The notes beneath the pieces were generated by a model. The model was not told the origin of the DNA. It saw only the letters and a program-made list of their open reading frames with translations, and ran no database searches. The position numbers and the translations under genes were made by a program. From the IMG/VR virus record IMGVR_UViG_3300022602_000110, positions 1 through 57,295 of that record: DNA of 57,295 nt. One strand, 5' to 3'. This document shows positions 1-57,295 of this stretch, one piece after another; positions within the stretch are counted from its first letter, which is position 1, and every line of letters starts with the position of its first letter. This DNA is from a virus.

Positions 1-561
1 AGCGGCCATGATTTCTGCTTCGATATCAATACCTTGTTGTGCTTGTGCGTCTTGAGCGGCCTCAAAAGTCCAACGTGCGCTTAGTTTACGAGACTTAGCT
101 TCAACTGGAGCTTTCAAGATTTGAATGCTCATTCTGTTACCTGGTTGACCTTCTAGCTGGCTTGTTGCGGCCGCTTTAGGTGTTGTAGGATTGTTGTTAC
201 CAGAATAAGCCTGTGCAATCTTGAATGGGCTTAATGCTTCTTCACCTGCTACAACTTCAGTGCTGGTATCAGCATAACGAACACGTAGAGTATGAATTTG
301 TCCAACTGGACCTGTCATAGGTTGAACGCCAATGATTTCGTTAGCAATAACGGTTGGCATAACACGACGGATTACTGGAAGAATAACGCGATTTAAAGTT
401 GCGATATTACCAGAACTTGTAGCACCTGCTGTTGCGGCTTCTGCTAGATACTTACGTGTATTTTCTAAGCAAACTTGCATAGAAGAACGACGGGTACCTT
501 GTAGGCCTTCAAGCAGAGCGTCTTTGGTCTCTGACCATCTTTCATTTAATAATTGTGACAT
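1..561 (-). CDS. gp23: Major capsid protein gp23, N-terminal part (cut by window edge)
   Basis: The main shell subunit of a T4-like head; it assembles around the scaffold and is trimmed by the gp21 protease. The frame is open from the ATG at 561 to the window edge (187 codons). The N-terminus contains CLENTRKYLAEAATAGA, followed by a GNIATLNRVILPVIRRV stretch, both typical of gp23. T4 gp21 cuts after L/I-x-E, so LAE at residues 39-41 is a likely maturation site (inference). A clear AAGGAGA ribosome site precedes the ATG. It follows the scaffold gene with a 22-nt gap, the standard 20-21-22-23 order. The C-terminal half lies outside the window. Confidence 0.93.
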   Translation of the reverse strand, partial: MSQLLNERWSETKDALLEGLQGTRRSSMQVCLENTRKYLAEAATAGATSSGNIATLNRVILPVIRRVMPTVIANEIIGVQPMTGPVGQIHTLRVRYADTSTEVVAGEEALSPFKIAQAYSGNNNPTTPKAAATSQLEGQPGNRMSIQILKAPVEAKSRKLSARWTFEAAQDAQAQQGIDIEAEIMAA

Positions 562-583
562 TTAATAGTCTCCTTGAATATAA

Positions 584-1690
584 TTATTTTAGGCCCGCTA
601 ACTTGCGGATGTCTAAGATGTTATCTAAGCCTACCGCGGGTTTAGCTTCGCGATCACCAGTAACTTCAGTGCTTTCATTTATCATCGCTTTAGCAGGTTT
701 TTGTTCTGCCTTAACAACTTTATGAGTTGCGCCTTCCATAACTGCGGGTAGGTATTTCTCAAAAGCAGTAGCAAGTTTAGGAGTTTGTACGCTCTCTAAA
801 AGGTCTTGCATAATTGCCTTTTTGTCAGCACTTAGTGGTGCTAACATCTCGCTCATTACAGCTTTACGCTCAGCTTGGTCTTTCTGAATACGGATTTCTC
901 TTTCTTTAGATTCGACCAGTTGTGCTTTTTCTGTAATTGCTGTCTGTGCTTCAGCTAACGCTTGTTCTTTCTGAGCAAGAACTTTTAAAAGTTTTGCTGT
1001 TTCAGATTTCTCATTTAGATAGCTTGTGCTGTACTCTTGTGCAAATGCTTCAAACATTTTACGTCCGAAGCTGTTCTGACGAGCTGAATCGATATCTTCT
1101 TTCAATTGCTTGATTTCTGATTTCAATTGTGAACCAACTGCTTCTTGAACAACTTTTGAACTTCTTTGAATGAAACGTGCTTTAATATCTTCAAACTTGC
1201 TTTTCGCTTCACGTACTAACTTAACTTTCGTTTCAGCTAGATCACGCTTGTCTACTGCAAATTCTTGGATTTCTTTTGCTAGTGCAGTTACAATGAACTG
1301 TTCTAGTTTACCAAAATTCTCAGCAACTTTTTGACGGTCACTTTGGAATTCGTGCATTTCTTTTGTTAGCTGTTTTAATACAAATGATTCCATTACTTTA
1401 GCATCTGTATCCATCTTGTTATGATAGGCAACTTTAGCTTCTGCTAGAGCTTTTCTATCTTCAACAAGTTCAGCCATCTCTGCGGCCAATCGCTCGCTTA
1501 CTAATTTGTCAAGTCCTTCAACAATCTGCGCCTTATCGTGCGCATACTTTTGTGCAAACTCTTCTCTTAGTTCAGCGGTGACTTGGTCGCGGTTTTCTTG
1601 AATCTTAGCGTTAAAAGCTTCTTGAATCTCAGAACCAACTTGTTCTGACATCACGCCACTTTCGACTAATTGTTTGAATGCGTCCAACAT
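584..1690 (-). CDS. gp22: Prohead scaffold core protein gp22
   Basis: Main internal scaffold on which the capsid shell assembles; in T4 it is degraded by gp21 before DNA packaging. The 368-residue product is almost entirely charged, Glu/Lys/Gln/Ala-rich helix with no Cys, consistent with long coiled coils from about residue 20 to 300. Similarity to T4 gp22 (269 aa) is mostly in composition and gene position, between protease gp21 and capsid gp23. A GTG at 1693 directly precedes the ATG at 1690; the ATG was chosen because it sits 8 nt from an AAGGAG ribosome site. The C-terminal tail (ILDIRKLAGLK) is a conserved-looking end, perhaps contacting the shell (inference). Confidence 0.88.
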   Translation of the reverse strand: MLDAFKQLVESGVMSEQVGSEIQEAFNAKIQENRDQVTAELREEFAQKYAHDKAQIVEGLDKLVSERLAAEMAELVEDRKALAEAKVAYHNKMDTDAKVMESFVLKQLTKEMHEFQSDRQKVAENFGKLEQFIVTALAKEIQEFAVDKRDLAETKVKLVREAKSKFEDIKARFIQRSSKVVQEAVGSQLKSEIKQLKEDIDSARQNSFGRKMFEAFAQEYSTSYLNEKSETAKLLKVLAQKEQALAEAQTAITEKAQLVESKEREIRIQKDQAERKAVMSEMLAPLSADKKAIMQDLLESVQTPKLATAFEKYLPAVMEGATHKVVKAEQKPAKAMINESTEVTGDREAKPAVGLDNILDIRKLAGLK

Positions 1691-1702
1691 CACTGTTTCT
1701 CC

Positions 1703-2338
1703 TTATTTTAACCCTTGGATAATCTTGAGCATTGATTCTCTAAGATATTTCTGGGCTTTCGGATCTTCTTTTACCTCTTGCGCAACCCTCCAAGCATAAT
1801 AACCACCTTTATTATTCATAAGGTGTTCATATACCGGTGTAGGATAAGCTCCTGGCGCACTAGGTTGAGCAACTATGTCTACTGTAATAATTTCAAATTC
1901 AGCTACTTCGCCTGTAGATTCGTTAACGTTTCCGCTACCGCGACTACTAACGCCAAGTTTTACACCGCTTTCAAGCATAGTACGAACAAGTTGTCCCATC
2001 GGGGTAGGAAGAATTTTCATCTTCCCATAGCCATTAGGACCATCCATCCACATATCTGTAATCATGTGGCTTACACGGTCCAAATTTACTTTTAAATCAT
2101 CTGGATGGTCAACTTCACCTAAAACAGAATATCCGTTCTTGATTTGATCATTTAACGTCATTACAGCGTTTGTAATCTCTGTTACAGGATACACACGTTG
2201 ATTAGCGTTACGAATACCACCCTGGATAGCAATACCTTTTAAGTAAAGGTTTTTCTTACCCATTTCCTCAGCCTCGTGTAATTCAACACGAGCCTGATCG
2301 AAACTTAGGTGTTCTCTTAGATATGAAGTTGGTTTCAT
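1703..2338 (-). CDS. gp21: Prohead core maturation protease gp21
   Basis: Serine protease of the T4 prohead core, which cleaves scaffold, core proteins and capsid during head maturation. The 211-residue length matches T4 gp21 (212 aa). The family signature GEVDHP puts the catalytic His near residue 78, and LGVSSRGSG supplies the catalytic Ser at 131 or 132. A downstream ITVDIVAQPSAPGA segment is also typical of this herpesvirus-assemblin-like fold. It is preceded by the acidic core protein (12-nt gap) and followed by gp22, as expected. The ribosome site (GAGAAA) is modest. Confidence 0.94.
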   Translation of the reverse strand: MKPTSYLREHLSFDQARVELHEAEEMGKKNLYLKGIAIQGGIRNANQRVYPVTEITNAVMTLNDQIKNGYSVLGEVDHPDDLKVNLDRVSHMITDMWMDGPNGYGKMKILPTPMGQLVRTMLESGVKLGVSSRGSGNVNESTGEVAEFEIITVDIVAQPSAPGAYPTPVYEHLMNNKGGYYAWRVAQEVKEDPKAQKYLRESMLKIIQGLK

Positions 2339-2350
2339 CTATTTCTCTAA

Positions 2351-3385
2351 TTATTGCTTCTTGTCAACGATAGACTTGTTGCTACCAATGCTAGTTTGAC
2401 CAGCTTTGTCGCCTGTACCAGAACCTACTGGACCTGGAGTCTTATTGTTGTTTGGATAACCAGAACCTTGTTTTTCTAGTTTAGCGCCGTCTTGCATTCC
2501 AGACTTAGATGAGCTAGAAATGTTTTTAGTTACACCTTTAGTAAATTCGCCTTTTGTAGCGCCTACTAAACCACGTGAACCTTTATCAGCATTTGGGCTT
2601 GTACCAGTCATTTCACCAACGCCTAAGTCACCTTGAGCGATATTGTGTGGACGTGCATCTGATGTTGGTTTACCTTTACCAGAACTTGTTGGGCTACGGC
2701 CTTCAACAGGAGCAGGATAGTTTTCGCCTGTGCCAGCACCTAGGTTTTTACCTTGCTGTTTCATAGCGTTACCTTGCCAGTCGTTACCAACTTTTTCACG
2801 GTATTCACGAGTAAATTCACGACCTTCCATTGCTGGCATCATGTCTTCATCTTCCATGTCGCCGCCTTCTTCATCGCCGCCCATGTCGTCTTCTGCGTCA
2901 TCTTTACCTTCGATGTCGTCTAAAGCATGACCGTGGATATCAGGATCTTTTTCTTCTTCGTGTTCTTCGCCAGCTAATAGAGCTTCGAATTCAGCTTTCA
3001 ACTCTTCTAGAGCATCTTCTAAATCCATAACTTTATCTTCTAGGTCGCCTTCTCCACCTTCTTCGCCGCCGAATTCATCTTCGCCGTCATCTTCACCACC
3101 AAATGGATCTTCTTCACCATCAGCATCCATAGCATCATGGTCTTCGATTCCACTAACTAGATCATCAGAGGCATCGCCGCCGATTTCAAGTGTAGTATCT
3201 TCTTCAACAGACTCATCTTCCTGTTCTTCGGAATCTTCGTCCATCTCTTCTTCTGCTTCTTCAGCAATTAAATTTTCATAAATTTCTCTAGATTTCTCTA
3301 CAACTAGTTCATGGAAAAGCTCGTTGGCTTTCTCATGTTCTTCGTTAACAAGAAGATCTAATAGTTGTTCAAACTTGTTAGACAT
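2351..3385 (-). CDS. Hyperacidic prohead core protein (gp67/gp68 position)
   Basis: The 344-residue protein lies between portal and protease genes, where T4 has core genes 67 and 68. The first 45 residues form a helix (KFEQLLDLLVNEEHEKANEL and following), resembling the short gp67-like N-terminal module. Residues about 45-185 are extremely rich in Asp and Glu with Gly and Met, and the C-terminal 150 residues are Gly/Ser/Lys/Asn-rich and probably unstructured. A strong AAGGAG site precedes the ATG. By position and acidity it is probably an internal core component removed or trimmed by gp21. It is several times longer than T4 gp67 (about 80 aa), so it may combine the 67 and 68 roles (inference). 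Confidence 0.7.
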   Translation of the reverse strand: MSNKFEQLLDLLVNEEHEKANELFHELVVEKSREIYENLIAEEAEEEMDEDSEEQEDESVEEDTTLEIGGDASDDLVSGIEDHDAMDADGEEDPFGGEDDGEDEFGGEEGGEGDLEDKVMDLEDALEELKAEFEALLAGEEHEEEKDPDIHGHALDDIEGKDDAEDDMGGDEEGGDMEDEDMMPAMEGREFTREYREKVGNDWQGNAMKQQGKNLGAGTGENYPAPVEGRSPTSSGKGKPTSDARPHNIAQGDLGVGEMTGTSPNADKGSRGLVGATKGEFTKGVTKNISSSSKSGMQDGAKLEKQGSGYPNNNKTPGPVGSGTGDKAGQTSIGSNKSIVDKKQ

Positions 3386-3575
3386 TGCGGGTTCTCCTTA
3401 ATTAGTTTGCGCGGCAAGGCTGTCATATGCTGTATTTACAGCGGTTATGTTATACTTATGTGAAATAGGCCAAAAACGAGCCGTTTTGACCTTAGATGTC
3501 GAATTTTTTGTTCGACTTTTGAATTTTTTGTTAAAAATATTTAAGTTTTCTAACAAAAAGTTATCTGAATAGTTA
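3386..3575 (-). promoter_or_regulatory. Structured leader upstream of the acidic core gene, with a degenerate late promoter
   Basis: This 190-nt gap has no gene. On the minus strand it holds TGTAAATA (3433-3440), one mismatch from the T4 late octamer, placed to start RNA about 40 nt before the core gene; this octamer also sits in a perfect GCTGTA-AA-TACAGC inverted repeat. Further upstream are AAAACG-GCT-CGTTTT, GTCGAA-N7-TTCGAC, and two direct copies of AACAAAAAATTC. No U-tract follows the hairpins, so a terminator is not supported. Likely a regulated late start inside the head operon; moderate to low certainty. Confidence 0.4.
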
Positions 3576-3824
3576 TTATTGTACAGGTTGCTGTTGCTCT
3601 TCAGGAATTTTGTACATAGCTTGAACTAATTCTAAATCCTCTTTTTGCTCTTGTTCACGTGCATCACCTGCTTTTCTTAAGTTATTTAACATCTTAAGAG
3701 TAAGTCTAGTTTTACGTAAATCCTTTGAAGTAATGACAGAACTATCGTGTTTAGGGTCGAACCTATCTACACTAGGCATTTCTTCCGAGTCTTTGTTAAA
3801 GTAAATGAATTCGTTTAATAGCAT
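3576..3824 (-). CDS. Small conserved protein between portal and prohead core genes
   Basis: An 82-residue product, beginning MLLNEFIYFNKDSEEMPSVD. The frame is open for 30 more codons into the portal gene, but ATG 3824 lies just past the portal stop and is the sensible start. The central part (FDPKHDSSVITSKDLRKTRL, then TLKMLNNLRKAGDAREQE) is basic, helical and well ordered, and the C-terminus is Gln/Glu/Pro-rich. It sits where T4 encodes the 80-aa core protein gp67, but it is not acidic like gp67. It resembles short proteins found after gene 20 in environmental T4-like phages. Function unknown; a role in portal or core assembly is an inference from position. Confidence 0.7.
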   Translation of the reverse strand: MLLNEFIYFNKDSEEMPSVDRFDPKHDSSVITSKDLRKTRLTLKMLNNLRKAGDAREQEQKEDLELVQAMYKIPEEQQQPVQ

Positions 3825-3840
3825 GACTATATTTACCAAA

Positions 3841-5574
3841 TTAAACAGGACCTGCGCTGTTACCACCGCCCCCGGCGCCTGGACTAGATCCGGCGCCCGG
3901 AACAGGAGCCGCACCTGGTTCTGGCTCTAAACCGCCTTCCATCCCCTCTGGAGGAGGCATACTTTGTGATAGATCTTGTATATCACTTTCCATGCCGTTA
4001 GCAGTAACACCTGCAGAACGTAGTTCTGAAAGTGCTGGTAATTTGTTCTCAGAAAGACCATTTTCTTCTTTCCACATTTGTTCGTTTTCGCTAATTTCTT
4101 CAGCAGTCATACCTAAGAAACGTTTCATAGCAAAGCGTTTGCTCATGAAAGGTACAGCAACTAGTGTACTAAAAGTTCCAACACGAGCTGTATCCATTTC
4201 TGCTTGACGATATGACGCAAAGTTTTGCGGAGGATTAAATTTTAAATCAAAGATGTTAGGATCAAAGTTAATACCTTTATTGAACATGTACTGTTTGAAT
4301 TCGCTATCAAACGTCTCGTTCATTAAACTTTGTAGTCGTTCGCAGTATTTGTTGAATCGTAACTCTTGTATATAGGCTGTCCCAACTCGTCCATCATTGA
4401 AGGAGCTTCCTCCGTCATCCGGACCAGTTGGTAGATAAGAGCTAGGAATACGTAAAGCTCTAAACAATTTATTAGTAAAGTAGCGTAAGTCATCAATTTC
4501 ACCTAAGTTAGTACCGCCTGGCAAAATTTCAACTTTACTACCGCGACCTTCTGCCGTTTGTGGGAAGAAATAATCTTCGTTAATGCTTAAAGGATTATAG
4601 CTCGAATCAATAACGCTCGCTCCGCCTCCGGTAACAGATGGTATTCTGCGTTGGTTAACTTCATTTTTAACACGCTCAACAAAAGACATAGCCAAGTGGC
4701 TAGGCATGTTACCAACGTCAATATAGAATACACGTCGCTCTGGAGCACGTTGTACACGGTAGATAATGATAGCATCTTCTAATAACTCCTTCTGCTTGTA
4801 TACTTTAAAAATGTTTTCTAAAATACTATTACCAAAAGGGAAGTTGTTGTCTAATCCTTCACTCATACTAATATGAATGACATGTTTAGCATCGATTGCC
4901 CATTGATTCTGATTAATACCAAAACGGCCTCCTGCTGATTGAGGATAAGCACCAACCATACCTTGTTGATGTGATCCACCAGTTACATAGGCTGTACCGC
5001 CAGGGGTAGCGTTTTGATTACTAGGATTAATTTGTGTTACAGTTAGGTTCTGAAAATTGATATTTAGGTCACGAATTACGTATTGTTCGGGTTTTTTACC
5101 GTCACTTTCGTTAACAATAATCTTGTCTACTTTACTAGGATCTACGTACATCCATGCCTGTGTTTCGGGATCTCGAACAAAGAAAGCATCACCAAATTTA
5201 AAACAGTTACGAACAATTTTAAAGATACGATTAGTAAATTTGTTTAGTTTTGTCCACTGTTGTAGATACTTTTTAATGATTTTAATTTCAGAACTAGTTG
5301 CTTGTTCTTTGAAAAAGATTTCAAAAGGTGTAGCATTTTCTTCATTTGTTTGTGAACAGAACTCGGCTAAAATATCTAAAGCCGCATTAACTTCTGAATC
5401 GCTATCCATTGTATCGTATTGACTATATCGCTCAAGACGATTTGGATGTCCGCTATAAACATCTGGTAGATAACTAGAGTAATTAGATCTACTACCTGTA
5501 GGCATTGAAGAGCCCGAAATTGGACTCATTGAGCCTGTTACATTAACTGGTGTGAAGTATTTTTTCCAAGACAT
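3841..5574 (-). CDS. gp20: Portal vertex protein gp20
   Basis: Dodecameric portal through which DNA is packaged and to which the tail attaches; it also nucleates head assembly in T4. The 577 residues (T4: 524) contain gp20-family stretches such as SQYDTMDSDSEVNAALDILA near residue 55, FKFGDAFFVRD near 125, and YFTNKLFRALRIPSSYLPTG near 380. The N-terminus is Gly/Ser-rich and the last 45 residues are Pro/Gly-rich and probably flexible. The ATG lies 2 nt after the tape-measure stop codon, so the two are almost certainly co-transcribed and perhaps translationally coupled; no strong ribosome site is visible. Confidence 0.95.
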   Translation of the reverse strand: MSWKKYFTPVNVTGSMSPISGSSMPTGSRSNYSSYLPDVYSGHPNRLERYSQYDTMDSDSEVNAALDILAEFCSQTNEENATPFEIFFKEQATSSEIKIIKKYLQQWTKLNKFTNRIFKIVRNCFKFGDAFFVRDPETQAWMYVDPSKVDKIIVNESDGKKPEQYVIRDLNINFQNLTVTQINPSNQNATPGGTAYVTGGSHQQGMVGAYPQSAGGRFGINQNQWAIDAKHVIHISMSEGLDNNFPFGNSILENIFKVYKQKELLEDAIIIYRVQRAPERRVFYIDVGNMPSHLAMSFVERVKNEVNQRRIPSVTGGGASVIDSSYNPLSINEDYFFPQTAEGRGSKVEILPGGTNLGEIDDLRYFTNKLFRALRIPSSYLPTGPDDGGSSFNDGRVGTAYIQELRFNKYCERLQSLMNETFDSEFKQYMFNKGINFDPNIFDLKFNPPQNFASYRQAEMDTARVGTFSTLVAVPFMSKRFAMKRFLGMTAEEISENEQMWKEENGLSENKLPALSELRSAGVTANGMESDIQDLSQSMPPPEGMEGGLEPEPGAAPVPGAGSSPGAGGGGNSAGPV

Positions 5575-5576
5575 AA

Positions 5577-8426
5577 TTATCTAGCGAATAGGTTCCCGTT
5601 TAGAGCTTTAGTTGCATCTACTGTGTTTTTGGCATGATCTGCGGTATCACGAATATATTTCAACATATCTGCTGTTTGTTTATTTAACGTTTGTAGCTCG
5701 GCAACTAAACTTTTCCCTTGCTCTGCTGTCATATGAGATGTGGTAAGATTTGTAGTTACATTAGTAACTTTTTCTTGAATCGATTTGCTAAAGTTATTAA
5801 CCATATCATCAAAAGATGGTGCTTTTGTATCTTTACCTTTATCAGATTCAGTGCCATTCCAAAGTTGACTTGCTTTGGAACTGATATTTTTGAATATATC
5901 GCTTGCTCCGCTCATTGGATTCATTGCATTTTGCATAGCAGACAAATCCATTGTTCCGGGCATCTGTAATTGATTATTTGGTATGATACTTCCTGCGGTG
6001 TCAGGTTTCATAATTTCCGGACCGTTTTCACCTACCCAATAAGGCTGTCCTGGTTTAACTGGACCACCTTCAGCGCGAGCTTCTAATGCTTTCTTCTTGG
6101 CTTTTGCTTCTTCACCTTGGAAATAGTCTGCTTCATTTTGAATTCTGTCTTCTTCTGCTTTCTTGCCTAGGTTTGATAAAATGCCACCGCCCAATATGTT
6201 GGGCAATACTGCACCTAGTCCCTTGGCCGCAAGTTCAACACCGCGAGCTACACCGTCTTCGATATGATCAACAACGCCCATCTTTTTAAAGTTTTCGTCG
6301 TCTTGTTTTTTGTAGTCTTTGATGTCGACATGAGGAACTGCTGTAGCTTTCTGCAAATCAGCATCTGATCTTTTTTGTTCAAGTTCTTTTTGTTTTGCTT
6401 CTGCGTCTGCTTTAGCTTTCGGATCGTCTTGTAGCGTAGCAACGTTGGCTTTTTTCTTTTCGAGTTCAGCTGTTTTAAGTTTTTCTTCGTCCATCTGACG
6501 TTGAATTGCTATTATCTTATCTTTATCTTTGCCAGCGGCTTCGGCTTGTTTTTGTAAATTTGCAAGATTATTTTTTGATTCTTGAATTTTCTTATCGTAA
6601 TACTCTTTGTCCTGTCCGGCCGCTAGATCTTCAAGTGCTTGTTTCTTCCCAGCATTGGCCATCTCTTCGCGTTTTACTTCAGCAACTGCATCGTAGGCTT
6701 TTTTCTCGGTATCTAATTTATCTTTATCTGCTTTAGCATCACTTTCTGTATACCAAGGAATAATTGCTTTCTTAACCTCGATCAGCATTAACTTTAGATA
6801 GTAGGTTAGGTCGTTAACAATCTTTGCTCTGCCTTCCTCACTGAACATGTTTTGTACAAATTCGCCCATCATTTTAGCCAATTTAGCTATAGCTTCTTTA
6901 ATCGCGGGCATGTTATTTGTTACAAAATCAGTAAAAGATTTTGCCATCTCTTGCATCATTGGAACAACTAAATTGATCACAGGTAGCAATGAAGAATATA
7001 ATAATTCGCCTAATTGTTTAAATGCTTTATCAGTTTCTGCGGCACGGGCGGCTGTACTTTTTTGTTGATCTTCTTGTTCTTTTTTAATGTCATTGATACT
7101 CTTTTGGTAAGCATCCATTGACGTGATACCGGCACGTTCCTTATCTGCCGCGAATCCAATTACACCTGATAAATTCTTTGTTGCATCAGATGCTATGCCA
7201 ATTACACCGGTGTATTGTTTAGATTCTTTTTGTGCATCGAGAATACTCTTACCTAAGTTATCTGTCGCTTCTTTTGAAGTAGCGCCATATTGCTTAACAA
7301 TCTTTGTATGGTTTGCAATGTCGCCTGCTAGTTTTGGCATCATTGCTTGCAGATCTCGACCAGCGTCGGTCATTGGACCAACTCCAAGTTGCGAGCTCTT
7401 GACCATGTCGGCACCTGCTTTACCGTACATGTTGGTCATTTGTGTCAAGCTAGACTCAACAGCTTCTCTATCTTCTTTAGACAGCGTGTTTAAATATGCT
7501 TTCCAGTTTGCTTCTTGTGCTTCTTCTTCAGCAACTTTCTCAGCTTCTTCTCGGCTCTTTCCAGTTATCTGTGTTATTAAATCTAATTCTTTACCGTAGT
7601 CAGCGATTTTCTTGGTAACCAAAGCAGTATTATTCATTTCTTCTTTAGTTAGGCCACCGCGCACTCTAATGTAGCTACCAGTTAAATCATTAATGTCTTT
7701 AAAACTAAATCCCAATGCCAGTAACTGATCACCTAATGGAGATTGTATCAGTGCTTTATTAATTTTAACAAATGCTTCTGCACCTTTATTCACGTTGCCC
7801 GATAGTTGTAAAAATACATCTCTGTTCTTTCCAGCAACTTCTTGAAATTCGTTTAATGTTAGACCTAGTCCTAATGCACTGGATCTAATGTCTGAAAGTG
7901 TCCCGCCAAAGTTTACACCTATCTTTGTTAAATCTTTATAGCTTTCGTATTCTTGTTCTTGTATCTGTACCAGTTTGGCAAACATGTCAAAGACACCGCC
8001 AATGATAGGAATAGCATCAAATGCTTTAACAAAGTCGCTTAGTTTACCTTGACCATCAATAAGTCCTTCACCGAAGTTGGTTAGATTAGAAGCAGTATCT
8101 AATGCACCTTTTACTAAACCACCTAGGACACCGCCAACCATGCCGGCCGCTTTTGTTAAAGGATTTAGCTCTTTAACAACATTCATTGCACCATCGGCAA
8201 CACTTTCAAGTCCTTTTTTAGCATCTTTAGAAGCGTTATTTCCAGCACCGTCCGGTTGTCCAGCTTTGCCCATATTCTTGGACATTGCATCTAACTGTTT
8301 GTTGGTTTGAACAATAAACTGGCCTTGCTTTTGTACAGCGGCCAACAGGGCTTTGAGCGTGGCTTCGGTTGCCGCGTTGTTTAATTCTACTGGTTCACTG
8401 CCAATTGTGCCGGTTACATCTGCCAT
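5577..8426 (-). CDS. Tail tape-measure protein (probable)
   Basis: A 949-residue product with the architecture of a phage tape measure: long helical and coiled-coil stretches (especially residues 590-700, Lys/Glu/Gln/Ala-rich), several hydrophobic segments (around 85-115, 140-155, 485-505, 740-760), and near residues 780-810 the GGPV...PYWVGENGPEIMKP motif seen toward the C-terminus of many tape-measure proteins. It has no clear sequence similarity to T4 gp29 that can be seen by eye. Context agrees: the divergent neighbour is a gp26-like gene with a predicted frameshift partner, as tail assembly chaperones often flank the tape measure. It precedes gp20 in one operon. At roughly 1.5 angstrom per residue it would suit a tail near 140 nm (inference). 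Confidence 0.75.
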   Translation of the reverse strand: MADVTGTIGSEPVELNNAATEATLKALLAAVQKQGQFIVQTNKQLDAMSKNMGKAGQPDGAGNNASKDAKKGLESVADGAMNVVKELNPLTKAAGMVGGVLGGLVKGALDTASNLTNFGEGLIDGQGKLSDFVKAFDAIPIIGGVFDMFAKLVQIQEQEYESYKDLTKIGVNFGGTLSDIRSSALGLGLTLNEFQEVAGKNRDVFLQLSGNVNKGAEAFVKINKALIQSPLGDQLLALGFSFKDINDLTGSYIRVRGGLTKEEMNNTALVTKKIADYGKELDLITQITGKSREEAEKVAEEEAQEANWKAYLNTLSKEDREAVESSLTQMTNMYGKAGADMVKSSQLGVGPMTDAGRDLQAMMPKLAGDIANHTKIVKQYGATSKEATDNLGKSILDAQKESKQYTGVIGIASDATKNLSGVIGFAADKERAGITSMDAYQKSINDIKKEQEDQQKSTAARAAETDKAFKQLGELLYSSLLPVINLVVPMMQEMAKSFTDFVTNNMPAIKEAIAKLAKMMGEFVQNMFSEEGRAKIVNDLTYYLKLMLIEVKKAIIPWYTESDAKADKDKLDTEKKAYDAVAEVKREEMANAGKKQALEDLAAGQDKEYYDKKIQESKNNLANLQKQAEAAGKDKDKIIAIQRQMDEEKLKTAELEKKKANVATLQDDPKAKADAEAKQKELEQKRSDADLQKATAVPHVDIKDYKKQDDENFKKMGVVDHIEDGVARGVELAAKGLGAVLPNILGGGILSNLGKKAEEDRIQNEADYFQGEEAKAKKKALEARAEGGPVKPGQPYWVGENGPEIMKPDTAGSIIPNNQLQMPGTMDLSAMQNAMNPMSGASDIFKNISSKASQLWNGTESDKGKDTKAPSFDDMVNNFSKSIQEKVTNVTTNLTTSHMTAEQGKSLVAELQTLNKQTADMLKYIRDTADHAKNTVDATKALNGNLFAR

Positions 8427-8451
8427 TGTTTTTCCTGGGGTTATATAGGTA

Positions 8452-8459
8452 CATAAATA
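8452..8459 (+). promoter_or_regulatory. Late-type promoter CATAAATA for the gp26-like gene
   Basis: CATAAATA differs at one position from the T4 late octamer TATAAATA. It would start RNA near 8465, about 35 nt before the ATG at 8500. The same variant occurs before the gp6 gene at 24383, which supports it as a genuine local form recognised by gp55. Confidence 0.55.
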
Positions 8460-8479
8460 ATATGATACTTACTCAAAGT

Positions 8480-8487
8480 TATTTATC
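8480..8487 (-). promoter_or_regulatory. Late-type promoter GATAAATA for the tape measure and head operon
   Basis: On the minus strand GATAAATA is one mismatch from TATAAATA and would start RNA near 8474, about 48 nt upstream of the tape-measure ATG. It lies 20 nt from the opposing plus-strand octamer, so the two would fire divergently with overlapping transcripts. Confidence 0.5.
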
Positions 8488-8499
8488 GGAGATAAAACC

Positions 8500-9372
8500 A
8501 TGGCTGTTCAAACAAATATAAGAGGTGTTAACCCACTAGCAGGATTAATGCGTCAACCTAAGATTTACATTAAATTACCTAGCGGAGGTCAATATTGGCC
8601 GCAAGGAAGTATTGTTATTCCGGAAAACGGTGACCTGCCTGTATATTCAATGACAGCTAAAGATGAGCTATTATTAAAAATCCCCGATGCATTAATGAAC
8701 GGGCAAGCTATAGTAGAGGTTATCCAAAATTGCATACCATCAATTAAAAACGGATGGGCTATTCCCAACATCGACTTAGATGTAATTCTAATTGCCATAC
8801 GTATTGCTACCTACGGTGAAAAGATGAAAGTACCTTTAGACAATAAAAACCTACTTGATGTAGATTACGAAGTTGACCTAAGAAACATCATGGCAGACCT
8901 AGTGGGACAAATCAATTGGGATCCAGTAGTTCCTGTTAATGCTGATTTAACTATTTTTGTAAAACCCATTACCTACAAGTTGATCACCGACGGTGCTATG
9001 CAAAGTTTTGAAACACAGAAGATTATTCAAATTGCCAATAACTCAGACCTTGAAGAAAAAGAAAAAGTTAAAATGTTTAAAGAGTCTTTTGACAAATTAA
9101 ACTTGTTAAGTATTGGCATCGTTAACAATTCTGTTTACGAAATTCAATCTAGTCAAGGTAGTACAAAAGATCCTGCGTACATTAAAGAGTTTATGGAAAA
9201 CGTAGATAAAGGTGTGTTTGATGCTGTTAAAGCTCATTTGGAAAAAATGAAAGATCAAAACACAATCAAACCGTTACAAATACAACCTACTGCCGCTATG
9301 TTGGCCGCAGGCTACGCAGACGAGATTATTGAAGTTCCACTGGTATTCGATGCATCAACTTTTTTCGTCTAA
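8500..9372 (+). CDS. gp26: gp26-like baseplate/tail assembly protein
   Basis: A 290-residue protein with the T4 base-plate protein (gp26-type) signature: IKLPSGGQYWPQGSI near residue 27, DLPVYSMTAKDELLLKIPDA near 46, and the run IPNIDLDVILIAIRIATYGE near 90. T4 gp26 is 208 aa, so this one has a C-terminal extension. In T4 this protein is assigned to baseplate hub assembly. Here it lies divergent from the tape-measure gene and just upstream of a short gene in the -1 frame; the last codons (ACT TTT TTC GTC TAA) carry a slippery heptamer, so a fraction of product may be a 365-residue fusion. That arrangement resembles lambda G/GT tail chaperones (inference). Confidence 0.85.
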   Translation: MAVQTNIRGVNPLAGLMRQPKIYIKLPSGGQYWPQGSIVIPENGDLPVYSMTAKDELLLKIPDALMNGQAIVEVIQNCIPSIKNGWAIPNIDLDVILIAIRIATYGEKMKVPLDNKNLLDVDYEVDLRNIMADLVGQINWDPVVPVNADLTIFVKPITYKLITDGAMQSFETQKIIQIANNSDLEEKEKVKMFKESFDKLNLLSIGIVNNSVYEIQSSQGSTKDPAYIKEFMENVDKGVFDAVKAHLEKMKDQNTIKPLQIQPTAAMLAAGYADEIIEVPLVFDASTFFV

Positions 9373-9399
9373 GGCTTTTGTCCCTCAACATGGACGAAA
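9360..9399 (+). other. Predicted -1 programmed ribosomal frameshift site
   Basis: The heptamer T TTT TTC (9360-9366) is in the correct phase for -1 slippage in the gp26-like gene, three codons before its stop. Nine nucleotides downstream is an 8-bp stem (TTTTGTCC at 9376-9383 with GGACGAAA at 9392-9399, one G-T wobble, 8-nt loop). After slippage reading runs CGT CTA AGG CTT TTG into the downstream frame with no stop, giving 289 + 76 = 365 residues. The site, spacer and stem fit the standard -1 model; whether it is used is inferred. Confidence 0.65.
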
Positions 9400-9596
9400 T
9401 TGATAAACTAGCAACGTCCATGGAATTAGAAACAAAGGCCGTTAAAAACGAGCTCTTTAGATTATGCTGGTACATGCGTGGTGGCATGACTATAACAGAA
9501 GCATATAACCTAGCGCCCGATGATCGAGAAATTATTGGAAAGATTATCGAAGATAATCTAGAGACAACTAAAAAATCCGGTATACCGTTCTTTTAA
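9390..9596 (+). CDS. Small protein downstream of gp26, likely expressed as a frameshift extension
   Basis: From ATG 9390 it encodes 68 residues; a TTG at 9378 is an alternative start. It contains WYMRGGMTITEAYNLAPDDR and ends with a IIGKIIEDNLETTKKSGIPF segment, a pattern found in short proteins after gene 26 in other T4-like phages. The ribosome-site candidate AAGG (9371-9374) is 15 nt from the ATG and only 3 nt from the TTG, so independent initiation looks weak. The frame is open back to the slippery heptamer at 9360, which suggests its main product is the C-terminus of a gp26 fusion. The role as a T-like tail chaperone is inferred. It converges on and overlaps by 4 nt the gene at 9593. Confidence 0.7.
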   Translation: MDEIDKLATSMELETKAVKNELFRLCWYMRGGMTITEAYNLAPDDREIIGKIIEDNLETTKKSGIPFF

Positions 9597-10405
9597 AGAC
9601 TCATTCCTAAAAACTTACTGTGGAATCCTAAGCTCTCAGGAGTTGCCATTGCTTTGCTAGCCGCTCTGGCCGCACGTTTACGCATAGCATTAGGTGTTTG
9701 ACTTACCTGCCCAGCAACTTTACCGCCAGTACGTTTTGGAGCCGGGGCAGGTGCTTGATTGCTTGCGCTCACTGGACTATTTTGAGTAGCTGGAGCTTGC
9801 TGTCCGCTTAGATTTTGAGCCATTTGACCAAATGCACCGGCGCCAGCATCAGCAGGAGCTTGAGCTTGTTGTGCAGGAGCTTTTGGTGAAAGCATCTTTG
9901 TTAATCCATCTAATTCTTTTTGGATTGCTTTCATTTGTTTTTGTTTAGCTGATATCTGAGCTTTGATACTTTGAGGAGTAGGTTGAGCGCCGCCTTGTTG
10001 TGCTGGAGCAGATTGTGCAGGAGCACCTCCACTCATTGCATTACTGAATCCTTGTTTAAATGCACCACCTGCTGTTTGAGCCGGAGCAGATTGTGCAGGA
10101 GCACCACCACCTGATCCGCCTGAGCTTCCACCTTGTAGTCCTTGAGCAAAACTACCACCTGCTGTTTGAGCCGGAGCAGATTGTGCAGGAGCATTGCCAT
10201 CAGGACCTCCAGCAATAGTATCAGCGGCTCTGTTGTAGCCTTTTCCAATTGCTCGAACAAACCCTGCTGGAACACCTGCTACAGCACCTACTGCTTGTCC
10301 TACACCTCCGATTCCTTTACCTACAGCTGAACCAGCACTTTTAACTTTATCCCATATAGGACCTTCTTGCAATTCAGATTCTACGATAACTTCAGTAATT
10401 CTCAT
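9593..10405 (-). CDS. Repeat-rich low-complexity protein, probable virion or tail-associated
   Basis: A 270-residue protein not recognised as a named family. The N-terminus (MRITEVIVESELQEGPIWDK) is compact; residues 20-65 are Gly/Ala/Val-rich and perhaps amphipathic. Residues 70-140 hold three APAQSAPAQ-type units, followed by a short coiled coil (about 145-170, KAQISAKQKQMKAIQKELDG) and a Pro/Ala/Gln-rich, then Arg/Lys-rich tail ending FHSKFLGMSL. It has its own perfect late promoter 29 nt upstream and a GAGG ribosome site, so it is a late gene, which favours a structural or assembly role (inference). It could also be a core or injected protein. Confidence 0.7.
   Translation of the reverse strand: MRITEVIVESELQEGPIWDKVKSAGSAVGKGIGGVGQAVGAVAGVPAGFVRAIGKGYNRAADTIAGGPDGNAPAQSAPAQTAGGSFAQGLQGGSSGGSGGGAPAQSAPAQTAGGAFKQGFSNAMSGGAPAQSAPAQQGGAQPTPQSIKAQISAKQKQMKAIQKELDGLTKMLSPKAPAQQAQAPADAGAGAFGQMAQNLSGQQAPATQNSPVSASNQAPAPAPKRTGGKVAGQVSQTPNAMRKRAARAASKAMATPESLGFHSKFLGMSL
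10005..10193. repeat. Direct repeats inside the low-complexity gene
   Basis: Two identical 40-bp copies lie at 10064-10103 and 10154-10193 (start of each ACCACCTGCTGTTTGAGCCG), 90 bp apart. A third, 21-bp partial copy (start GGAGCAGATTGTGCAGGAGC) lies at 10005-10025. They encode the APAQSAPAQTAGG units on the minus strand. Exact DNA identity, not just protein repetition, suggests recent duplication or slippage. Confidence 0.85.
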
Positions 10406-10433
10406 TTTATATTCCTCAAAGAGTGTATGATTT

Positions 10434-10441
10434 TATTTATA
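10434..10441 (-). promoter_or_regulatory. T4-type late promoter TATAAATA
   Basis: A perfect TATAAATA octamer on the minus strand. T4-type spacing puts the RNA start near 10428, giving a leader of about 23 nt that contains the GAGG ribosome site for the gene starting at 10405. This is one of three exact octamers in the window. Confidence 0.8.
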
Positions 10442-10885
10442 CTGGTTAATGAGCTAAAGCTCATTTGTTTCTTCGATTACATCTTCGAAACAATATTATC
10501 ATCGTAGATGATTTAAGTATTATCCAGATTCTATGGTCACACTTCGCCCTGCCGGGCGAAAAAAAATGACATTATCCGAGTTCGACAAGTCACTTAGTGT
10601 TAGAGCAGTTACAGTGGCGGTTGACCGGTACCACGAGCTCCGTCTTCATTCAACGGCGGCTTACATATATACACTAACATATATGTAAACGTAGGGTTTT
10701 TCTCCCTTCCTTTTGCCTTTAATCCATCTTCAAACAACTAAATCGCAGGGCTTGATAAGCGATCTTCATCCTTTCGGGTAGTAGTTGAGTACTCTTGCGG
10801 CAAGAGATTTCCGTCCCTGCGATCCGAGATCCAGGTTTAGGGCGCCTGATGTTTGCTGGCGCTTGCTTGTTACCGCTTAAGGAGC
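10442..10885 (-). ncRNA. Structured non-coding region, candidate RNA element beside the GIY-YIG gene
   Basis: The largest gap in the window. It is visibly richer in G+C than its surroundings and packed with perfect inverted repeats: 10448-10465 (8-bp arms), 10498-10512 (6), 10543-10560 (TTCGCCC/GGGCGAA), 10661-10688 (10-bp arms TTACATATAT/ATATATGTAA), a long-range pair TCGCAGGG 10743-10750 with CCCTGCGA 10815-10822 that encloses CTCTTG-CGG-CAAGAG (10792-10806) and GCTT-GAT-AAGC, and 10842-10862 (GCGCC/GGCGC). This looks like a multi-helix RNA of roughly 400 nt. The strand is taken from the flanking genes and is not certain. No tRNA T-arm and no group I intron core (P/Q/R/S elements) were recognised, so the class is unknown. 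Confidence 0.5.
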
Positions 10886-11314
10886 CTAAATTTTAGATTT
10901 TATGTGAGAGCCATGGACACGGACTTGGATATGTCCGTTATAATAATTGTCTGATTCTAATACTTTGCGGTCGAATTGTTCGCGGGCCTCAATGTACGAT
11001 GTTTCTGCTTTACTTTTACAATAGTAGAGAATTTCTCGTGTGAATTTGTCTTTGCCTAGTGTGTCTATATCTGCTGTTAGATTTGGACTTGAGCCATAAT
11101 ATTCTTGCCAGTCGGAGTCAATCTTACTCCTAATCTTCTTTTTCTTCTTTGTGCCGTTCTTTAACTTTACAGTCTTGTAGGTCGTTTTACTAAATTTTGC
11201 TAATTTTTTGCCAATATACATCCTACCCGAGACTGTATTTGTAATTAGATATACAAATCCAACACAGTCTTCGGGGAGTTCTTCAACTAAATTGCCTTGA
11301 TAAGTCCAAGTCAT
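10886..11314 (-). CDS. GIY-YIG domain protein (possible homing endonuclease or phage nuclease)
   Basis: A 142-residue protein with the GIY-YIG nuclease signature in its first 40 residues: VGFVYLITNTVSGRMYIGKK, where VYLI (21-24) and YIG (33-35) are the two strands. A Lys-rich insertion follows (about 45-62), then SDWQEYYGSS and a C-terminal region with a conserved Glu (SYIEAREQFDRKVL). This form is common as a free-standing gene in environmental T4-like phages. It starts in an ATGA overlap with the preceding 51-aa gene, so it is read as part of the gp46 operon rather than as an intron ORF. The structured region directly downstream raises the possibility of a nuclease-RNA pair (inference). Target and activity are unknown. 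Confidence 0.8.
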   Translation of the reverse strand: MTWTYQGNLVEELPEDCVGFVYLITNTVSGRMYIGKKLAKFSKTTYKTVKLKNGTKKKKKIRSKIDSDWQEYYGSSPNLTADIDTLGKDKFTREILYYCKSKAETSYIEAREQFDRKVLESDNYYNGHIQVRVHGSHIKSKI

Positions 11315-11466
11315 CCAATGAACCAGGTATTTTTTATTTTTGAATACCTGAGCATAAAAGATTTTGTTCCTAATCTAAAAATAAAACCAAAACTACTTTT
11401 ATCAGATAACCTGTAAAAGTTAAATCCGTTATGTAACGCCTGGCCTTCTTCTCTTAGATAGAACAT
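11311..11466 (-). CDS. Small unknown protein, translationally coupled (51 aa)
   Basis: A 51-residue frame not similar to anything recognised. It starts at an ATG overlapping the stop of the H1-like gene (TAATG) and ends in ATGA overlapping the GIY-YIG start. Both junctions are classic coupling overlaps, which is the main reason to believe it. The sequence begins MFYLREEGQALHNGFNFYRL and is rich in Phe, Leu, Arg and Lys, with no obvious membrane segment. An 8-bp inverted repeat (CAGGTATT/AATACCTG, 11324-11351) lies within its 3' end and could affect translation of the next gene. Function unknown. Confidence 0.6.
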   Translation of the reverse strand: MFYLREEGQALHNGFNFYRLSDKSSFGFIFRLGTKSFMLRYSKIKNTWFIG

Positions 11467-11660
11467 TACTTTGTAGCCTTTACCTCTTTGCGGGCATTTT
11501 TAGTTTCTGTAATTTCGTTACGGCGAGCTTTAACTGCCTTGCCCATTTCAGCTAATGCCTTACGAGCACGAGTTCCTGCCGCGCTGTTACCTTTTTCAAA
11601 CTTTTCGTTCTCTGCCATGTATGCTTGATATGCGGCTAATAGTTCTGCTTGTGATGTCAT
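11466..11660 (-). CDS. Histone H1/Hc1-like small basic protein
   Basis: A 64-residue protein with the motif FEKGNSAAGTRARKALAEMG (residues about 22-41) followed by KAVKARRNEITETKNARKE. This GN-x-AAG-x-RxRKAL helix is the hallmark of the Hc1-like histone H1 family, known in chlamydiae and in many T4-like phages. The protein is lysine- and arginine-rich toward its end. A DNA-binding or nucleoid-compaction role is likely but has not been shown for the phage copies. It overlaps the upstream gene in ATGA and the downstream gene in TAATG, so the small genes form a coupled chain behind gp46. Confidence 0.75.
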   Translation of the reverse strand: MTSQAELLAAYQAYMAENEKFEKGNSAAGTRARKALAEMGKAVKARRNEITETKNARKEVKATK

Positions 11661-11977
11661 TTCTTTTTTCCTTTTGGTGTATATTTGTTAACTCTACCTA
11701 GCCCTTTACTTACCCATTCGTGGAATTCGGGAGTTAATAAATTGGGATCATTCGGAACCAATGGATATACTCCGCGGGCTCTTTGCAATATTTCTTTATT
11801 AACGCTTGTAACTATTCCAGTAAATTCTTTTAGTTTAGGTGATATATTTTTAATCTTTTTTTTGAGATCTCTCGATTTTCGTAAGTTTGGACCTTCTAAG
11901 TAATCTAAGTGAGCATTATGTAGCTCAGTAAGGGCTACAATAAGCTCTCCATAGATCTGCTTATACTTGTTTATCAT
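11657..11977 (-). CDS. Conserved hypothetical protein after gp46 (106 aa)
   Basis: Unrecognised 106-residue protein, basic, with a long helical N-terminal half (MINKYKQIYGELIVALTELH, then KKKIKNISPKLKEF) and a C-terminal segment containing VYPLVPNDPNLLTPEFHEWV and a Lys-rich end. It begins in a 4-nt ATGA overlap with the end of gp46 and ends in an ATGA overlap with the H1-like gene, so it is made from the same message. The basic tail and the neighbours suggest DNA metabolism, but no catalytic motif is visible. Confidence 0.65.
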   Translation of the reverse strand: MINKYKQIYGELIVALTELHNAHLDYLEGPNLRKSRDLKKKIKNISPKLKEFTGIVTSVNKEILQRARGVYPLVPNDPNLLTPEFHEWVSKGLGRVNKYTPKGKKK

Positions 11978-13755
11978 ACTGCTTCAACGAAGTCGATGTC
12001 GTTTGAATAACTGGTAAAACCGTTCTCTTTAATAACTTTAAGAACATTATTAACACGACCGATCAATTCGTCCTTGTGACTAATCAGATAAATGTTTTTG
12101 TTGCGTTCACGTCCCATCTTTTTAAGAACACCGATACCTGCTTCAACACCAGCCGCATCCATACCCGCATCGATTAGTTCGTCAATGAACAACAAGTTGA
12201 TGTGTTGATACAAGTTTTCCCAAACATCTCTAAACGCAAAGCTCAAACTTAAAATTAATCTGTTACGTTCTCCTCGACTTAGGTTATCAAAATCTAAATC
12301 TTGGCCTAGTTGAGTAATTTCAACAGTCAAATCATTTAAGAATGTAACAGTATGCGGCAATCCTAACTTACTAATGTAGTATCCTAGGCGTTTGTTCAAG
12401 TAAGTTAAGTTCTGATCAATGATCTTTTTACGAATAAAACTATCTTTACTGGTTAACAACTTGTATAAGAAGTCTTGATGGTCTCGCAACTTAGTCAATT
12501 CGTTGATACTATCCCAACTAATTTCTTGAATAGCAGTATGTCTTAATTCTTCTATCTGCTCGCTATAGGGATTATGCTCCATAGCCTTGTCTTCTAACTG
12601 TCTTTCTAGACTTGCAAGATTATTTTTATGACCTAACGCTTCGGATTCGTTTTCATAATATGTTTTAGGCGGCTTAGGAAGTTCGCCTATTGACAAAATT
12701 TCTTCTTGTATCTGTTTGCGCTGTGCTGTCATCTTTTGAAAATACTCATAAGCATCGTCATAATTCTTTTCAGCGGTAGCAGTCATCTCTTCATGTTTGT
12801 GATCGTGAAGGTCTTGAGAACATGCAGGACAAGTTTTATTTTGTAATTGTTCTGCTTCCTTAGTATATTTGTCTAATGTTTTCTCGGCCTGTGTGACAGC
12901 AGAATCTAATGTAGCTTTTTGTCTAGTAAGATCACGCAGTTTGTTATTGCTTTCGTTCCATTGCTTTAATTCTGTGTGTAAAACAAGTTCTTTATCAATA
13001 TCTACGCCCTGCAATTCCATAATTGCACGAGCTAGCTTTTCTAAATCATCGTCTTTTTTAACATTCCACGCTTTACTCTTAATAAGCAAGCTATCGATGC
13101 TCTTTTGTACATTGCTGTTAGCGGCTTTGATTGCTTCGATTTTAGCAGTTTCTTGTGTAATTGCGTCCTTGACCTCTTTAGTCTGGGTTTTTAGCAATTC
13201 TGCCTTTTCACTTAATAGTGTAATTCCTAATAATTGCTCAATAACTTCACGCTGTTCGTTTGCTTTTAGGCTTAAAAACGGCTCAGAATAGGTATTTAAA
13301 GCTACCAAATGTTTGAACATGGTATGGCTCATACCTAGCAATTGATCAATTGATTTTTGCGTTTCGCGACTATCTCCTTGGGAATCATCGTCTTTGTTTT
13401 CTTGTTCTTTATCGTCTATGTAGAACTTTAGCACGTTAGGTTTACGACCACGTTCTATTTTAAATTTGCGCCCATTCACTTCAAATTCAACGGTAACTAA
13501 CATATTTTTAGCATTAGTTTTGTTGATTAAGTTTTCTTTGCGAATGTTAGTTAACGCATTACCATACAAGGCATAGCTTAACGCATTGATAATAGTAGTC
13601 TTACCTGTGCCGTTACGACTTCCGCTGTCATCTCCTCCTAAGTCTAGGTTTTCGCCTAGCACCAAGGTGAGATGTTCTTTATCAAAATCTACTGCTTGCG
13701 TTTGATTACCTACTGAAAGGAAGTTTTTCACAGTGATGTTACGGATCTTAAACAT
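11974..13755 (-). CDS. gp46: Recombination endonuclease subunit gp46 (Rad50/SbcC-like ATPase)
   Basis: ATPase partner of gp47 in the phage Mre11/Rad50-type complex that resects DNA ends for recombination-dependent replication and host DNA breakdown. In 593 residues the order is: Walker A (GSRNGTGKTT, 45-54), coiled coil, zinc-hook CPAC near 308, second coiled coil, ABC signature LSRGERNRL near 490, and Walker B LLFIDELIDAG near 522. The loop before Walker A (GENLDLGGDDSGSRNGTGKT) is longer than a textbook P-loop but keeps GTGKT. It follows gp47 after a short gap holding a disrupted small frame, and a 4-nt overlap joins it to the next gene. Confidence 0.96.
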   Translation of the reverse strand: MFKIRNITVKNFLSVGNQTQAVDFDKEHLTLVLGENLDLGGDDSGSRNGTGKTTIINALSYALYGNALTNIRKENLINKTNAKNMLVTVEFEVNGRKFKIERGRKPNVLKFYIDDKEQENKDDDSQGDSRETQKSIDQLLGMSHTMFKHLVALNTYSEPFLSLKANEQREVIEQLLGITLLSEKAELLKTQTKEVKDAITQETAKIEAIKAANSNVQKSIDSLLIKSKAWNVKKDDDLEKLARAIMELQGVDIDKELVLHTELKQWNESNNKLRDLTRQKATLDSAVTQAEKTLDKYTKEAEQLQNKTCPACSQDLHDHKHEEMTATAEKNYDDAYEYFQKMTAQRKQIQEEILSIGELPKPPKTYYENESEALGHKNNLASLERQLEDKAMEHNPYSEQIEELRHTAIQEISWDSINELTKLRDHQDFLYKLLTSKDSFIRKKIIDQNLTYLNKRLGYYISKLGLPHTVTFLNDLTVEITQLGQDLDFDNLSRGERNRLILSLSFAFRDVWENLYQHINLLFIDELIDAGMDAAGVEAGIGVLKKMGRERNKNIYLISHKDELIGRVNNVLKVIKENGFTSYSNDIDFVEAV

Positions 13756-13904
13756 TTTTATATTGTCTCATAAGATTATCTTTCCACGGAAGCATTCGGA
13801 GATTAGTAATTGCCGAAGCTTCTTCTATTGTCATTCCTTTTTCAAAACATTCCTTAATAGGAATAATTTTACCATATAACTGTTATATTTTTTATTTTGA
13901 ACAT
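13748..13904 (-). pseudogene. Small disrupted reading frame between gp47 and gp46
   Basis: The gp47 stop overlaps an ATG (TAATG) that opens a frame reading MFKIKNITVIW and then stops at 13869-13871. Shifted by one base, the frame continues YGKIIPIKECFEKGMTIEEA, then SAITNLRMLPWKDNLMRQYK, to a TAA (13748-13750) overlapping the gp46 start. Read together these would be one gene of about 52 residues, coupled at both ends and broken by a +1 shift. The first nine residues nearly copy the gp46 N-terminus (MFKIRNITV). If only the intact part is used, an ATG at 13834 gives 28 residues. A palindrome ATATAAC-T-GTTATAT (13874-13888) sits at the break. Confidence 0.4.
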
Positions 13905-14917
13905 TATAGGTTATTGTAAATTTCTAGTAAAATGCTTGGATCATACGAGTTAGATTCGATGTTAACAATCTGTTCTGTAACTATTTGATCAACACTTTCA
14001 AATTTTGCTTCAGCATTATCATCGATCGCCGTTTCTAAACTGTCTTTTTCTTGTATAAGACTAATTTCTCGTACATCATATTTGGAAGTAAATTCTTCCT
14101 TGATTAAATTTGCTTCTTCGTAACTAATAGGAAGATCTAAATGCACTTTAAGATGCATCTTGCTCTTCATTAATGTAGCTTCTTCGTCGAGTAATCGGCT
14201 TAATTTAAGAGTACGAAACTTAGGAGCATTATCCCAATCAATAAACTGAGGTTCTCCGTCCCATTCTAGTACCATCATACCTCTTGCATCATCCCATGTA
14301 TCTGAGAAGTTATGTGGAAATGCGTTACCTATGTACCAAATCTTATTTTGATTTTGTCTTTTGTGGAAGTGTCCGCTAAACACATAGTCTTGATGTTCGA
14401 AGTGACTGGCTTTTAATTCGCCATGATCTGGCATCTGAACCATTGCGTTCATATAGAACAGAGGTAGTTCAAAGTGACCAAACATATATTTGCTCTTGGT
14501 CTTAGAAATTTCTTTCCATTCTTCGCCAACAAGCCACGGAACGAGTGTAACGTTACCGCTAGTCCATACACTATCTACAACTGTTACACCAGGAATGTGT
14601 CGACCAAAAGCAGAACTATGAATAGTACGCTTATCCTTAAAGAATAAATCGTGATTTCCAGGGAACCAAAAGAACTGTTCAAATGCGGCTCCTAATTTTT
14701 CTAGGCACCGGATACTATAATCCATAGTGGTTAAGTTTATGCTATTTCGGTTATGGTGCCAATCTCCTAAGAAGATTGCTGTTTCGCAACCTTGTTCTTT
14801 GGCATTGGCAATAAACCAATCTACAAAATCTTCACAATCTTGGTTATGTGTTTGGCTATTTGATTTTAATCCAAAATGTATGTCAGTAAAACATGCTACT
14901 TTCTTAAACAAGTTCAT
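13904..14917 (-). CDS. gp47: Recombination endonuclease subunit gp47 (Mre11/SbcD-like nuclease)
   Basis: Metal-dependent nuclease that works with gp46. The 337-residue product shows the calcineurin-like phosphoesterase motifs in order: DIHFG (12-16), GDWHHNR (51-57), FPGNHD (85-90), FGHFELP near 145 and SGHFHKRQ near 182. ATG 14917 was chosen because AGGAG lies 6 nt upstream; an in-frame ATG 27 nt earlier at 14944 lacks this. The C-terminal third is Glu-rich and is probably the gp46-contacting cap. It follows the gp55 gene by 42 nt and likely shares its promoter. Confidence 0.95.
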   Translation of the reverse strand: MNLFKKVACFTDIHFGLKSNSQTHNQDCEDFVDWFIANAKEQGCETAIFLGDWHHNRNSINLTTMDYSIRCLEKLGAAFEQFFWFPGNHDLFFKDKRTIHSSAFGRHIPGVTVVDSVWTSGNVTLVPWLVGEEWKEISKTKSKYMFGHFELPLFYMNAMVQMPDHGELKASHFEHQDYVFSGHFHKRQNQNKIWYIGNAFPHNFSDTWDDARGMMVLEWDGEPQFIDWDNAPKFRTLKLSRLLDEEATLMKSKMHLKVHLDLPISYEEANLIKEEFTSKYDVREISLIQEKDSLETAIDDNAEAKFESVDQIVTEQIVNIESNSYDPSILLEIYNNL

Positions 14918-14959
14918 AGAATCTCCTAGTGATAAGTGTAACATGTATTAAATTGTAGA

Positions 14960-15877
14960 TCAAGCCCCGCCCTCGACTTCTTCTTCCGGATCAATTTCTT
15001 CGCTCTTAGGCATACGCATATTTTTATATAATTCGGCCTGCCTTGCAGTCTCTTCTGCATACTCTGCTTGATGCTGTCTGGTCATACTTGGAGTTAATCC
15101 GTGTTCTTGCAACATGTCATCTCGAATATTTTGATTTTTCTTTTCAATATTAAGAATACGAGTAAACGAATTGGTAACCGCGGCGGTATAATAGGCAAAT
15201 GGATTTTCGGATTTACTTTCATCAAACTGTAATCCGATTTGGCTTAGTTGTAAAATTGCCTGGCCTCTCATTTCTTCAATATAGGTATATCCGCGCCAGT
15301 TACTACGTTGAGCATATCGTTCGCTCAATTTAATAAACATTTTACCAAGATCTTCTGTAATGCGTCCGTGATCTTTATCAAACTTGCCGGTATCTAACGG
15401 GCCTTTCCAATGACTCTTGCCTACGCAGATTAAATTGTCATGATCGTCAAACTTCCAATGTTGGTATGGAGGAAAATTTACCTTTTCATGTCCGTCTGCT
15501 GTGCTTTTGACTGTTTTCTTACGTCCGGGTGCTAGCGGAATATGATCAAATGTCATGATTCGGATAACGATATCGGTTTTAGCAATAGTCTTGTAGTCTG
15601 GAATACACTCTGCTAATTTGATTTTTTTGTCACCTGCGGCTCTGGCCGCGTTAAATGCTTCTAGTCCTAAACGCTTTGCCCTGTTGCGTTTAGCTTCTGC
15701 AATAGTTCTGATATTAACTTTTTCTAAACTGGGCAGTATTATGTCGTGTTGCTTATATGCTTTATCTGTATAACTGGAAAATGATGCTTTACTTTTATGT
15801 ATTTCCGCTAGTAGATCTCTATTATTTAGGTAGCGTACTTTTCTACCAGGTGCGGATATTATCTGTGCTGTTGCCAT
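14960..15877 (-). CDS. gp55: Late-transcription sigma factor gp55
   Basis: Sigma subunit that directs host RNA polymerase to TATAAATA late promoters. The core is at residues about 190-275: LSERYAQRSNWRGYTYIEEM, then FDESKSENPFAYYTAAVTNS, matching the gp55 pattern of a region-2-like helix with N-PFAYFT. At 305 residues it is much longer than T4 gp55 (185 aa); the extra length is an N-terminal region (1-185) with a GRKVRYLNNRDL start. The C-terminal tail is acidic (EEIDPEEEVEGGA); in T4 the gp55 C-terminus binds the gp45 clamp. The strong promoter upstream overlaps a 20-nt palindrome, suggesting repression or timing control. Confidence 0.88.
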   Translation of the reverse strand: MATAQIISAPGRKVRYLNNRDLLAEIHKSKASFSSYTDKAYKQHDIILPSLEKVNIRTIAEAKRNRAKRLGLEAFNAARAAGDKKIKLAECIPDYKTIAKTDIVIRIMTFDHIPLAPGRKKTVKSTADGHEKVNFPPYQHWKFDDHDNLICVGKSHWKGPLDTGKFDKDHGRITEDLGKMFIKLSERYAQRSNWRGYTYIEEMRGQAILQLSQIGLQFDESKSENPFAYYTAAVTNSFTRILNIEKKNQNIRDDMLQEHGLTPSMTRQHQAEYAEETARQAELYKNMRMPKSEEIDPEEEVEGGA

Positions 15878-15929
15878 CTGTTGTGTGGCCTCCTTATAGT
15901 TATTGGCTTCTGCGAGCCTTTATGAGTAA

Positions 15930-15959
15930 GTATAACAGAACTGTTATACCAATGTCAAC
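15930..15959 (-). promoter_or_regulatory. Sigma-70-like promoter with overlapping palindromic operator, upstream of gp55
   Basis: On the minus strand TTGACA (15954-15959), an 18-nt spacer, then TATACT (15930-15935), with an extended -10 reading TGTTATACT. The perfect palindrome GTATAACAG-AA-CTGTTATAC (15931-15950) covers the -10 and spacer, exactly where a repressor would block polymerase. RNA would start about 45 nt upstream of the gp55 ATG. Confidence 0.7.
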
Positions 15960-15987
15960 CATTTAAGTGCATACATTATTTACCTGG

Positions 15988-15995
15988 TTAAATAA
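15988..15995 (+). promoter_or_regulatory. Possible degenerate late promoter before the baseplate operon
   Basis: GTTAAATA matches TATAAATA at six of eight positions and would start RNA near 16001, 15 nt before the ATG at 16016. It is the best candidate for driving the start of the plus-strand baseplate run, but the match is weak. Confidence 0.3.
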
Positions 15996-16015
15996 GCTAT
16001 AAGGATAAAAACGAT

Positions 16016-17431
16016 ATGGCGTCTATTAATACTAGCATTAATGGTGTAACAGTTAGTGTTACCAAACAAGCTGACGGGACTATTACATGGTCTGCTGATT
16101 CTGTGCCGGGCGCAAGTTATGGCCCAAGTGGAAGTGGGTTAGTTCCTGGACATGCCGGCGGAGTTCTTGATGCCGCCACTATTAATGATTGGACAAACAC
16201 AACAATAAGCAGTCGGCAAGCCGCAATAAATTACGTAAATGACGCCCAGGCTCAAATTAATGATACTACTAGAAATCCACCATATGATCCTGCATATATA
16301 GCTAGTTTAAAAAGTCAAATTGCTAGCTCCGAAGCAAACATACAACAACTTACTGATTCTATATCACTAAGTCAGTCGCTATCTACACAAATTAACTCGT
16401 TAACACAACAAGTAAACAGTGCGGCAACCGAACCGCCAGCAGAAGCACAAACAAATGCAGAAAAAAATGCCGCAGATGCGCAAACTGCAAGCCCTGATTC
16501 TACCAGTACTACATCGACTCCTGTTCCAACAACCACAGGAACAGAAGATCCTACAAATCCTTCTACAACAGATCAGGATACCGCAGACAAATATGCTACA
16601 GCAAGTCCGGTAGTTGGGCCACCGCAAATACAAGTGTTTGATGACGGCAGTACATTAACTACTGATGCAAGCGGTAATGTAACCAGCACCGAATCAACAG
16701 ACAGTCCTCAGGCCAATAGATTGGCAGGTTTACCTCCAGGAGCAACAGCACCGGGAACACTTACCGCATTAAGTAGAAGTATCGGAGTTGAAAGCGGCGG
16801 GCAGTTAGGAGGTGCATCAGCAACTTGGTCTGGAGCGAAAGATATGCGAACAATAATCACTGTTCCTAAAACATATCTTGTTGGACCGGCCTCGGTTCTA
16901 GCTGGATTAGGGGGAATATTATTTCCATATACCCCTAATATCTCTTACGATAATCAAGCAAACTATTCTTCATTAAACCCGACACACTCAAATTTTCCTA
17001 TATATTTTTATCAAAAGAGTTCTATGGGTCCTATTACAATATCTGGAAAATTTTCAAATCAAAATGAAAAAGACGGAGCAATATATCTAGGAATTGTTCA
17101 CTTGTTAAGAGCGTTGACAAAAATGCGTTGGGGTACAGACAAAGATGCAGGTAGTCCTCCTCCTGTTTGCAGATTAAATGCATGGGGTGATTCTATGTTA
17201 AGTAATGTACCTGTGTCACTTGCAAGTTTTAAAATTGAATTACCAGAAGGAGTTGACTACGTTGCAGTTGGTACTTCTCCGCAATATCAAGGGTTGTTTG
17301 GAAATACAATGGTACCAACTATATCAACAATTAATCTTACGTTAAACATAATGTATAGCAGACAAGAAATGCAAAATTATGGTGTCGATGCTTGGCTCAA
17401 TAACACCTTAAGAGGAAAAGGATATCTATAA
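16016..17431 (+). CDS. Baseplate tail-tube initiator (gp48/gp54-like)
   Basis: A 471-residue protein. Residues about 290-470 carry the conserved block: FPYTPNISYDNQANYSSLNP, then THSNFPIYFYQKSSMGPITI, then a C-terminal ELPEGVDYVAVGT and IMYSRQEMQNYGVDAW. This tube-like fold is that of T4 gp48 and gp54, which cap the hub and start tail-tube polymerisation; which of the two it represents cannot be decided. Residues 130-230 are a low-complexity Thr/Pro/Asp/Gln linker. AAGGA lies 11 nt before the ATG. It overlaps the gp53-like gene by 1 nt and heads the baseplate operon. Confidence 0.75.
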   Translation: MASINTSINGVTVSVTKQADGTITWSADSVPGASYGPSGSGLVPGHAGGVLDAATINDWTNTTISSRQAAINYVNDAQAQINDTTRNPPYDPAYIASLKSQIASSEANIQQLTDSISLSQSLSTQINSLTQQVNSAATEPPAEAQTNAEKNAADAQTASPDSTSTTSTPVPTTTGTEDPTNPSTTDQDTADKYATASPVVGPPQIQVFDDGSTLTTDASGNVTSTESTDSPQANRLAGLPPGATAPGTLTALSRSIGVESGGQLGGASATWSGAKDMRTIITVPKTYLVGPASVLAGLGGILFPYTPNISYDNQANYSSLNPTHSNFPIYFYQKSSMGPITISGKFSNQNEKDGAIYLGIVHLLRALTKMRWGTDKDAGSPPPVCRLNAWGDSMLSNVPVSLASFKIELPEGVDYVAVGTSPQYQGLFGNTMVPTISTINLTLNIMYSRQEMQNYGVDAWLNNTLRGKGYL

Positions 17432-17733
17432 TGGCCGCAGTATATTCTAAATCAAGTCCGTATTATAATACTTCCGTTGCTGGGCAGTATCTCGATACAT
17501 GGAAAAGCATTACATTTCCGGCAAATACCTTTGACATACAATGGGCAATTACTCCTCAATATGCCAATAGACCAGATTTGTTAGCATACGATCTATATGG
17601 AGATTCTAATTTGTGGTGGGTGTTTGCTGTTAGAAATCCCGAAGTTATTAACGATTCGATATATGATTTTACAGCAGGGACATCTATATATCTTCCACAA
17701 CAAGCAACAATAAATCAAGTTTTAGGAATTTAA
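17431..17733 (+). CDS. gp53: Baseplate wedge protein gp53-like
   Basis: A 100-residue protein with the gp53 pattern: TFDIQWAITPQYANRPDLLA, then YDLYGDSNLWWVFAVRNPE, and a terminal GTSIYLPQQATI. This block (RPDLLAYDLYG...LWW.FA..NP) is the family signature; T4 gp53 is longer (about 196 aa), so this is a minimal version. In T4 it finishes the wedge and prepares it for joining to the hub. It begins in an ATGG overlap (TAATGG) with the previous stop and is followed 1 nt later by the large hub candidate. Confidence 0.82.
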   Translation: MAAVYSKSSPYYNTSVAGQYLDTWKSITFPANTFDIQWAITPQYANRPDLLAYDLYGDSNLWWVFAVRNPEVINDSIYDFTAGTSIYLPQQATINQVLGI

Positions 17734-17734
17734 T

Positions 17735-20700
17735 ATGGGTGTTCAACAAGGTGTAACGCCATCATTGCAATCACAGACGCTGTCAGATGCACAATCGGTT
17801 TCTACGACTAGTGTTAGTCCGTCTGGCGCAAGCCCTAATGTGTTGTACAAATATAGATCCTTTACATATAATTTTACATTGGCCGCTCTAAAAGCAACTG
17901 CATTAAAATCTCCTGATGTATATAGAAACAGTAGCCTTGATTTTGTAGTATTAAAAAGCGGAGGAAAGACATCGGGTCTTAATGCATCTGCCGCAATTCC
18001 TATTCCATATGATAATGCAGGACAAACTTCAGACGAAGATAAAAATCCGATAGCTCCTCCTATTGATACCGCGGCTGTGGCAAGTAATTTTAATAAGTAT
18101 TCTCCGGGTCGATTTGATATGTTTATTGATAACGTAGAAATCGATACATTAATGGCTCCTACTCAAGAAAGTGGATCTGCAATAGCAACAAAAATAAAAT
18201 TTGATGTTATCGAACCATACAGTATGAATGGGTTTATTGAAGCATTACGTGTTTCTTCTCAAGCCGCAGGTCATCCTAATTATGTAGGTGCTCCATTTTT
18301 ATTAAAGGTTTCTTTTACTGGATATCCGGACGGACCTGGTACACCTGCTGTGGTTACTGAAATTGACCAGGCTACTAGATATTTTCCTATTAAGTTAACA
18401 GGTGTTCAAGTCTCAGTAACTGAAAGCGGTACAAAATATTCCGTTACAGCAGTTCCTTATGACCAACAAGGCTATTCAATGCCTAATACAATTATCGGGG
18501 ATATAAAAATTACAGGTACTACTGTCGGTGATATTTTAACTAACATGATATCATCATTGAATGAAAAAATTGAACAACGTACCAAAGATGAAAAGGATCC
18601 CGAGAAAGCAAAAATTAGAGACAAGTATGAAATATATTTCCCACAGTGGCCTGCAGATAAAGCTATAGACCCTGTATCAGTAAAATCTCTTCCTAATAAT
18701 AATTTGTTTAATGCAAAGATAAACGATCTATCAAGACAAAATAATATTTTTAAATTTCCTCCACCGGGCGAAGGTGGTACATATTCTAGTGCAGGCGCAG
18801 GGCGAGGCTCTGCCGCCGCGGCCGCCAGTGATCCTCGATTAACAGATTCTCAACAAAAAGAAGTTGCTCTTCAACAATCACAGAGCGCGGCCGCAACATC
18901 TAGTAGTCCAGATAAAGTTGCTATCATGTTTGCAGAAAATTCTCAGATACATGATATTATTGCATCTGTTATTCGTGATAGTGAATATCTAAGAACAATT
19001 TTAGCTGATGTACAAAAAGCTAAAGATGCACAAGGTATGATTGATTATTTTAAAATTCATATTAACGCAGTTCCTGAGGATATAATCGATTCTACTACTG
19101 GTTTAAGAATACACACTTGGCAATATCTTGTAATGCCGTGGAAAGTCCATTACACAAAATTACCAGGTCAAGAAACAAATCAACACGACCCTGCTGATTT
19201 ATTTCCATTAGTTAAACGTGCTTACAGTTATATATACTCTGGAAAAAACACAGATATACTAAGTTTTAAATTAGATTTTAATAATCTATATTTTCAAGAA
19301 GCAAACGCAGGGAACGGTAATAAAACAAATGACGGCACAAGTCAAACCGCTGGCGCTACAAATGATGTAAAAGATGTTAAACCAGCAGGTGCAGTAAATT
19401 CTGGTGTAGAAGCACCAGTTCCTAGTACTCCTATTGTAGCAACAGGTTATGCTAACGAATCAAAAATGAATAGCGGTCCGCAAAGAACAGATCCGTTTTG
19501 GTTACAACAAAAGGCCGCGCATGAAGCAATTTTAAATAGTGTTAGTCAGCTTAAAGCTGAGTTAGATATTTTAGGAGATCCTTACTTTGTCTGCGCCGGA
19601 GGCGCTGGTAATTATTTGCCTGCTATAAAAGATCCTGCGATTACAGATGATGGTCAAGCAAATATTAATCAATCAGAGTCGATGATTATTCTTAAGTTTG
19701 GAAATCCTTCTGATATAGATACGTCAACTGGCTTAATGAAGTTTGATACTGTGGCAGATTTCAGCGGAGTATATAGAGTATTAAAGGTAGTTAGCACATT
19801 TAGAGACGGTGTCTTCAAACAACATTTAAACACAATACGTATCCCTGGACAAGCACCGGGCGCTAAATCTGCGGCTTACGAAACGATTCAGACACCGAAG
19901 TTGGGTAGTCAATCAACTGACGATTCTGCAAATCCTAATACTGCAAATTCTGGAGCTCGCCCTAATGTTCCTAGTTTAACAAATATGGTCAATAGGGGAA
20001 CAGTTGGTCCAGGTCTTCCTGGTGTGCTTTCTAATTTTTCTAATGCAGTAGGAGCAGGTTCTGGATTATTAAATCAGGCATCTGGTGTGTTGCAACAAGG
20101 AATAGGAGCAATAACAAAATTGAATAATGCAACTAATTTTGGTCTTGTTAATCCTGCATTGTCGTCTGCGATTGGTACAGTTTCGTCTGTAGCACGTATG
20201 GCCACTAGCGGATTATCGACAGTCGCTGGCCTTGCAAAATTTGCCACAAGTAGTCTAACATCTCCTACAGCCGCGTTAACTGATCCAGCCGCGGCCGCGC
20301 AAGGTGCGTTAAACAACGTAACAGGTGCAATTAGCAATGTTCCGGGAGTGGCAAGTATAGTTAACGGCGGAGCATCCTCTATTGACATAGCAAATGTAAA
20401 ATCTCAAATCACATCGGCATTGTCTGGCAATGCATCGGAGATTTCTGCTAAGTTAGGAATTGATCCGTCTCAGCTGTCGGGATTAGGTGCTGGGCTTGAT
20501 AGTAATGTAGTAAATCAAATTGCGAATGTTGCTAAGTCAATGCCAGCCGGTGTTGATTTAACACAGGCAACCAATAACGGATTACTAGCATACAATTTAA
20601 CTGCGGCATCTATTAAGAATTTGCCAATCACTATACCTCCTACCACAGCACCTGGACCAGATGTATCATTAGCAGATGCATTAGGTCCCACTGCATACAT

Positions 20701-21493
20701 GCAAGCTCTGGCAAAACAAATTAATGTTGAGCAAGGCGGAAATATAACACCTAATGTGACATCTGCGGCCTCTGCATTACCTACATCATTATCAGCATCG
20801 TTATCGAATTTATCTAGTCTTGCTGGCAAAGCCGCAGGTAGTTTAAATTTATCTCCAAACGGTTTATTGAGTGGTGCGTTGACAGCTCCGATGGGATTAA
20901 GTTCAATTGCATCAGATGTTAAAGCAGTTGGAGTACAGTTTGGTTCGGTCTCAAATGCGGCAACAAATGCGGCAGGCGCATTAGCAGGACAAGTAGGACA
21001 ATTAACAGGATCAGCAAGTGCGGCCGCAAGTGCATTAACTGGTAATTTAGGAGGAGTAAGTCCTACTTCATTAAGCGGTCCTATGTCTGCGATTGCATCG
21101 GCGGCTGGCCAGGCAGGCACCTCTATTGCTGATCTAAATCTCAATTCAGGAGATTTAACAAGCCAACTTTCGGATTTACAAAATCTATCTGCATCAGATT
21201 TGCAAGATCAACTTAACAGTTATGCAAGTATATCAGGAATTGATACGACTAATTTCTTTAATTCTGACGGGACTATTAATGTTGCAAGCGTTGACTCTTC
21301 TGCGTTATCATTAAACCCTCCCTTGATAGTTTCGGCCGCAAATTTAAATTCCGCAGTCAGTCCTCTGACTTCGTTAATGAATAATCCTTTAAATAGTCTG
21401 CCTAGTCCAGGCTCTGCATTAAGTGGAGCATTATCTAGTGCAAAAACAGTGGCCGCCGGAGCCTTAAATTCCGTACAACAATTGATAACATAA
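17735..21493 (+). CDS. Large baseplate hub candidate with Ala/Ser-rich C-terminus (1252 aa)
   Basis: A 1252-residue protein. The first half is folded: YRSFTYNFTLAALKATAL near residue 42, FDMFIDNVEIDTLMAPTQES near 130, KIKFDVIEPYSMNGFIEALR near 155, all resembling hub proteins that hold the central spike, with a further domain around 380-560 and 590-720. The second half (about 730-1252) is very low in complexity, almost only Ala, Ser, Gly, Leu, Asn and Thr, probably helical or coiled repeats. Because it directly precedes gp5, it occupies the place of a gp27-type hub ring. That assignment is from context and a weak pattern, not a clear match. The long Ala/Ser tail is unusual for a hub. Confidence 0.6.
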   Translation: MGVQQGVTPSLQSQTLSDAQSVSTTSVSPSGASPNVLYKYRSFTYNFTLAALKATALKSPDVYRNSSLDFVVLKSGGKTSGLNASAAIPIPYDNAGQTSDEDKNPIAPPIDTAAVASNFNKYSPGRFDMFIDNVEIDTLMAPTQESGSAIATKIKFDVIEPYSMNGFIEALRVSSQAAGHPNYVGAPFLLKVSFTGYPDGPGTPAVVTEIDQATRYFPIKLTGVQVSVTESGTKYSVTAVPYDQQGYSMPNTIIGDIKITGTTVGDILTNMISSLNEKIEQRTKDEKDPEKAKIRDKYEIYFPQWPADKAIDPVSVKSLPNNNLFNAKINDLSRQNNIFKFPPPGEGGTYSSAGAGRGSAAAAASDPRLTDSQQKEVALQQSQSAAATSSSPDKVAIMFAENSQIHDIIASVIRDSEYLRTILADVQKAKDAQGMIDYFKIHINAVPEDIIDSTTGLRIHTWQYLVMPWKVHYTKLPGQETNQHDPADLFPLVKRAYSYIYSGKNTDILSFKLDFNNLYFQEANAGNGNKTNDGTSQTAGATNDVKDVKPAGAVNSGVEAPVPSTPIVATGYANESKMNSGPQRTDPFWLQQKAAHEAILNSVSQLKAELDILGDPYFVCAGGAGNYLPAIKDPAITDDGQANINQSESMIILKFGNPSDIDTSTGLMKFDTVADFSGVYRVLKVVSTFRDGVFKQHLNTIRIPGQAPGAKSAAYETIQTPKLGSQSTDDSANPNTANSGARPNVPSLTNMVNRGTVGPGLPGVLSNFSNAVGAGSGLLNQASGVLQQGIGAITKLNNATNFGLVNPALSSAIGTVSSVARMATSGLSTVAGLAKFATSSLTSPTAALTDPAAAAQGALNNVTGAISNVPGVASIVNGGASSIDIANVKSQITSALSGNASEISAKLGIDPSQLSGLGAGLDSNVVNQIANVAKSMPAGVDLTQATNNGLLAYNLTAASIKNLPITIPPTTAPGPDVSLADALGPTAYMQALAKQINVEQGGNITPNVTSAASALPTSLSASLSNLSSLAGKAAGSLNLSPNGLLSGALTAPMGLSSIASDVKAVGVQFGSVSNAATNAAGALAGQVGQLTGSASAAASALTGNLGGVSPTSLSGPMSAIASAAGQAGTSIADLNLNSGDLTSQLSDLQNLSASDLQDQLNSYASISGIDTTNFFNSDGTINVASVDSSALSLNPPLIVSAANLNSAVSPLTSLMNNPLNSLPSPGSALSGALSSAKTVAAGALNSVQQLIT

Positions 21494-21494
21494 T

Positions 21495-23909
21495 ATGGGC
21501 GAATTTAAAAGAATAAGATCACCTTTGCCAAATGCAGGGCCGTGGATGGGTATTATTACCAACCACTTGGATCCTACCTACATGGGTGCAGTAGAAGTTT
21601 CTTTATTGAAGTCTACTACAAATTCGCAAGATATTAGCGGCGAAACTTATGTTGTTCAATATCTAAGTCCATTCTACGGAGTTAGCAATATTGATTGGGA
21701 AGGTAATGATTCATCTCGTCCGGGAGATGCACAAAAGGCATACGGCTGGTGGGCAGTACCTCCCGATATTGGTACAACTGTATTATGTATATTTGTCAAT
21801 GGGGATCCTAATCAGGGATTTTGGATAGGATGTATCCCTGATAGATATCAGAACTATGAAATTCCAGGCATTGCGGCTAGTCAAAATACTGAACTATCTC
21901 AAGATCAGCAAACAAAGTACGGTACAAAAAATCTTCCTGTAACTGAATTTAATAAGAAAACCCGTAAACTAGGCGATCAAACAACTCCTGCAGATATTAA
22001 CAAGTTTACGAAACCTGTGCATCCTTTTGCAGATAGATTATTAGCACAGGGATTATTACTTGATAATGTAAGAGGTGTGACCTCTAGCAGTGCTAGACGA
22101 GAAGTGCCTAGTATGGTATTTGGTATCAGTACTCCTGGACCTATTGATAAAGATTCGTCGGCAACAAATACAAACTATAAAGAAGGTACTATTGGTTATC
22201 CTGCTAATGTAAAAGTGCCTGTTAGTCGATTAGGTGGCACACAATTTGTTATGGATGATGGTGACAAAGATGGTCAGAACGAATTGGTTAGAATTCGTAC
22301 TAGAACCGGACATCAAATCCTAATGCATAACAGCCAGGATTTAATTTATATAGGCAATAGTAAAGGCACTGCATGGGTAGAACTTACTTCTAATGGCAAG
22401 ATAGATATCTATGCAAAAGATTCTATAAGTATCCATTCGGAAAACGATTTAAACATCCGTGCTGATCGTGATATTAATATTGAATCAGGCAGAAATTTTA
22501 ACATCAAATCTAATAAGGCAATGGATGTTAACGTATTTGATCATTTCTATATGATTGTTTACAATAATGTTAAGATCGATTTTGCACAAGATTTAGATTG
22601 GACGGTTAACAATAATTACAAACTAACTGTCGGTGCTGACATGCACATTGCAGTTGCAGACGTGATGTATCAAACATCTGCATCAGACATGCACATTTCG
22701 TCAGGCGGCAGTCTTTATGAATCTGCATCTCAAAATATACAAATAGATGCCAACGGTGCAATTTATGCATCAGCCGCAAAAACAATGAACCTATTGTCTG
22801 AGGGCGATATGTTGCAAAGTACAGGCGGAAACTTTAATGTTGGTGCGGCCGGTTTATACCTAGCATCTGCTAGTGCAATTCATCAAAACGGTCCAGCCGC
22901 GGCCGCCGCAGGTGCCGCTACTCCTGCTACTGCGGCCCAGACAGCAGATACTCCTAGTCCTATACCTACTTACAACGTTCCTACAAGAAATGCTGATTCG
23001 GGTTGGGGTAATGGAAACTTCTATAAAGGAAGTCCACTGACTACTATTATGCAACGTGTTCCTATGCATGAGCCATGGGACCAGCATGAAAATATTAATT
23101 TTAGTGCGTTTACACCTGCTAATACTGATACAGCGGCCGCATCGAGACCAGACGTTGTTTCATCCGGAAACACTGCACCGCCTGCAAACTTATCTAGTTT
23201 TATTCCCGGAACAGTTTCGCCAGCCGCGGCCAAAGCAATTACTAATCCTAAAGCTCAAGCAGGCATTGCGGCACTTAAAGCGGCCTGTGCCAAAGCAGGA
23301 TACACAAGCCCGTATGCAGTTGCTTCTATTCTTGGTATTGCCGGTGGCGAATCAGGATGGATTCCTCAGAACGAAGCATTTTATTATTCTCCTGAACGTT
23401 TGAAACAACTTTTCCGTAGTGCATCTGCCGATGTCATTAACAAGTATGCTCGTTGGACAGGTTCAAGGGAAGACTTCTTCTCGTTCTTCTACGGTCCATC
23501 ATTCCGAGGTGCAAACTTCTTAGGTAATCAGACTGACTCTGATGGAGGCAAGTATTATGGTAGAGGATATATTCAATTAACAGGCAAAGGAAATTATCAA
23601 CAGTATGCTACTTTAACTGGGCTAGATCTAGTTAATAATCCTGATCTAGTCAATGATATTACTCTAGGTGCACAGGTATGTGTAGCATATTTTAAGAAAC
23701 GTTGTCATTTAGATCAAAACGATCCTCAATATATTAATGCCGCTATTGCATCAGTTGGAGTAAATTCTCCGGACATCTACGCTAAAAAGATGGATTATTA
23801 TCATGCATTCTTATCACAACTTCAAGGGTATACTGTGAGTACAGGGGCAGGAGTTCCGTTGACAGATAGTCAAGGTAACGTAGTTCAGTCTGGTTCAGGA
23901 AGCCAATAA
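21495..23909 (+). CDS. gp5: Baseplate hub spike gp5 with C-terminal GH19 lysozyme domain
   Basis: Central cell-puncturing device. In 804 residues: an OB-fold N-terminal domain (about 1-130, GPWMGIITNHLDPTYMGAVE, then GWWAVPPDIGTTVLCIFVNG); a triple-stranded beta-helix of short repeats (about 240-460, with SISIHSENDLNIRADRDINI); an Ala/Pro-rich linker; and a chitinase-type GH19 domain (about 585-760) with AGGESGW holding the probable catalytic Glu near 616, and KYYGRGYIQLTGKGNYQQY near 690. In T4 the lysozyme domain is a different, GH24-type fold inserted between OB-fold and helix, so both family and position differ here. It would open a path through peptidoglycan during infection. Confidence 0.9.
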   Translation: MGEFKRIRSPLPNAGPWMGIITNHLDPTYMGAVEVSLLKSTTNSQDISGETYVVQYLSPFYGVSNIDWEGNDSSRPGDAQKAYGWWAVPPDIGTTVLCIFVNGDPNQGFWIGCIPDRYQNYEIPGIAASQNTELSQDQQTKYGTKNLPVTEFNKKTRKLGDQTTPADINKFTKPVHPFADRLLAQGLLLDNVRGVTSSSARREVPSMVFGISTPGPIDKDSSATNTNYKEGTIGYPANVKVPVSRLGGTQFVMDDGDKDGQNELVRIRTRTGHQILMHNSQDLIYIGNSKGTAWVELTSNGKIDIYAKDSISIHSENDLNIRADRDINIESGRNFNIKSNKAMDVNVFDHFYMIVYNNVKIDFAQDLDWTVNNNYKLTVGADMHIAVADVMYQTSASDMHISSGGSLYESASQNIQIDANGAIYASAAKTMNLLSEGDMLQSTGGNFNVGAAGLYLASASAIHQNGPAAAAAGAATPATAAQTADTPSPIPTYNVPTRNADSGWGNGNFYKGSPLTTIMQRVPMHEPWDQHENINFSAFTPANTDTAAASRPDVVSSGNTAPPANLSSFIPGTVSPAAAKAITNPKAQAGIAALKAACAKAGYTSPYAVASILGIAGGESGWIPQNEAFYYSPERLKQLFRSASADVINKYARWTGSREDFFSFFYGPSFRGANFLGNQTDSDGGKYYGRGYIQLTGKGNYQQYATLTGLDLVNNPDLVNDITLGAQVCVAYFKKRCHLDQNDPQYINAAIASVGVNSPDIYAKKMDYYHAFLSQLQGYTVSTGAGVPLTDSQGNVVQSGSGSQ

Positions 23910-23919
23910 ATAACATATC

Positions 23920-24357
23920 ATGGCATACAAAAGTATAGTTCTTACACCCGCAAAATACAATAGTCAGCATACTAACAAGACTAGCCAATTCTACGTCGGG
24001 TTTAGTTCGCAAGACAATACAACACGAAGTGTTAAACTTTATGATTTTGATCTTGTTAAACAAGATTTATTAAATCAGTTTAACACTCGCAAAGGCGAAC
24101 GAGTAATGAAACCCGAGTTTGGAACAATTATTTGGGATTTAATATTTGAGCCATTGACACCGGTTGTTAAGCAACAAATTACAGACGATCTTAACAGAAT
24201 TTTAAATTCTGATCCTCGAGTAACACCTACTCAAATTAATATCACCGAAGCAGATCAGGGGTTTATTATTGAAGTAACTATGCTGTTAAACGGCACTAAT
24301 CAAAGTCAAAACCTAATGCTAAACTTCGATTCTGAAGTAGGTATTGCATCTGCTTAA
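23920..24357 (+). CDS. gp25: Baseplate wedge protein gp25
   Basis: A 145-residue member of the GPW/gp25 family found in all contractile tails and in type VI secretion sheaths' baseplates. The signature is NTRKGERVMKPEFGTIIWDL (residues about 52-71) followed by IFEPLTPVVKQQITDDLNRI. The protein length is close to T4 gp25 (132 aa). It forms part of the wedge core with gp6 and gp53 and is where sheath assembly begins. The gap to gp5 is 10 nt and to gp6 is 60 nt, the latter holding a late-type promoter. Confidence 0.93.
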   Translation: MAYKSIVLTPAKYNSQHTNKTSQFYVGFSSQDNTTRSVKLYDFDLVKQDLLNQFNTRKGERVMKPEFGTIIWDLIFEPLTPVVKQQITDDLNRILNSDPRVTPTQINITEADQGFIIEVTMLLNGTNQSQNLMLNFDSEVGIASA

Positions 24358-24382
24358 TATTATATACCAGGTTTATTTTCGC

Positions 24383-24390
24383 CATAAATA
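24383..24390 (+). promoter_or_regulatory. Late-type promoter CATAAATA before gp6
   Basis: CATAAATA, one mismatch from TATAAATA and identical to the variant at 8452. The RNA start would be near 24396, giving a 22-nt leader before the gp6 ATG. It lies in the only sizeable gap within the baseplate run, which supports it. Confidence 0.6.
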
Positions 24391-24417
24391 CGTTACTACT
24401 TAGGTAAGATAGCGTAT

Positions 24418-27400
24418 ATGATACCAGCAACTAACTCGAAACTACTTGTCGCAGAAGATTGGACAAAGATATATCAAACGTTCGCAAATGCGGACTTCAC
24501 CAGCTACGATTTTGAAACAATTCGTAGAACAATGATTAATTACCTTAATCAGAAATATCCTGAAGACTTCAACGATTACATTGATTCTAGCGAGTACATT
24601 GCTTTAATTGAGCTAGTAGCCTTTGTAGCACAAAATTTAAGTTTTCGCATTGATTTAAACGCTCGCGAAAACTTTTTAGAAACTGCACAAAAACAAGACA
24701 GCGTTATTCAACTAGCACAGTTGATTAACTATAGTGCTACTAGAAATACTCCTGCAACTGGATTAATTAAAATAACAGGTGTTAAGACCACTGATAACGT
24801 AGTTGATGCTAGCGGTATCAACTTAGCAAACCAACAAGTTAACTGGAACGACCCTACTAATAGCAATTGGTATCAACAGTTTGTTAGTATTTTAAATTCA
24901 GCAATGCCAGGGCATTATGCGTTCGGTACTCCTAATGATAGAAGTACAATTAATGGCGTTCCTACTGAACAATATAGTGTTAATTCATCTAATTTAGATG
25001 TTCCGGTTTATTCTTTTACTAGAGCCATTAACGGTAATTCAATGGCCTTTGAAATTGTTCCTTCTACATTTTCTGGACAAAGTTACGTCTACGAATCCAC
25101 TCCATTACCTGGAAGCAATTTTACCTACATTTATCAAAATGATGGACAAGGAGCGGGCTCTAATAATTCTGGCTTCTTTGTAACATTTAAACAAGGTGCG
25201 TTAAGTGTATCTAGTTTTTCAGTGACTAATCCTGTTACAAATGAAATCGTTGGAGTAGATGCTCCCGACATTAATGATTCAGATGTATGGTTATGGCAAC
25301 TAGATGCAAATAACAGATATGCTAATTTGTGGACTAAAGTTGATTCTGTTACAGGAAACAACGTCATTTATAATAGTATCTCAAATAAACAACGCAACAT
25401 CTATTCAGTAACATCTAGAGTAAATGATCAAATTGATTTAAACTTTGCTGACGGTGCCTTTGGTAACTTACCTCAAGGTAATTTTAATTTGTTCTACAGA
25501 CAAAGTAACGGATTGACATATTCAATTACTCCTGATCAAATGAGAGGTTTGTTAGTACAGATTCCTTATTATAATAAGAATGGACAAAGTCAAACATTGT
25601 CTATTACTTTATCACTTCAATATACTGTTACAAATAGTTCGGGCGCAGAAACAATTAGCGATATCAAAACCAAAGCCCCTCAAGTATATTATACACAAAA
25701 CAGAATGATCACCGGAGAAGATTATAATATTGCTCCGTTAAACGCTGGCACAGACATCCTTAAAGTTAAAAGTATTAATCGTGTAAGTAGTGGTATTAGT
25801 AAATTCTACGATTTAGCTGATGTTAGTGGAAAATATTCTAGTACAAATATTTTTGCTTCAGATGGAGCATTATATAAAGAATATTCACAACAGAATTTTC
25901 AATTTTCATTTACTGGAAACAATGACATTTACTCCGTTGTTACAAACCGAGTAACTCCTATTATTGACTCAAATGAAGTTACTGCATTTTACTATGATAA
26001 TTGGCCACGACCAGATTTAAGTGATCCGGGTGTCGTTTGGATTCAGGTAACAGCAGGTTCTGGTCAGTCTACTGGTTATTTTGTAAACAAAACTCTTTAT
26101 CAAAATAGACCATCGCAGTCTGTTCCGCAAGAAGTTGGATATTTTTCGTCTAATAATTTACAGTATGCATACACCGGTGCGTTAGTAAAAGTGCTACCAG
26201 GAACTGATCCAGCGACTGGCGCACAGCGATATTTCTTGCCTAATGGAAACTTTACAACTACTCAAGATGACACCACCGTAGACTATCGTTGGATACAAAT
26301 TACAAACGTAATTGGCGATGGTGCAAATGCAGGACAGGGCGCATTATCAAATGGCACCGGTCCTATTATTGTTACAGGAAATGTTCCTACAGGATGTTTG
26401 TTTACACAAGTTATCCCTCAGTTTGAAAGTATACTACCTACAAGTGTACAAACTGAAATTGTTAATTTGTGTTCAGCGTATAGAAATTTTGGTTTAAGTT
26501 TTTCTGCAACTAGCAGATCTTGGTATATCATTACAGATACTAATTTAGATTTAATTAGTGATTTTAGTTTGTTATTTCAACAAGATGCAACTAATACTAA
26601 TAAGGATGCAAGTTGGATTGTCAGTTTCCAGTGGACTGGTGTCGAATATAAAGTATTCTACAGAAGTACAAAATATTTGTTTGAAAGTCTTGCTGAAACA
26701 TCTTTCTTCTTTGATCCAACAAATGTAAACTTTGATTATACAACAAATACCATTGTTAAAGATAGCGTTACTGTATTAGGAATTAATAATATTCCTAATT
26801 CTTCTTATCCACTTGGTCAAGATTTTGATTGGCAAATTGATAATACAGTAGTTGAGTCTGACGGATATATTGAACCTAAAAAAGTTCAAGTTTCTTTCTT
26901 CTCAGATTTATTAACTGGTCAAATACACGATCCTGATGCATTTACGATTATTGCCAACCCTACATATACATCACCTCAAACTGGATATCTAAGTAATTTT
27001 GTGTATTTCCAAACAAGCTCAGATGGATCTACTTATTCTATTGTAGATACTTCGACTACTCCTATTACTGCATATCCCAATGAGACATTTATAACAACTC
27101 CTAACACTGCAACTTTATATTATTTTTATGATACTGATGCAAATGTTATTACACAATATAACCCTGTAACAGCAACTTACGATATACAACCTAGTTATTT
27201 TGCCCAGCCAGGCCGTACAGGATTAAAGTTCCAATATCAACACAATAGCGGTGATGATCGCAGATTAGATCCAAGTAAAATGAATATTATGGAAGTTTAT
27301 ATTTTAAATGCTTCATACGATACAGCATATAGATCTTGGTTATCAAACGGTGCGACTAGTGCAGAGCCTATGCCGCCTACAAGTTCAGATCTTGAAAATA

Positions 27401-27855
27401 ACTATGCCGCTGTGCTAGAACCTATCAAAGCAATCAGTGATGAAATTATATATCAACCAGTAACATACATACCGCTATTTGGTTCTGCCGCAACACCTAA
27501 TTTACAAGCAACATTTAAGGCAGTTATAAATCCGGCGGTATCAATTAGCGAAAATGAAATTAAAAATTCTATCATGAGTGCAATCAACGATTTCTTTGCT
27601 CTTGAAAACTGGGACTTTGGTCAAAGTTTTTACTTCAGTGAATTATCAACCTATGTTATGAATTTGTTAACACCTAACATTACAAATTTTGTAATTGTTC
27701 CTACAGCAAATGTTTCATTTGGTAGTTTATATGAAATTGCTTGCCAGTCGGATCAGATTTTTATTAATGCGGCAACAGTAGATAATATTCAAATAGTAAA
27801 TTCTATTACTTCTACTGTGCTAAACACAACTTCAACTCTAGTAACCAGTGCGTAA
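24418..27855 (+). CDS. gp6: Baseplate wedge protein gp6
   Basis: Wedge core protein that links neighbouring wedges into the baseplate ring; it belongs to the J-type family. The N-terminal block is diagnostic: YDFETIRRTMINYLNQKYPE, then DYIDSSEYIALIELVAFVAQ and NLSFRIDLNARENFLETAQK (residues about 35-100). A C-terminal block (about 1040-1100, ISENEIKNSIMSAINDFFAL) is also typical. At 1145 residues it is much longer than T4 gp6 (660 aa); the extra is mostly beta-rich sequence in the middle. It follows gp25 and precedes the giant gp7-position protein, the T4 order 25-(53)-6-7. Confidence 0.92.
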   Translation: MIPATNSKLLVAEDWTKIYQTFANADFTSYDFETIRRTMINYLNQKYPEDFNDYIDSSEYIALIELVAFVAQNLSFRIDLNARENFLETAQKQDSVIQLAQLINYSATRNTPATGLIKITGVKTTDNVVDASGINLANQQVNWNDPTNSNWYQQFVSILNSAMPGHYAFGTPNDRSTINGVPTEQYSVNSSNLDVPVYSFTRAINGNSMAFEIVPSTFSGQSYVYESTPLPGSNFTYIYQNDGQGAGSNNSGFFVTFKQGALSVSSFSVTNPVTNEIVGVDAPDINDSDVWLWQLDANNRYANLWTKVDSVTGNNVIYNSISNKQRNIYSVTSRVNDQIDLNFADGAFGNLPQGNFNLFYRQSNGLTYSITPDQMRGLLVQIPYYNKNGQSQTLSITLSLQYTVTNSSGAETISDIKTKAPQVYYTQNRMITGEDYNIAPLNAGTDILKVKSINRVSSGISKFYDLADVSGKYSSTNIFASDGALYKEYSQQNFQFSFTGNNDIYSVVTNRVTPIIDSNEVTAFYYDNWPRPDLSDPGVVWIQVTAGSGQSTGYFVNKTLYQNRPSQSVPQEVGYFSSNNLQYAYTGALVKVLPGTDPATGAQRYFLPNGNFTTTQDDTTVDYRWIQITNVIGDGANAGQGALSNGTGPIIVTGNVPTGCLFTQVIPQFESILPTSVQTEIVNLCSAYRNFGLSFSATSRSWYIITDTNLDLISDFSLLFQQDATNTNKDASWIVSFQWTGVEYKVFYRSTKYLFESLAETSFFFDPTNVNFDYTTNTIVKDSVTVLGINNIPNSSYPLGQDFDWQIDNTVVESDGYIEPKKVQVSFFSDLLTGQIHDPDAFTIIANPTYTSPQTGYLSNFVYFQTSSDGSTYSIVDTSTTPITAYPNETFITTPNTATLYYFYDTDANVITQYNPVTATYDIQPSYFAQPGRTGLKFQYQHNSGDDRRLDPSKMNIMEVYILNASYDTAYRSWLSNGATSAEPMPPTSSDLENNYAAVLEPIKAISDEIIYQPVTYIPLFGSAATPNLQATFKAVINPAVSISENEIKNSIMSAINDFFALENWDFGQSFYFSELSTYVMNLLTPNITNFVIVPTANVSFGSLYEIACQSDQIFINAATVDNIQIVNSITSTVLNTTSTLVTSA

Positions 27856-27867
27856 GGATAGTAACGG

Positions 27868-30800
27868 ATGTCAAACTCTAACGATAAAAAATCAATAAAT
27901 TTACTTCCTTCGATCTTTAGAACAGATAAAAATACTAAATTTTTATCAGCAACTATTGATCAATTAATACAAACGCCTCAACTAGATCGTATAAATGCCT
28001 GGGCAGGTAGCACCGATACAAAAACATATAATCCCGCAACAGATCGGTACATCCCCGAAACAATGCCATTAAGAAAAGATTATCAATTAGCACCGGCGGT
28101 GGTTGTGAGAGATCAATATCAAAATATTAATGGCACATTTGGATATGATGATTTAATTAATCAAATTGCATTCGAGGGTGGGAATACTACCCGTTTAGAT
28201 CGATTGTTTAAACCTGAGTACTATTCATACAATCCTCATATTGATTGGGATAAGTTCGTTAACTTCGACCAATATTATTGGTTGCCTGTAGGTCCTGATT
28301 CAGTAACAGTTGAAGGTTTACAAAAAAATGCAATAAGCACTTATACAATAACTGATGCACAAAGCGGTGAAAATATTATTGTAACACCAGATGGATTAAC
28401 TCCGGATGTTACTTTAACACTATATCGAGGAATAACTTATAATTTTAATGTTAATTCAAAACATAAAATTTGGATTAAGACTCGTCGTGTTGGCGGAGCA
28501 AGCCAAGCGTTTAGAACAACAATTACTAATAATGGTATTTCATCAGGGACTATTACACTAGTTGTTGATGAAGATACACCTGCTGTTTTATATTATGTCG
28601 CCGACGATGATGTATTAGTAGGTGGCGAAATTATTGTTAAATCTATTCAAGCTGACTCAGTTATCGATATTACTAAAGAAATTTTAGGAAAACAAAATTA
28701 TACTTCTGGAAATGGCGTTGTTTTTACTAATGGCCTTAAAGTTAATTTTACGGGATCGGTTACTCCTGCTGAATATGCTGGGTATGATTTTATTGTTGAC
28801 GGTGTTGGTAGTGCGATTAGATTGATTCCGTTGAACTCTTTACAAGTTCCTGAATCTTATTCTTCTGCATACGATGAAAATTTTGACGGTACAAATTTCG
28901 ATGAGTTTCCATTCGATAATTTTTCAACCCTACCATTAACTCCTGAATATATCACAATTAATAGAGGTAGTTTAGATTTAAATCCGTGGACTAGATATAA
29001 TCGTTGGTTCCATAAAGATGTTATAACACAAACAGCCGCATACAACGGAACAACTGCTCAGTTTGATCAAACTGCTCGAGCTACTCGTCCTATTGTTGAA
29101 TTTAAACCAAACATTCAATTGTTTAATTTTGGTTCTGTTGCTAAGCCAAACATTCAACACATTGATACTACTACAACTGATGCGTTTTCTAAGGTAGAAG
29201 GACAAATAGGTTATTACGTTGACGGTGTTTTATTAGGTCAAGGTGATCGAGTTATTTTTACAGCAGATCCTGATCCGTTGGTTAACGGTATTACATTTGT
29301 TGTTAATTTTGTTAAATTAAACGGAAACTTTGTTATAAGTCTAGATCGAGCAACTGATGCTACCCCAAATATCGGCGATGGTGTAGTTGTCTTGTACGGA
29401 GAAACACATAAAGGAACTAGTTGGTGGTATAACGGAACTGCCTGGATTGAGGCTCAGGAAAAAACAACCATTAATCAATTTCCACGTTTTGATGTTATAG
29501 ATAAAAACGGTATTAGTTATGGAAACATCGATCATTATGTAAACAACACATTTGACGGTACGTATTTGTTTAACTATGCAGTAGGTAATGGATCAAATGA
29601 TAGTGTACTAGGGTTTCCATTATTATATAAAACTATTGCTGACCAAGGATACTATTTGTTTAACAACTATTTCATGACAGATGAAATGGTAATCGAAAAC
29701 CAATCAGTTACAACTACAATTCCTATTAGTTTAGGTTTTTTAAAAATTAATAATCAGTCAGGAACTCCTGCGTATGAAAATGTGTGGACGCCTGTTCAGA
29801 CATATTCCATTCCTATTATTCAAAGCCAAGTAGTAACAACTACAGCGACTACATCAATAGAAATCATCGCAGTTGATAATCCAGGATATCAAACTATCTC
29901 TGTTAGTGTATTTGTTAACGATGTTAGAAAATTTGAAGCGAGTGACTTTAATTTATTTGCTGATAGAAATAGATATTTTGTAAATTTTACAACTCCGTTA
30001 AATGTTAATGATAGAGTTTTGTTTAAATTATACACAGATGCTATTCCAAATGACAACGGATACTATGAAGTTGCTATAAACTATACAAACAATCCGTTCA
30101 ATGGTCCTATTGAACAATTTACATTGGCAGAATTATCAGACCATGCTGAAACTATGGCTGATACACATCCTCTATTCCGAGGCACATTCTTTGGTGATAA
30201 TAACATTAGAGATTTAGGTGATTTTAATAATTATGGAACTAGATTAATTTCTAACAATACTCCTGCATCTTTTGCTGGTTATTTTATCTCCAATCAAGAA
30301 AATAGCGTTGTATCAAGTCTTCGAAAAGCCGCATTACAATATTCACAATTTAAGTTAGGATTCTTCCATCGTATGCTAAGTATCGGCGGAACATATACTC
30401 CGGCTGAAGCACTGGATATTATTCTACACAACATGAACTTAAACAAGGATATTAATTTCCCTTACTCAAGTTCAGATATGGTAGCGTATGGTAAAGATTT
30501 TACAAGTAATACTTGGACCGTAACAGATTCTAGAAATACAACCTATGCGTTAAACAGTGTGTTTAGTTCAACAGAATTGTCGTTGAGATCTGTGTTAATC
30601 TATTATACAGATGTTAATACTGGCATAACTGAACAATTGATTAACGGTGTTGACTACACCTTTGATAGTGTAGATCCTGTATTTTATGTATTGCGTTCTT
30701 TAAATAAAGGCGATACTCTTTCTATTAGAGACTATGCTTCAACCGCAGGATGTTTCGTTCCTTACTCTCCTACAAAATTAGGATTGTATCCGTCATTTGT

Positions 30801-33800
30801 TCCACAAATTTATTTAGATAATACATACGCTAATGGCCCTCAGTTAGTAATTCAAGGACATGATGGCAGTATAATGGTTGCCTACGGTGATTATAGAGAT
30901 GGAATAATTTTAGAATTAGAACGAAGAATTTATAACAATATTAAAACTCAATACGATTCTGATTTATTCGATATCAACGAAGTAATGCCAGGAGCCTTTA
31001 GATCTAACGATTATTCTTACAGCGAAATATCAGACATACTTGCTCCGGAATTTTTTAAATGGGCAGGATTTTATGGTCTAGATTATTCTAGAAATACTAC
31101 ATCTTCTGATGATCCTAAATCGTGGAACTATCGTTCTTCAATAAACGCATTAAACAATGTACCGTTGCCAGGTGGTTGGAGAGGGATATTTAAATTCTTC
31201 TACGATACAGATCGCCCTCATACATGTCCTTGGGAGATGTTAGGATTTTCTACAATGCCTGCATGGTGGACAAGTGTATACGGTCCAGCACCTTACACTT
31301 CTGGTAACTTATTGCTATGGAGTGATTTAGAAGCAGGCACTATCAAAGATCCTGCAGGAGTTACAATTAATTCTCTTTATGCTCGTCCAGGACTAACTTC
31401 AATTATTCCAGTTGATGCGAGCGGTAATTTATTAGATCCGGCAAAGATTGGCCTAGCACAAAGATTAGATCCTAATCAAACAAATTTAGATTGGAAGTTT
31501 GGAGACATTGGGCCAGTTGAATCTGCTTGGAGAAGAAGCAGTCTATGGCCATTTGCAGTTCAAATTTTATTAGCGTTAGCTCGCCCTGCAAAGTATACTT
31601 CTACAATGTTTGATACAAGTAGAATGAATAAAAATCTTGCTGGTCAATATGTTTATTCTAACAAGGGATTTATTGATCTATCTAACTTATCAATATTTGG
31701 TTACATTTCTACAGGCACTGCTACGTTAAGTGCAGGGTATAGTCCTATTCTTGTCGAAATTGGTAGACAAAAGAAAAGTTCATTTATATCCGATCTATCT
31801 CAAGATTTAGAAAATCTAACAATGAATTTGATGTACAAGGTTGGCGGATTTGTTAATCAAGATAAAATAGATATTATTATTGACTCTGTTAACCCTGCTA
31901 CTAAAAATCCTGGTGTTGCTCTTCCTAATGAAGATTATGAAGTTTTCTTGAATAGAAGTAATCCTGTTAAATCAATAGGAGTGTCTGGTATTATTGTGGA
32001 AAGAACAGATACTGGATTTGTTCTTAGAGGATATGATAAGTTACATCCTTATTTCAATTGTTATTATCCTACTGCAAATAGCACAGACCCTGCATTTACT
32101 GTTGGTGGTAGAACCGAAGAGTATGTTGTATGGACTCCTAGTCCGACCACAGTTGATGTTGCTGTTGGTCCTACAGCAGTTGCAAGTACAAATGCAAATT
32201 TCTATCAAGCAGGTCAATTGGTAAGTTACAATAACTTATGGTATAGAGTAAAAATAAGTCACGAAGCAGGATCGACTTTTAATTCTTCTTATTTTGTGCA
32301 GTTACCTAGTGCTCCTATTATTGGAGGAATATCTGTTCTTAAGGCAATTACTTATTCTGACACAGTAACGACCATACCTTACGGTACAGAATTTACAAGT
32401 TTACAAGAATTGTATTACACAATCATGGGATATGGCCAATGGTTGTTACAACAAGGTCTTGTGCTTGATCAATTCAATACTGACCTTAGTGAAGTTATTG
32501 ATTGGAATTTTACAGCTAAAGAATTATTATTCTGGACCACTCAGGCATGGGCAAGTGGTAGTGTTATCACGCTATCTCCATTTGCTAACAACATGACATT
32601 TACATCTACTGATTCAGTAGCTGACAATTTATTAGATCCATTAACTGATTATAGCATATTGAAATCAGATGGAACACCGTTAGCAAATGATTATATTAAT
32701 ATTGTTAGACAGCCTGGATCTATTACCATTAATACTTTAAATCCAAAGGATGGTATTTACTTTGTGCGTTTGAATTTTATTCAAACAGAACATGCTATTG
32801 TACTGCGTAACCAGTCTATTTTTGGTGACATTATCTATGACATCGAAACAGGATATAAACAAGCTAGAATTAAATTAGTGGGCTTTATAACTGGCGGGTG
32901 GGACGGCGGCTTAAATGCTCCGGGATTCATTTATGATCAAGCAACTATTGGTTCATGGACTGAATACACTGATTATGGAATAGGCGATGTTGTACAATAC
33001 GTTGGCAATTATTATTCTGCATTAACAAAAATTTCAGGAACAAGCACATTTAAATTTAGTGAATGGCAAATACTTCCCGGTAAGCCTACACCAAAATTAC
33101 TGCCAAACTTTGATTATAAAATTAATCAATTCCAAGATTTTTACAATCTTAATATTGATAATTTTGACAGTGCTCAACAAAAAATGGCACAACATCTTAC
33201 TGGATATCAACCACGACCTTACATGGATAACATCTTTGTCGATCCTATCAGCCAGTATAAATTTTATCAAGGATTTATTCGTGAAAAAGGTACGCAGAAT
33301 GTCTTTACAAAATTAAGTAAGGCCAGTGAAGCAGTATTGCACGGTGAGATTGATTACAACGAAGAATGGGCGTTTAGAATTGGTGCGTATGGATCCTATA
33401 CCACTAAGAAAGATATTGAAATCAGTTTAAATGAAATTCAATTTCAAGAAAATCCTCAAATTATTCAGTTCACTGATATAGCACCTGTAAATCCTAATGA
33501 TTTATTGATTTATCAAACTCCTTCAGATGTACTTGTTAAACCTACTGACTATACTAACGATCCATGGCCTACAAGTCCTGCCTCTAGTTTAGACTACACA
33601 AGCATGTTGCCTGTTGCAGGTTATGTTCGTCTTGATGATGTAACATCTACTGCATTTAACAAATATAGTTTATTAGACATTGCTAACAATAGAAATATCA
33701 ACGAAGGCGACACAATATGGGTTGGCTTTAGAGAAGATGGCAGTTGGGATGTTTTACGTTATTCTAAAGTTCCTACTAATATTACAGCGGCCGCAATTAA

Positions 33801-36800
33801 TTTCCCAGGATCAAACATAATATTAACTACAAATCTTCCACACAAATTAAGTGTAAACGATTTAATATCTGTTAGTCAGTTAGATCCTAGTATTGATGGT
33901 GTATATCAGGTACAATCTGTTCCTAACGTAAATCAAATTATTGTTGCTTCTAATTTAACTTTAATTTCTCCTACCCTAACACCCGGCGTGGGGTTGCTAT
34001 TTAAATTTGCCAGTGTACGATTTAACACATTTGATGATTTAAATAATTTTGAATTCTTAAATGATTTAAAAGAAGGCGAAAACATTTGGGTAGATAATGA
34101 TGGAAATAATCGCTGGGGTGTATTTGAAAAAGTTAACGCCTATATTCCTAGTGCTGTTTCATCACCTACGTATTCATTCCCAGTAAGACCAAATGAACAA
34201 TATGGTGCTACTGTTGCAAGTTCTGTAGATGGAACAAAATTGGCAGTATCTTCTCCTTATTTTAATTCTATCTTTACAGGTTACGGTAAAGTTTATGTAT
34301 ATAGAAAAGATGGTCAAGGTAATAGTTTAGTGAATGTTGCCCAACTGACTTTAAATGAACATAGCGGAAACACTTATGTCAATTCAACTACAGATTCAAG
34401 TTTCGGTCAAAGTTTAATAGTTGATGGTTTGACAAATTATGTAACAATAGGTGCACCTAAAGCAAGTTTGGTTAGACATATTACAGGTAGTAATTTTGCA
34501 GGAACTACAGGTACGGCATCTTCTTATGTAAATCAAGGTGTTGTAAAAATTGTTAATGTTAATTTTACAACAACAAATGTAACTAATCCTTATGTGCTAG
34601 TAAGTCCAACTCCTGCATCAAATGCGCAGTTTGGATATAGTATTGTTCAAAATAATAATTCATTTGTGATTTCTAGTCCTGGACAGAATTCTATTCACAT
34701 ATTTGATTATTCTGTTAACAGTGACAGCACATTAACTTTTGAATCTCCTATTACAATTACTCACGGAAATCTTCCTACAGATGCTTTTGGTTCATCGATT
34801 GCAACTAGCAATGATGGTGCGATTATGGCTATTGCGGCTCCGGGTCCTGCGTTAAGCACTGGTACTGTTTATATCTATCATAATCAAATATTGACACAAT
34901 CTATTACTGTAGATACCCTAGCACCTTACGATACTGTGCTTAAAGGTTCTGGTTTTGCAAGTCAAGTGTTATTAAATCAAGATGGCACATATTTGTTTAT
35001 TACTGCACCTAGATCTATTTCTAATGGAACTAAGATAGGTAAAGTATTTGTAATGACATTGAATACTGCGACCTACCATTATGAATATAGTCAGACTGTT
35101 ACTAGCCCATATAATAATTTAGGTGTAGAATTTGGAACAGACATTGGTATTGATCCTACAGGAAATGTATTAACTGTTTCAGGCATTGGAGCATTAAAGC
35201 CGGTAACATTTGATGTATATTCAAAACGTTTAACCACTGTTTCAACTGACTATACAAACGACCCTGCTTCTACAACATCGACCAATGCAACAACATTCGA
35301 TTCTAAATCTACATTGTTCCACGGCGATCTAAAATCGTCAGGATCTACCTTTGTATTTGATAGATATCAAGATATGTTTGTATATGGTCAAGAAATTTCT
35401 AACCCGGCAGTGGAAGAATCAAGTGTATACGGTTCTTCTGTTGCAGTGACCGATAGCGTTATAATTGTAGGGGCACCAGGCTTGTCTAACGTGACTACAC
35501 AGTCGGGCGGTATTTACATATTTGATCTAAATTCAAACTATAATAATAGTTGGGATTTACTAAGACAAGAACCTGATCTTGTAGACCTTTCTAAGGTACA
35601 GAAAGCATACACTATTGATGATACAACCTCTCAAGTTCGGGATTATTTAGAAATTATTGATCCTGTTAAAGGCTATATTCCTGGGCCTGCCGCACAAGAA
35701 TTAAGTTACAAATCATTAAGCGATCCGGCAATTTATTCTATTGGTAATGCAGGAACAGTTAACAATACCAATGCCAACTGGATAGATGAGCATGTTGGTA
35801 AACTATGGTGGGATTTAAGCACTGTTAAATTCACATGGTATGAGCAGGGCGAATTAGAATTCCGTAAGAACAATTGGGGAGGAGTATTCCCAGGATGTAC
35901 TATTGATGTCTATGAATGGGTGCGTTCAACATATCTACCAAGTCAATGGGCCGGTCTAGCAGATACAACTGACGGCCTTGTTCTTGGAATGAGTGGCCAA
36001 CCTAAGTATCCTGATAATAGTGTATTGTCTGTTAAACAAATTTTTAATTCTACAACACAACAATTAACTAATGTTTACTACTATTGGGTTAAGAATACTG
36101 TCGTTGTTCCTAGCAATACTACAAGAAGAATTAGTGCTTATAATGTAGCAAGTTTAATTGCCAATCCTCTAACAAATGGAATTCAATATATTTCTTTCTT
36201 GTCAGATAATGCTGTATCATTGGCTAACTGCAAACCTTCTTTATCATCGTCTGATATTCATCTAGCAGTTGAAATGGATACTATAAACAATTCTATTCCT
36301 AAACATACAGAATGGTTGTTATTGCAAGAGGGCGATATTAATAGTTTGCCTGGCAATGCGTTAACACAGAAATTATTAGACAGTCTTTTAGGACATGATA
36401 CACAAGGTAATCAGGTTCCTGATCCTACATTGCCTAACAGATTAAAGTATGGTGTTGAAATTAGACCTCGTCAAAGTATGTTTGTTGATCGTCTAGGTGC
36501 TATTAAGATATTAGTTGAATATGTTAATAGTATTTTGTCTCAGAATTTGATCACAGACAATTATGATCTTACATTATTAAAATCTAAAGAAGAGATTCCT
36601 AATATTGCATTAGGTACATACGATATTTTAGTTGAAGACTTGACAGCCCGAGATTTATTATCTCCTAGATATGTTTCTCAAGCAACTTTAGCATGTACAT
36701 TAAAGTATGGAAAAATTTCAACAATATCAATTGTTAATCCTGGATTTGGTTATAAGACTGCTCCTACAGTAACTATATTAGGTACAGGTACTGGCGCAGA

Positions 36801-39800
36801 GATTGGACTAACGATTGATGCATCAGGTGCAGTGGTATCTGCAAAAATAATTAGTGCAGGATCTGGTTATACAACAGAACCTACATTTGTTGTAAGACCA
36901 TTTACTGTTATTGTACAAAGCGATTCTAGTGTAAACAATAAGTGGAGTATATATCAGTGGAACTATCAAACATTGACCTGGGGTTATCCGGTGCATGTTC
37001 AAAGTTTTGACACAACTAACTATTGGTCATATGCAGATTGGGTTAGTCCAAAGTTTAATCCAAATCAAGAATTCTTGATAACATTAGATGCGCCGTACGA
37101 GCTTGATGTATTAACTAATGTTCCTGCTGGAAATTATATTAAAATTAGAAATAACGGAAATGGGCAAGCAATCGTTCTTAAGAAGTTATCAACAGTTGAT
37201 CAACCCGGTTCTTATAATTTAGAATATGATTTAGTTTACCAACAAAATGGTACTATTCAATTATCAAATAGTTTATGGAACTATACTTCTGGTACATCTG
37301 GATTTGACAACATTGCGGCATATGATCAAACAGGCTTTGATTCAACTCCGGATCAAGAAGCTAGTAATATTTTTAATGCTATCAATAATAATATTTTTGT
37401 AGGCGATTTACAAATATATCTAAATCTCAGTTGGTTTAAACTTGTTCGTTATGCAATGACAGAACAAAAATTTATAGATTGGGCGTTTAAAACATCCTTT
37501 ATCAGTGTAACAAACAATGCAGGGCAGTTAAATCAGCCAGCTACTTATAAGTTAGATGATACTAGTTATTACGAAAGTTTTATAGCGGAAGCTAAACCTT
37601 ATAGAACAAAAGTTAGAGAATGGACAGATGCATATACTTCTACAGAAGTATCAATGTCTATGACTACTGACTTTGACGTTCCGTCTTATTATAATACATC
37701 AACTCATCAGTTTACTCCGGTATCATTTGGCTCATCATTGTTAACACAACAACCTTATAGATCTTGGTTTGACAATTATACATATTATATAAAAAGTATT
37801 GATGTGTTTAATGGCGGATCCGGATATCAATATCCGCCTCAAGTTATTATTGAACCGACAAATGGTGATATAGTAACGACTACCGCTACTGCTGTAGCCT
37901 ACATTGCGTTAGGGGCAGTGACACAAATTGTCGTTACTAATCCAGGTGCAGGATACACATCTAATCCTAGAATTATTTTAGCAGGTGGTGGCCCAACAAC
38001 ATTAACAACTGCGACAGCAGGTGCCAAGTTAGCAAATGATACTACACGAGCTACATTGACACATATTAAGTTTGATAGAGTTGCGGGATATAATGAAATT
38101 ACTACATCAACTGCCTATGACAGCTTTGTCGGTGACGGGTCTAAACATGTATTTCCATTAACATGGTATCCGTCTACTAATCCTGCTGATTTCACTGTAT
38201 TGATAGCAGGCATTTTGCAGTTACGTTCAGATTATACTATCAATTATAGTACTACCAAATTTAAAGGTTATACAAAAAATTATGCTACTATAACATTAAA
38301 TTCTGTTCCAACGTTTGGTCAATTAATTGAAATTGATTATGTTAAGAACGTTGAGTTATACCATGCAGTTGATAGAATTCAACACTTTTATCAACCGACT
38401 AGTGGAATGCCGGGTAATACTGCTACGCTATTAATGAATGGATTAGAATATCCAGGTGTAACAATCGACACATTGCCGTTCCAGGCTTCGTTGGGTTGGG
38501 ACACAGCACCGTTTGATCAAAGTAGTTGGGACGATTATGTTTCGGAAACAGGAGTTTATATTGCATCCAGCCCTGTAGTTAGAGCAAACCCTGCGTTTGC
38601 TAACGGAAATTATGTATTTTCAGTTTCCGCCACCCCGGGCATTAGAAATATACAAATTGGTGCAACTGCTACATTTACAAATACTACAACTATATATACT
38701 GTTAACAGTTCAACAGCTAACGCACTTTATAGAGGATATTGGGATATTGGAATTACAGGAACAAATATTCCCGTATTCTCTACAAGCGAATCTATAACAT
38801 TTACTAATCCTAATGCAGAAGTATTTGCGCTTCCTTTTGTTCCTGCGGTAGGTACAACTATTACTGTATATGTAAGTACAGGTTCTGTTGTTAATGCTAC
38901 AAGAATTGATGATCCTAACTATGGAACAACTGGTACAATAACTAACGCTAATGCTACTATGAAGAGCTTTAACGGTGTAGTTGGAATTAACACAATTAGT
39001 ATTGGTCAAATAGTTGGTCCTAACGACATAATTATATTCCGTCCTTGGACAAGCGATGGAACAACTATTCCCAACGATGTAGATTTAGATACATTAGTTT
39101 ACGGTGGAACTATTACCCCAGGTTATATTAGTGAATCAGATGAGTATACTGATATTAATTTAGATGGCGATGCATTCATTAGCTCATCTAATAGCCACGG
39201 TCCTGAAGAAAATCTTCCTGGCAATATTTTAGAAAGTATTGGAATTAGCATTTACGAACGTCCGCTAGCAGTCAATCCATTGATAGTTAATAAAAAGTAT
39301 TTCACAGACGGAACTGTTAGAACATTTGACCTTGGCATCACTCCGCCTAATGTAGATAGTGTATTTGTGTTGTGGAATGATACGCCGTTATATAATACTG
39401 TCGATTTTACGATTGACTATGTTAACAATACACTGTCAACAAACAACACATTGACCAATGGTTTCCTATCGTTGACTACCTTGGGAGTTGGCGGAACAGA
39501 ATTATTAGAAAACGACACAGTGGTTGTAACTAATACTGCGACAACTCAATATGCTTTTGCATCGGCTTTCTCAGAAGTTCAAAGTGCTTATGTAACACTT
39601 AATGGTGTATCAATTGCTCCGCCAAACTATACATTGGTAAGTAACACAGATACATATGGTGTTGGTAGAGCAACTATCAGTTTGAACACAACAACACATG
39701 TAAATGATGTTATTCAGGCTTGGTTGTTTGCGGCTCCATACAAAGCATTTAGTCAGGTAGTTGATCAAATCACTACTGCAAGTTCTGGAGTTAGTGTGTT

Positions 39801-41211
39801 TACATTAAAACAACCTCCGGGCAATCTTGGTCCATTCCATGGACAGGTAATTGTAGAATATAACGGTAAAAAATTATTACCGCCTGACACTTTATATTTT
39901 GTAGTTGAAAATAATCAATTGACCTACCCATTAAATATTCACTTCCCATATCCTGCAGGAGTTAACGCAAGTCAAGTTGAAGTATATATTAATGGTGTAC
40001 TAGCAACATTGGGATATGATTATGAATTAATCCAAACTGAAAACCTAGTAGTGTTTAGTCAGCGTTCAGTTAAAAATGGTGATGCTATTGCGATTGTTAA
40101 TCTAATCAATAACGATTATGCGATTGAGAATAATCAATTAGTTTTAACTTCTCAAGTTGATACATCATCTGGTACAAATTTACTTCGAGTAGTTACATTT
40201 ACTAACGGTGATACTTCGAGCATTAGAACGGAAAGATTCATTGGTAACTTGTCTAGACGTTACCCAATGAGTCGTCAGATGATTAATAGCAACTATGTTT
40301 GGGTAACTGTTAACGGAACTAGTTTAACACAAGATGTAGATTATCAAATTGATTCTGATCGTCAAACTATTGTATTAGGTACAAATTTTGTATTAGGACC
40401 TGCTGACAATGTGGTAATATTAAGCATTGCAGATGTTGCTGTACAAGAAACTACCGGTTATAGAATTTTCAACGACAGTTTAGGTAGAACAAGTTATAAA
40501 CGTTTAAGCGGAAGAAATACCACAGCCCTAGCCCAAACATTAAATTCTACAGATACTACTATTACGGTAGTAGATGCATCAGTATTAGGTACTCCAAATA
40601 TCAGTCGAAATGTGCCTGGAGTTATACTGATTTTCGGTGAAAGAATCGAGTATTACCAGGTAAATGGTAACGTTTTGTCACAAATTAAGCGTGGAACTTT
40701 TGCCACTGGTGTTAGAGCATCATATCCTGTAGGAACTACAGTTATTGATCAAAGCCCGGTTCAAAATATTCCTGTATTGGAGTATGCTCAAACTCAGCGG
40801 TTCTTAGTAACTGATACTAGCACAGTTGAATATCCGTTAACTGATATTACTTTTACTACATCAACTACTGCAACGACTCAGGTACAGGTATTTTATCAAG
40901 GAACTATGCTAACTAAGACAACAAGCACTGTTCATAATCCCGAAGTTGCATACGATTCTGGAGAAATCAATAGTGCAGGAATTTCTAGTGATACTATTGT
41001 ACCTGCAGAATACTATATTGATCCTACAACATATAACCTAGTACTAAATTTTGCTCCACAACTTGGCGCAGAAATTAGAGTAATACGCAATCTAGGAACA
41101 GTATGGGGTAATGAATTAGTGTCAGAAGTTACAAGCAATTCTGAACAAGTTAACTTTTTATTAGAAAGGCCGGCCATTCTGCCAGATAAATATTATTATG
41201 GACAACAATGA
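27868..41211 (+). CDS. Giant baseplate structural protein in gp7 position (4447 aa)
   Basis: A 4447-residue single frame, over four times T4 gp7 (1032 aa). The N-terminus (LLPSIFRTDKNTKFLSATID, then DWDKFVNFDQYYWLPVGPDS) matches large structural proteins found after gene 6 in environmental T4-like phages. The middle, about 2105-2560, holds at least five FG-GAP-like blades (for example YGSSVAVTDSVIIVGAPGLS), so probably a beta-propeller. Two regions near 2950-3010 and 3310-3390 repeat a GSGYTTEPTFVV-type unit. Much of 3400-4447 is repeated beta-rich units with V-Y-I-N-G-type strands. AAGGA precedes the ATG. Likely it forms the peripheral wedge and may bind the fibres encoded next (inference). 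No enzyme motif was recognised. Confidence 0.8.
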   Translation: MSNSNDKKSINLLPSIFRTDKNTKFLSATIDQLIQTPQLDRINAWAGSTDTKTYNPATDRYIPETMPLRKDYQLAPAVVVRDQYQNINGTFGYDDLINQIAFEGGNTTRLDRLFKPEYYSYNPHIDWDKFVNFDQYYWLPVGPDSVTVEGLQKNAISTYTITDAQSGENIIVTPDGLTPDVTLTLYRGITYNFNVNSKHKIWIKTRRVGGASQAFRTTITNNGISSGTITLVVDEDTPAVLYYVADDDVLVGGEIIVKSIQADSVIDITKEILGKQNYTSGNGVVFTNGLKVNFTGSVTPAEYAGYDFIVDGVGSAIRLIPLNSLQVPESYSSAYDENFDGTNFDEFPFDNFSTLPLTPEYITINRGSLDLNPWTRYNRWFHKDVITQTAAYNGTTAQFDQTARATRPIVEFKPNIQLFNFGSVAKPNIQHIDTTTTDAFSKVEGQIGYYVDGVLLGQGDRVIFTADPDPLVNGITFVVNFVKLNGNFVISLDRATDATPNIGDGVVVLYGETHKGTSWWYNGTAWIEAQEKTTINQFPRFDVIDKNGISYGNIDHYVNNTFDGTYLFNYAVGNGSNDSVLGFPLLYKTIADQGYYLFNNYFMTDEMVIENQSVTTTIPISLGFLKINNQSGTPAYENVWTPVQTYSIPIIQSQVVTTTATTSIEIIAVDNPGYQTISVSVFVNDVRKFEASDFNLFADRNRYFVNFTTPLNVNDRVLFKLYTDAIPNDNGYYEVAINYTNNPFNGPIEQFTLAELSDHAETMADTHPLFRGTFFGDNNIRDLGDFNNYGTRLISNNTPASFAGYFISNQENSVVSSLRKAALQYSQFKLGFFHRMLSIGGTYTPAEALDIILHNMNLNKDINFPYSSSDMVAYGKDFTSNTWTVTDSRNTTYALNSVFSSTELSLRSVLIYYTDVNTGITEQLINGVDYTFDSVDPVFYVLRSLNKGDTLSIRDYASTAGCFVPYSPTKLGLYPSFVPQIYLDNTYANGPQLVIQGHDGSIMVAYGDYRDGIILELERRIYNNIKTQYDSDLFDINEVMPGAFRSNDYSYSEISDILAPEFFKWAGFYGLDYSRNTTSSDDPKSWNYRSSINALNNVPLPGGWRGIFKFFYDTDRPHTCPWEMLGFSTMPAWWTSVYGPAPYTSGNLLLWSDLEAGTIKDPAGVTINSLYARPGLTSIIPVDASGNLLDPAKIGLAQRLDPNQTNLDWKFGDIGPVESAWRRSSLWPFAVQILLALARPAKYTSTMFDTSRMNKNLAGQYVYSNKGFIDLSNLSIFGYISTGTATLSAGYSPILVEIGRQKKSSFISDLSQDLENLTMNLMYKVGGFVNQDKIDIIIDSVNPATKNPGVALPNEDYEVFLNRSNPVKSIGVSGIIVERTDTGFVLRGYDKLHPYFNCYYPTANSTDPAFTVGGRTEEYVVWTPSPTTVDVAVGPTAVASTNANFYQAGQLVSYNNLWYRVKISHEAGSTFNSSYFVQLPSAPIIGGISVLKAITYSDTVTTIPYGTEFTSLQELYYTIMGYGQWLLQQGLVLDQFNTDLSEVIDWNFTAKELLFWTTQAWASGSVITLSPFANNMTFTSTDSVADNLLDPLTDYSILKSDGTPLANDYINIVRQPGSITINTLNPKDGIYFVRLNFIQTEHAIVLRNQSIFGDIIYDIETGYKQARIKLVGFITGGWDGGLNAPGFIYDQATIGSWTEYTDYGIGDVVQYVGNYYSALTKISGTSTFKFSEWQILPGKPTPKLLPNFDYKINQFQDFYNLNIDNFDSAQQKMAQHLTGYQPRPYMDNIFVDPISQYKFYQGFIREKGTQNVFTKLSKASEAVLHGEIDYNEEWAFRIGAYGSYTTKKDIEISLNEIQFQENPQIIQFTDIAPVNPNDLLIYQTPSDVLVKPTDYTNDPWPTSPASSLDYTSMLPVAGYVRLDDVTSTAFNKYSLLDIANNRNINEGDTIWVGFREDGSWDVLRYSKVPTNITAAAINFPGSNIILTTNLPHKLSVNDLISVSQLDPSIDGVYQVQSVPNVNQIIVASNLTLISPTLTPGVGLLFKFASVRFNTFDDLNNFEFLNDLKEGENIWVDNDGNNRWGVFEKVNAYIPSAVSSPTYSFPVRPNEQYGATVASSVDGTKLAVSSPYFNSIFTGYGKVYVYRKDGQGNSLVNVAQLTLNEHSGNTYVNSTTDSSFGQSLIVDGLTNYVTIGAPKASLVRHITGSNFAGTTGTASSYVNQGVVKIVNVNFTTTNVTNPYVLVSPTPASNAQFGYSIVQNNNSFVISSPGQNSIHIFDYSVNSDSTLTFESPITITHGNLPTDAFGSSIATSNDGAIMAIAAPGPALSTGTVYIYHNQILTQSITVDTLAPYDTVLKGSGFASQVLLNQDGTYLFITAPRSISNGTKIGKVFVMTLNTATYHYEYSQTVTSPYNNLGVEFGTDIGIDPTGNVLTVSGIGALKPVTFDVYSKRLTTVSTDYTNDPASTTSTNATTFDSKSTLFHGDLKSSGSTFVFDRYQDMFVYGQEISNPAVEESSVYGSSVAVTDSVIIVGAPGLSNVTTQSGGIYIFDLNSNYNNSWDLLRQEPDLVDLSKVQKAYTIDDTTSQVRDYLEIIDPVKGYIPGPAAQELSYKSLSDPAIYSIGNAGTVNNTNANWIDEHVGKLWWDLSTVKFTWYEQGELEFRKNNWGGVFPGCTIDVYEWVRSTYLPSQWAGLADTTDGLVLGMSGQPKYPDNSVLSVKQIFNSTTQQLTNVYYYWVKNTVVVPSNTTRRISAYNVASLIANPLTNGIQYISFLSDNAVSLANCKPSLSSSDIHLAVEMDTINNSIPKHTEWLLLQEGDINSLPGNALTQKLLDSLLGHDTQGNQVPDPTLPNRLKYGVEIRPRQSMFVDRLGAIKILVEYVNSILSQNLITDNYDLTLLKSKEEIPNIALGTYDILVEDLTARDLLSPRYVSQATLACTLKYGKISTISIVNPGFGYKTAPTVTILGTGTGAEIGLTIDASGAVVSAKIISAGSGYTTEPTFVVRPFTVIVQSDSSVNNKWSIYQWNYQTLTWGYPVHVQSFDTTNYWSYADWVSPKFNPNQEFLITLDAPYELDVLTNVPAGNYIKIRNNGNGQAIVLKKLSTVDQPGSYNLEYDLVYQQNGTIQLSNSLWNYTSGTSGFDNIAAYDQTGFDSTPDQEASNIFNAINNNIFVGDLQIYLNLSWFKLVRYAMTEQKFIDWAFKTSFISVTNNAGQLNQPATYKLDDTSYYESFIAEAKPYRTKVREWTDAYTSTEVSMSMTTDFDVPSYYNTSTHQFTPVSFGSSLLTQQPYRSWFDNYTYYIKSIDVFNGGSGYQYPPQVIIEPTNGDIVTTTATAVAYIALGAVTQIVVTNPGAGYTSNPRIILAGGGPTTLTTATAGAKLANDTTRATLTHIKFDRVAGYNEITTSTAYDSFVGDGSKHVFPLTWYPSTNPADFTVLIAGILQLRSDYTINYSTTKFKGYTKNYATITLNSVPTFGQLIEIDYVKNVELYHAVDRIQHFYQPTSGMPGNTATLLMNGLEYPGVTIDTLPFQASLGWDTAPFDQSSWDDYVSETGVYIASSPVVRANPAFANGNYVFSVSATPGIRNIQIGATATFTNTTTIYTVNSSTANALYRGYWDIGITGTNIPVFSTSESITFTNPNAEVFALPFVPAVGTTITVYVSTGSVVNATRIDDPNYGTTGTITNANATMKSFNGVVGINTISIGQIVGPNDIIIFRPWTSDGTTIPNDVDLDTLVYGGTITPGYISESDEYTDINLDGDAFISSSNSHGPEENLPGNILESIGISIYERPLAVNPLIVNKKYFTDGTVRTFDLGITPPNVDSVFVLWNDTPLYNTVDFTIDYVNNTLSTNNTLTNGFLSLTTLGVGGTELLENDTVVVTNTATTQYAFASAFSEVQSAYVTLNGVSIAPPNYTLVSNTDTYGVGRATISLNTTTHVNDVIQAWLFAAPYKAFSQVVDQITTASSGVSVFTLKQPPGNLGPFHGQVIVEYNGKKLLPPDTLYFVVENNQLTYPLNIHFPYPAGVNASQVEVYINGVLATLGYDYELIQTENLVVFSQRSVKNGDAIAIVNLINNDYAIENNQLVLTSQVDTSSGTNLLRVVTFTNGDTSSIRTERFIGNLSRRYPMSRQMINSNYVWVTVNGTSLTQDVDYQIDSDRQTIVLGTNFVLGPADNVVILSIADVAVQETTGYRIFNDSLGRTSYKRLSGRNTTALAQTLNSTDTTITVVDASVLGTPNISRNVPGVILIFGERIEYYQVNGNVLSQIKRGTFATGVRASYPVGTTVIDQSPVQNIPVLEYAQTQRFLVTDTSTVEYPLTDITFTTSTTATTQVQVFYQGTMLTKTTSTVHNPEVAYDSGEINSAGISSDTIVPAEYYIDPTTYNLVLNFAPQLGAEIRVIRNLGTVWGNELVSEVTSNSEQVNFLLERPAILPDKYYYGQQ

Positions 41212-41869
41212 GAATAAGAAAATGCCAAATCAACAACCAGTAAATCAACCTACATCGCCTATTTTTGGTGATGCCGGCGGCGTTAAATTACAAGGTCATA
41301 TTAAAATATTTGATCCTGAAACTAACGAAGTTTATGTAAACAAGCGTAATGCCATCCATTATGAAAATTTTAGTCAAACACTAGTACAGAGTATTGGAAA
41401 TCAGGGATTTGGTTGGGTATTTGAGATGGATTTTGGTAATGGCGGTAGCCGTGTTGATCCTACAGGTATTATCACTTACCTAACACCTAATACAGTTGGT
41501 GCAAATGCATCTCTGTATAACCAGACATACTATAAAATTGTTGACCAACAAAGTGCAAGTAATCTAGATCCTACAAGAAACTTTATGGAATTTAGACACG
41601 TATCTGGTGCAACATATACAGATTTGTTAGTGAGTTGTTTATTAGACTTCGGTGAGCCTAGCGGACAACAAGCATTTGATACAGAAACAAACTTCAATGG
41701 TAATTATGTATTTGATGAATTAGGTCTAAGAGCATACAGCCCTAACGGTGTGGGCACTGGTAATTTATTAACACACGTTATTTTTCATCCTGTTCAGAAG
41801 AGCTTGAACAGATTAGTTCAAATTGATTACACAATTCGAGTACAAAGCCTTAGCGGATCTGGAGCTTAA
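41198..41869 (+). CDS. Baseplate- or fibre-associated structural protein (223 aa)
   Basis: A 223-residue protein not similar to T4 gp8 by eye. It contains GHIKIFDPETNEVYVNKRNA, then IHYENFSQTLVQSIGNQ, VFEMDFGNGGSRVDPTGI and a beta-rich C-terminus ending YTIRVQSLSGSGA. The KRNAIHYENFS and FGNGG elements recur in proteins found between the gp7 region and fibres in related phages. The start at 41198 overlaps the giant gene by 14 nt without a clear ribosome site; ATG 41222, just past that gene's stop, is an alternative giving 215 residues. Position suggests a wedge or fibre-connecting part. Function not known. Confidence 0.65.
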   Translation: MDNNENKKMPNQQPVNQPTSPIFGDAGGVKLQGHIKIFDPETNEVYVNKRNAIHYENFSQTLVQSIGNQGFGWVFEMDFGNGGSRVDPTGIITYLTPNTVGANASLYNQTYYKIVDQQSASNLDPTRNFMEFRHVSGATYTDLLVSCLLDFGEPSGQQAFDTETNFNGNYVFDELGLRAYSPNGVGTGNLLTHVIFHPVQKSLNRLVQIDYTIRVQSLSGSGA

Positions 41870-41871
41870 TT

Positions 41872-43905
41872 ATGGGTAGCTTTAATGTTTATTTTTCAGA
41901 TCCAAATAAGATCGCTACTCCTATCGTAGTTGAAGACGGCACAATTAATACAATTGATACCAGTGTTTCTTTGATAGGTAAAAATGTTTCAGGTTATTCT
42001 TCAGCATTAGCTACTGATTTTGTTCAGATGTTAGAAAATTTTGCTAGTGCAACTTCTCCTAACAATCCTATACAAGGTCAGTTATGGTATAACAATGCAG
42101 AAAATCGTCTAATGATTAATGATGGTACAGCAGGAACTGGAAATTGGTATCCTGCAGATGGTATCTGGAGGCAATCAAATCAGCCAACAGGATTACCAGG
42201 CGATTTATGGGTTAACGAAAGCAACGGACAGTTGTTCTTAACACTTGACGGTATTAACTGGACACTAGTTGGCCCTAACTACAGCAGTACTCTAAAGACT
42301 GGTATCTATCCAGAAACAGTTACAGACAAGTACGGAACTAATCATACTGTTATTAAACAATACATTAATGATAATGTTGTTGAGATTATTAGTTCAGACA
42401 ATTTTGTTCCACAACAAGTCATTAACGGATTCAGTAATATACAGGCGGGCATTAACCTAAACGCTAATTTTAGTTCTAAATTAAATGCAACTGCCTATGC
42501 GGCAGAGAATATTCTAGTTACAAGTCCTTATACACAATATGTTTTAGGAAATAACTTTGTCCGTAATGACATTGATAATACAGTAAATGCTAGCCTTAAT
42601 ATTAATGATAATTTAGGCATAGGTACTGTTCCTACATTCATATTAAAGAAAGTTGGAACGCTTCAAAACGTATTTTTAAATTCTAGTAATGCTGGTGAAT
42701 TTTCTTTCCAGGTTGCTGATCCGTCCGGTAACGGAGTAAACAACGAATTACTCACTGTTGACGGCGATGCTTTTAGAGTAACTGTTGGATCATCACATGC
42801 TACTGATTTAAAGGTTAATGGTAATGTTACTATTACAGGTAATTTTACATTAACAAACAACATTGCATCGGGTGGATTCTTTGAAATTCAAACTCCTGCT
42901 AAGATTGTTTCTACATTGAATGTGGGTGGTACTAGTACATTTACCGCTACTAGTTACTTTACAAAACCTATGTATTTAGGACAAACAGGACAACCAACAA
43001 GTACTTTGGGTGTTGATGGAATAATTCCACAATCATCTGGTACATATAATATTGGTCAGTTAAACAATCCATTTTCAAATGTATATTCAAAGAATTTTAC
43101 TGGAAACTTTAATGGTAATTTAACGGGCGGTGCTCAATTCCTTTCTAACACTAGCACGTTTGCCCTAGGTGGTCAGTTAACAGGCGGGTTATATTTTGGA
43201 ATTAATCAACAGCCTGTACTATCAGAGCCAACTGGATTTAATGGGCAGGCTGGTAATTATGTGTTCAACGCACAATTATCTGTTAATTCGATCACTAGTC
43301 AAACTTCTACATCTACAGTAGCGGTATCGGACAGTTTGTTAGTTGCAACTGCGGTAGGTGCTGGTGTAAATCTAGCACAAATTACTAAGGCAAATTTATT
43401 ACAAGACTTGTATGATAATCTAGTTCCTGCAGGGACGATTGTTCCTTGGGCAGGTGTAAGTCCTTTGAGCAGTTTACAAAGTGCCGGCGTTGGAAATAGA
43501 AAAGCAGATGGTACATATAATTGGCTAATTTGCGATGGTAGCTTCTTTTATGAAAAAGATTATCCATCATTATTTGCGGCTATTAGTTATACATACGGAG
43601 GCGATCCTAGCGTAGCGGCTTTCCAAGTACCGGACATGCGAGGTAGAATGATTATCGGATATGATAATATGTCTAATAATTTTATAGGAAGCCCGTCAAC
43701 TGCGGCAGGTAGAGTTCCTGGGGCAAATGTTCCAAATGCAGAATTAGCCAATCAAGGCCTTGCTCCAGCAGTAACTGGTGGTTCAAATACCGCAACTGTT
43801 TCTACAGGAGTTACTGGTCCCGATGGTGTGCTAACTACTACTTCAACACAAATTACTGGTGTAATGAATCCGTATTTTGCGTTTAACTACATTATAAAGA
43901 CCTAA
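41872..43905 (+). CDS. Tail fibre protein 1 of 4, with Tail_Collar-type C-terminus
   Basis: A 677-residue fibre. Residues 1-100 form the module shared by the next three genes: DTSVSLIGKNVSGYSSALAT, then FVQMLENFASATSPNNPIQG and QLWYNNAENRL, followed by a second GDLWVNESNGQLF unit. The middle is beta-rich with Asn/Gly repeats. The C-terminus (about 519-600) is a phage tail-collar domain: PAGTIVPWAG, NWLICDGSFFYEKDYPSLFA, and VPDMRGRMIIGYD. In T4 this domain type is in short-tail-fibre gp12, which fixes the baseplate to the cell. So it may be the short-fibre counterpart (inference). It follows its neighbour by 2 nt. Confidence 0.82.
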   Translation: MGSFNVYFSDPNKIATPIVVEDGTINTIDTSVSLIGKNVSGYSSALATDFVQMLENFASATSPNNPIQGQLWYNNAENRLMINDGTAGTGNWYPADGIWRQSNQPTGLPGDLWVNESNGQLFLTLDGINWTLVGPNYSSTLKTGIYPETVTDKYGTNHTVIKQYINDNVVEIISSDNFVPQQVINGFSNIQAGINLNANFSSKLNATAYAAENILVTSPYTQYVLGNNFVRNDIDNTVNASLNINDNLGIGTVPTFILKKVGTLQNVFLNSSNAGEFSFQVADPSGNGVNNELLTVDGDAFRVTVGSSHATDLKVNGNVTITGNFTLTNNIASGGFFEIQTPAKIVSTLNVGGTSTFTATSYFTKPMYLGQTGQPTSTLGVDGIIPQSSGTYNIGQLNNPFSNVYSKNFTGNFNGNLTGGAQFLSNTSTFALGGQLTGGLYFGINQQPVLSEPTGFNGQAGNYVFNAQLSVNSITSQTSTSTVAVSDSLLVATAVGAGVNLAQITKANLLQDLYDNLVPAGTIVPWAGVSPLSSLQSAGVGNRKADGTYNWLICDGSFFYEKDYPSLFAAISYTYGGDPSVAAFQVPDMRGRMIIGYDNMSNNFIGSPSTAAGRVPGANVPNAELANQGLAPAVTGGSNTATVSTGVTGPDGVLTTTSTQITGVMNPYFAFNYIIKT

Positions 43906-43909
43906 GAAC

Positions 43910-45745
43910 ATGTCATATACAATACTAAATGCCGACGGAACGACCCTGCTAACTCTAGCAGACCAATCCTATGATAACGTAACAACAAGTTTAACACTTA
44001 TAGGAAAGAATTCTAATGCGTACGGTCAATCGGTTAACGAAAACTTTGTTTTATTATTAGAAAATTTTGCTAATGTTAGCGAACCACGTAGCCCTGTAAC
44101 AGGTCAGCAATGGTATAATACACTTGAAGGTAGAATGTATGTTTACACCACAAGTACATTTAAGCCAGTTAGCGGATCATTGGTTTCATCGACTGCTCCA
44201 GGCAACCTAGTTGCGGGTGATCTTTGGTTAGATTCTGTTAACAATCAATTATGGGTTTGGAACGGCACTAAGTTAGTAAGCACATCTAAACAATATGCTG
44301 ACTCTGTAGGTAAAGCAGGTTGGTTGGTTGAGACAGTACAAGATATTGGTCTTAATGTTTATAATGTATCAAATTTATATAATGATGGTGTGTTGTTGGG
44401 CGTGTTATCAGAACAACCAATTACATTGAATTCTAATTATATAACAACGTATAATACATCAACTATTAGACGTGGTTTTACATTAAACCCTGCGTTCGGT
44501 GATATTCGTTTTTGGGGAACAGCTACTAGTGCAGATTCTGTAGCAGGATTTGATTCTAGTTCTTTCTTAACTAAAAACACTACTACAAATAGCGGAAACG
44601 TTATGACAGTTCCTCTATTTGTGCAAAATAATGTCGGTGCTACAATTGGTGCAAGTAATAATTTAACTTTTTATGTTAATGGTAATACATCTACAATCTA
44701 TAACGCTGTACCAAACACAATTTTAGATATTCAAGCAAATAATGGATCTAATGCGGTTAGTATGATTACCATTAATGGTGCAACCGAGCGTGTTGGTATT
44801 AATAATAACACACCTGCGTATCCTTTAGATGTTATTGGAGATGTTAGAGTAGTTGGTAATCTTACTGTTATAGGTACACAAACAAATATTGAAGTTGCCC
44901 GTTTACAGGTTCAAGATATTAATATCGAATTAGGTTCGTATCAAACAACATCTAGTGATGCGTTTGTTAATGGCGGCGGTATTGTATTACATGGCGCATC
45001 AGATCATACTATTTTATATGATAATTCTAGTACATCTTGGGACTTTAGTGAAAATATTCAACTAGCAGTTAACAAAGGTTATTACATTAATACACAACAA
45101 GTATTAGATGCTAATAATGTTTATTCTATCGGCGCTCCTAAATTATTAAATCTAGGTGTAACTACTCCGATGAACCAAATTCTGTTTGGTGGAATGAGTA
45201 TTACATCTTCAACCATTGCAAGTTATGCCGCAAATGATCTGACATTAAGAGGCGGAACAGGATTTATTAACGTAAGTTCATCGACTATTGTCAATCTTGC
45301 TCCTACTAATTTTTATTCTACAACATCAACTGCCGCAGTTACTAAAAAATATGTTGATGATGAAATTAGTCTAAATGCTGGTGGTCTACAAGGAAGAAAA
45401 CCTTATACTTTAAGTGTTGATGTAACTTATTTTGTAAACGTTAATCAAGATATTAAATCTTATCTAGATAAACTATTGCCTGTTAATGGCGGCCCTGCTG
45501 GATCTGCTTATGCACAACCAGACGGTTCCATTTGTACAGTATTGGCAATGACCTATGCCGCAAGTACAGCAACTAGTTTCCTTACTTTAAATAAATCATA
45601 CGTACAACTCAGCACAGGCACAAACGTTTTAGAAGACGTTGCAGGCGAAGTATTAATTGTTGTTCCGCCACCAATGCCTACCTATGTAACAAAACTATAT
45701 CAAGTATCCACAGGCACCTGGACTTATATACAAGATATCACGTAA
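43910..45745 (+). CDS. Tail fibre protein 2 of 4 (611 aa)
   Basis: A 611-residue protein with the same N-terminal module as its neighbours (TTSLTLIGKNSNAYGQSVNE, NFVLLLENFANVSEPRSPVT, GQQWYNTLEGRMYVY, then AGDLWLDSVNNQLWVWNG). The body is beta-rich (for instance a FYVNGNTSTIYNAVPNTILD stretch and repeated Ser/Thr/Asn strands). It ends with a distinct domain containing LQGRKPYTLSVDVTYFVNVN, then KLYQVSTGTWTYIQDIT. The different C-terminus suggests another binding specificity or a different fibre segment. The 4-nt gap to the previous stop and a weak ribosome site point to coupled translation. Confidence 0.8.
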   Translation: MSYTILNADGTTLLTLADQSYDNVTTSLTLIGKNSNAYGQSVNENFVLLLENFANVSEPRSPVTGQQWYNTLEGRMYVYTTSTFKPVSGSLVSSTAPGNLVAGDLWLDSVNNQLWVWNGTKLVSTSKQYADSVGKAGWLVETVQDIGLNVYNVSNLYNDGVLLGVLSEQPITLNSNYITTYNTSTIRRGFTLNPAFGDIRFWGTATSADSVAGFDSSSFLTKNTTTNSGNVMTVPLFVQNNVGATIGASNNLTFYVNGNTSTIYNAVPNTILDIQANNGSNAVSMITINGATERVGINNNTPAYPLDVIGDVRVVGNLTVIGTQTNIEVARLQVQDINIELGSYQTTSSDAFVNGGGIVLHGASDHTILYDNSSTSWDFSENIQLAVNKGYYINTQQVLDANNVYSIGAPKLLNLGVTTPMNQILFGGMSITSSTIASYAANDLTLRGGTGFINVSSSTIVNLAPTNFYSTTSTAAVTKKYVDDEISLNAGGLQGRKPYTLSVDVTYFVNVNQDIKSYLDKLLPVNGGPAGSAYAQPDGSICTVLAMTYAASTATSFLTLNKSYVQLSTGTNVLEDVAGEVLIVVPPPMPTYVTKLYQVSTGTWTYIQDIT

Positions 45746-45759
45746 TTCGGAGAAATTGA

Positions 45760-48276
45760 ATGCCATACAACTTAGTAAAATTTGACGGGACTGCCTTAGT
45801 TGCTGTTGCTGACGGTGAAATAGATAATCAAATCACCACTAGCATTAACTTTATCGGTAAGAATGTTACAGACTATGGTACTGCTCAAAACGATAACTTC
45901 TTATGGCTATTAGAAAATTTTGCCGCAACTACTTCTCCAATTAATCCAATACAGGGTCAGATTTGGTTTGATTCTTCATTTGCTTCGCCATCAACTGGAA
46001 GTTTAAGACCTAAGATCTATGACGGCGGCAATTGGAGAACGCTTGGTATAACTGAAATTAATCCTACACAACCTACATATCTACAACCGGGAGATTTATG
46101 GTTTGACAGCAATTTAAAACAGTTATGGGTACAAACAAATACTGCTAGTAATTTTAGCTTAATTGGTCCAGAGTTGGTTGTTGGATTTAATAACACCAAA
46201 TGGACATCTAATTCAGTTTTAGATTCTCTTAATACATCTCATGCTGTAGTTTCTATAGCAGTAAACGGTAGTATAATTGCCGCGGCTTCTGCAGATGCAT
46301 TTACAATTTCTGCTTCTGATCCATTTTATACAGCAGGATTTACACAATTACACAAAGGATTAACGTTTGTAGATTCGTCTGTGGCATTATATGGCAATGT
46401 TGAAGATTCTAGATATACAAAATCCACATCTACTGAAATTATTACAGGCGAGTGGAGTTTTAACGAAGGCATTAACATTGGTACAGGTAGTATCAGTGTA
46501 GACGGATCCGGCAATTTAATGTTGTTCAGCGGAAACGGCACAGTAATGTTAAATGCCTCAAACATTTTACCACCTGGAATAAATTCTAGTTTAGGATCAA
46601 CAACCGCTACATTTAAAAATATTTACGGAACAAACATTAGCGCAGGCGCTAGTTCTGCATCTGGTTTGTTTATTGGTAATTGGGCATTATCGAATTCTAG
46701 TAGTTTCCATCCTGTATCGGACAGTTCTAATAATTTAGGTTTATCTAATCTTAGATGGGGTAATGTATATGCCTCTCAAGTGTCTGCAGGATCTACAGCA
46801 TCAAGTGCTACAATAGAAGGTCAGTGGTCATTCACAAATAATAGCAAATTAACAAGCCCTGTATTGCAAACTCCGACATTAACTGCTGGATCTCCTAGCA
46901 CATCTGGTACACTAATTGGTCAATGGAGTGCTGGACCAGGAAGTACCATACATGCTACTGCGGTTGTTGATTCATTAGGCGGCGTTCAGGCACCAGATGT
47001 AAATCCGACTCCTACTACTGTAGCATTACGTGATGGCATAGGTAACCTTAACGCAGTAACTTTTTATGGAAATTTAACAGGTAGTATTGTAACCGCTACT
47101 AATTTTTATGGAGGAACATTTAATGGTCCTGTAATAGGTGATGTTCAGGCTAAAACTATTACTTCTCAGATAGTCTATAGTGATGTAGATGGTAGCCTTC
47201 GTGGCGCTACGGTTACTGCAACTAATGTATATGCTACATTAAATGGCTCATTAAATTCTAATAGTATTAGTGCTGGTAGTAATTCAAGTCCAGGTACTAT
47301 TATCGGCAAATGGAATTTTACTCCAGATAGTCAGTTAGGTGTAAATTACATTTCAACAGGGTCTGGTGTAAACGGAACAATAGTTGGTCAATGGAGATTG
47401 GCGTCTGGAAGTACATTCCAAGCAACTAATTTAATCGATGCTACTGGTGCCAATGTCGGTACTGATGTTAATCCTACAAATTCAACAATAGCACAGCGTT
47501 CAGGCCAAGGTGATTTGTACGCTAATAATTTTTATGGAAATGTACATGGTGATGTACATGGTAATTTAATTGGTGACGCTGTTACAGCAACTAATTTTTA
47601 TGGAACATTACACGGAAGTATAGCAGGTGGTGGTAGTGTTGCGTTTGCGACAGATGCAGATAATTTAGCCTTTAACGGTAGCTATGTTAAATCTACTTCT
47701 AGTAATGTTATTAATACAGTTGTAGCTCGAGATGCAAATGGTAATTTTGCCACCAACGCAATTACCGCAGTAGGAGCAATAAGCACTCCTAACTTGTTAT
47801 CAGGTGTAGCAAATGATTCTTCTGCTCCTGGTTATATCACCGGAAAGTGGACTTTAACATCTGGTTCAACTTTACAAGCAACTTACGCTGACTTGGCAGA
47901 AAAATACTTGCCAGATAACGAATATGCTCCAGGAAGTTTATTGATGTTTGGCGGAAATGCAGAAGTTACTCTTTCTAATGGAGCAGGCAACACACAAATT
48001 GCAGGTATTGTTTCGACTAAACCTGCCTATATGCTGAATAGTGAATTAGAAAGCGGTGTATATATTGCTTTGGCAGGGCGAGTGCCTTGCATGGTCGTTG
48101 GACCAATCAGTCCAGGGGATTTATTAGTAGCAAGTTACATACCTGGCGTAGCAACTTCAATTCAAAATATTTTTGGACCTACTAGCTATACATTAGGATC
48201 AATTATTGGGCGAGCTATACAAGGGTACAGCGATCCGGTAATCGTTGGAACAATCGAAGTTAAAGTAGGAATGTAA
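45760..48276 (+). CDS. Tail fibre protein 3 of 4, with internal repeats (838 aa)
   Basis: An 838-residue fibre sharing the N-terminal module (TTSINFIGKNVTDYGTAQND, NFLWLLENFAATTSPINPIQ). The shaft, about 295-705, contains at least six units of the form G-x-I-x-G-x-W plus a GSxxxAT turn (GTLIGQWSAGPGSTIHAT, GTIVGQWRLASGSTFQAT, GYITGKWTLTSGSTLQAT), alternating with NFYG-type units. The C-terminal domain (about 707-838: YADLAEKYLPDNEYAPGSLL, then IAGIVSTKPAYMLNSELESG, and IALAGRVPCMVVGPISPGDL) is a fibre tip found in many marine phages. A good ribosome site (CGGAG) precedes the ATG. Shaft repeats suggest length can vary by unit number. Confidence 0.85.
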   Translation: MPYNLVKFDGTALVAVADGEIDNQITTSINFIGKNVTDYGTAQNDNFLWLLENFAATTSPINPIQGQIWFDSSFASPSTGSLRPKIYDGGNWRTLGITEINPTQPTYLQPGDLWFDSNLKQLWVQTNTASNFSLIGPELVVGFNNTKWTSNSVLDSLNTSHAVVSIAVNGSIIAAASADAFTISASDPFYTAGFTQLHKGLTFVDSSVALYGNVEDSRYTKSTSTEIITGEWSFNEGINIGTGSISVDGSGNLMLFSGNGTVMLNASNILPPGINSSLGSTTATFKNIYGTNISAGASSASGLFIGNWALSNSSSFHPVSDSSNNLGLSNLRWGNVYASQVSAGSTASSATIEGQWSFTNNSKLTSPVLQTPTLTAGSPSTSGTLIGQWSAGPGSTIHATAVVDSLGGVQAPDVNPTPTTVALRDGIGNLNAVTFYGNLTGSIVTATNFYGGTFNGPVIGDVQAKTITSQIVYSDVDGSLRGATVTATNVYATLNGSLNSNSISAGSNSSPGTIIGKWNFTPDSQLGVNYISTGSGVNGTIVGQWRLASGSTFQATNLIDATGANVGTDVNPTNSTIAQRSGQGDLYANNFYGNVHGDVHGNLIGDAVTATNFYGTLHGSIAGGGSVAFATDADNLAFNGSYVKSTSSNVINTVVARDANGNFATNAITAVGAISTPNLLSGVANDSSAPGYITGKWTLTSGSTLQATYADLAEKYLPDNEYAPGSLLMFGGNAEVTLSNGAGNTQIAGIVSTKPAYMLNSELESGVYIALAGRVPCMVVGPISPGDLLVASYIPGVATSIQNIFGPTSYTLGSIIGRAIQGYSDPVIVGTIEVKVGM

Positions 48277-48277
48277 A

Positions 48278-49465
48278 ATGTCATATATATTATATAAAAC
48301 AAACGGTACGGTATTAACAACAATTTTAGATGGGTCAATCGATCAAACATCTACACCATTAACTTTAGTAGGCAAAAACTATTCCGGTTATGGACAAATT
48401 ATTAATCAAGATTTAATTAAATTAACAGAAAATTTTGCATACAATGTTCAACCTGCAAATGCAATGACAGGTCAACTTTGGTATGATTCTGCAAACAAAG
48501 CTCTTAAAGCATATAACGGAAGTAGATTTAGACAGCTAGCAGTAATTGATAGTAATTCTAATGGCCCAACTGATGCAGTCCAAGGTGATTTATGGTTTAA
48601 TGAAACAGATCAAAAACTGTATTATAATAACGGCACTACTTGGCTAGTTATCGGTCCTCAATTTACTGGACTAGGTTCTAACAATCTTATAACACCACAA
48701 TTAGTTTATGATACCGGTACTGCTCCTCATTTTATTTTAGAAGCACAGATGCAGTTAGGTAGCGTAACTACTTCAACTGAGGTGGCCGCAGTATTTTCAG
48801 TAGACGAATTTACACTAAATGGAAGTTCGTCTGTCAATGGTTTTAATATTATTAAATCTGGTATTACTTTATATGGTGCTGATCCTATCACTGGAGTATC
48901 TGCTTCTGGACCAACTGGGTCAACTATCATGTGGGGAACATCTGCAGATTCCTTAAGATTAGGTGGAGTATCTGCAAATCAATACGTTACAGTTAATGCT
49001 CCTCAATTCAACAGTCAACTAAGTGTTAATAGTAAATTAGGAGTCAATATTAACACCGGCGACTTAATTTTACAAAGCATATTAGTTGGCGGATATACTC
49101 AAGCAGTTATTTCGGCCAATAACTCAAACGGTAATAACGGAACTAAATTACAGGTAAATGTTAACCTTGGTAACACAACAACTAACATAGTTAGTTTTGG
49201 AGCAAGTGGTGGCGGTACTCCTGCAATATTGCCAACTACTGCGGTAGGAGTTACTACAGACATTGGTACAATTACAGCACCGTTTGGACAAGTGTATTCA
49301 AATAAAGTAAACGCAAACATGTTTACGATTACGAATCAATATAGTAGTAATGCGGCCCGTGACGCCGCAATACCAGCACCTTCAATCGGTACTATTGTGT
49401 TGGTTGGAACTACATTCCAGGGAAATGTGGACGGTACTATAACAGGATGGGTTAACTTAAATTAA
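48278..49465 (+). CDS. Tail fibre protein 4 of 4 (395 aa)
   Basis: A 395-residue fibre, the shortest of the family. It has the shared N-terminal module (STPLTLVGKNYSGYGQIINQ, DLIKLTENFAYNVQPANAMT, GQLWYDSANKALKAYNG, then QGDLWFNETDQKLYYNNG). The middle is beta-rich, with GADPITGVSASGPTG and NVNLGNTTTNIVSFGASGGG, and the C-terminus (SSNAARDAAIPAPSIGTIVL, QGNVDGTITGWVNLN) differs from all three neighbours. It ends the plus-strand run just before a terminator. Whether it assembles with the others or forms a separate fibre cannot be told. Confidence 0.8.
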   Translation: MSYILYKTNGTVLTTILDGSIDQTSTPLTLVGKNYSGYGQIINQDLIKLTENFAYNVQPANAMTGQLWYDSANKALKAYNGSRFRQLAVIDSNSNGPTDAVQGDLWFNETDQKLYYNNGTTWLVIGPQFTGLGSNNLITPQLVYDTGTAPHFILEAQMQLGSVTTSTEVAAVFSVDEFTLNGSSSVNGFNIIKSGITLYGADPITGVSASGPTGSTIMWGTSADSLRLGGVSANQYVTVNAPQFNSQLSVNSKLGVNINTGDLILQSILVGGYTQAVISANNSNGNNGTKLQVNVNLGNTTTNIVSFGASGGGTPAILPTTAVGVTTDIGTITAPFGQVYSNKVNANMFTITNQYSSNAARDAAIPAPSIGTIVLVGTTFQGNVDGTITGWVNLN

Positions 49466-49472
49466 TTCATAA

Positions 49473-49496
49473 AAAAAGCACCTTGCGGTGCTTTTT
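49473..49496. terminator. Bidirectional rho-independent terminator
   Basis: A 10-bp perfect stem AAAAAGCACC / GGTGCTTTTT with loop TTGC. It has a T-run on either strand, and lies between convergent genes ending at 49465 (plus) and 49500 (minus), so it can stop transcription from both sides. Confidence 0.9.
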
Positions 49497-49499
49497 AAT

Positions 49500-50162
49500 T
49501 TAAGCTTCAGCTTTGGTTTTAGCTGGAGCTTTCTTTTTGGTCGGAACCAAATCTTCTGCTAGTTGACGCATCTTCGCGGCTTCTTTAGCTAGCTTATCTG
49601 CTTGACTGCGATAATACTTGGCTTGGTCTTCTGGAGTACCTGCCGGTGCAACAGTTCCTGCAACTGGTGCAGTTTCTGTAACAGATGCTGTTTCTTCGAT
49701 AACAATATCTGCGCTTTCATTTAGATATTCTTTGGCCGCTTCTGGCTTTTTATTAGCCATAGTTGGAATGGTTGAATTAGAACCATCTTTAATAGCCAAC
49801 TGCTCTAAAGTAATACCGCGTTGTTCTGCAATTAACTTGTTCAATTCATCTAATTGAATTGATGTTTTATTGTCTGGAGTGACCAGTACTAGGTTAGTAG
49901 GAACTCGTTTCAAATGACCGTTGACATGAAGATATTCAAGCATGTTGTTACCATCTGGGAACTTTCTAACTGCTAATACATCGGCGATTTCTTCTGCTTG
50001 TTGTCCACTTTCGTGTTCTAACACACTCATTAGATTATCGTGATAAATGTCACGTAGTCCTGCAGATGCACATACTAGCCCATAGTTTGGGTCACCTGGT
50101 AAAGTGCGGTAAATGATTACCACTCTTGTACCGTTGTTTTTCATTTTGCCAACGTGTTTCAT
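49500..50162 (-). CDS. Conserved hypothetical protein (220 aa)
   Basis: A 220-residue protein of unknown function. The N-terminal 125 residues are ordered: GTRVVIIYRTLPGDPNYGLV, YHDNLMSVLEHESGQQAEEI, ADVLAVRKFPDGNNMLEYLH, VNGHLKRVPTNLVLVTPDN. The rest is Ala/Pro/Glu-rich with a Lys-rich tail (VPTKKKAPAKTKAEA), probably flexible. The ATG at 50162 has AAGGAAA 7 nt upstream and was preferred over an in-frame start at 50186. It is the last gene of the cluster ending at the terminator. It looks conserved in environmental T4-like phages; no enzyme motif is seen. Confidence 0.75.
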   Translation of the reverse strand: MKHVGKMKNNGTRVVIIYRTLPGDPNYGLVCASAGLRDIYHDNLMSVLEHESGQQAEEIADVLAVRKFPDGNNMLEYLHVNGHLKRVPTNLVLVTPDNKTSIQLDELNKLIAEQRGITLEQLAIKDGSNSTIPTMANKKPEAAKEYLNESADIVIEETASVTETAPVAGTVAPAGTPEDQAKYYRSQADKLAKEAAKMRQLAEDLVPTKKKAPAKTKAEA

Positions 50163-50172
50163 ATTCTTTTCC

Positions 50173-50400
50173 TTATTGTGTTGCACCGTCTTGTGCTGGA
50201 GCCGCTGGGGCTACTGCTTTCAAGAAAGTGTCTAACTTAGTGAATACTGCACCAACGGCGGCCATTTCGGCGGCCTTAAAAGCACCACGTGTGCAAGCAA
50301 CATCAATAATTGCTCTTAGGTTTTGTAGATCTGTAACTGTTAGATCTGGACCTTGTGGTTGTGCTGGTTGTTGCGTATTTTGATCTACTGCGTCTGTCAT
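50173..50400 (-). CDS. Conserved small protein (75 aa)
   Basis: A 75-residue acidic protein, with Gln/Pro-rich ends and a central helix pair DLTVTDLQNLRAIIDVACTR, then GAFKAAEMAAVGAVFTKLDT. Proteins of this pattern occur beside the preceding gene in other T4-like phages; function unknown. A strong AAGGAG site lies 6 nt before the ATG. The 11-nt spacing to the next gene suggests shared translation. Confidence 0.7.
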   Translation of the reverse strand: MTDAVDQNTQQPAQPQGPDLTVTDLQNLRAIIDVACTRGAFKAAEMAAVGAVFTKLDTFLKAVAPAAPAQDGATQ

Positions 50401-50410
50401 GTTATTCTCC

Positions 50411-50692
50411 TTATTTGTGCAGATATGGGCATGCTAATGATAACATAGAAAGTTCTTTTGGTTCTTCTACCCCAATCTCATATGCTGTTATTAATTTATT
50501 ACTGTGAGGATCCACAGCCTGTATCTTTCGAATACAATAACGGCTATCTAAATTGGTATAAATCCAATTGTCTATTTCTCGTATCTTATCAATTTCCTTA
50601 ATTTTCATCTTAGCAAAATTTGGGGGTATACGATCTAGTTTCCTCATATTGAGGACGTTCAATGCGTTTACCCTACCTTTTGATAAAGACAT
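50411..50692 (-). CDS. Conserved small protein, late-type expression (93 aa)
   Basis: A 93-residue basic protein with FAKMKIKEIDKIREIDNWIY, then TNLDSRYCIRKIQAVD and a C-terminal EEPKELSMLSLACPYLHK. The W-I-Y-x-N-L-x-x-R-Y-C and CPYLHK elements suggest a small folded domain; the two Cys and one His could bind a metal, but no clear finger pattern is present. It follows the VWA gene by 12 nt, with a perfect late octamer overlapping that gene's stop. Function unknown. Confidence 0.7.
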   Translation of the reverse strand: MSLSKGRVNALNVLNMRKLDRIPPNFAKMKIKEIDKIREIDNWIYTNLDSRYCIRKIQAVDPHSNKLITAYEIGVEEPKELSMLSLACPYLHK

Positions 50693-50704
50693 AATATACC
50701 TACT

Positions 50705-51964
50705 TTATTTATAATAGGCAGTCTGGCCGAATGGAGCAATTATGGATTCATTGCCGTGAATAACAAACAAACTTTCGCAATAATTTTCATCTCCCCAGCT
50801 ACCGCAAGGATACCCGTCAGTGAACATGATAAAGCGTTTTGGCTCAATACCTTCTTCTTTCATAAATTCAAAGTTGGCATCAAAATCAGTACCACCACCA
50901 CCTTTACATTCATAAGTCAAAATCTCATCTGCATTGTCGCCTGTAAAACGAGCATAGTTATAAATGCCGGTATCAAAGCACCACAAGTCTAGTTTAAAGT
51001 CTACATATTCGTCCATAATGCCTTTAACTTCACTTAGGAAATCTTTGGCCATTTTGTCACTAATAGAACCTGACATATCAATTGCTACTGATACGTCAAT
51101 GGTTTCTTCATTTAACATTCCTGGTAGCACAGCGCCACACATTTGACTTTTGCGATTAGGACGAGTAAAACTAAAATTGCTCTTTAGAATACTTTGAATA
51201 TTCATACGCAACAGTTGACGCCAATCCATTTTAGGTTCAGTAAAGTCTTTAATCAAACGTGCAACACCTGCAGGCACTTTGCCTGCACCTGCGGCCTGAG
51301 CCGCACTAACCATTGCCTCTTTGATTTCGTCTCGGATCTTTTTCTTTTCTTCAGCAGTAAGTTTTGGACGACCTTTACCACTGCCGTCAACGTCACCACC
51401 TTCTCCGCCACCTTCGTTTTCGTCATCGCCGTCTAAGTGTTCGTCGAGCAATTCTCCTAGTGAATTGATATCGATCTTAATTGCTTTCTTTTCAATTTCT
51501 TCGTAAATTTCCTCGTAACTCCAACCTCTGTATTTGTTGTCTTGGAAAATTTTAATAGAACGTGGCACTTCGCCGATGCGTTCATCTACAAGAATTTGAT
51601 TAACTGCGTAGTCAGCCGCAATGTTACTAAGTTGAGGATCACGGAAATCTCTACGACCCATGTGATCAAATACGTTATGCAAAACTTCGTGTGCAAAACC
51701 AAATTCACATTCTTTTGGATTTAGTCCATCGACGAATTCTAAATTGTAGTAAAAACGGCGACCGTCTGTTGCTAACGTACCACACCAGTCACTGGCTTCG
51801 ATCAGTTGAAGCCGAGTAGCCATGTTACCAAAAAACGGATGACGCAACAGCAGGCCTACACGAGCTGTAATTAATTTGTCAAGGACAAGGTCTTTCTCTC
51901 GTTGAGTAAACTCACGTTGGGTTTTTACTTTTTTAGTCTTTTCTTGTTTCATTACTGCTGACAT
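50705..51964 (-). CDS. VWA-domain protein with HEVLH metalloprotease-like N-terminus
   Basis: A 419-residue protein of the DUF2201 type: an N-terminal putative metallopeptidase region with FGFAHEVLHNVFDHMGRR (HEVLH at 92-96), an acidic low-complexity linker near 165-200, and a C-terminal von Willebrand A domain with the metal-site motif VAIDMSGSIS (about 290) and a later TDGYP. Such proteins usually work with MoxR AAA+ ATPases, and one is encoded just upstream (52230-53315). Together they may act as a chaperone or metal-insertion module on a host or phage protein (inference). AAGGA lies 8 nt before the ATG. A consensus promoter precedes it. Confidence 0.88.
   Translation of the reverse strand: MSAVMKQEKTKKVKTQREFTQREKDLVLDKLITARVGLLLRHPFFGNMATRLQLIEASDWCGTLATDGRRFYYNLEFVDGLNPKECEFGFAHEVLHNVFDHMGRRDFRDPQLSNIAADYAVNQILVDERIGEVPRSIKIFQDNKYRGWSYEEIYEEIEKKAIKIDINSLGELLDEHLDGDDENEGGGEGGDVDGSGKGRPKLTAEEKKKIRDEIKEAMVSAAQAAGAGKVPAGVARLIKDFTEPKMDWRQLLRMNIQSILKSNFSFTRPNRKSQMCGAVLPGMLNEETIDVSVAIDMSGSISDKMAKDFLSEVKGIMDEYVDFKLDLWCFDTGIYNYARFTGDNADEILTYECKGGGGTDFDANFEFMKEEGIEPKRFIMFTDGYPCGSWGDENYCESLFVIHGNESIIAPFGQTAYYK
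50706..50713 (-). promoter_or_regulatory. T4-type late promoter TATAAATA overlapping the VWA stop codon
   Basis: A perfect octamer on the minus strand. The predicted RNA start near 50700 is only about 8 nt before the ATG at 50692, leaving almost no leader (GGTATATT), so translation from this RNA would be nearly leaderless. The match may partly reflect the stop context (TAT AAA TAA), so its use is not certain. Confidence 0.55.
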
Positions 51965-51993
51965 GGCAATTCCTTATTAGTGACTGTATATAT

Positions 51994-52022
51994 ATTATAT
52001 ATGTTTTTTACCAAATTGTCAA
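51994..52022 (-). promoter_or_regulatory. Consensus sigma-70 promoter for the VWA gene
   Basis: On the minus strand TTGACA (52017-52022), a 17-nt spacer, then TATAAT (51994-51999): a perfect match to consensus in both boxes. The TTGACA includes the stop codon of the 55-aa gene. RNA would start about 20 nt upstream of the VWA ATG. Confidence 0.85.
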
Positions 52023-52186
52023 TAATTTTCTTTGACAATATAGTATTGTGGCTTAGGATACTTTTCTAGAATTTGTTGTTCTTTAATGTATTCATTCATT
52101 TTTGGTGCAGTGAAAAACATCTGATGTAACACGGGTTTGTGTGTACTAGAATCAACTACTGACAAGTACCAAGATTTAACAGCCAT
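52019..52186 (-). CDS. Small protein between MoxR and VWA genes (55 aa)
   Basis: A 55-residue protein beginning MAVKSWYLSVVDSSTHKPVL and ending with a QILEKYPKPQYYIVKENY segment. It has the look of a small beta/alpha fold, basic, with several aromatic residues. An AAAGGA ribosome site is 4-5 nt before the ATG. It lies between the two halves of the MoxR/VWA module, after a terminator, so it may be an accessory or substrate adaptor, made by read-through (inference). Similar short tyrosine-rich proteins occur in related phages. Function unknown. Confidence 0.65.
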   Translation of the reverse strand: MAVKSWYLSVVDSSTHKPVLHQMFFTAPKMNEYIKEQQILEKYPKPQYYIVKENY

Positions 52187-52200
52187 ACTATCCTTTCGTT

Positions 52201-52226
52201 AATTAAAAAAAGGCCCCGAAGGGCCT
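52201..52226 (-). terminator. Rho-independent terminator after the MoxR gene
   Basis: On the minus strand AGGCCC-TTCG-GGGCCT followed by TTTTTTTAATT. It starts 4 nt after the MoxR stop and ends 15 nt before the 55-aa gene, so downstream expression needs read-through or the separate promoter at 51994. The UUCG tetraloop makes the hairpin very stable. Confidence 0.88.
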
Positions 52227-52229
52227 GTA

Positions 52230-53315
52230 TTATCCTTCCATTGCTGAGATAATGTACTTACCGTACTTATCATGGAATTTATCAAAGTTCTTCAGCTTGC
52301 TGGAATCAAATGGCAAGTTATAGTTAGTAAGTGCAACCTTAGCACCCATAACAACTAGCTCAGTTGGGAAATTATCCATCATAAAACCAAAGAAGTTATC
52401 TGCCATAGAGTCCCAGTCTTTGACTCGTTTTTGGTCCGCTGTCTGAAGCTCGTAGCACAAACTAATACTCAAAGAATACATAGCGGAGATTTCCTTGATT
52501 GCAATCTTATCAATCTTACCGCTTAGAATATCTTCTGGCTTAGGCATTTGTTTTGCAACTTTGCGGTGAGCCATAAACTTAACAGCAAGCCCCTCGCCGA
52601 CTGCACCTGAAACGAGGTCAGTGAGCGTATTCTCAGGAAGGTCTTCGTCGGCAAGGAGCTCTGACACAAATGACCAAGAGCGAGGAGTAGCAAAGCTACG
52701 GCTTGGGCTCTTTGGATCAAAATCGTACAAGTCTTGTTTTGCAAAACCAAGATAACCAACAACTTGTTCGTGAATCTTATTGTTAACTGCCCATTCCAAC
52801 CAGTCTTCAAAATCGTAAGTAAGTTCAATGTGAACAAAACGATTTGCCAACGGAGCAGGCATACGATAAGTAACACCCTTGTCAGTTTCGCGGTTACCAG
52901 CCGCAACAATTGAAACACCATCTGGCAATTTATATGTACCAACACGGCGATTCAAAATAAGTTGATAAGCCGCGGCCTGTGTAGCAGGAGCCGCTGAATT
53001 AAGTTCGTCCAAGAATAGAATAGCAGTACTATTTGGATCACTAGGAAGTTCACCAGGAGGTGCCCATGTCATTGTTCCTAGATTGGAATTGTAATAAGGG
53101 ATACCTTTAATGTCTGTAGGTTCCCATAGGCTCAAACGAACGTCAATAACTTCACGCTCTTGTTCTTCACCAATTTGTTTAACAATATCGGACTTACCGA
53201 TACCTGGAGGGCCCCACATGAACACAGGGCGTTTAATTTTGATACATTTACGTAGCGCAACTTTAGCCTGATTTGGCGTTTGTGTACGATTACCTACTGA
53301 CTCACCTTTTGCCAT
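52230..53315 (-). CDS. MoxR-type AAA+ ATPase
   Basis: A 361-residue ATPase. Motifs in order: Walker A WGPPGIGKSD (34-43), Walker B ILFLDELNSA (99-108), sensor-1 VAAGNRETD (137-145) and a probable Arg finger near 159 (PLANRF). The C-terminal helical lid is present. MoxR proteins use ATP to remodel a target through a VWA-domain partner; that partner is encoded downstream (50705-51964). Its own consensus promoter is upstream, and a terminator follows. The role in phage infection is unknown; options include remodelling host polymerase, assembling a metal enzyme, or defeating a defence system (all inference). Confidence 0.9.
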   Translation of the reverse strand: MAKGESVGNRTQTPNQAKVALRKCIKIKRPVFMWGPPGIGKSDIVKQIGEEQEREVIDVRLSLWEPTDIKGIPYYNSNLGTMTWAPPGELPSDPNSTAILFLDELNSAAPATQAAAYQLILNRRVGTYKLPDGVSIVAAGNRETDKGVTYRMPAPLANRFVHIELTYDFEDWLEWAVNNKIHEQVVGYLGFAKQDLYDFDPKSPSRSFATPRSWSFVSELLADEDLPENTLTDLVSGAVGEGLAVKFMAHRKVAKQMPKPEDILSGKIDKIAIKEISAMYSLSISLCYELQTADQKRVKDWDSMADNFFGFMMDNFPTELVVMGAKVALTNYNLPFDSSKLKNFDKFHDKYGKYIISAMEG

Positions 53316-53339
53316 TTTATTCCTCGTTTAGTTTAATAA

Positions 53340-53360
53340 AAACAGTATTGCTCACTGTTT
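53340..53360 (-). promoter_or_regulatory. Inverted repeat at the MoxR transcription start
   Basis: AAACAGT-N7-ACTGTTT, a 7-bp perfect dyad with 7-nt spacer, placed at and just after the predicted start site (near 53358). It could be an operator or the first hairpin of the leader. It shares ACTGTT with the palindrome upstream of gp55. Confidence 0.45.
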
Positions 53361-53364
53361 TAAT

Positions 53365-53393
53365 AGTATAACACTCTTAGAGGGGTTTGTCAA
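53365..53393 (-). promoter_or_regulatory. Sigma-70-like promoter for the MoxR gene
   Basis: Minus strand: TTGACA (53388-53393), 17-nt spacer, TATACT (53365-53370), with extended -10 TGTTATACT identical to the gp55 promoter. The -35 lies inside the 3' end of the preceding gene. Shared boxes suggest the two promoters are used at the same stage. Confidence 0.78.
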
Positions 53394-53787
53394 TTGCTTC
53401 TTGTGTCTTTTTTGCGTTAGAGCGAGCTTTTGCTAGTCCAAATTTAGCAATGTCGCCGGAAAACAACACCAATTGTATTGCTACTTTTTCTGAGAATACA
53501 TGGATAATTTGTTTATCTATGTAATAGGGACAGTCAATGTATTTGTTTAAACGAAGCTCTAATTGGCTTGTCCATTCTGTTTCTTTTGGAACTCGTATTG
53601 AATGTGTTTTTACATCCATCTTTTGAGTTAATGTCTTGAAACCTGCTTCTGTTAGTTTAAGTGCAGAATTGCCCTTACGTCTAGGGTTGTACCAAAATAC
53701 AGGCAAATATTTTCTAATGGTTTTGTCGTCTGTAGCTAATTCCAAACTTTCTAACAACTTTTTGGTTAGCTCGATTTTGTAGTCCAT
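53377..53787 (-). CDS. Conserved hypothetical protein (136 aa)
   Basis: A 136-residue basic protein of unknown function. It contains KTIRKYLPVFWYNPRRKGNS, then KLTEAGFKTLTQKMDV and YIDCPYYIDKQIIHVFSEKV, followed by a Lys/Arg-rich end. The motif W-x-N-P-R-R-K-G suggests nucleic-acid binding (inference). The ATG directly follows the stop of the previous gene (TAA ATG) and the stop is 61 nt upstream of the MoxR start. It probably belongs to an older gene set shared by T4-like phages. Confidence 0.7.
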   Translation of the reverse strand: MDYKIELTKKLLESLELATDDKTIRKYLPVFWYNPRRKGNSALKLTEAGFKTLTQKMDVKTHSIRVPKETEWTSQLELRLNKYIDCPYYIDKQIIHVFSEKVAIQLVLFSGDIAKFGLAKARSNAKKTQEAIDKPL

Positions 53788-54072
53788 TTATACTAGCTTT
53801 TCTCCAGTAGTAAGTTTGTACACGGAGAAGTCCTTACAGTTGAATAGTTTGTTTAATTTTTCTGCTAAATTGATAGCATGACCGGAATTTGAAAAACTAA
53901 CCTTTTTATATTTGGGCCCAATTTCTTGAGCCAACATGCTAGACGTTTTCAGATTAACGGGCTTATCTTTATAAAAAACTGCCCAGATGGCATCTGCTTC
54001 TAAAACTTGTTCAGTTTTATAATTTTTCTTGTTTGTTATTTCTAACAACACGGTTGGTTTAGGTCTAGACAC
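53788..54072 (-). CDS. Conserved hypothetical protein with GTG start (94 aa)
   Basis: A 94-residue basic protein beginning MSRPKPTVLLEITNKKNYKT, with ADAIWAVFYKDKPVNLKTSS and GHAINLAEKLNKLFNCKDFS. The pattern is conserved in environmental T4-like phages; function unknown. The start is GTG at 54070-54072; no ATG is available. Its ribosome site GGAG lies in the loop of a 9-bp hairpin, and a perfect late promoter overlaps the hairpin's 5' arm, so expression is probably stage-dependent (see the separate element). The next gene begins immediately after its stop. Confidence 0.75.
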   Translation of the reverse strand: MSRPKPTVLLEITNKKNYKTEQVLEADAIWAVFYKDKPVNLKTSSMLAQEIGPKYKKVSFSNSGHAINLAEKLNKLFNCKDFSVYKLTTGEKLV

Positions 54073-54073
54073 G

Positions 54074-54107
54074 ATATGCGTACTCCAAATATACGCATAT
54101 ATTTATA
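54074..54107 (-). promoter_or_regulatory. Late promoter overlapping a ribosome-site hairpin
   Basis: Minus strand: TATAAATA (54100-54107), then ATATGCGTA (54092-54100), loop TATTTGGAG, TACGCATAT (54074-54082), then C and the GTG start. The stem has 9 perfect pairs and the GGAG site is in its loop. Late RNA, starting near 54094, would lack most of the 5' arm, so the stem could not form, whereas read-through RNA would fold. T4 uses this logic for genes e, soc and 49. Confidence 0.7.
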
Positions 54108-54117
54108 ACAGATAGTG

Positions 54118-54342
54118 TTAAAAAGTACCACCATCCATGCTTACTTGAATCGTATCTTCGGTAGCAGGTTTAGATAATTGTGCATCTAAATTGCCTGCTA
54201 AACGTGTCATTGCAAGTGCTAGGCTATCTGTAAGAGCAATGGCGTCTTTTATGTCTAAAACAACCGTTTTCTGACCGGATTTGTTTGCAATTCGAACCTT
54301 ATCTATAAGGTTTTCGATAGGTAATGTGTTTAATTGTTTCAT
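54118..54342 (-). CDS. Conserved small protein (74 aa)
   Basis: A 74-residue protein, largely helical with LPIENLIDKVRIANKSGQKT, then VVLDIKDAIALTDSLALAMT and a C-terminal IQVSMDGGTF. No known family recognised. It starts in an ATGA overlap with the preceding gene and ends just upstream of the hairpin/late promoter. Likely made early with its upstream neighbours (inference). Confidence 0.68.
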   Translation of the reverse strand: MKQLNTLPIENLIDKVRIANKSGQKTVVLDIKDAIALTDSLALAMTRLAGNLDAQLSKPATEDTIQVSMDGGTF

Positions 54343-54812
54343 GGTTGTTTACTTACTGTATTAAGTACTGACCTCATTTCTGCTTCTGTTTTAAAAGGAC
54401 CTTTAAACGGATATCGTTCTAAAGTAATTAGTTTGGGACAAAATGATTTAACCCATCCTTTTCTAAACTGAATAACATAATATCCTGCACAGTACTGACT
54501 TTTACTTTTGGTACTTTTAGCATAAATGGGTAATCTTTGTTGCACGTTGTACAATGGATTATATGGTTTACTAGAGCAAGGAAAATCATACACAGTATGA
54601 TTGTTTTTCTTTACTACCTTAGTAGGACCAGGTGTGTCGGAAAATTCTACACCTAATTTTTCCTTAACATCTTTTATAGATCCGATTTCGATTCTGCGAC
54701 CTTGACGTATAAACGAAAATACTTTTTTCTCTTTATTAAGTGTACCTAACTTTGTACCCTCTTGTTCCAATAACCAACTTTTATTTGGTATCAACACCTT
54801 AGCTGTAGTCAT
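54339..54812 (-). CDS. Conserved hypothetical protein (157 aa)
   Basis: A 157-residue basic protein of unknown function, starting MTTAKVLIPNKSWLLEQEGT. It has NKEKKVFSFIRQGRRIEIGS and a C-terminal half with YNPLYNVQQRLPIYAKSTKS, QYCAGYYVIQFRKGWVKSFC and ITLERYPFKGPFKT. Two Cys and many aromatics suggest a compact fold. ATG 54812 was chosen since GGAGG lies 6 nt upstream; a start 12 nt earlier is possible but worse. It lies between RNase H and a small coupled gene, suggesting a part in DNA metabolism (inference). Confidence 0.72.
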   Translation of the reverse strand: MTTAKVLIPNKSWLLEQEGTKLGTLNKEKKVFSFIRQGRRIEIGSIKDVKEKLGVEFSDTPGPTKVVKKNNHTVYDFPCSSKPYNPLYNVQQRLPIYAKSTKSKSQYCAGYYVIQFRKGWVKSFCPKLITLERYPFKGPFKTEAEMRSVLNTVSKQP

Positions 54813-54830
54813 TATTTCCTCCATCCTGTA

Positions 54831-55817
54831 TTATGCCTCATATCTTGCGTTTAACGGATCAGAATAACTTTGAACCTGTTCTACTACTTTAACAAGATCG
54901 TAGGAGTTAGCAAACTTCATTAACCTAATTCCAACTTGCGCTATGTTTTTATTCTTACCTAGTTCGTTTGCAATAGTTTCGGCAATTAATACTTTAATTT
55001 CGTCGGGCTGTGCTGTAAGATCGCACAACAGTTTATTACGATTATAATCGTCTAATACACGATGTTCAACCCCTTCGTGATCAGTCCAACGCTGTAACAT
55101 CATGTTGTTCCAATTGTACCCCTTGGAGTTTCGATCTGCGAACGCTTCTCTAAGTCCCACTTTTTTCTTAGTGCCTTTCTCTCTGACTCCGGGATAAGCA
55201 GAAAAGATGTTGTCTGACGTGTCTCCACGCATACACTTTTCGAAGAGGAGCCATTCTGGGTCTGGAGCAGGCTTGGCAACTTTGGTTTTTTTGTCAATAA
55301 CATGTTTTCCCTTTTCATCAAAATAACCTTCGTGTGTAATAGTAACACCACTGACACCATTGTACTGTCGTACATTAGGTGCAATTAATTGTGCAAAGTC
55401 TCCATCTGTACTAATGATAACATGATCATCATTAGGATGTGCTTGAATAAAACCTGCTATCAAATCGTCAGCTTCTAACTGAGGATGTTGTAGAACTGTA
55501 CAGTTTGTACGCTCATTTATAAAATCTTTGAATTGATCAAATGTTTCCCAGAAGATACGATCTTCCTCTTGCTCACGTGGACTTTGAGCCGCACGAGCAT
55601 CAGATCGTTGACGCTTGTAAGGAGCATAGTGATCCTTACGCCAGCTACGACCTTCGAGTGCAAATACAACATGAGTACCTTTAAAATCTTTCCATGCCTT
55701 CCTAACTGAATTAAGAATAACATGCAGGCTCATGCCTACCTTTTCATCAGCCTCGCCTCTTATAACGTGTCTAGCACGAAAGAATGTATTTGCTGTATCT
55801 ACTATAATATATGTCAT
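54831..55817 (-). CDS. rnh: RNase H / 5'-3' exonuclease (FEN-1-like, T4 rnh type)
   Basis: Removes RNA primers from lagging-strand fragments, with 5' nuclease activity. The 328-residue product (T4: 305) has the FEN-1 metal-binding acids: VDTANTFF (Asp 7), LEADDLIAG (115-118), STDGDFAQL (Asp 138, 140), and RGDTSDNI (197-204) of the helix-hairpin-helix region, followed by YPGVREKG. The residues between 65 and 85 (PYKRQRSDARAAQSPREQEE) form the usual basic arch. It overlaps the preceding gene by one base (TAATG). Confidence 0.93.
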   Translation of the reverse strand: MTYIIVDTANTFFRARHVIRGEADEKVGMSLHVILNSVRKAWKDFKGTHVVFALEGRSWRKDHYAPYKRQRSDARAAQSPREQEEDRIFWETFDQFKDFINERTNCTVLQHPQLEADDLIAGFIQAHPNDDHVIISTDGDFAQLIAPNVRQYNGVSGVTITHEGYFDEKGKHVIDKKTKVAKPAPDPEWLLFEKCMRGDTSDNIFSAYPGVREKGTKKKVGLREAFADRNSKGYNWNNMMLQRWTDHEGVEHRVLDDYNRNKLLCDLTAQPDEIKVLIAETIANELGKNKNIAQVGIRLMKFANSYDLVKVVEQVQSYSDPLNARYEA

Positions 55818-56254
55818 TAACTAATCTCTGTTTTGCCATCATCACGCAAAGCACGATTAACATAACCTGTACCTCTACGACTCATGTCAATACCTTGCTC
55901 TGCACCTACGTTACGACACAATTCACTAAACCAAGCATCAACAATCGCTTCGTCTGTAGGACCGTTGTATCCTGCGCTTTTTAATTGTAACACAAAATAC
56001 TCGTTCCAATCAAGCTCAAAGAAACCGTTTCTGAGATTATCTTTGTTTACGTGAGTATCTAATACAGCTACCCACGGTTCTTTGTTTTCGGTGGCAATTT
56101 CTTTAGGAGTACGTGCATCTTGCTGTGCTTGTTCTTCTTGTATTTTTTCTAAACGATCGATTTCATCTTGTCTAATTTTGGCTTCTTGTTGCAGTTGTGC
56201 TAAATTTGCTTCCAACTGATCGATGCCCATTATTTTTTTAATAAAGTTTTTCAT
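55817..56254 (-). CDS. Conserved hypothetical protein with N-terminal coiled coil (145 aa)
   Basis: A 145-residue protein. Residues 1-45 are a coiled coil (LEANLAQLQQEAKIRQDEID, then RLEKIQEEQAQQD). The C-terminal domain has EPWVAVLDTHVNKDNLRNGF, FELDWNEYFVLQLKSAGYNG and TDEAIVDAWFSELCRNVGAE, a block widely conserved in environmental T4-like phages but of unknown function. Start 56254 was chosen since it overlaps the upstream stop in ATGA and has AAGGA 5 nt upstream. A cytosolic adaptor role would fit the coiled coil (inference). Confidence 0.78.
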   Translation of the reverse strand: MKNFIKKIMGIDQLEANLAQLQQEAKIRQDEIDRLEKIQEEQAQQDARTPKEIATENKEPWVAVLDTHVNKDNLRNGFFELDWNEYFVLQLKSAGYNGPTDEAIVDAWFSELCRNVGAEQGIDMSRRGTGYVNRALRDDGKTEIS

Positions 56255-56538
56255 ACTCTTCCTTTTAAATTCCAAATTAGGAATTTATTTTTTTCAATCC
56301 AGTAGTGTTGAACAACAGGATCGCCAGGACCGGTAATCCAGTTTTCGCCGTGGTAAGCAAGTTTCCCCCAAAGAGGTTTATTTGTTAGAAAGCACTTTTT
56401 TGGAAACCAACATAGTTTAAGTTTCCAATACTTTGCCCTGCGTAATCCCCAGTCTTCACTTGGCGGCGACTGAGACACATCGTCTTCAAACTTGTTTTGA
56501 GACATTGCCTTTTTTCCGTAATAGCCGACGCCCATCAT
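56251..56538 (-). CDS. Conserved small protein, tryptophan-rich (95 aa)
   Basis: A small protein rich in Trp, Lys and Cys: WGLRRAKYWKLKLCWFPKKC, then FLTNKPLWGKLAYHGENWIT and WIEKNKFLIWNLKG. Similar sequences occur next to queE or gp55-region genes in other T4-like phages; function unknown. The start is uncertain: ATG 56538 overlaps the queE stop in ATGA, while ATG 56505 (MSQNKFEDD) has AAGG close by and would give 84 residues; a GTG at 56547 also exists. The end overlaps the next gene in ATGA, so all three genes form one message. Confidence 0.7.
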   Translation of the reverse strand: MMGVGYYGKKAMSQNKFEDDVSQSPPSEDWGLRRAKYWKLKLCWFPKKCFLTNKPLWGKLAYHGENWITGPGDPVVQHYWIEKNKFLIWNLKGRV

Positions 56539-57295
56539 GTGCCCCACTCATTTTTAAAGAGTGGCACTTGTAAACGATCACTATATCGCCAACCACGTTT
56601 CATTGCGGCAAGGGCAACAGATTTAGCATTGAGAGTGTACACAGACTCAACACCACCAACAGGCATAATGTATATGTGACCTGTAAAGCCGTCTTTTCTA
56701 TATTCGTCAACTGCTTGTTCTGCATCTTGTATATCCTTTTCTGTTGCTACTACAAATTTTAAATATCCTCTACCAAACCATTCGTATTCGGTTACAATTT
56801 TAGGTAGGATTGCTTCTTCCCACTTCTCACCACTCACCGGAAGTTTGGCACTGATACTAAATGTAATCTGTCTGCCTTTGACCTGCTTCTTCCATTTAAA
56901 TAGATACTTTTTAAAATCGTCTGTTAAACGCTGAGTACCATTTGTTTCAAACGTAATTTCTTTAAGACCTTGCATCTTAGGATGATCTAGCAAGTCTGGA
57001 TAAGCACGTTGCCAACCCAACAACGGTTCACCACCTGTAATAACAAGATGTTCATCTCTCCATTCTCCGTGCGGAAGAATTTCCATAATACGTTCAGCAA
57101 TAGCATCGCTTGTGAGCATTGGACTTAGATTTTTGAAATCTGGATGCCAACTAGCATAACTATCACAGCCTGTACTAACCAATGGTAATTGTTCGTACTT
57201 GTCGTAATGGAATGCTACTTGTGCAATAGTGTCTGCCTCATCGCTTAGTTCGCCTTTTGGCATACCAAAGCCCTTACAAGTAAAATTGCAACCAA
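56535..57295 (-). CDS. queE: QueE-like 7-carboxy-7-deazaguanine synthase, N-terminus cut by window edge
   Basis: Radical-SAM enzyme making the 7-deazaguanine ring for queuosine or for 7-deazaguanine DNA modification. The open frame continues through the window's end (about 253 codons visible), so the ATG at 57263 is internal. Visible are the cluster-binding GCNFTCKGFGMPKGE, then CDSYASWHP, VITGGEPLLGWQ (GGEP, SAM-binding) and FETNGTQ. The third canonical Cys of the CX3CX2C motif is Phe here, and a Cys 36 residues later (TGCDSYASW) probably takes its place. In T4-like phages QueE may serve host tRNA or phage DNA modification; nothing in the window decides. Confidence 0.88.
   Translation of the reverse strand, partial: GCNFTCKGFGMPKGELSDEADTIAQVAFHYDKYEQLPLVSTGCDSYASWHPDFKNLSPMLTSDAIAERIMEILPHGEWRDEHLVITGGEPLLGWQRAYPDLLDHPKMQGLKEITFETNGTQRLTDDFKKYLFKWKKQVKGRQITFSISAKLPVSGEKWEEAILPKIVTEYEWFGRGYLKFVVATEKDIQDAEQAVDEYRKDGFTGHIYIMPVGGVESVYTLNAKSVALAAMKRGWRYSDRLQVPLFKNEWGT

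Follow-up and report, generated by a model that had tools for sequence, protein, structure and literature searches.

Frameshifted tail assembly chaperones have been called a general feature of long-tailed phages, "except T4" (PMC5009743). In phage lambda, a short protein, gpG, and a −1 extended form, gpGT, are made from a locus that adjoins the tape-measure gene, and the first frame has the slippery heptamer at its 3′ end (PMC5009743). T4 itself has two separate genes and no frameshift: gp26 and gp51 both belong to the Pfam family PF12322, and gp51 consists of a gp26-like part with an in-frame C-terminal extension that appears homologous, by way of cyanophage sequences, to the extension described below. 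A paper by Vladimirov, Gautam and Davidson (Virology 2022), cited in PMC10885494 and PMC12846349, identified the tail assembly chaperones that T4-like phages use, and the view of T4-type gp26 as a chaperone is, as far as those citations convey the 2022 work, already published. Poly-T frameshift signals in T4-like phages are also on record in PMC12846349, where the TAC-N/TAC-NC pair of the Vandenendeviridae (phage Adele) is reported to have a conserved poly-T −1 signal and an open −1 extension. The Adele locus differs from ours in its GTTTTT motif and in having the chaperone directly upstream of the tape measure, and the passages cited describe no covarying stem there. Cyanophage-type loci with gp26 and a short "gp51" (e.g. 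Sf-FS3) resemble our locus in that TTTTTTC is set three bases ahead of the stop and the −1 extension is open. They differ in that the extension has 61 to 66 codons, the stop is often followed by an ATG, and an upstream GGAGGG and a hairpin with a 9-nt loop accompany the heptamer.

Here we describe a locus from a T4-related phage that very probably, judging from its sequence and that of its relatives, makes two versions of a tail chaperone from one gene by −1 slippage. The locus lies in a 57,295-base virus record, a partial genome that was taken over its whole length and is called the window below. The features at the junction are as follows.

8500–9372, plus strand: gp26-like gene of 290 aa, stop TAA at 9370–9372; putative short tail assembly chaperone (G-like)
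9360–9366, plus strand: slippery heptamer T TTT TTC, conserved across the clade, the jumbo phages and the cyanophage-type loci
9367–9372, plus strand: 6-nt spacer GTCTAA, which contains the zero-frame stop; its length is constant in the clade
9366–9596, plus strand: −1 frame extension (putative T-like domain), 76 codons at 9366–9593 and stop at 9594–9596

The zero-frame 3′ end of the gp26-like gene reads ACT TTT TTC GTC TAA, with the heptamer in phase for tandem slippage. No stop interrupts the −1 frame between the heptamer and 9593, so that the predicted fusion has 365 residues. The earlier note had pointed to an in-phase T TTT TTC at this 3′ end, to a −1 frame open through the small downstream gene and to the lack of a well-placed ribosome site for that gene. 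All of these are seen in the window, where none of the start codons in the small frame has a Shine-Dalgarno sequence ahead of it. The in-phase TTTTTTC is the single occurrence in about 19,900 codons scanned (ORFs of at least 100 codons). As compared with lambda, the N-terminal part belongs to the T4 gp26 family and is about twice as long, the heptamer is U UUU UUC, a stem with a 48-nt loop is conserved, and the gene is divergent from the tape measure, whereas that of lambda lies upstream of it in one operon. As compared with T4, one gene with a frameshift takes the place of two genes.

A protein search of viral contigs yielded 80 loci; identical junctions were merged and a few later hits were added. 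In all 58 distinct intact sequences of the clade, the window included, whose gp26-like proteins are 38–64% identical, exactly 3 nt separate TTTTTTC from the stop, and the −1 frame stays open for 75 to 77 codons. One locus, L040, was not scored because of an early in-frame stop inside gp26, due either to misassembly or to a break in this copy of the gene. The heptamer and the open −1 frame were also present in ten of ten isolated jumbo phages (Phosso, RaK2, Atu_ph07, XaC1, PA5oct, BF, 121Q, Vibrio 2.275.O, SCTP-2 and GAP32), in which gp26 is 22–29% identical and the stop follows 3 to 33 nt behind the heptamer, in five further phages (XbC2, Kaldavass, PHA46, Hallingskeid and CBB), and in 60 of 61 cyanophage-type loci. 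The exact heptamer is missing from XacN1 (which has T7), LR756508 and Cygsa01. A DNA-level search for phage relatives of the window gave no match, and a Vibrio relative, used as a query in a protein scan, gave no new loci. The earlier note had made its proposal depend on retention of the heptamer and the −1 phase in relatives, and on homologues having no strong independent ribosome site; the former is borne out in the clade and in the ten jumbo phages, and the clade has no such site. Thus, the core claim, a lambda G/GT-type −1 frameshift that joins gp26 to the next frame, passes these comparative tests, which are tests of sequence. The conservation of the junction also refutes the idea that the T6 run is a miscounted homopolymer or that the two frames are one decayed gene. 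Homopolymers are indeed error-prone, but independent assemblies, isolated phages among them, show the same six T residues and the same two frames at over 120 distinct junctions, and we regard the chance of such an artefact as negligible.

The constraint on the junction was analysed at the codon level in 115 conserved amino-acid columns of the fusion from 47 non-redundant sequences. The TTT and TTC of the heptamer are the sole columns with fully invariant codons, even though TTC accounts for only a quarter of the Phe codons. AGG and CTT, in the 5′ arm of the stem described below, and a GCC Ala codon, in its 3′ arm, are among the columns that come next in codon constancy. The extension has a median dN/dS of 0.35 in the −1 frame, similar to that of the end of gp26 (0.33), as compared with 0.91 and 1.54 in the other two frames, which contain an average of 6 to 7 stops; purifying selection is thus seen in −1 alone. 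These results bear on one alternative, namely that the downstream frame is an independent small gene with its own start, coupled to the gp26 stop, and that the heptamer is incidental. Annotators of RaK2-like phages and cyanophages do call the frame separately, ATGA overlaps occur in some clade members, and in most cyanophage-type loci the stop is directly followed by an ATG in frame. However, no ATG is found within the first 20 codons of the extension in 25 of the 47 clade members, and in 5 of the 47 there is no ATG, GTG or TTG; AAGG precedes a candidate start in only three, with no stronger Shine-Dalgarno sequence in any. Furthermore, conservation starts at the first codon past the heptamer (FFR..LL), and incidental heptamers would not show codon invariance. 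Because starts and Shine-Dalgarno sequences are mostly missing, the extension is, by this reading of the sequences, not an independent gene in most members of the clade, and we consider the alternative very improbable.

As a stimulator of slippage, we required an RNA structure 5 to 9 nt downstream of the heptamer that is supported by covariation. A 10-bp stem at a spacing of 6 nt, constant within the clade, was found.

9373–9382, plus strand: 5′ arm of the conserved stem; 98% of cells paired, 9373–9381 pairing in the window
9431–9440, plus strand: 3′ arm of the conserved stem; covariation, 9432–9440 pairing in the window

The two arms enclose a loop of 48 nt. Double changes occur at 6 of the 10 pairs, the two-sided changes including GC to CG, GC to AU, UA to CG and AU to CG, and none of 500 shuffles reached the covariation score. 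The pairing of these two arms was ranked first by a wide margin in an unbiased helix scan, and RNAalifold applied to 44 sequences returned one helix at −11.45 kcal/mol, as compared with approximately 0 for column shuffles. Single-sequence folding gave a mean z of −3.26 downstream of the heptamer versus −0.08 in a control stretch; the window itself folds at −24.2 kcal/mol (z = −4.12), with an extra inner helix that the conservation scan did not recover. Phosso and Atu_ph07 carry the same stem. No pseudoknot or second helix was detected in a scan from −120 to +226, and a Shine-Dalgarno sequence upstream of the heptamer was found in 0 of 47 clade members.

The earlier note had proposed a different stimulator, an 8-bp hairpin in which TTTTGTCC at 9376–9383 pairs with GGACGAAA at 9392–9399, including one U·G pair. 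Although this hairpin can be drawn in the window, it is unconserved: 66% of its cells are paired in 44 relatives as compared with 65% in shuffles. We therefore rejected it; the stem at 9373–9382/9431–9440 is the one that is conserved.

In cyanophage-type loci (L093 and L101–L180), the stimulator appears to be different from that of the window's clade, because the heptamer is flanked by GGAGGG, nine bases upstream in 17 of 20 loci, and by a short downstream hairpin at the same spacing, 83.5% paired, with covariation mainly at one pair. The upstream GGAGGG resembles the Shine-Dalgarno stimulator of E. coli dnaX. A further set of loci from enterobacterial and Xanthomonas jumbo phages (L082, L084, L086, L087, L090 and L181–L185) has the heptamer, but the long stem was not found there, and RNAalifold gave no structure for the enterobacterial jumbo phages. 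GCTTCT recurs 7 nt downstream of the heptamer in these loci, where AGAAG about 13 to 20 nt later might pair with it.

One could also envision that the shift is transcriptional, with RNA polymerase rather than the ribosome slipping on the T6 run. Such a run can in principle slip, but it is short for slippage of this kind, and the invariant terminal C and the exact codon phase are what ribosomal slippage needs. The covarying stem at a standard spacing in the clade, and GGAGGG with a hairpin in the cyanophage-type loci, likewise argue against this possibility, which seems to us improbable, if a shade less so than the independent gene. The frameshift is very likely real and functional, insofar as sequence comparison can tell.

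The gp26-like protein matches PF12322 (T4_baseplate) with E = 1.4e-7 and 31.9 bits, above the curated cut-off of 24.5, and PHROG 150 (baseplate hub) with E = 2.8e-9. A PF12322 match was obtained for 34 of 38 clade members, and the window record, a partial genome, holds one PF12322 gene. A search of BFVD with an AlphaFold model of the gp26-like protein (pLDDT 84) gave matches to T4-like baseplate hub assembly proteins (E = 1.8e-20). The extension is predicted to be a small all-helical domain. In profile comparisons, the window extension matches the jumbo-phage extensions (E = 1.3e-21), the match of the cyanophage fusion to T4 gp51 extends almost end to end and takes in the C-terminus (E = 6.8e-11), and the jumbo fusion matches T4 gp51 with E = 7.8e-4. 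Compared directly, the profiles of the window fusion and T4 gp51 gave no significant match, and the link runs via the jumbo and cyanophage sequences. Fold and sequence searches of the PDB returned nothing significant, and a fold search with the extension returned weak matches only, e.g. a Moogle "tape measure chaperone" (E = 3.8) and an Acinetobacter gp51 (E = 5.6), to which we give no weight. Since the extension matches the C-terminal extension of T4 gp51 through these intermediates, gp26 and the fusion would correspond, at the level of homology, to the short and long tail assembly chaperones. The profile links through cyanophage and jumbo sequences also suggest that T4 gp51 is best read as a genetically fused long form, with gp26 as the short form. 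The same gp26 fold was matched in BFVD, with E values from 1e-5 to 3e-7, by A0A191ZCG4, A0A0K2QR08 and A0A1L7N169 of phages Special G, RSF1 and RP12; these are uncharacterized jumbo-phage proteins of 500 to 550 aa that may be unrecognized tail chaperones.

The gp26-like gene is preceded by the following features.

5577–8426, minus strand: divergent tape-measure gene of 949 aa, matching PHROG tail length tape measure families (E about 1e-6)
8452–8459, plus strand: T4 late-promoter-like motif CATAAATA upstream of gp26, by consensus match only

The tape measure had been placed by the earlier note on the other, divergent side of the locus, and this arrangement holds beyond the window: a long divergent ORF lies next to the gp26-like gene in all 45 clade sequences with enough upstream DNA, the window included. 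Homologues of the tape-measure protein in relatives are annotated or detected as tape measure or structural protein. The back-to-back order recurs in most jumbo phages that were examined; Atu_ph07 and the Vibrio phage depart from it. TATAAATA or CATAAATA was found upstream of gp26 in 26 of 47 clade members, and the others often have GATAAATA. A TANATAAATA-like motif is conserved before gp26, in the intergenic space common to it and the divergent tape measure. Two minus-strand ORFs downstream were also observed. One, at 9593–10405, encodes a 270-aa Ala/Gln/Pro-rich repetitive protein (AQSAPAQTAGG repeats) with no Pfam or PHROG match and converges on the stop of the extension with a 4-base overlap. 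The other, at 10886–11314, encodes 142 aa with a VYLITN..GRMYIGKK stretch, looks like a GIY-YIG nuclease, and lies near the position of endonuclease VII or RusA-type resolvases in related jumbo phages.

The database names T4_baseplate and baseplate hub, together with genetic work cited in PMC3004832 that puts gp26 in the T4 hub, raise the question of whether gp26 is a true part of the baseplate hub, the frameshift then producing a second structural isoform. The review itself (PMC3004832) tables gp26 and gp51 as hub assembly chaperones, and T4 gp51, to which homology was found through intermediates, is a non-virion protein. In mass spectrometry of purified CBB virions, the tape-measure protein CBB_251 was detected with 29 peptides at 50% coverage, whereas CBB_250 and CBB_249 are missing from the virion protein table, an absence from one proteome (PMC5259590). 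The CBB record labels CBB_250 a structural protein. The PA5oct record carries a mass spectrometry note on neighbouring proteins and none on the gp26-like protein. Because CBB_251 was detected and CBB_250 and CBB_249 were not, the CBB table favours a chaperone over a baseplate component, as weak evidence. We think that a structural role is unlikely, although less so than the other alternatives considered here, and that the chaperone reading is very likely right. The earlier note's recasting of gp26 as a chaperone thus stands, on the basis of homology to T4 gp26/gp51, adjacency to the tape measure and absence from the virion table, but it is not new.

Our explanation of the locus as a whole, to which we assign a probability of about 0.88, is a pair of short and long chaperones produced by stem-stimulated slippage, with roles like those in lambda. 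Most ribosomes would terminate at the TAA at 9370 and release the 290-residue gp26-like short chaperone. In a minority, with Phe-tRNAs in the P and A sites on UUU UUC, the 10-bp stem that lies six bases further on would hold the ribosome, which would move back to UUU UUU and translate another 76 codons, yielding a long form of 365 residues. If the analogy with lambda gpG/gpGT holds, the common N-terminal part might coat the product of the divergent tape-measure gene, tail-tube subunits might be recruited by the helical C-terminal part, and both forms would leave before the virion is completed. Comparison supports the slippery site, the coding −1 frame, the covarying stem and the homology to T4 gp26/gp51; we infer the occurrence and efficiency of slippage and the binding partners, and for the way in which the two forms would share the work we follow lambda (PMC5009743).

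What is added here is the lineage, the covarying stimulator, the variation in stimulators while the heptamer stays fixed, and the divergent orientation of the genes. A literature search for jumbo phages with a frameshifted chaperone found no paper, and subscription journals are thinly covered by it; within the same search, no prior description of this lineage, the covarying stem or the divergent arrangement was found. For the annotation of such genomes, a simple rule can be given for this clade and the cyanophages: gp26 ends in TTTTTTC followed by exactly three bases and the stop. The compact covarying stimulator is also available to frameshift research.

A whole T4-related lineage would appear, on strong comparative evidence, to carry the frameshift; it includes well-studied jumbo phages whose annotation stops at a baseplate hub protein and a hypothetical protein, or lists nothing. 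One hypothesis, toward which we lean slightly, is that the U6C frameshift is ancestral for the chaperone pair of the T4 superfamily. The heptamer would have remained unchanged while its stimulators were swapped, with the long-range 10-bp stem here and an upstream Shine-Dalgarno sequence with a short hairpin in the cyanophages, and T4 would have gone over to two genes. In the present lineage, with the chaperone divergent to the tape measure, the ratio of the two might be set across two transcripts. The origin of T4 genes 26 and 51 thereby becomes a testable question.
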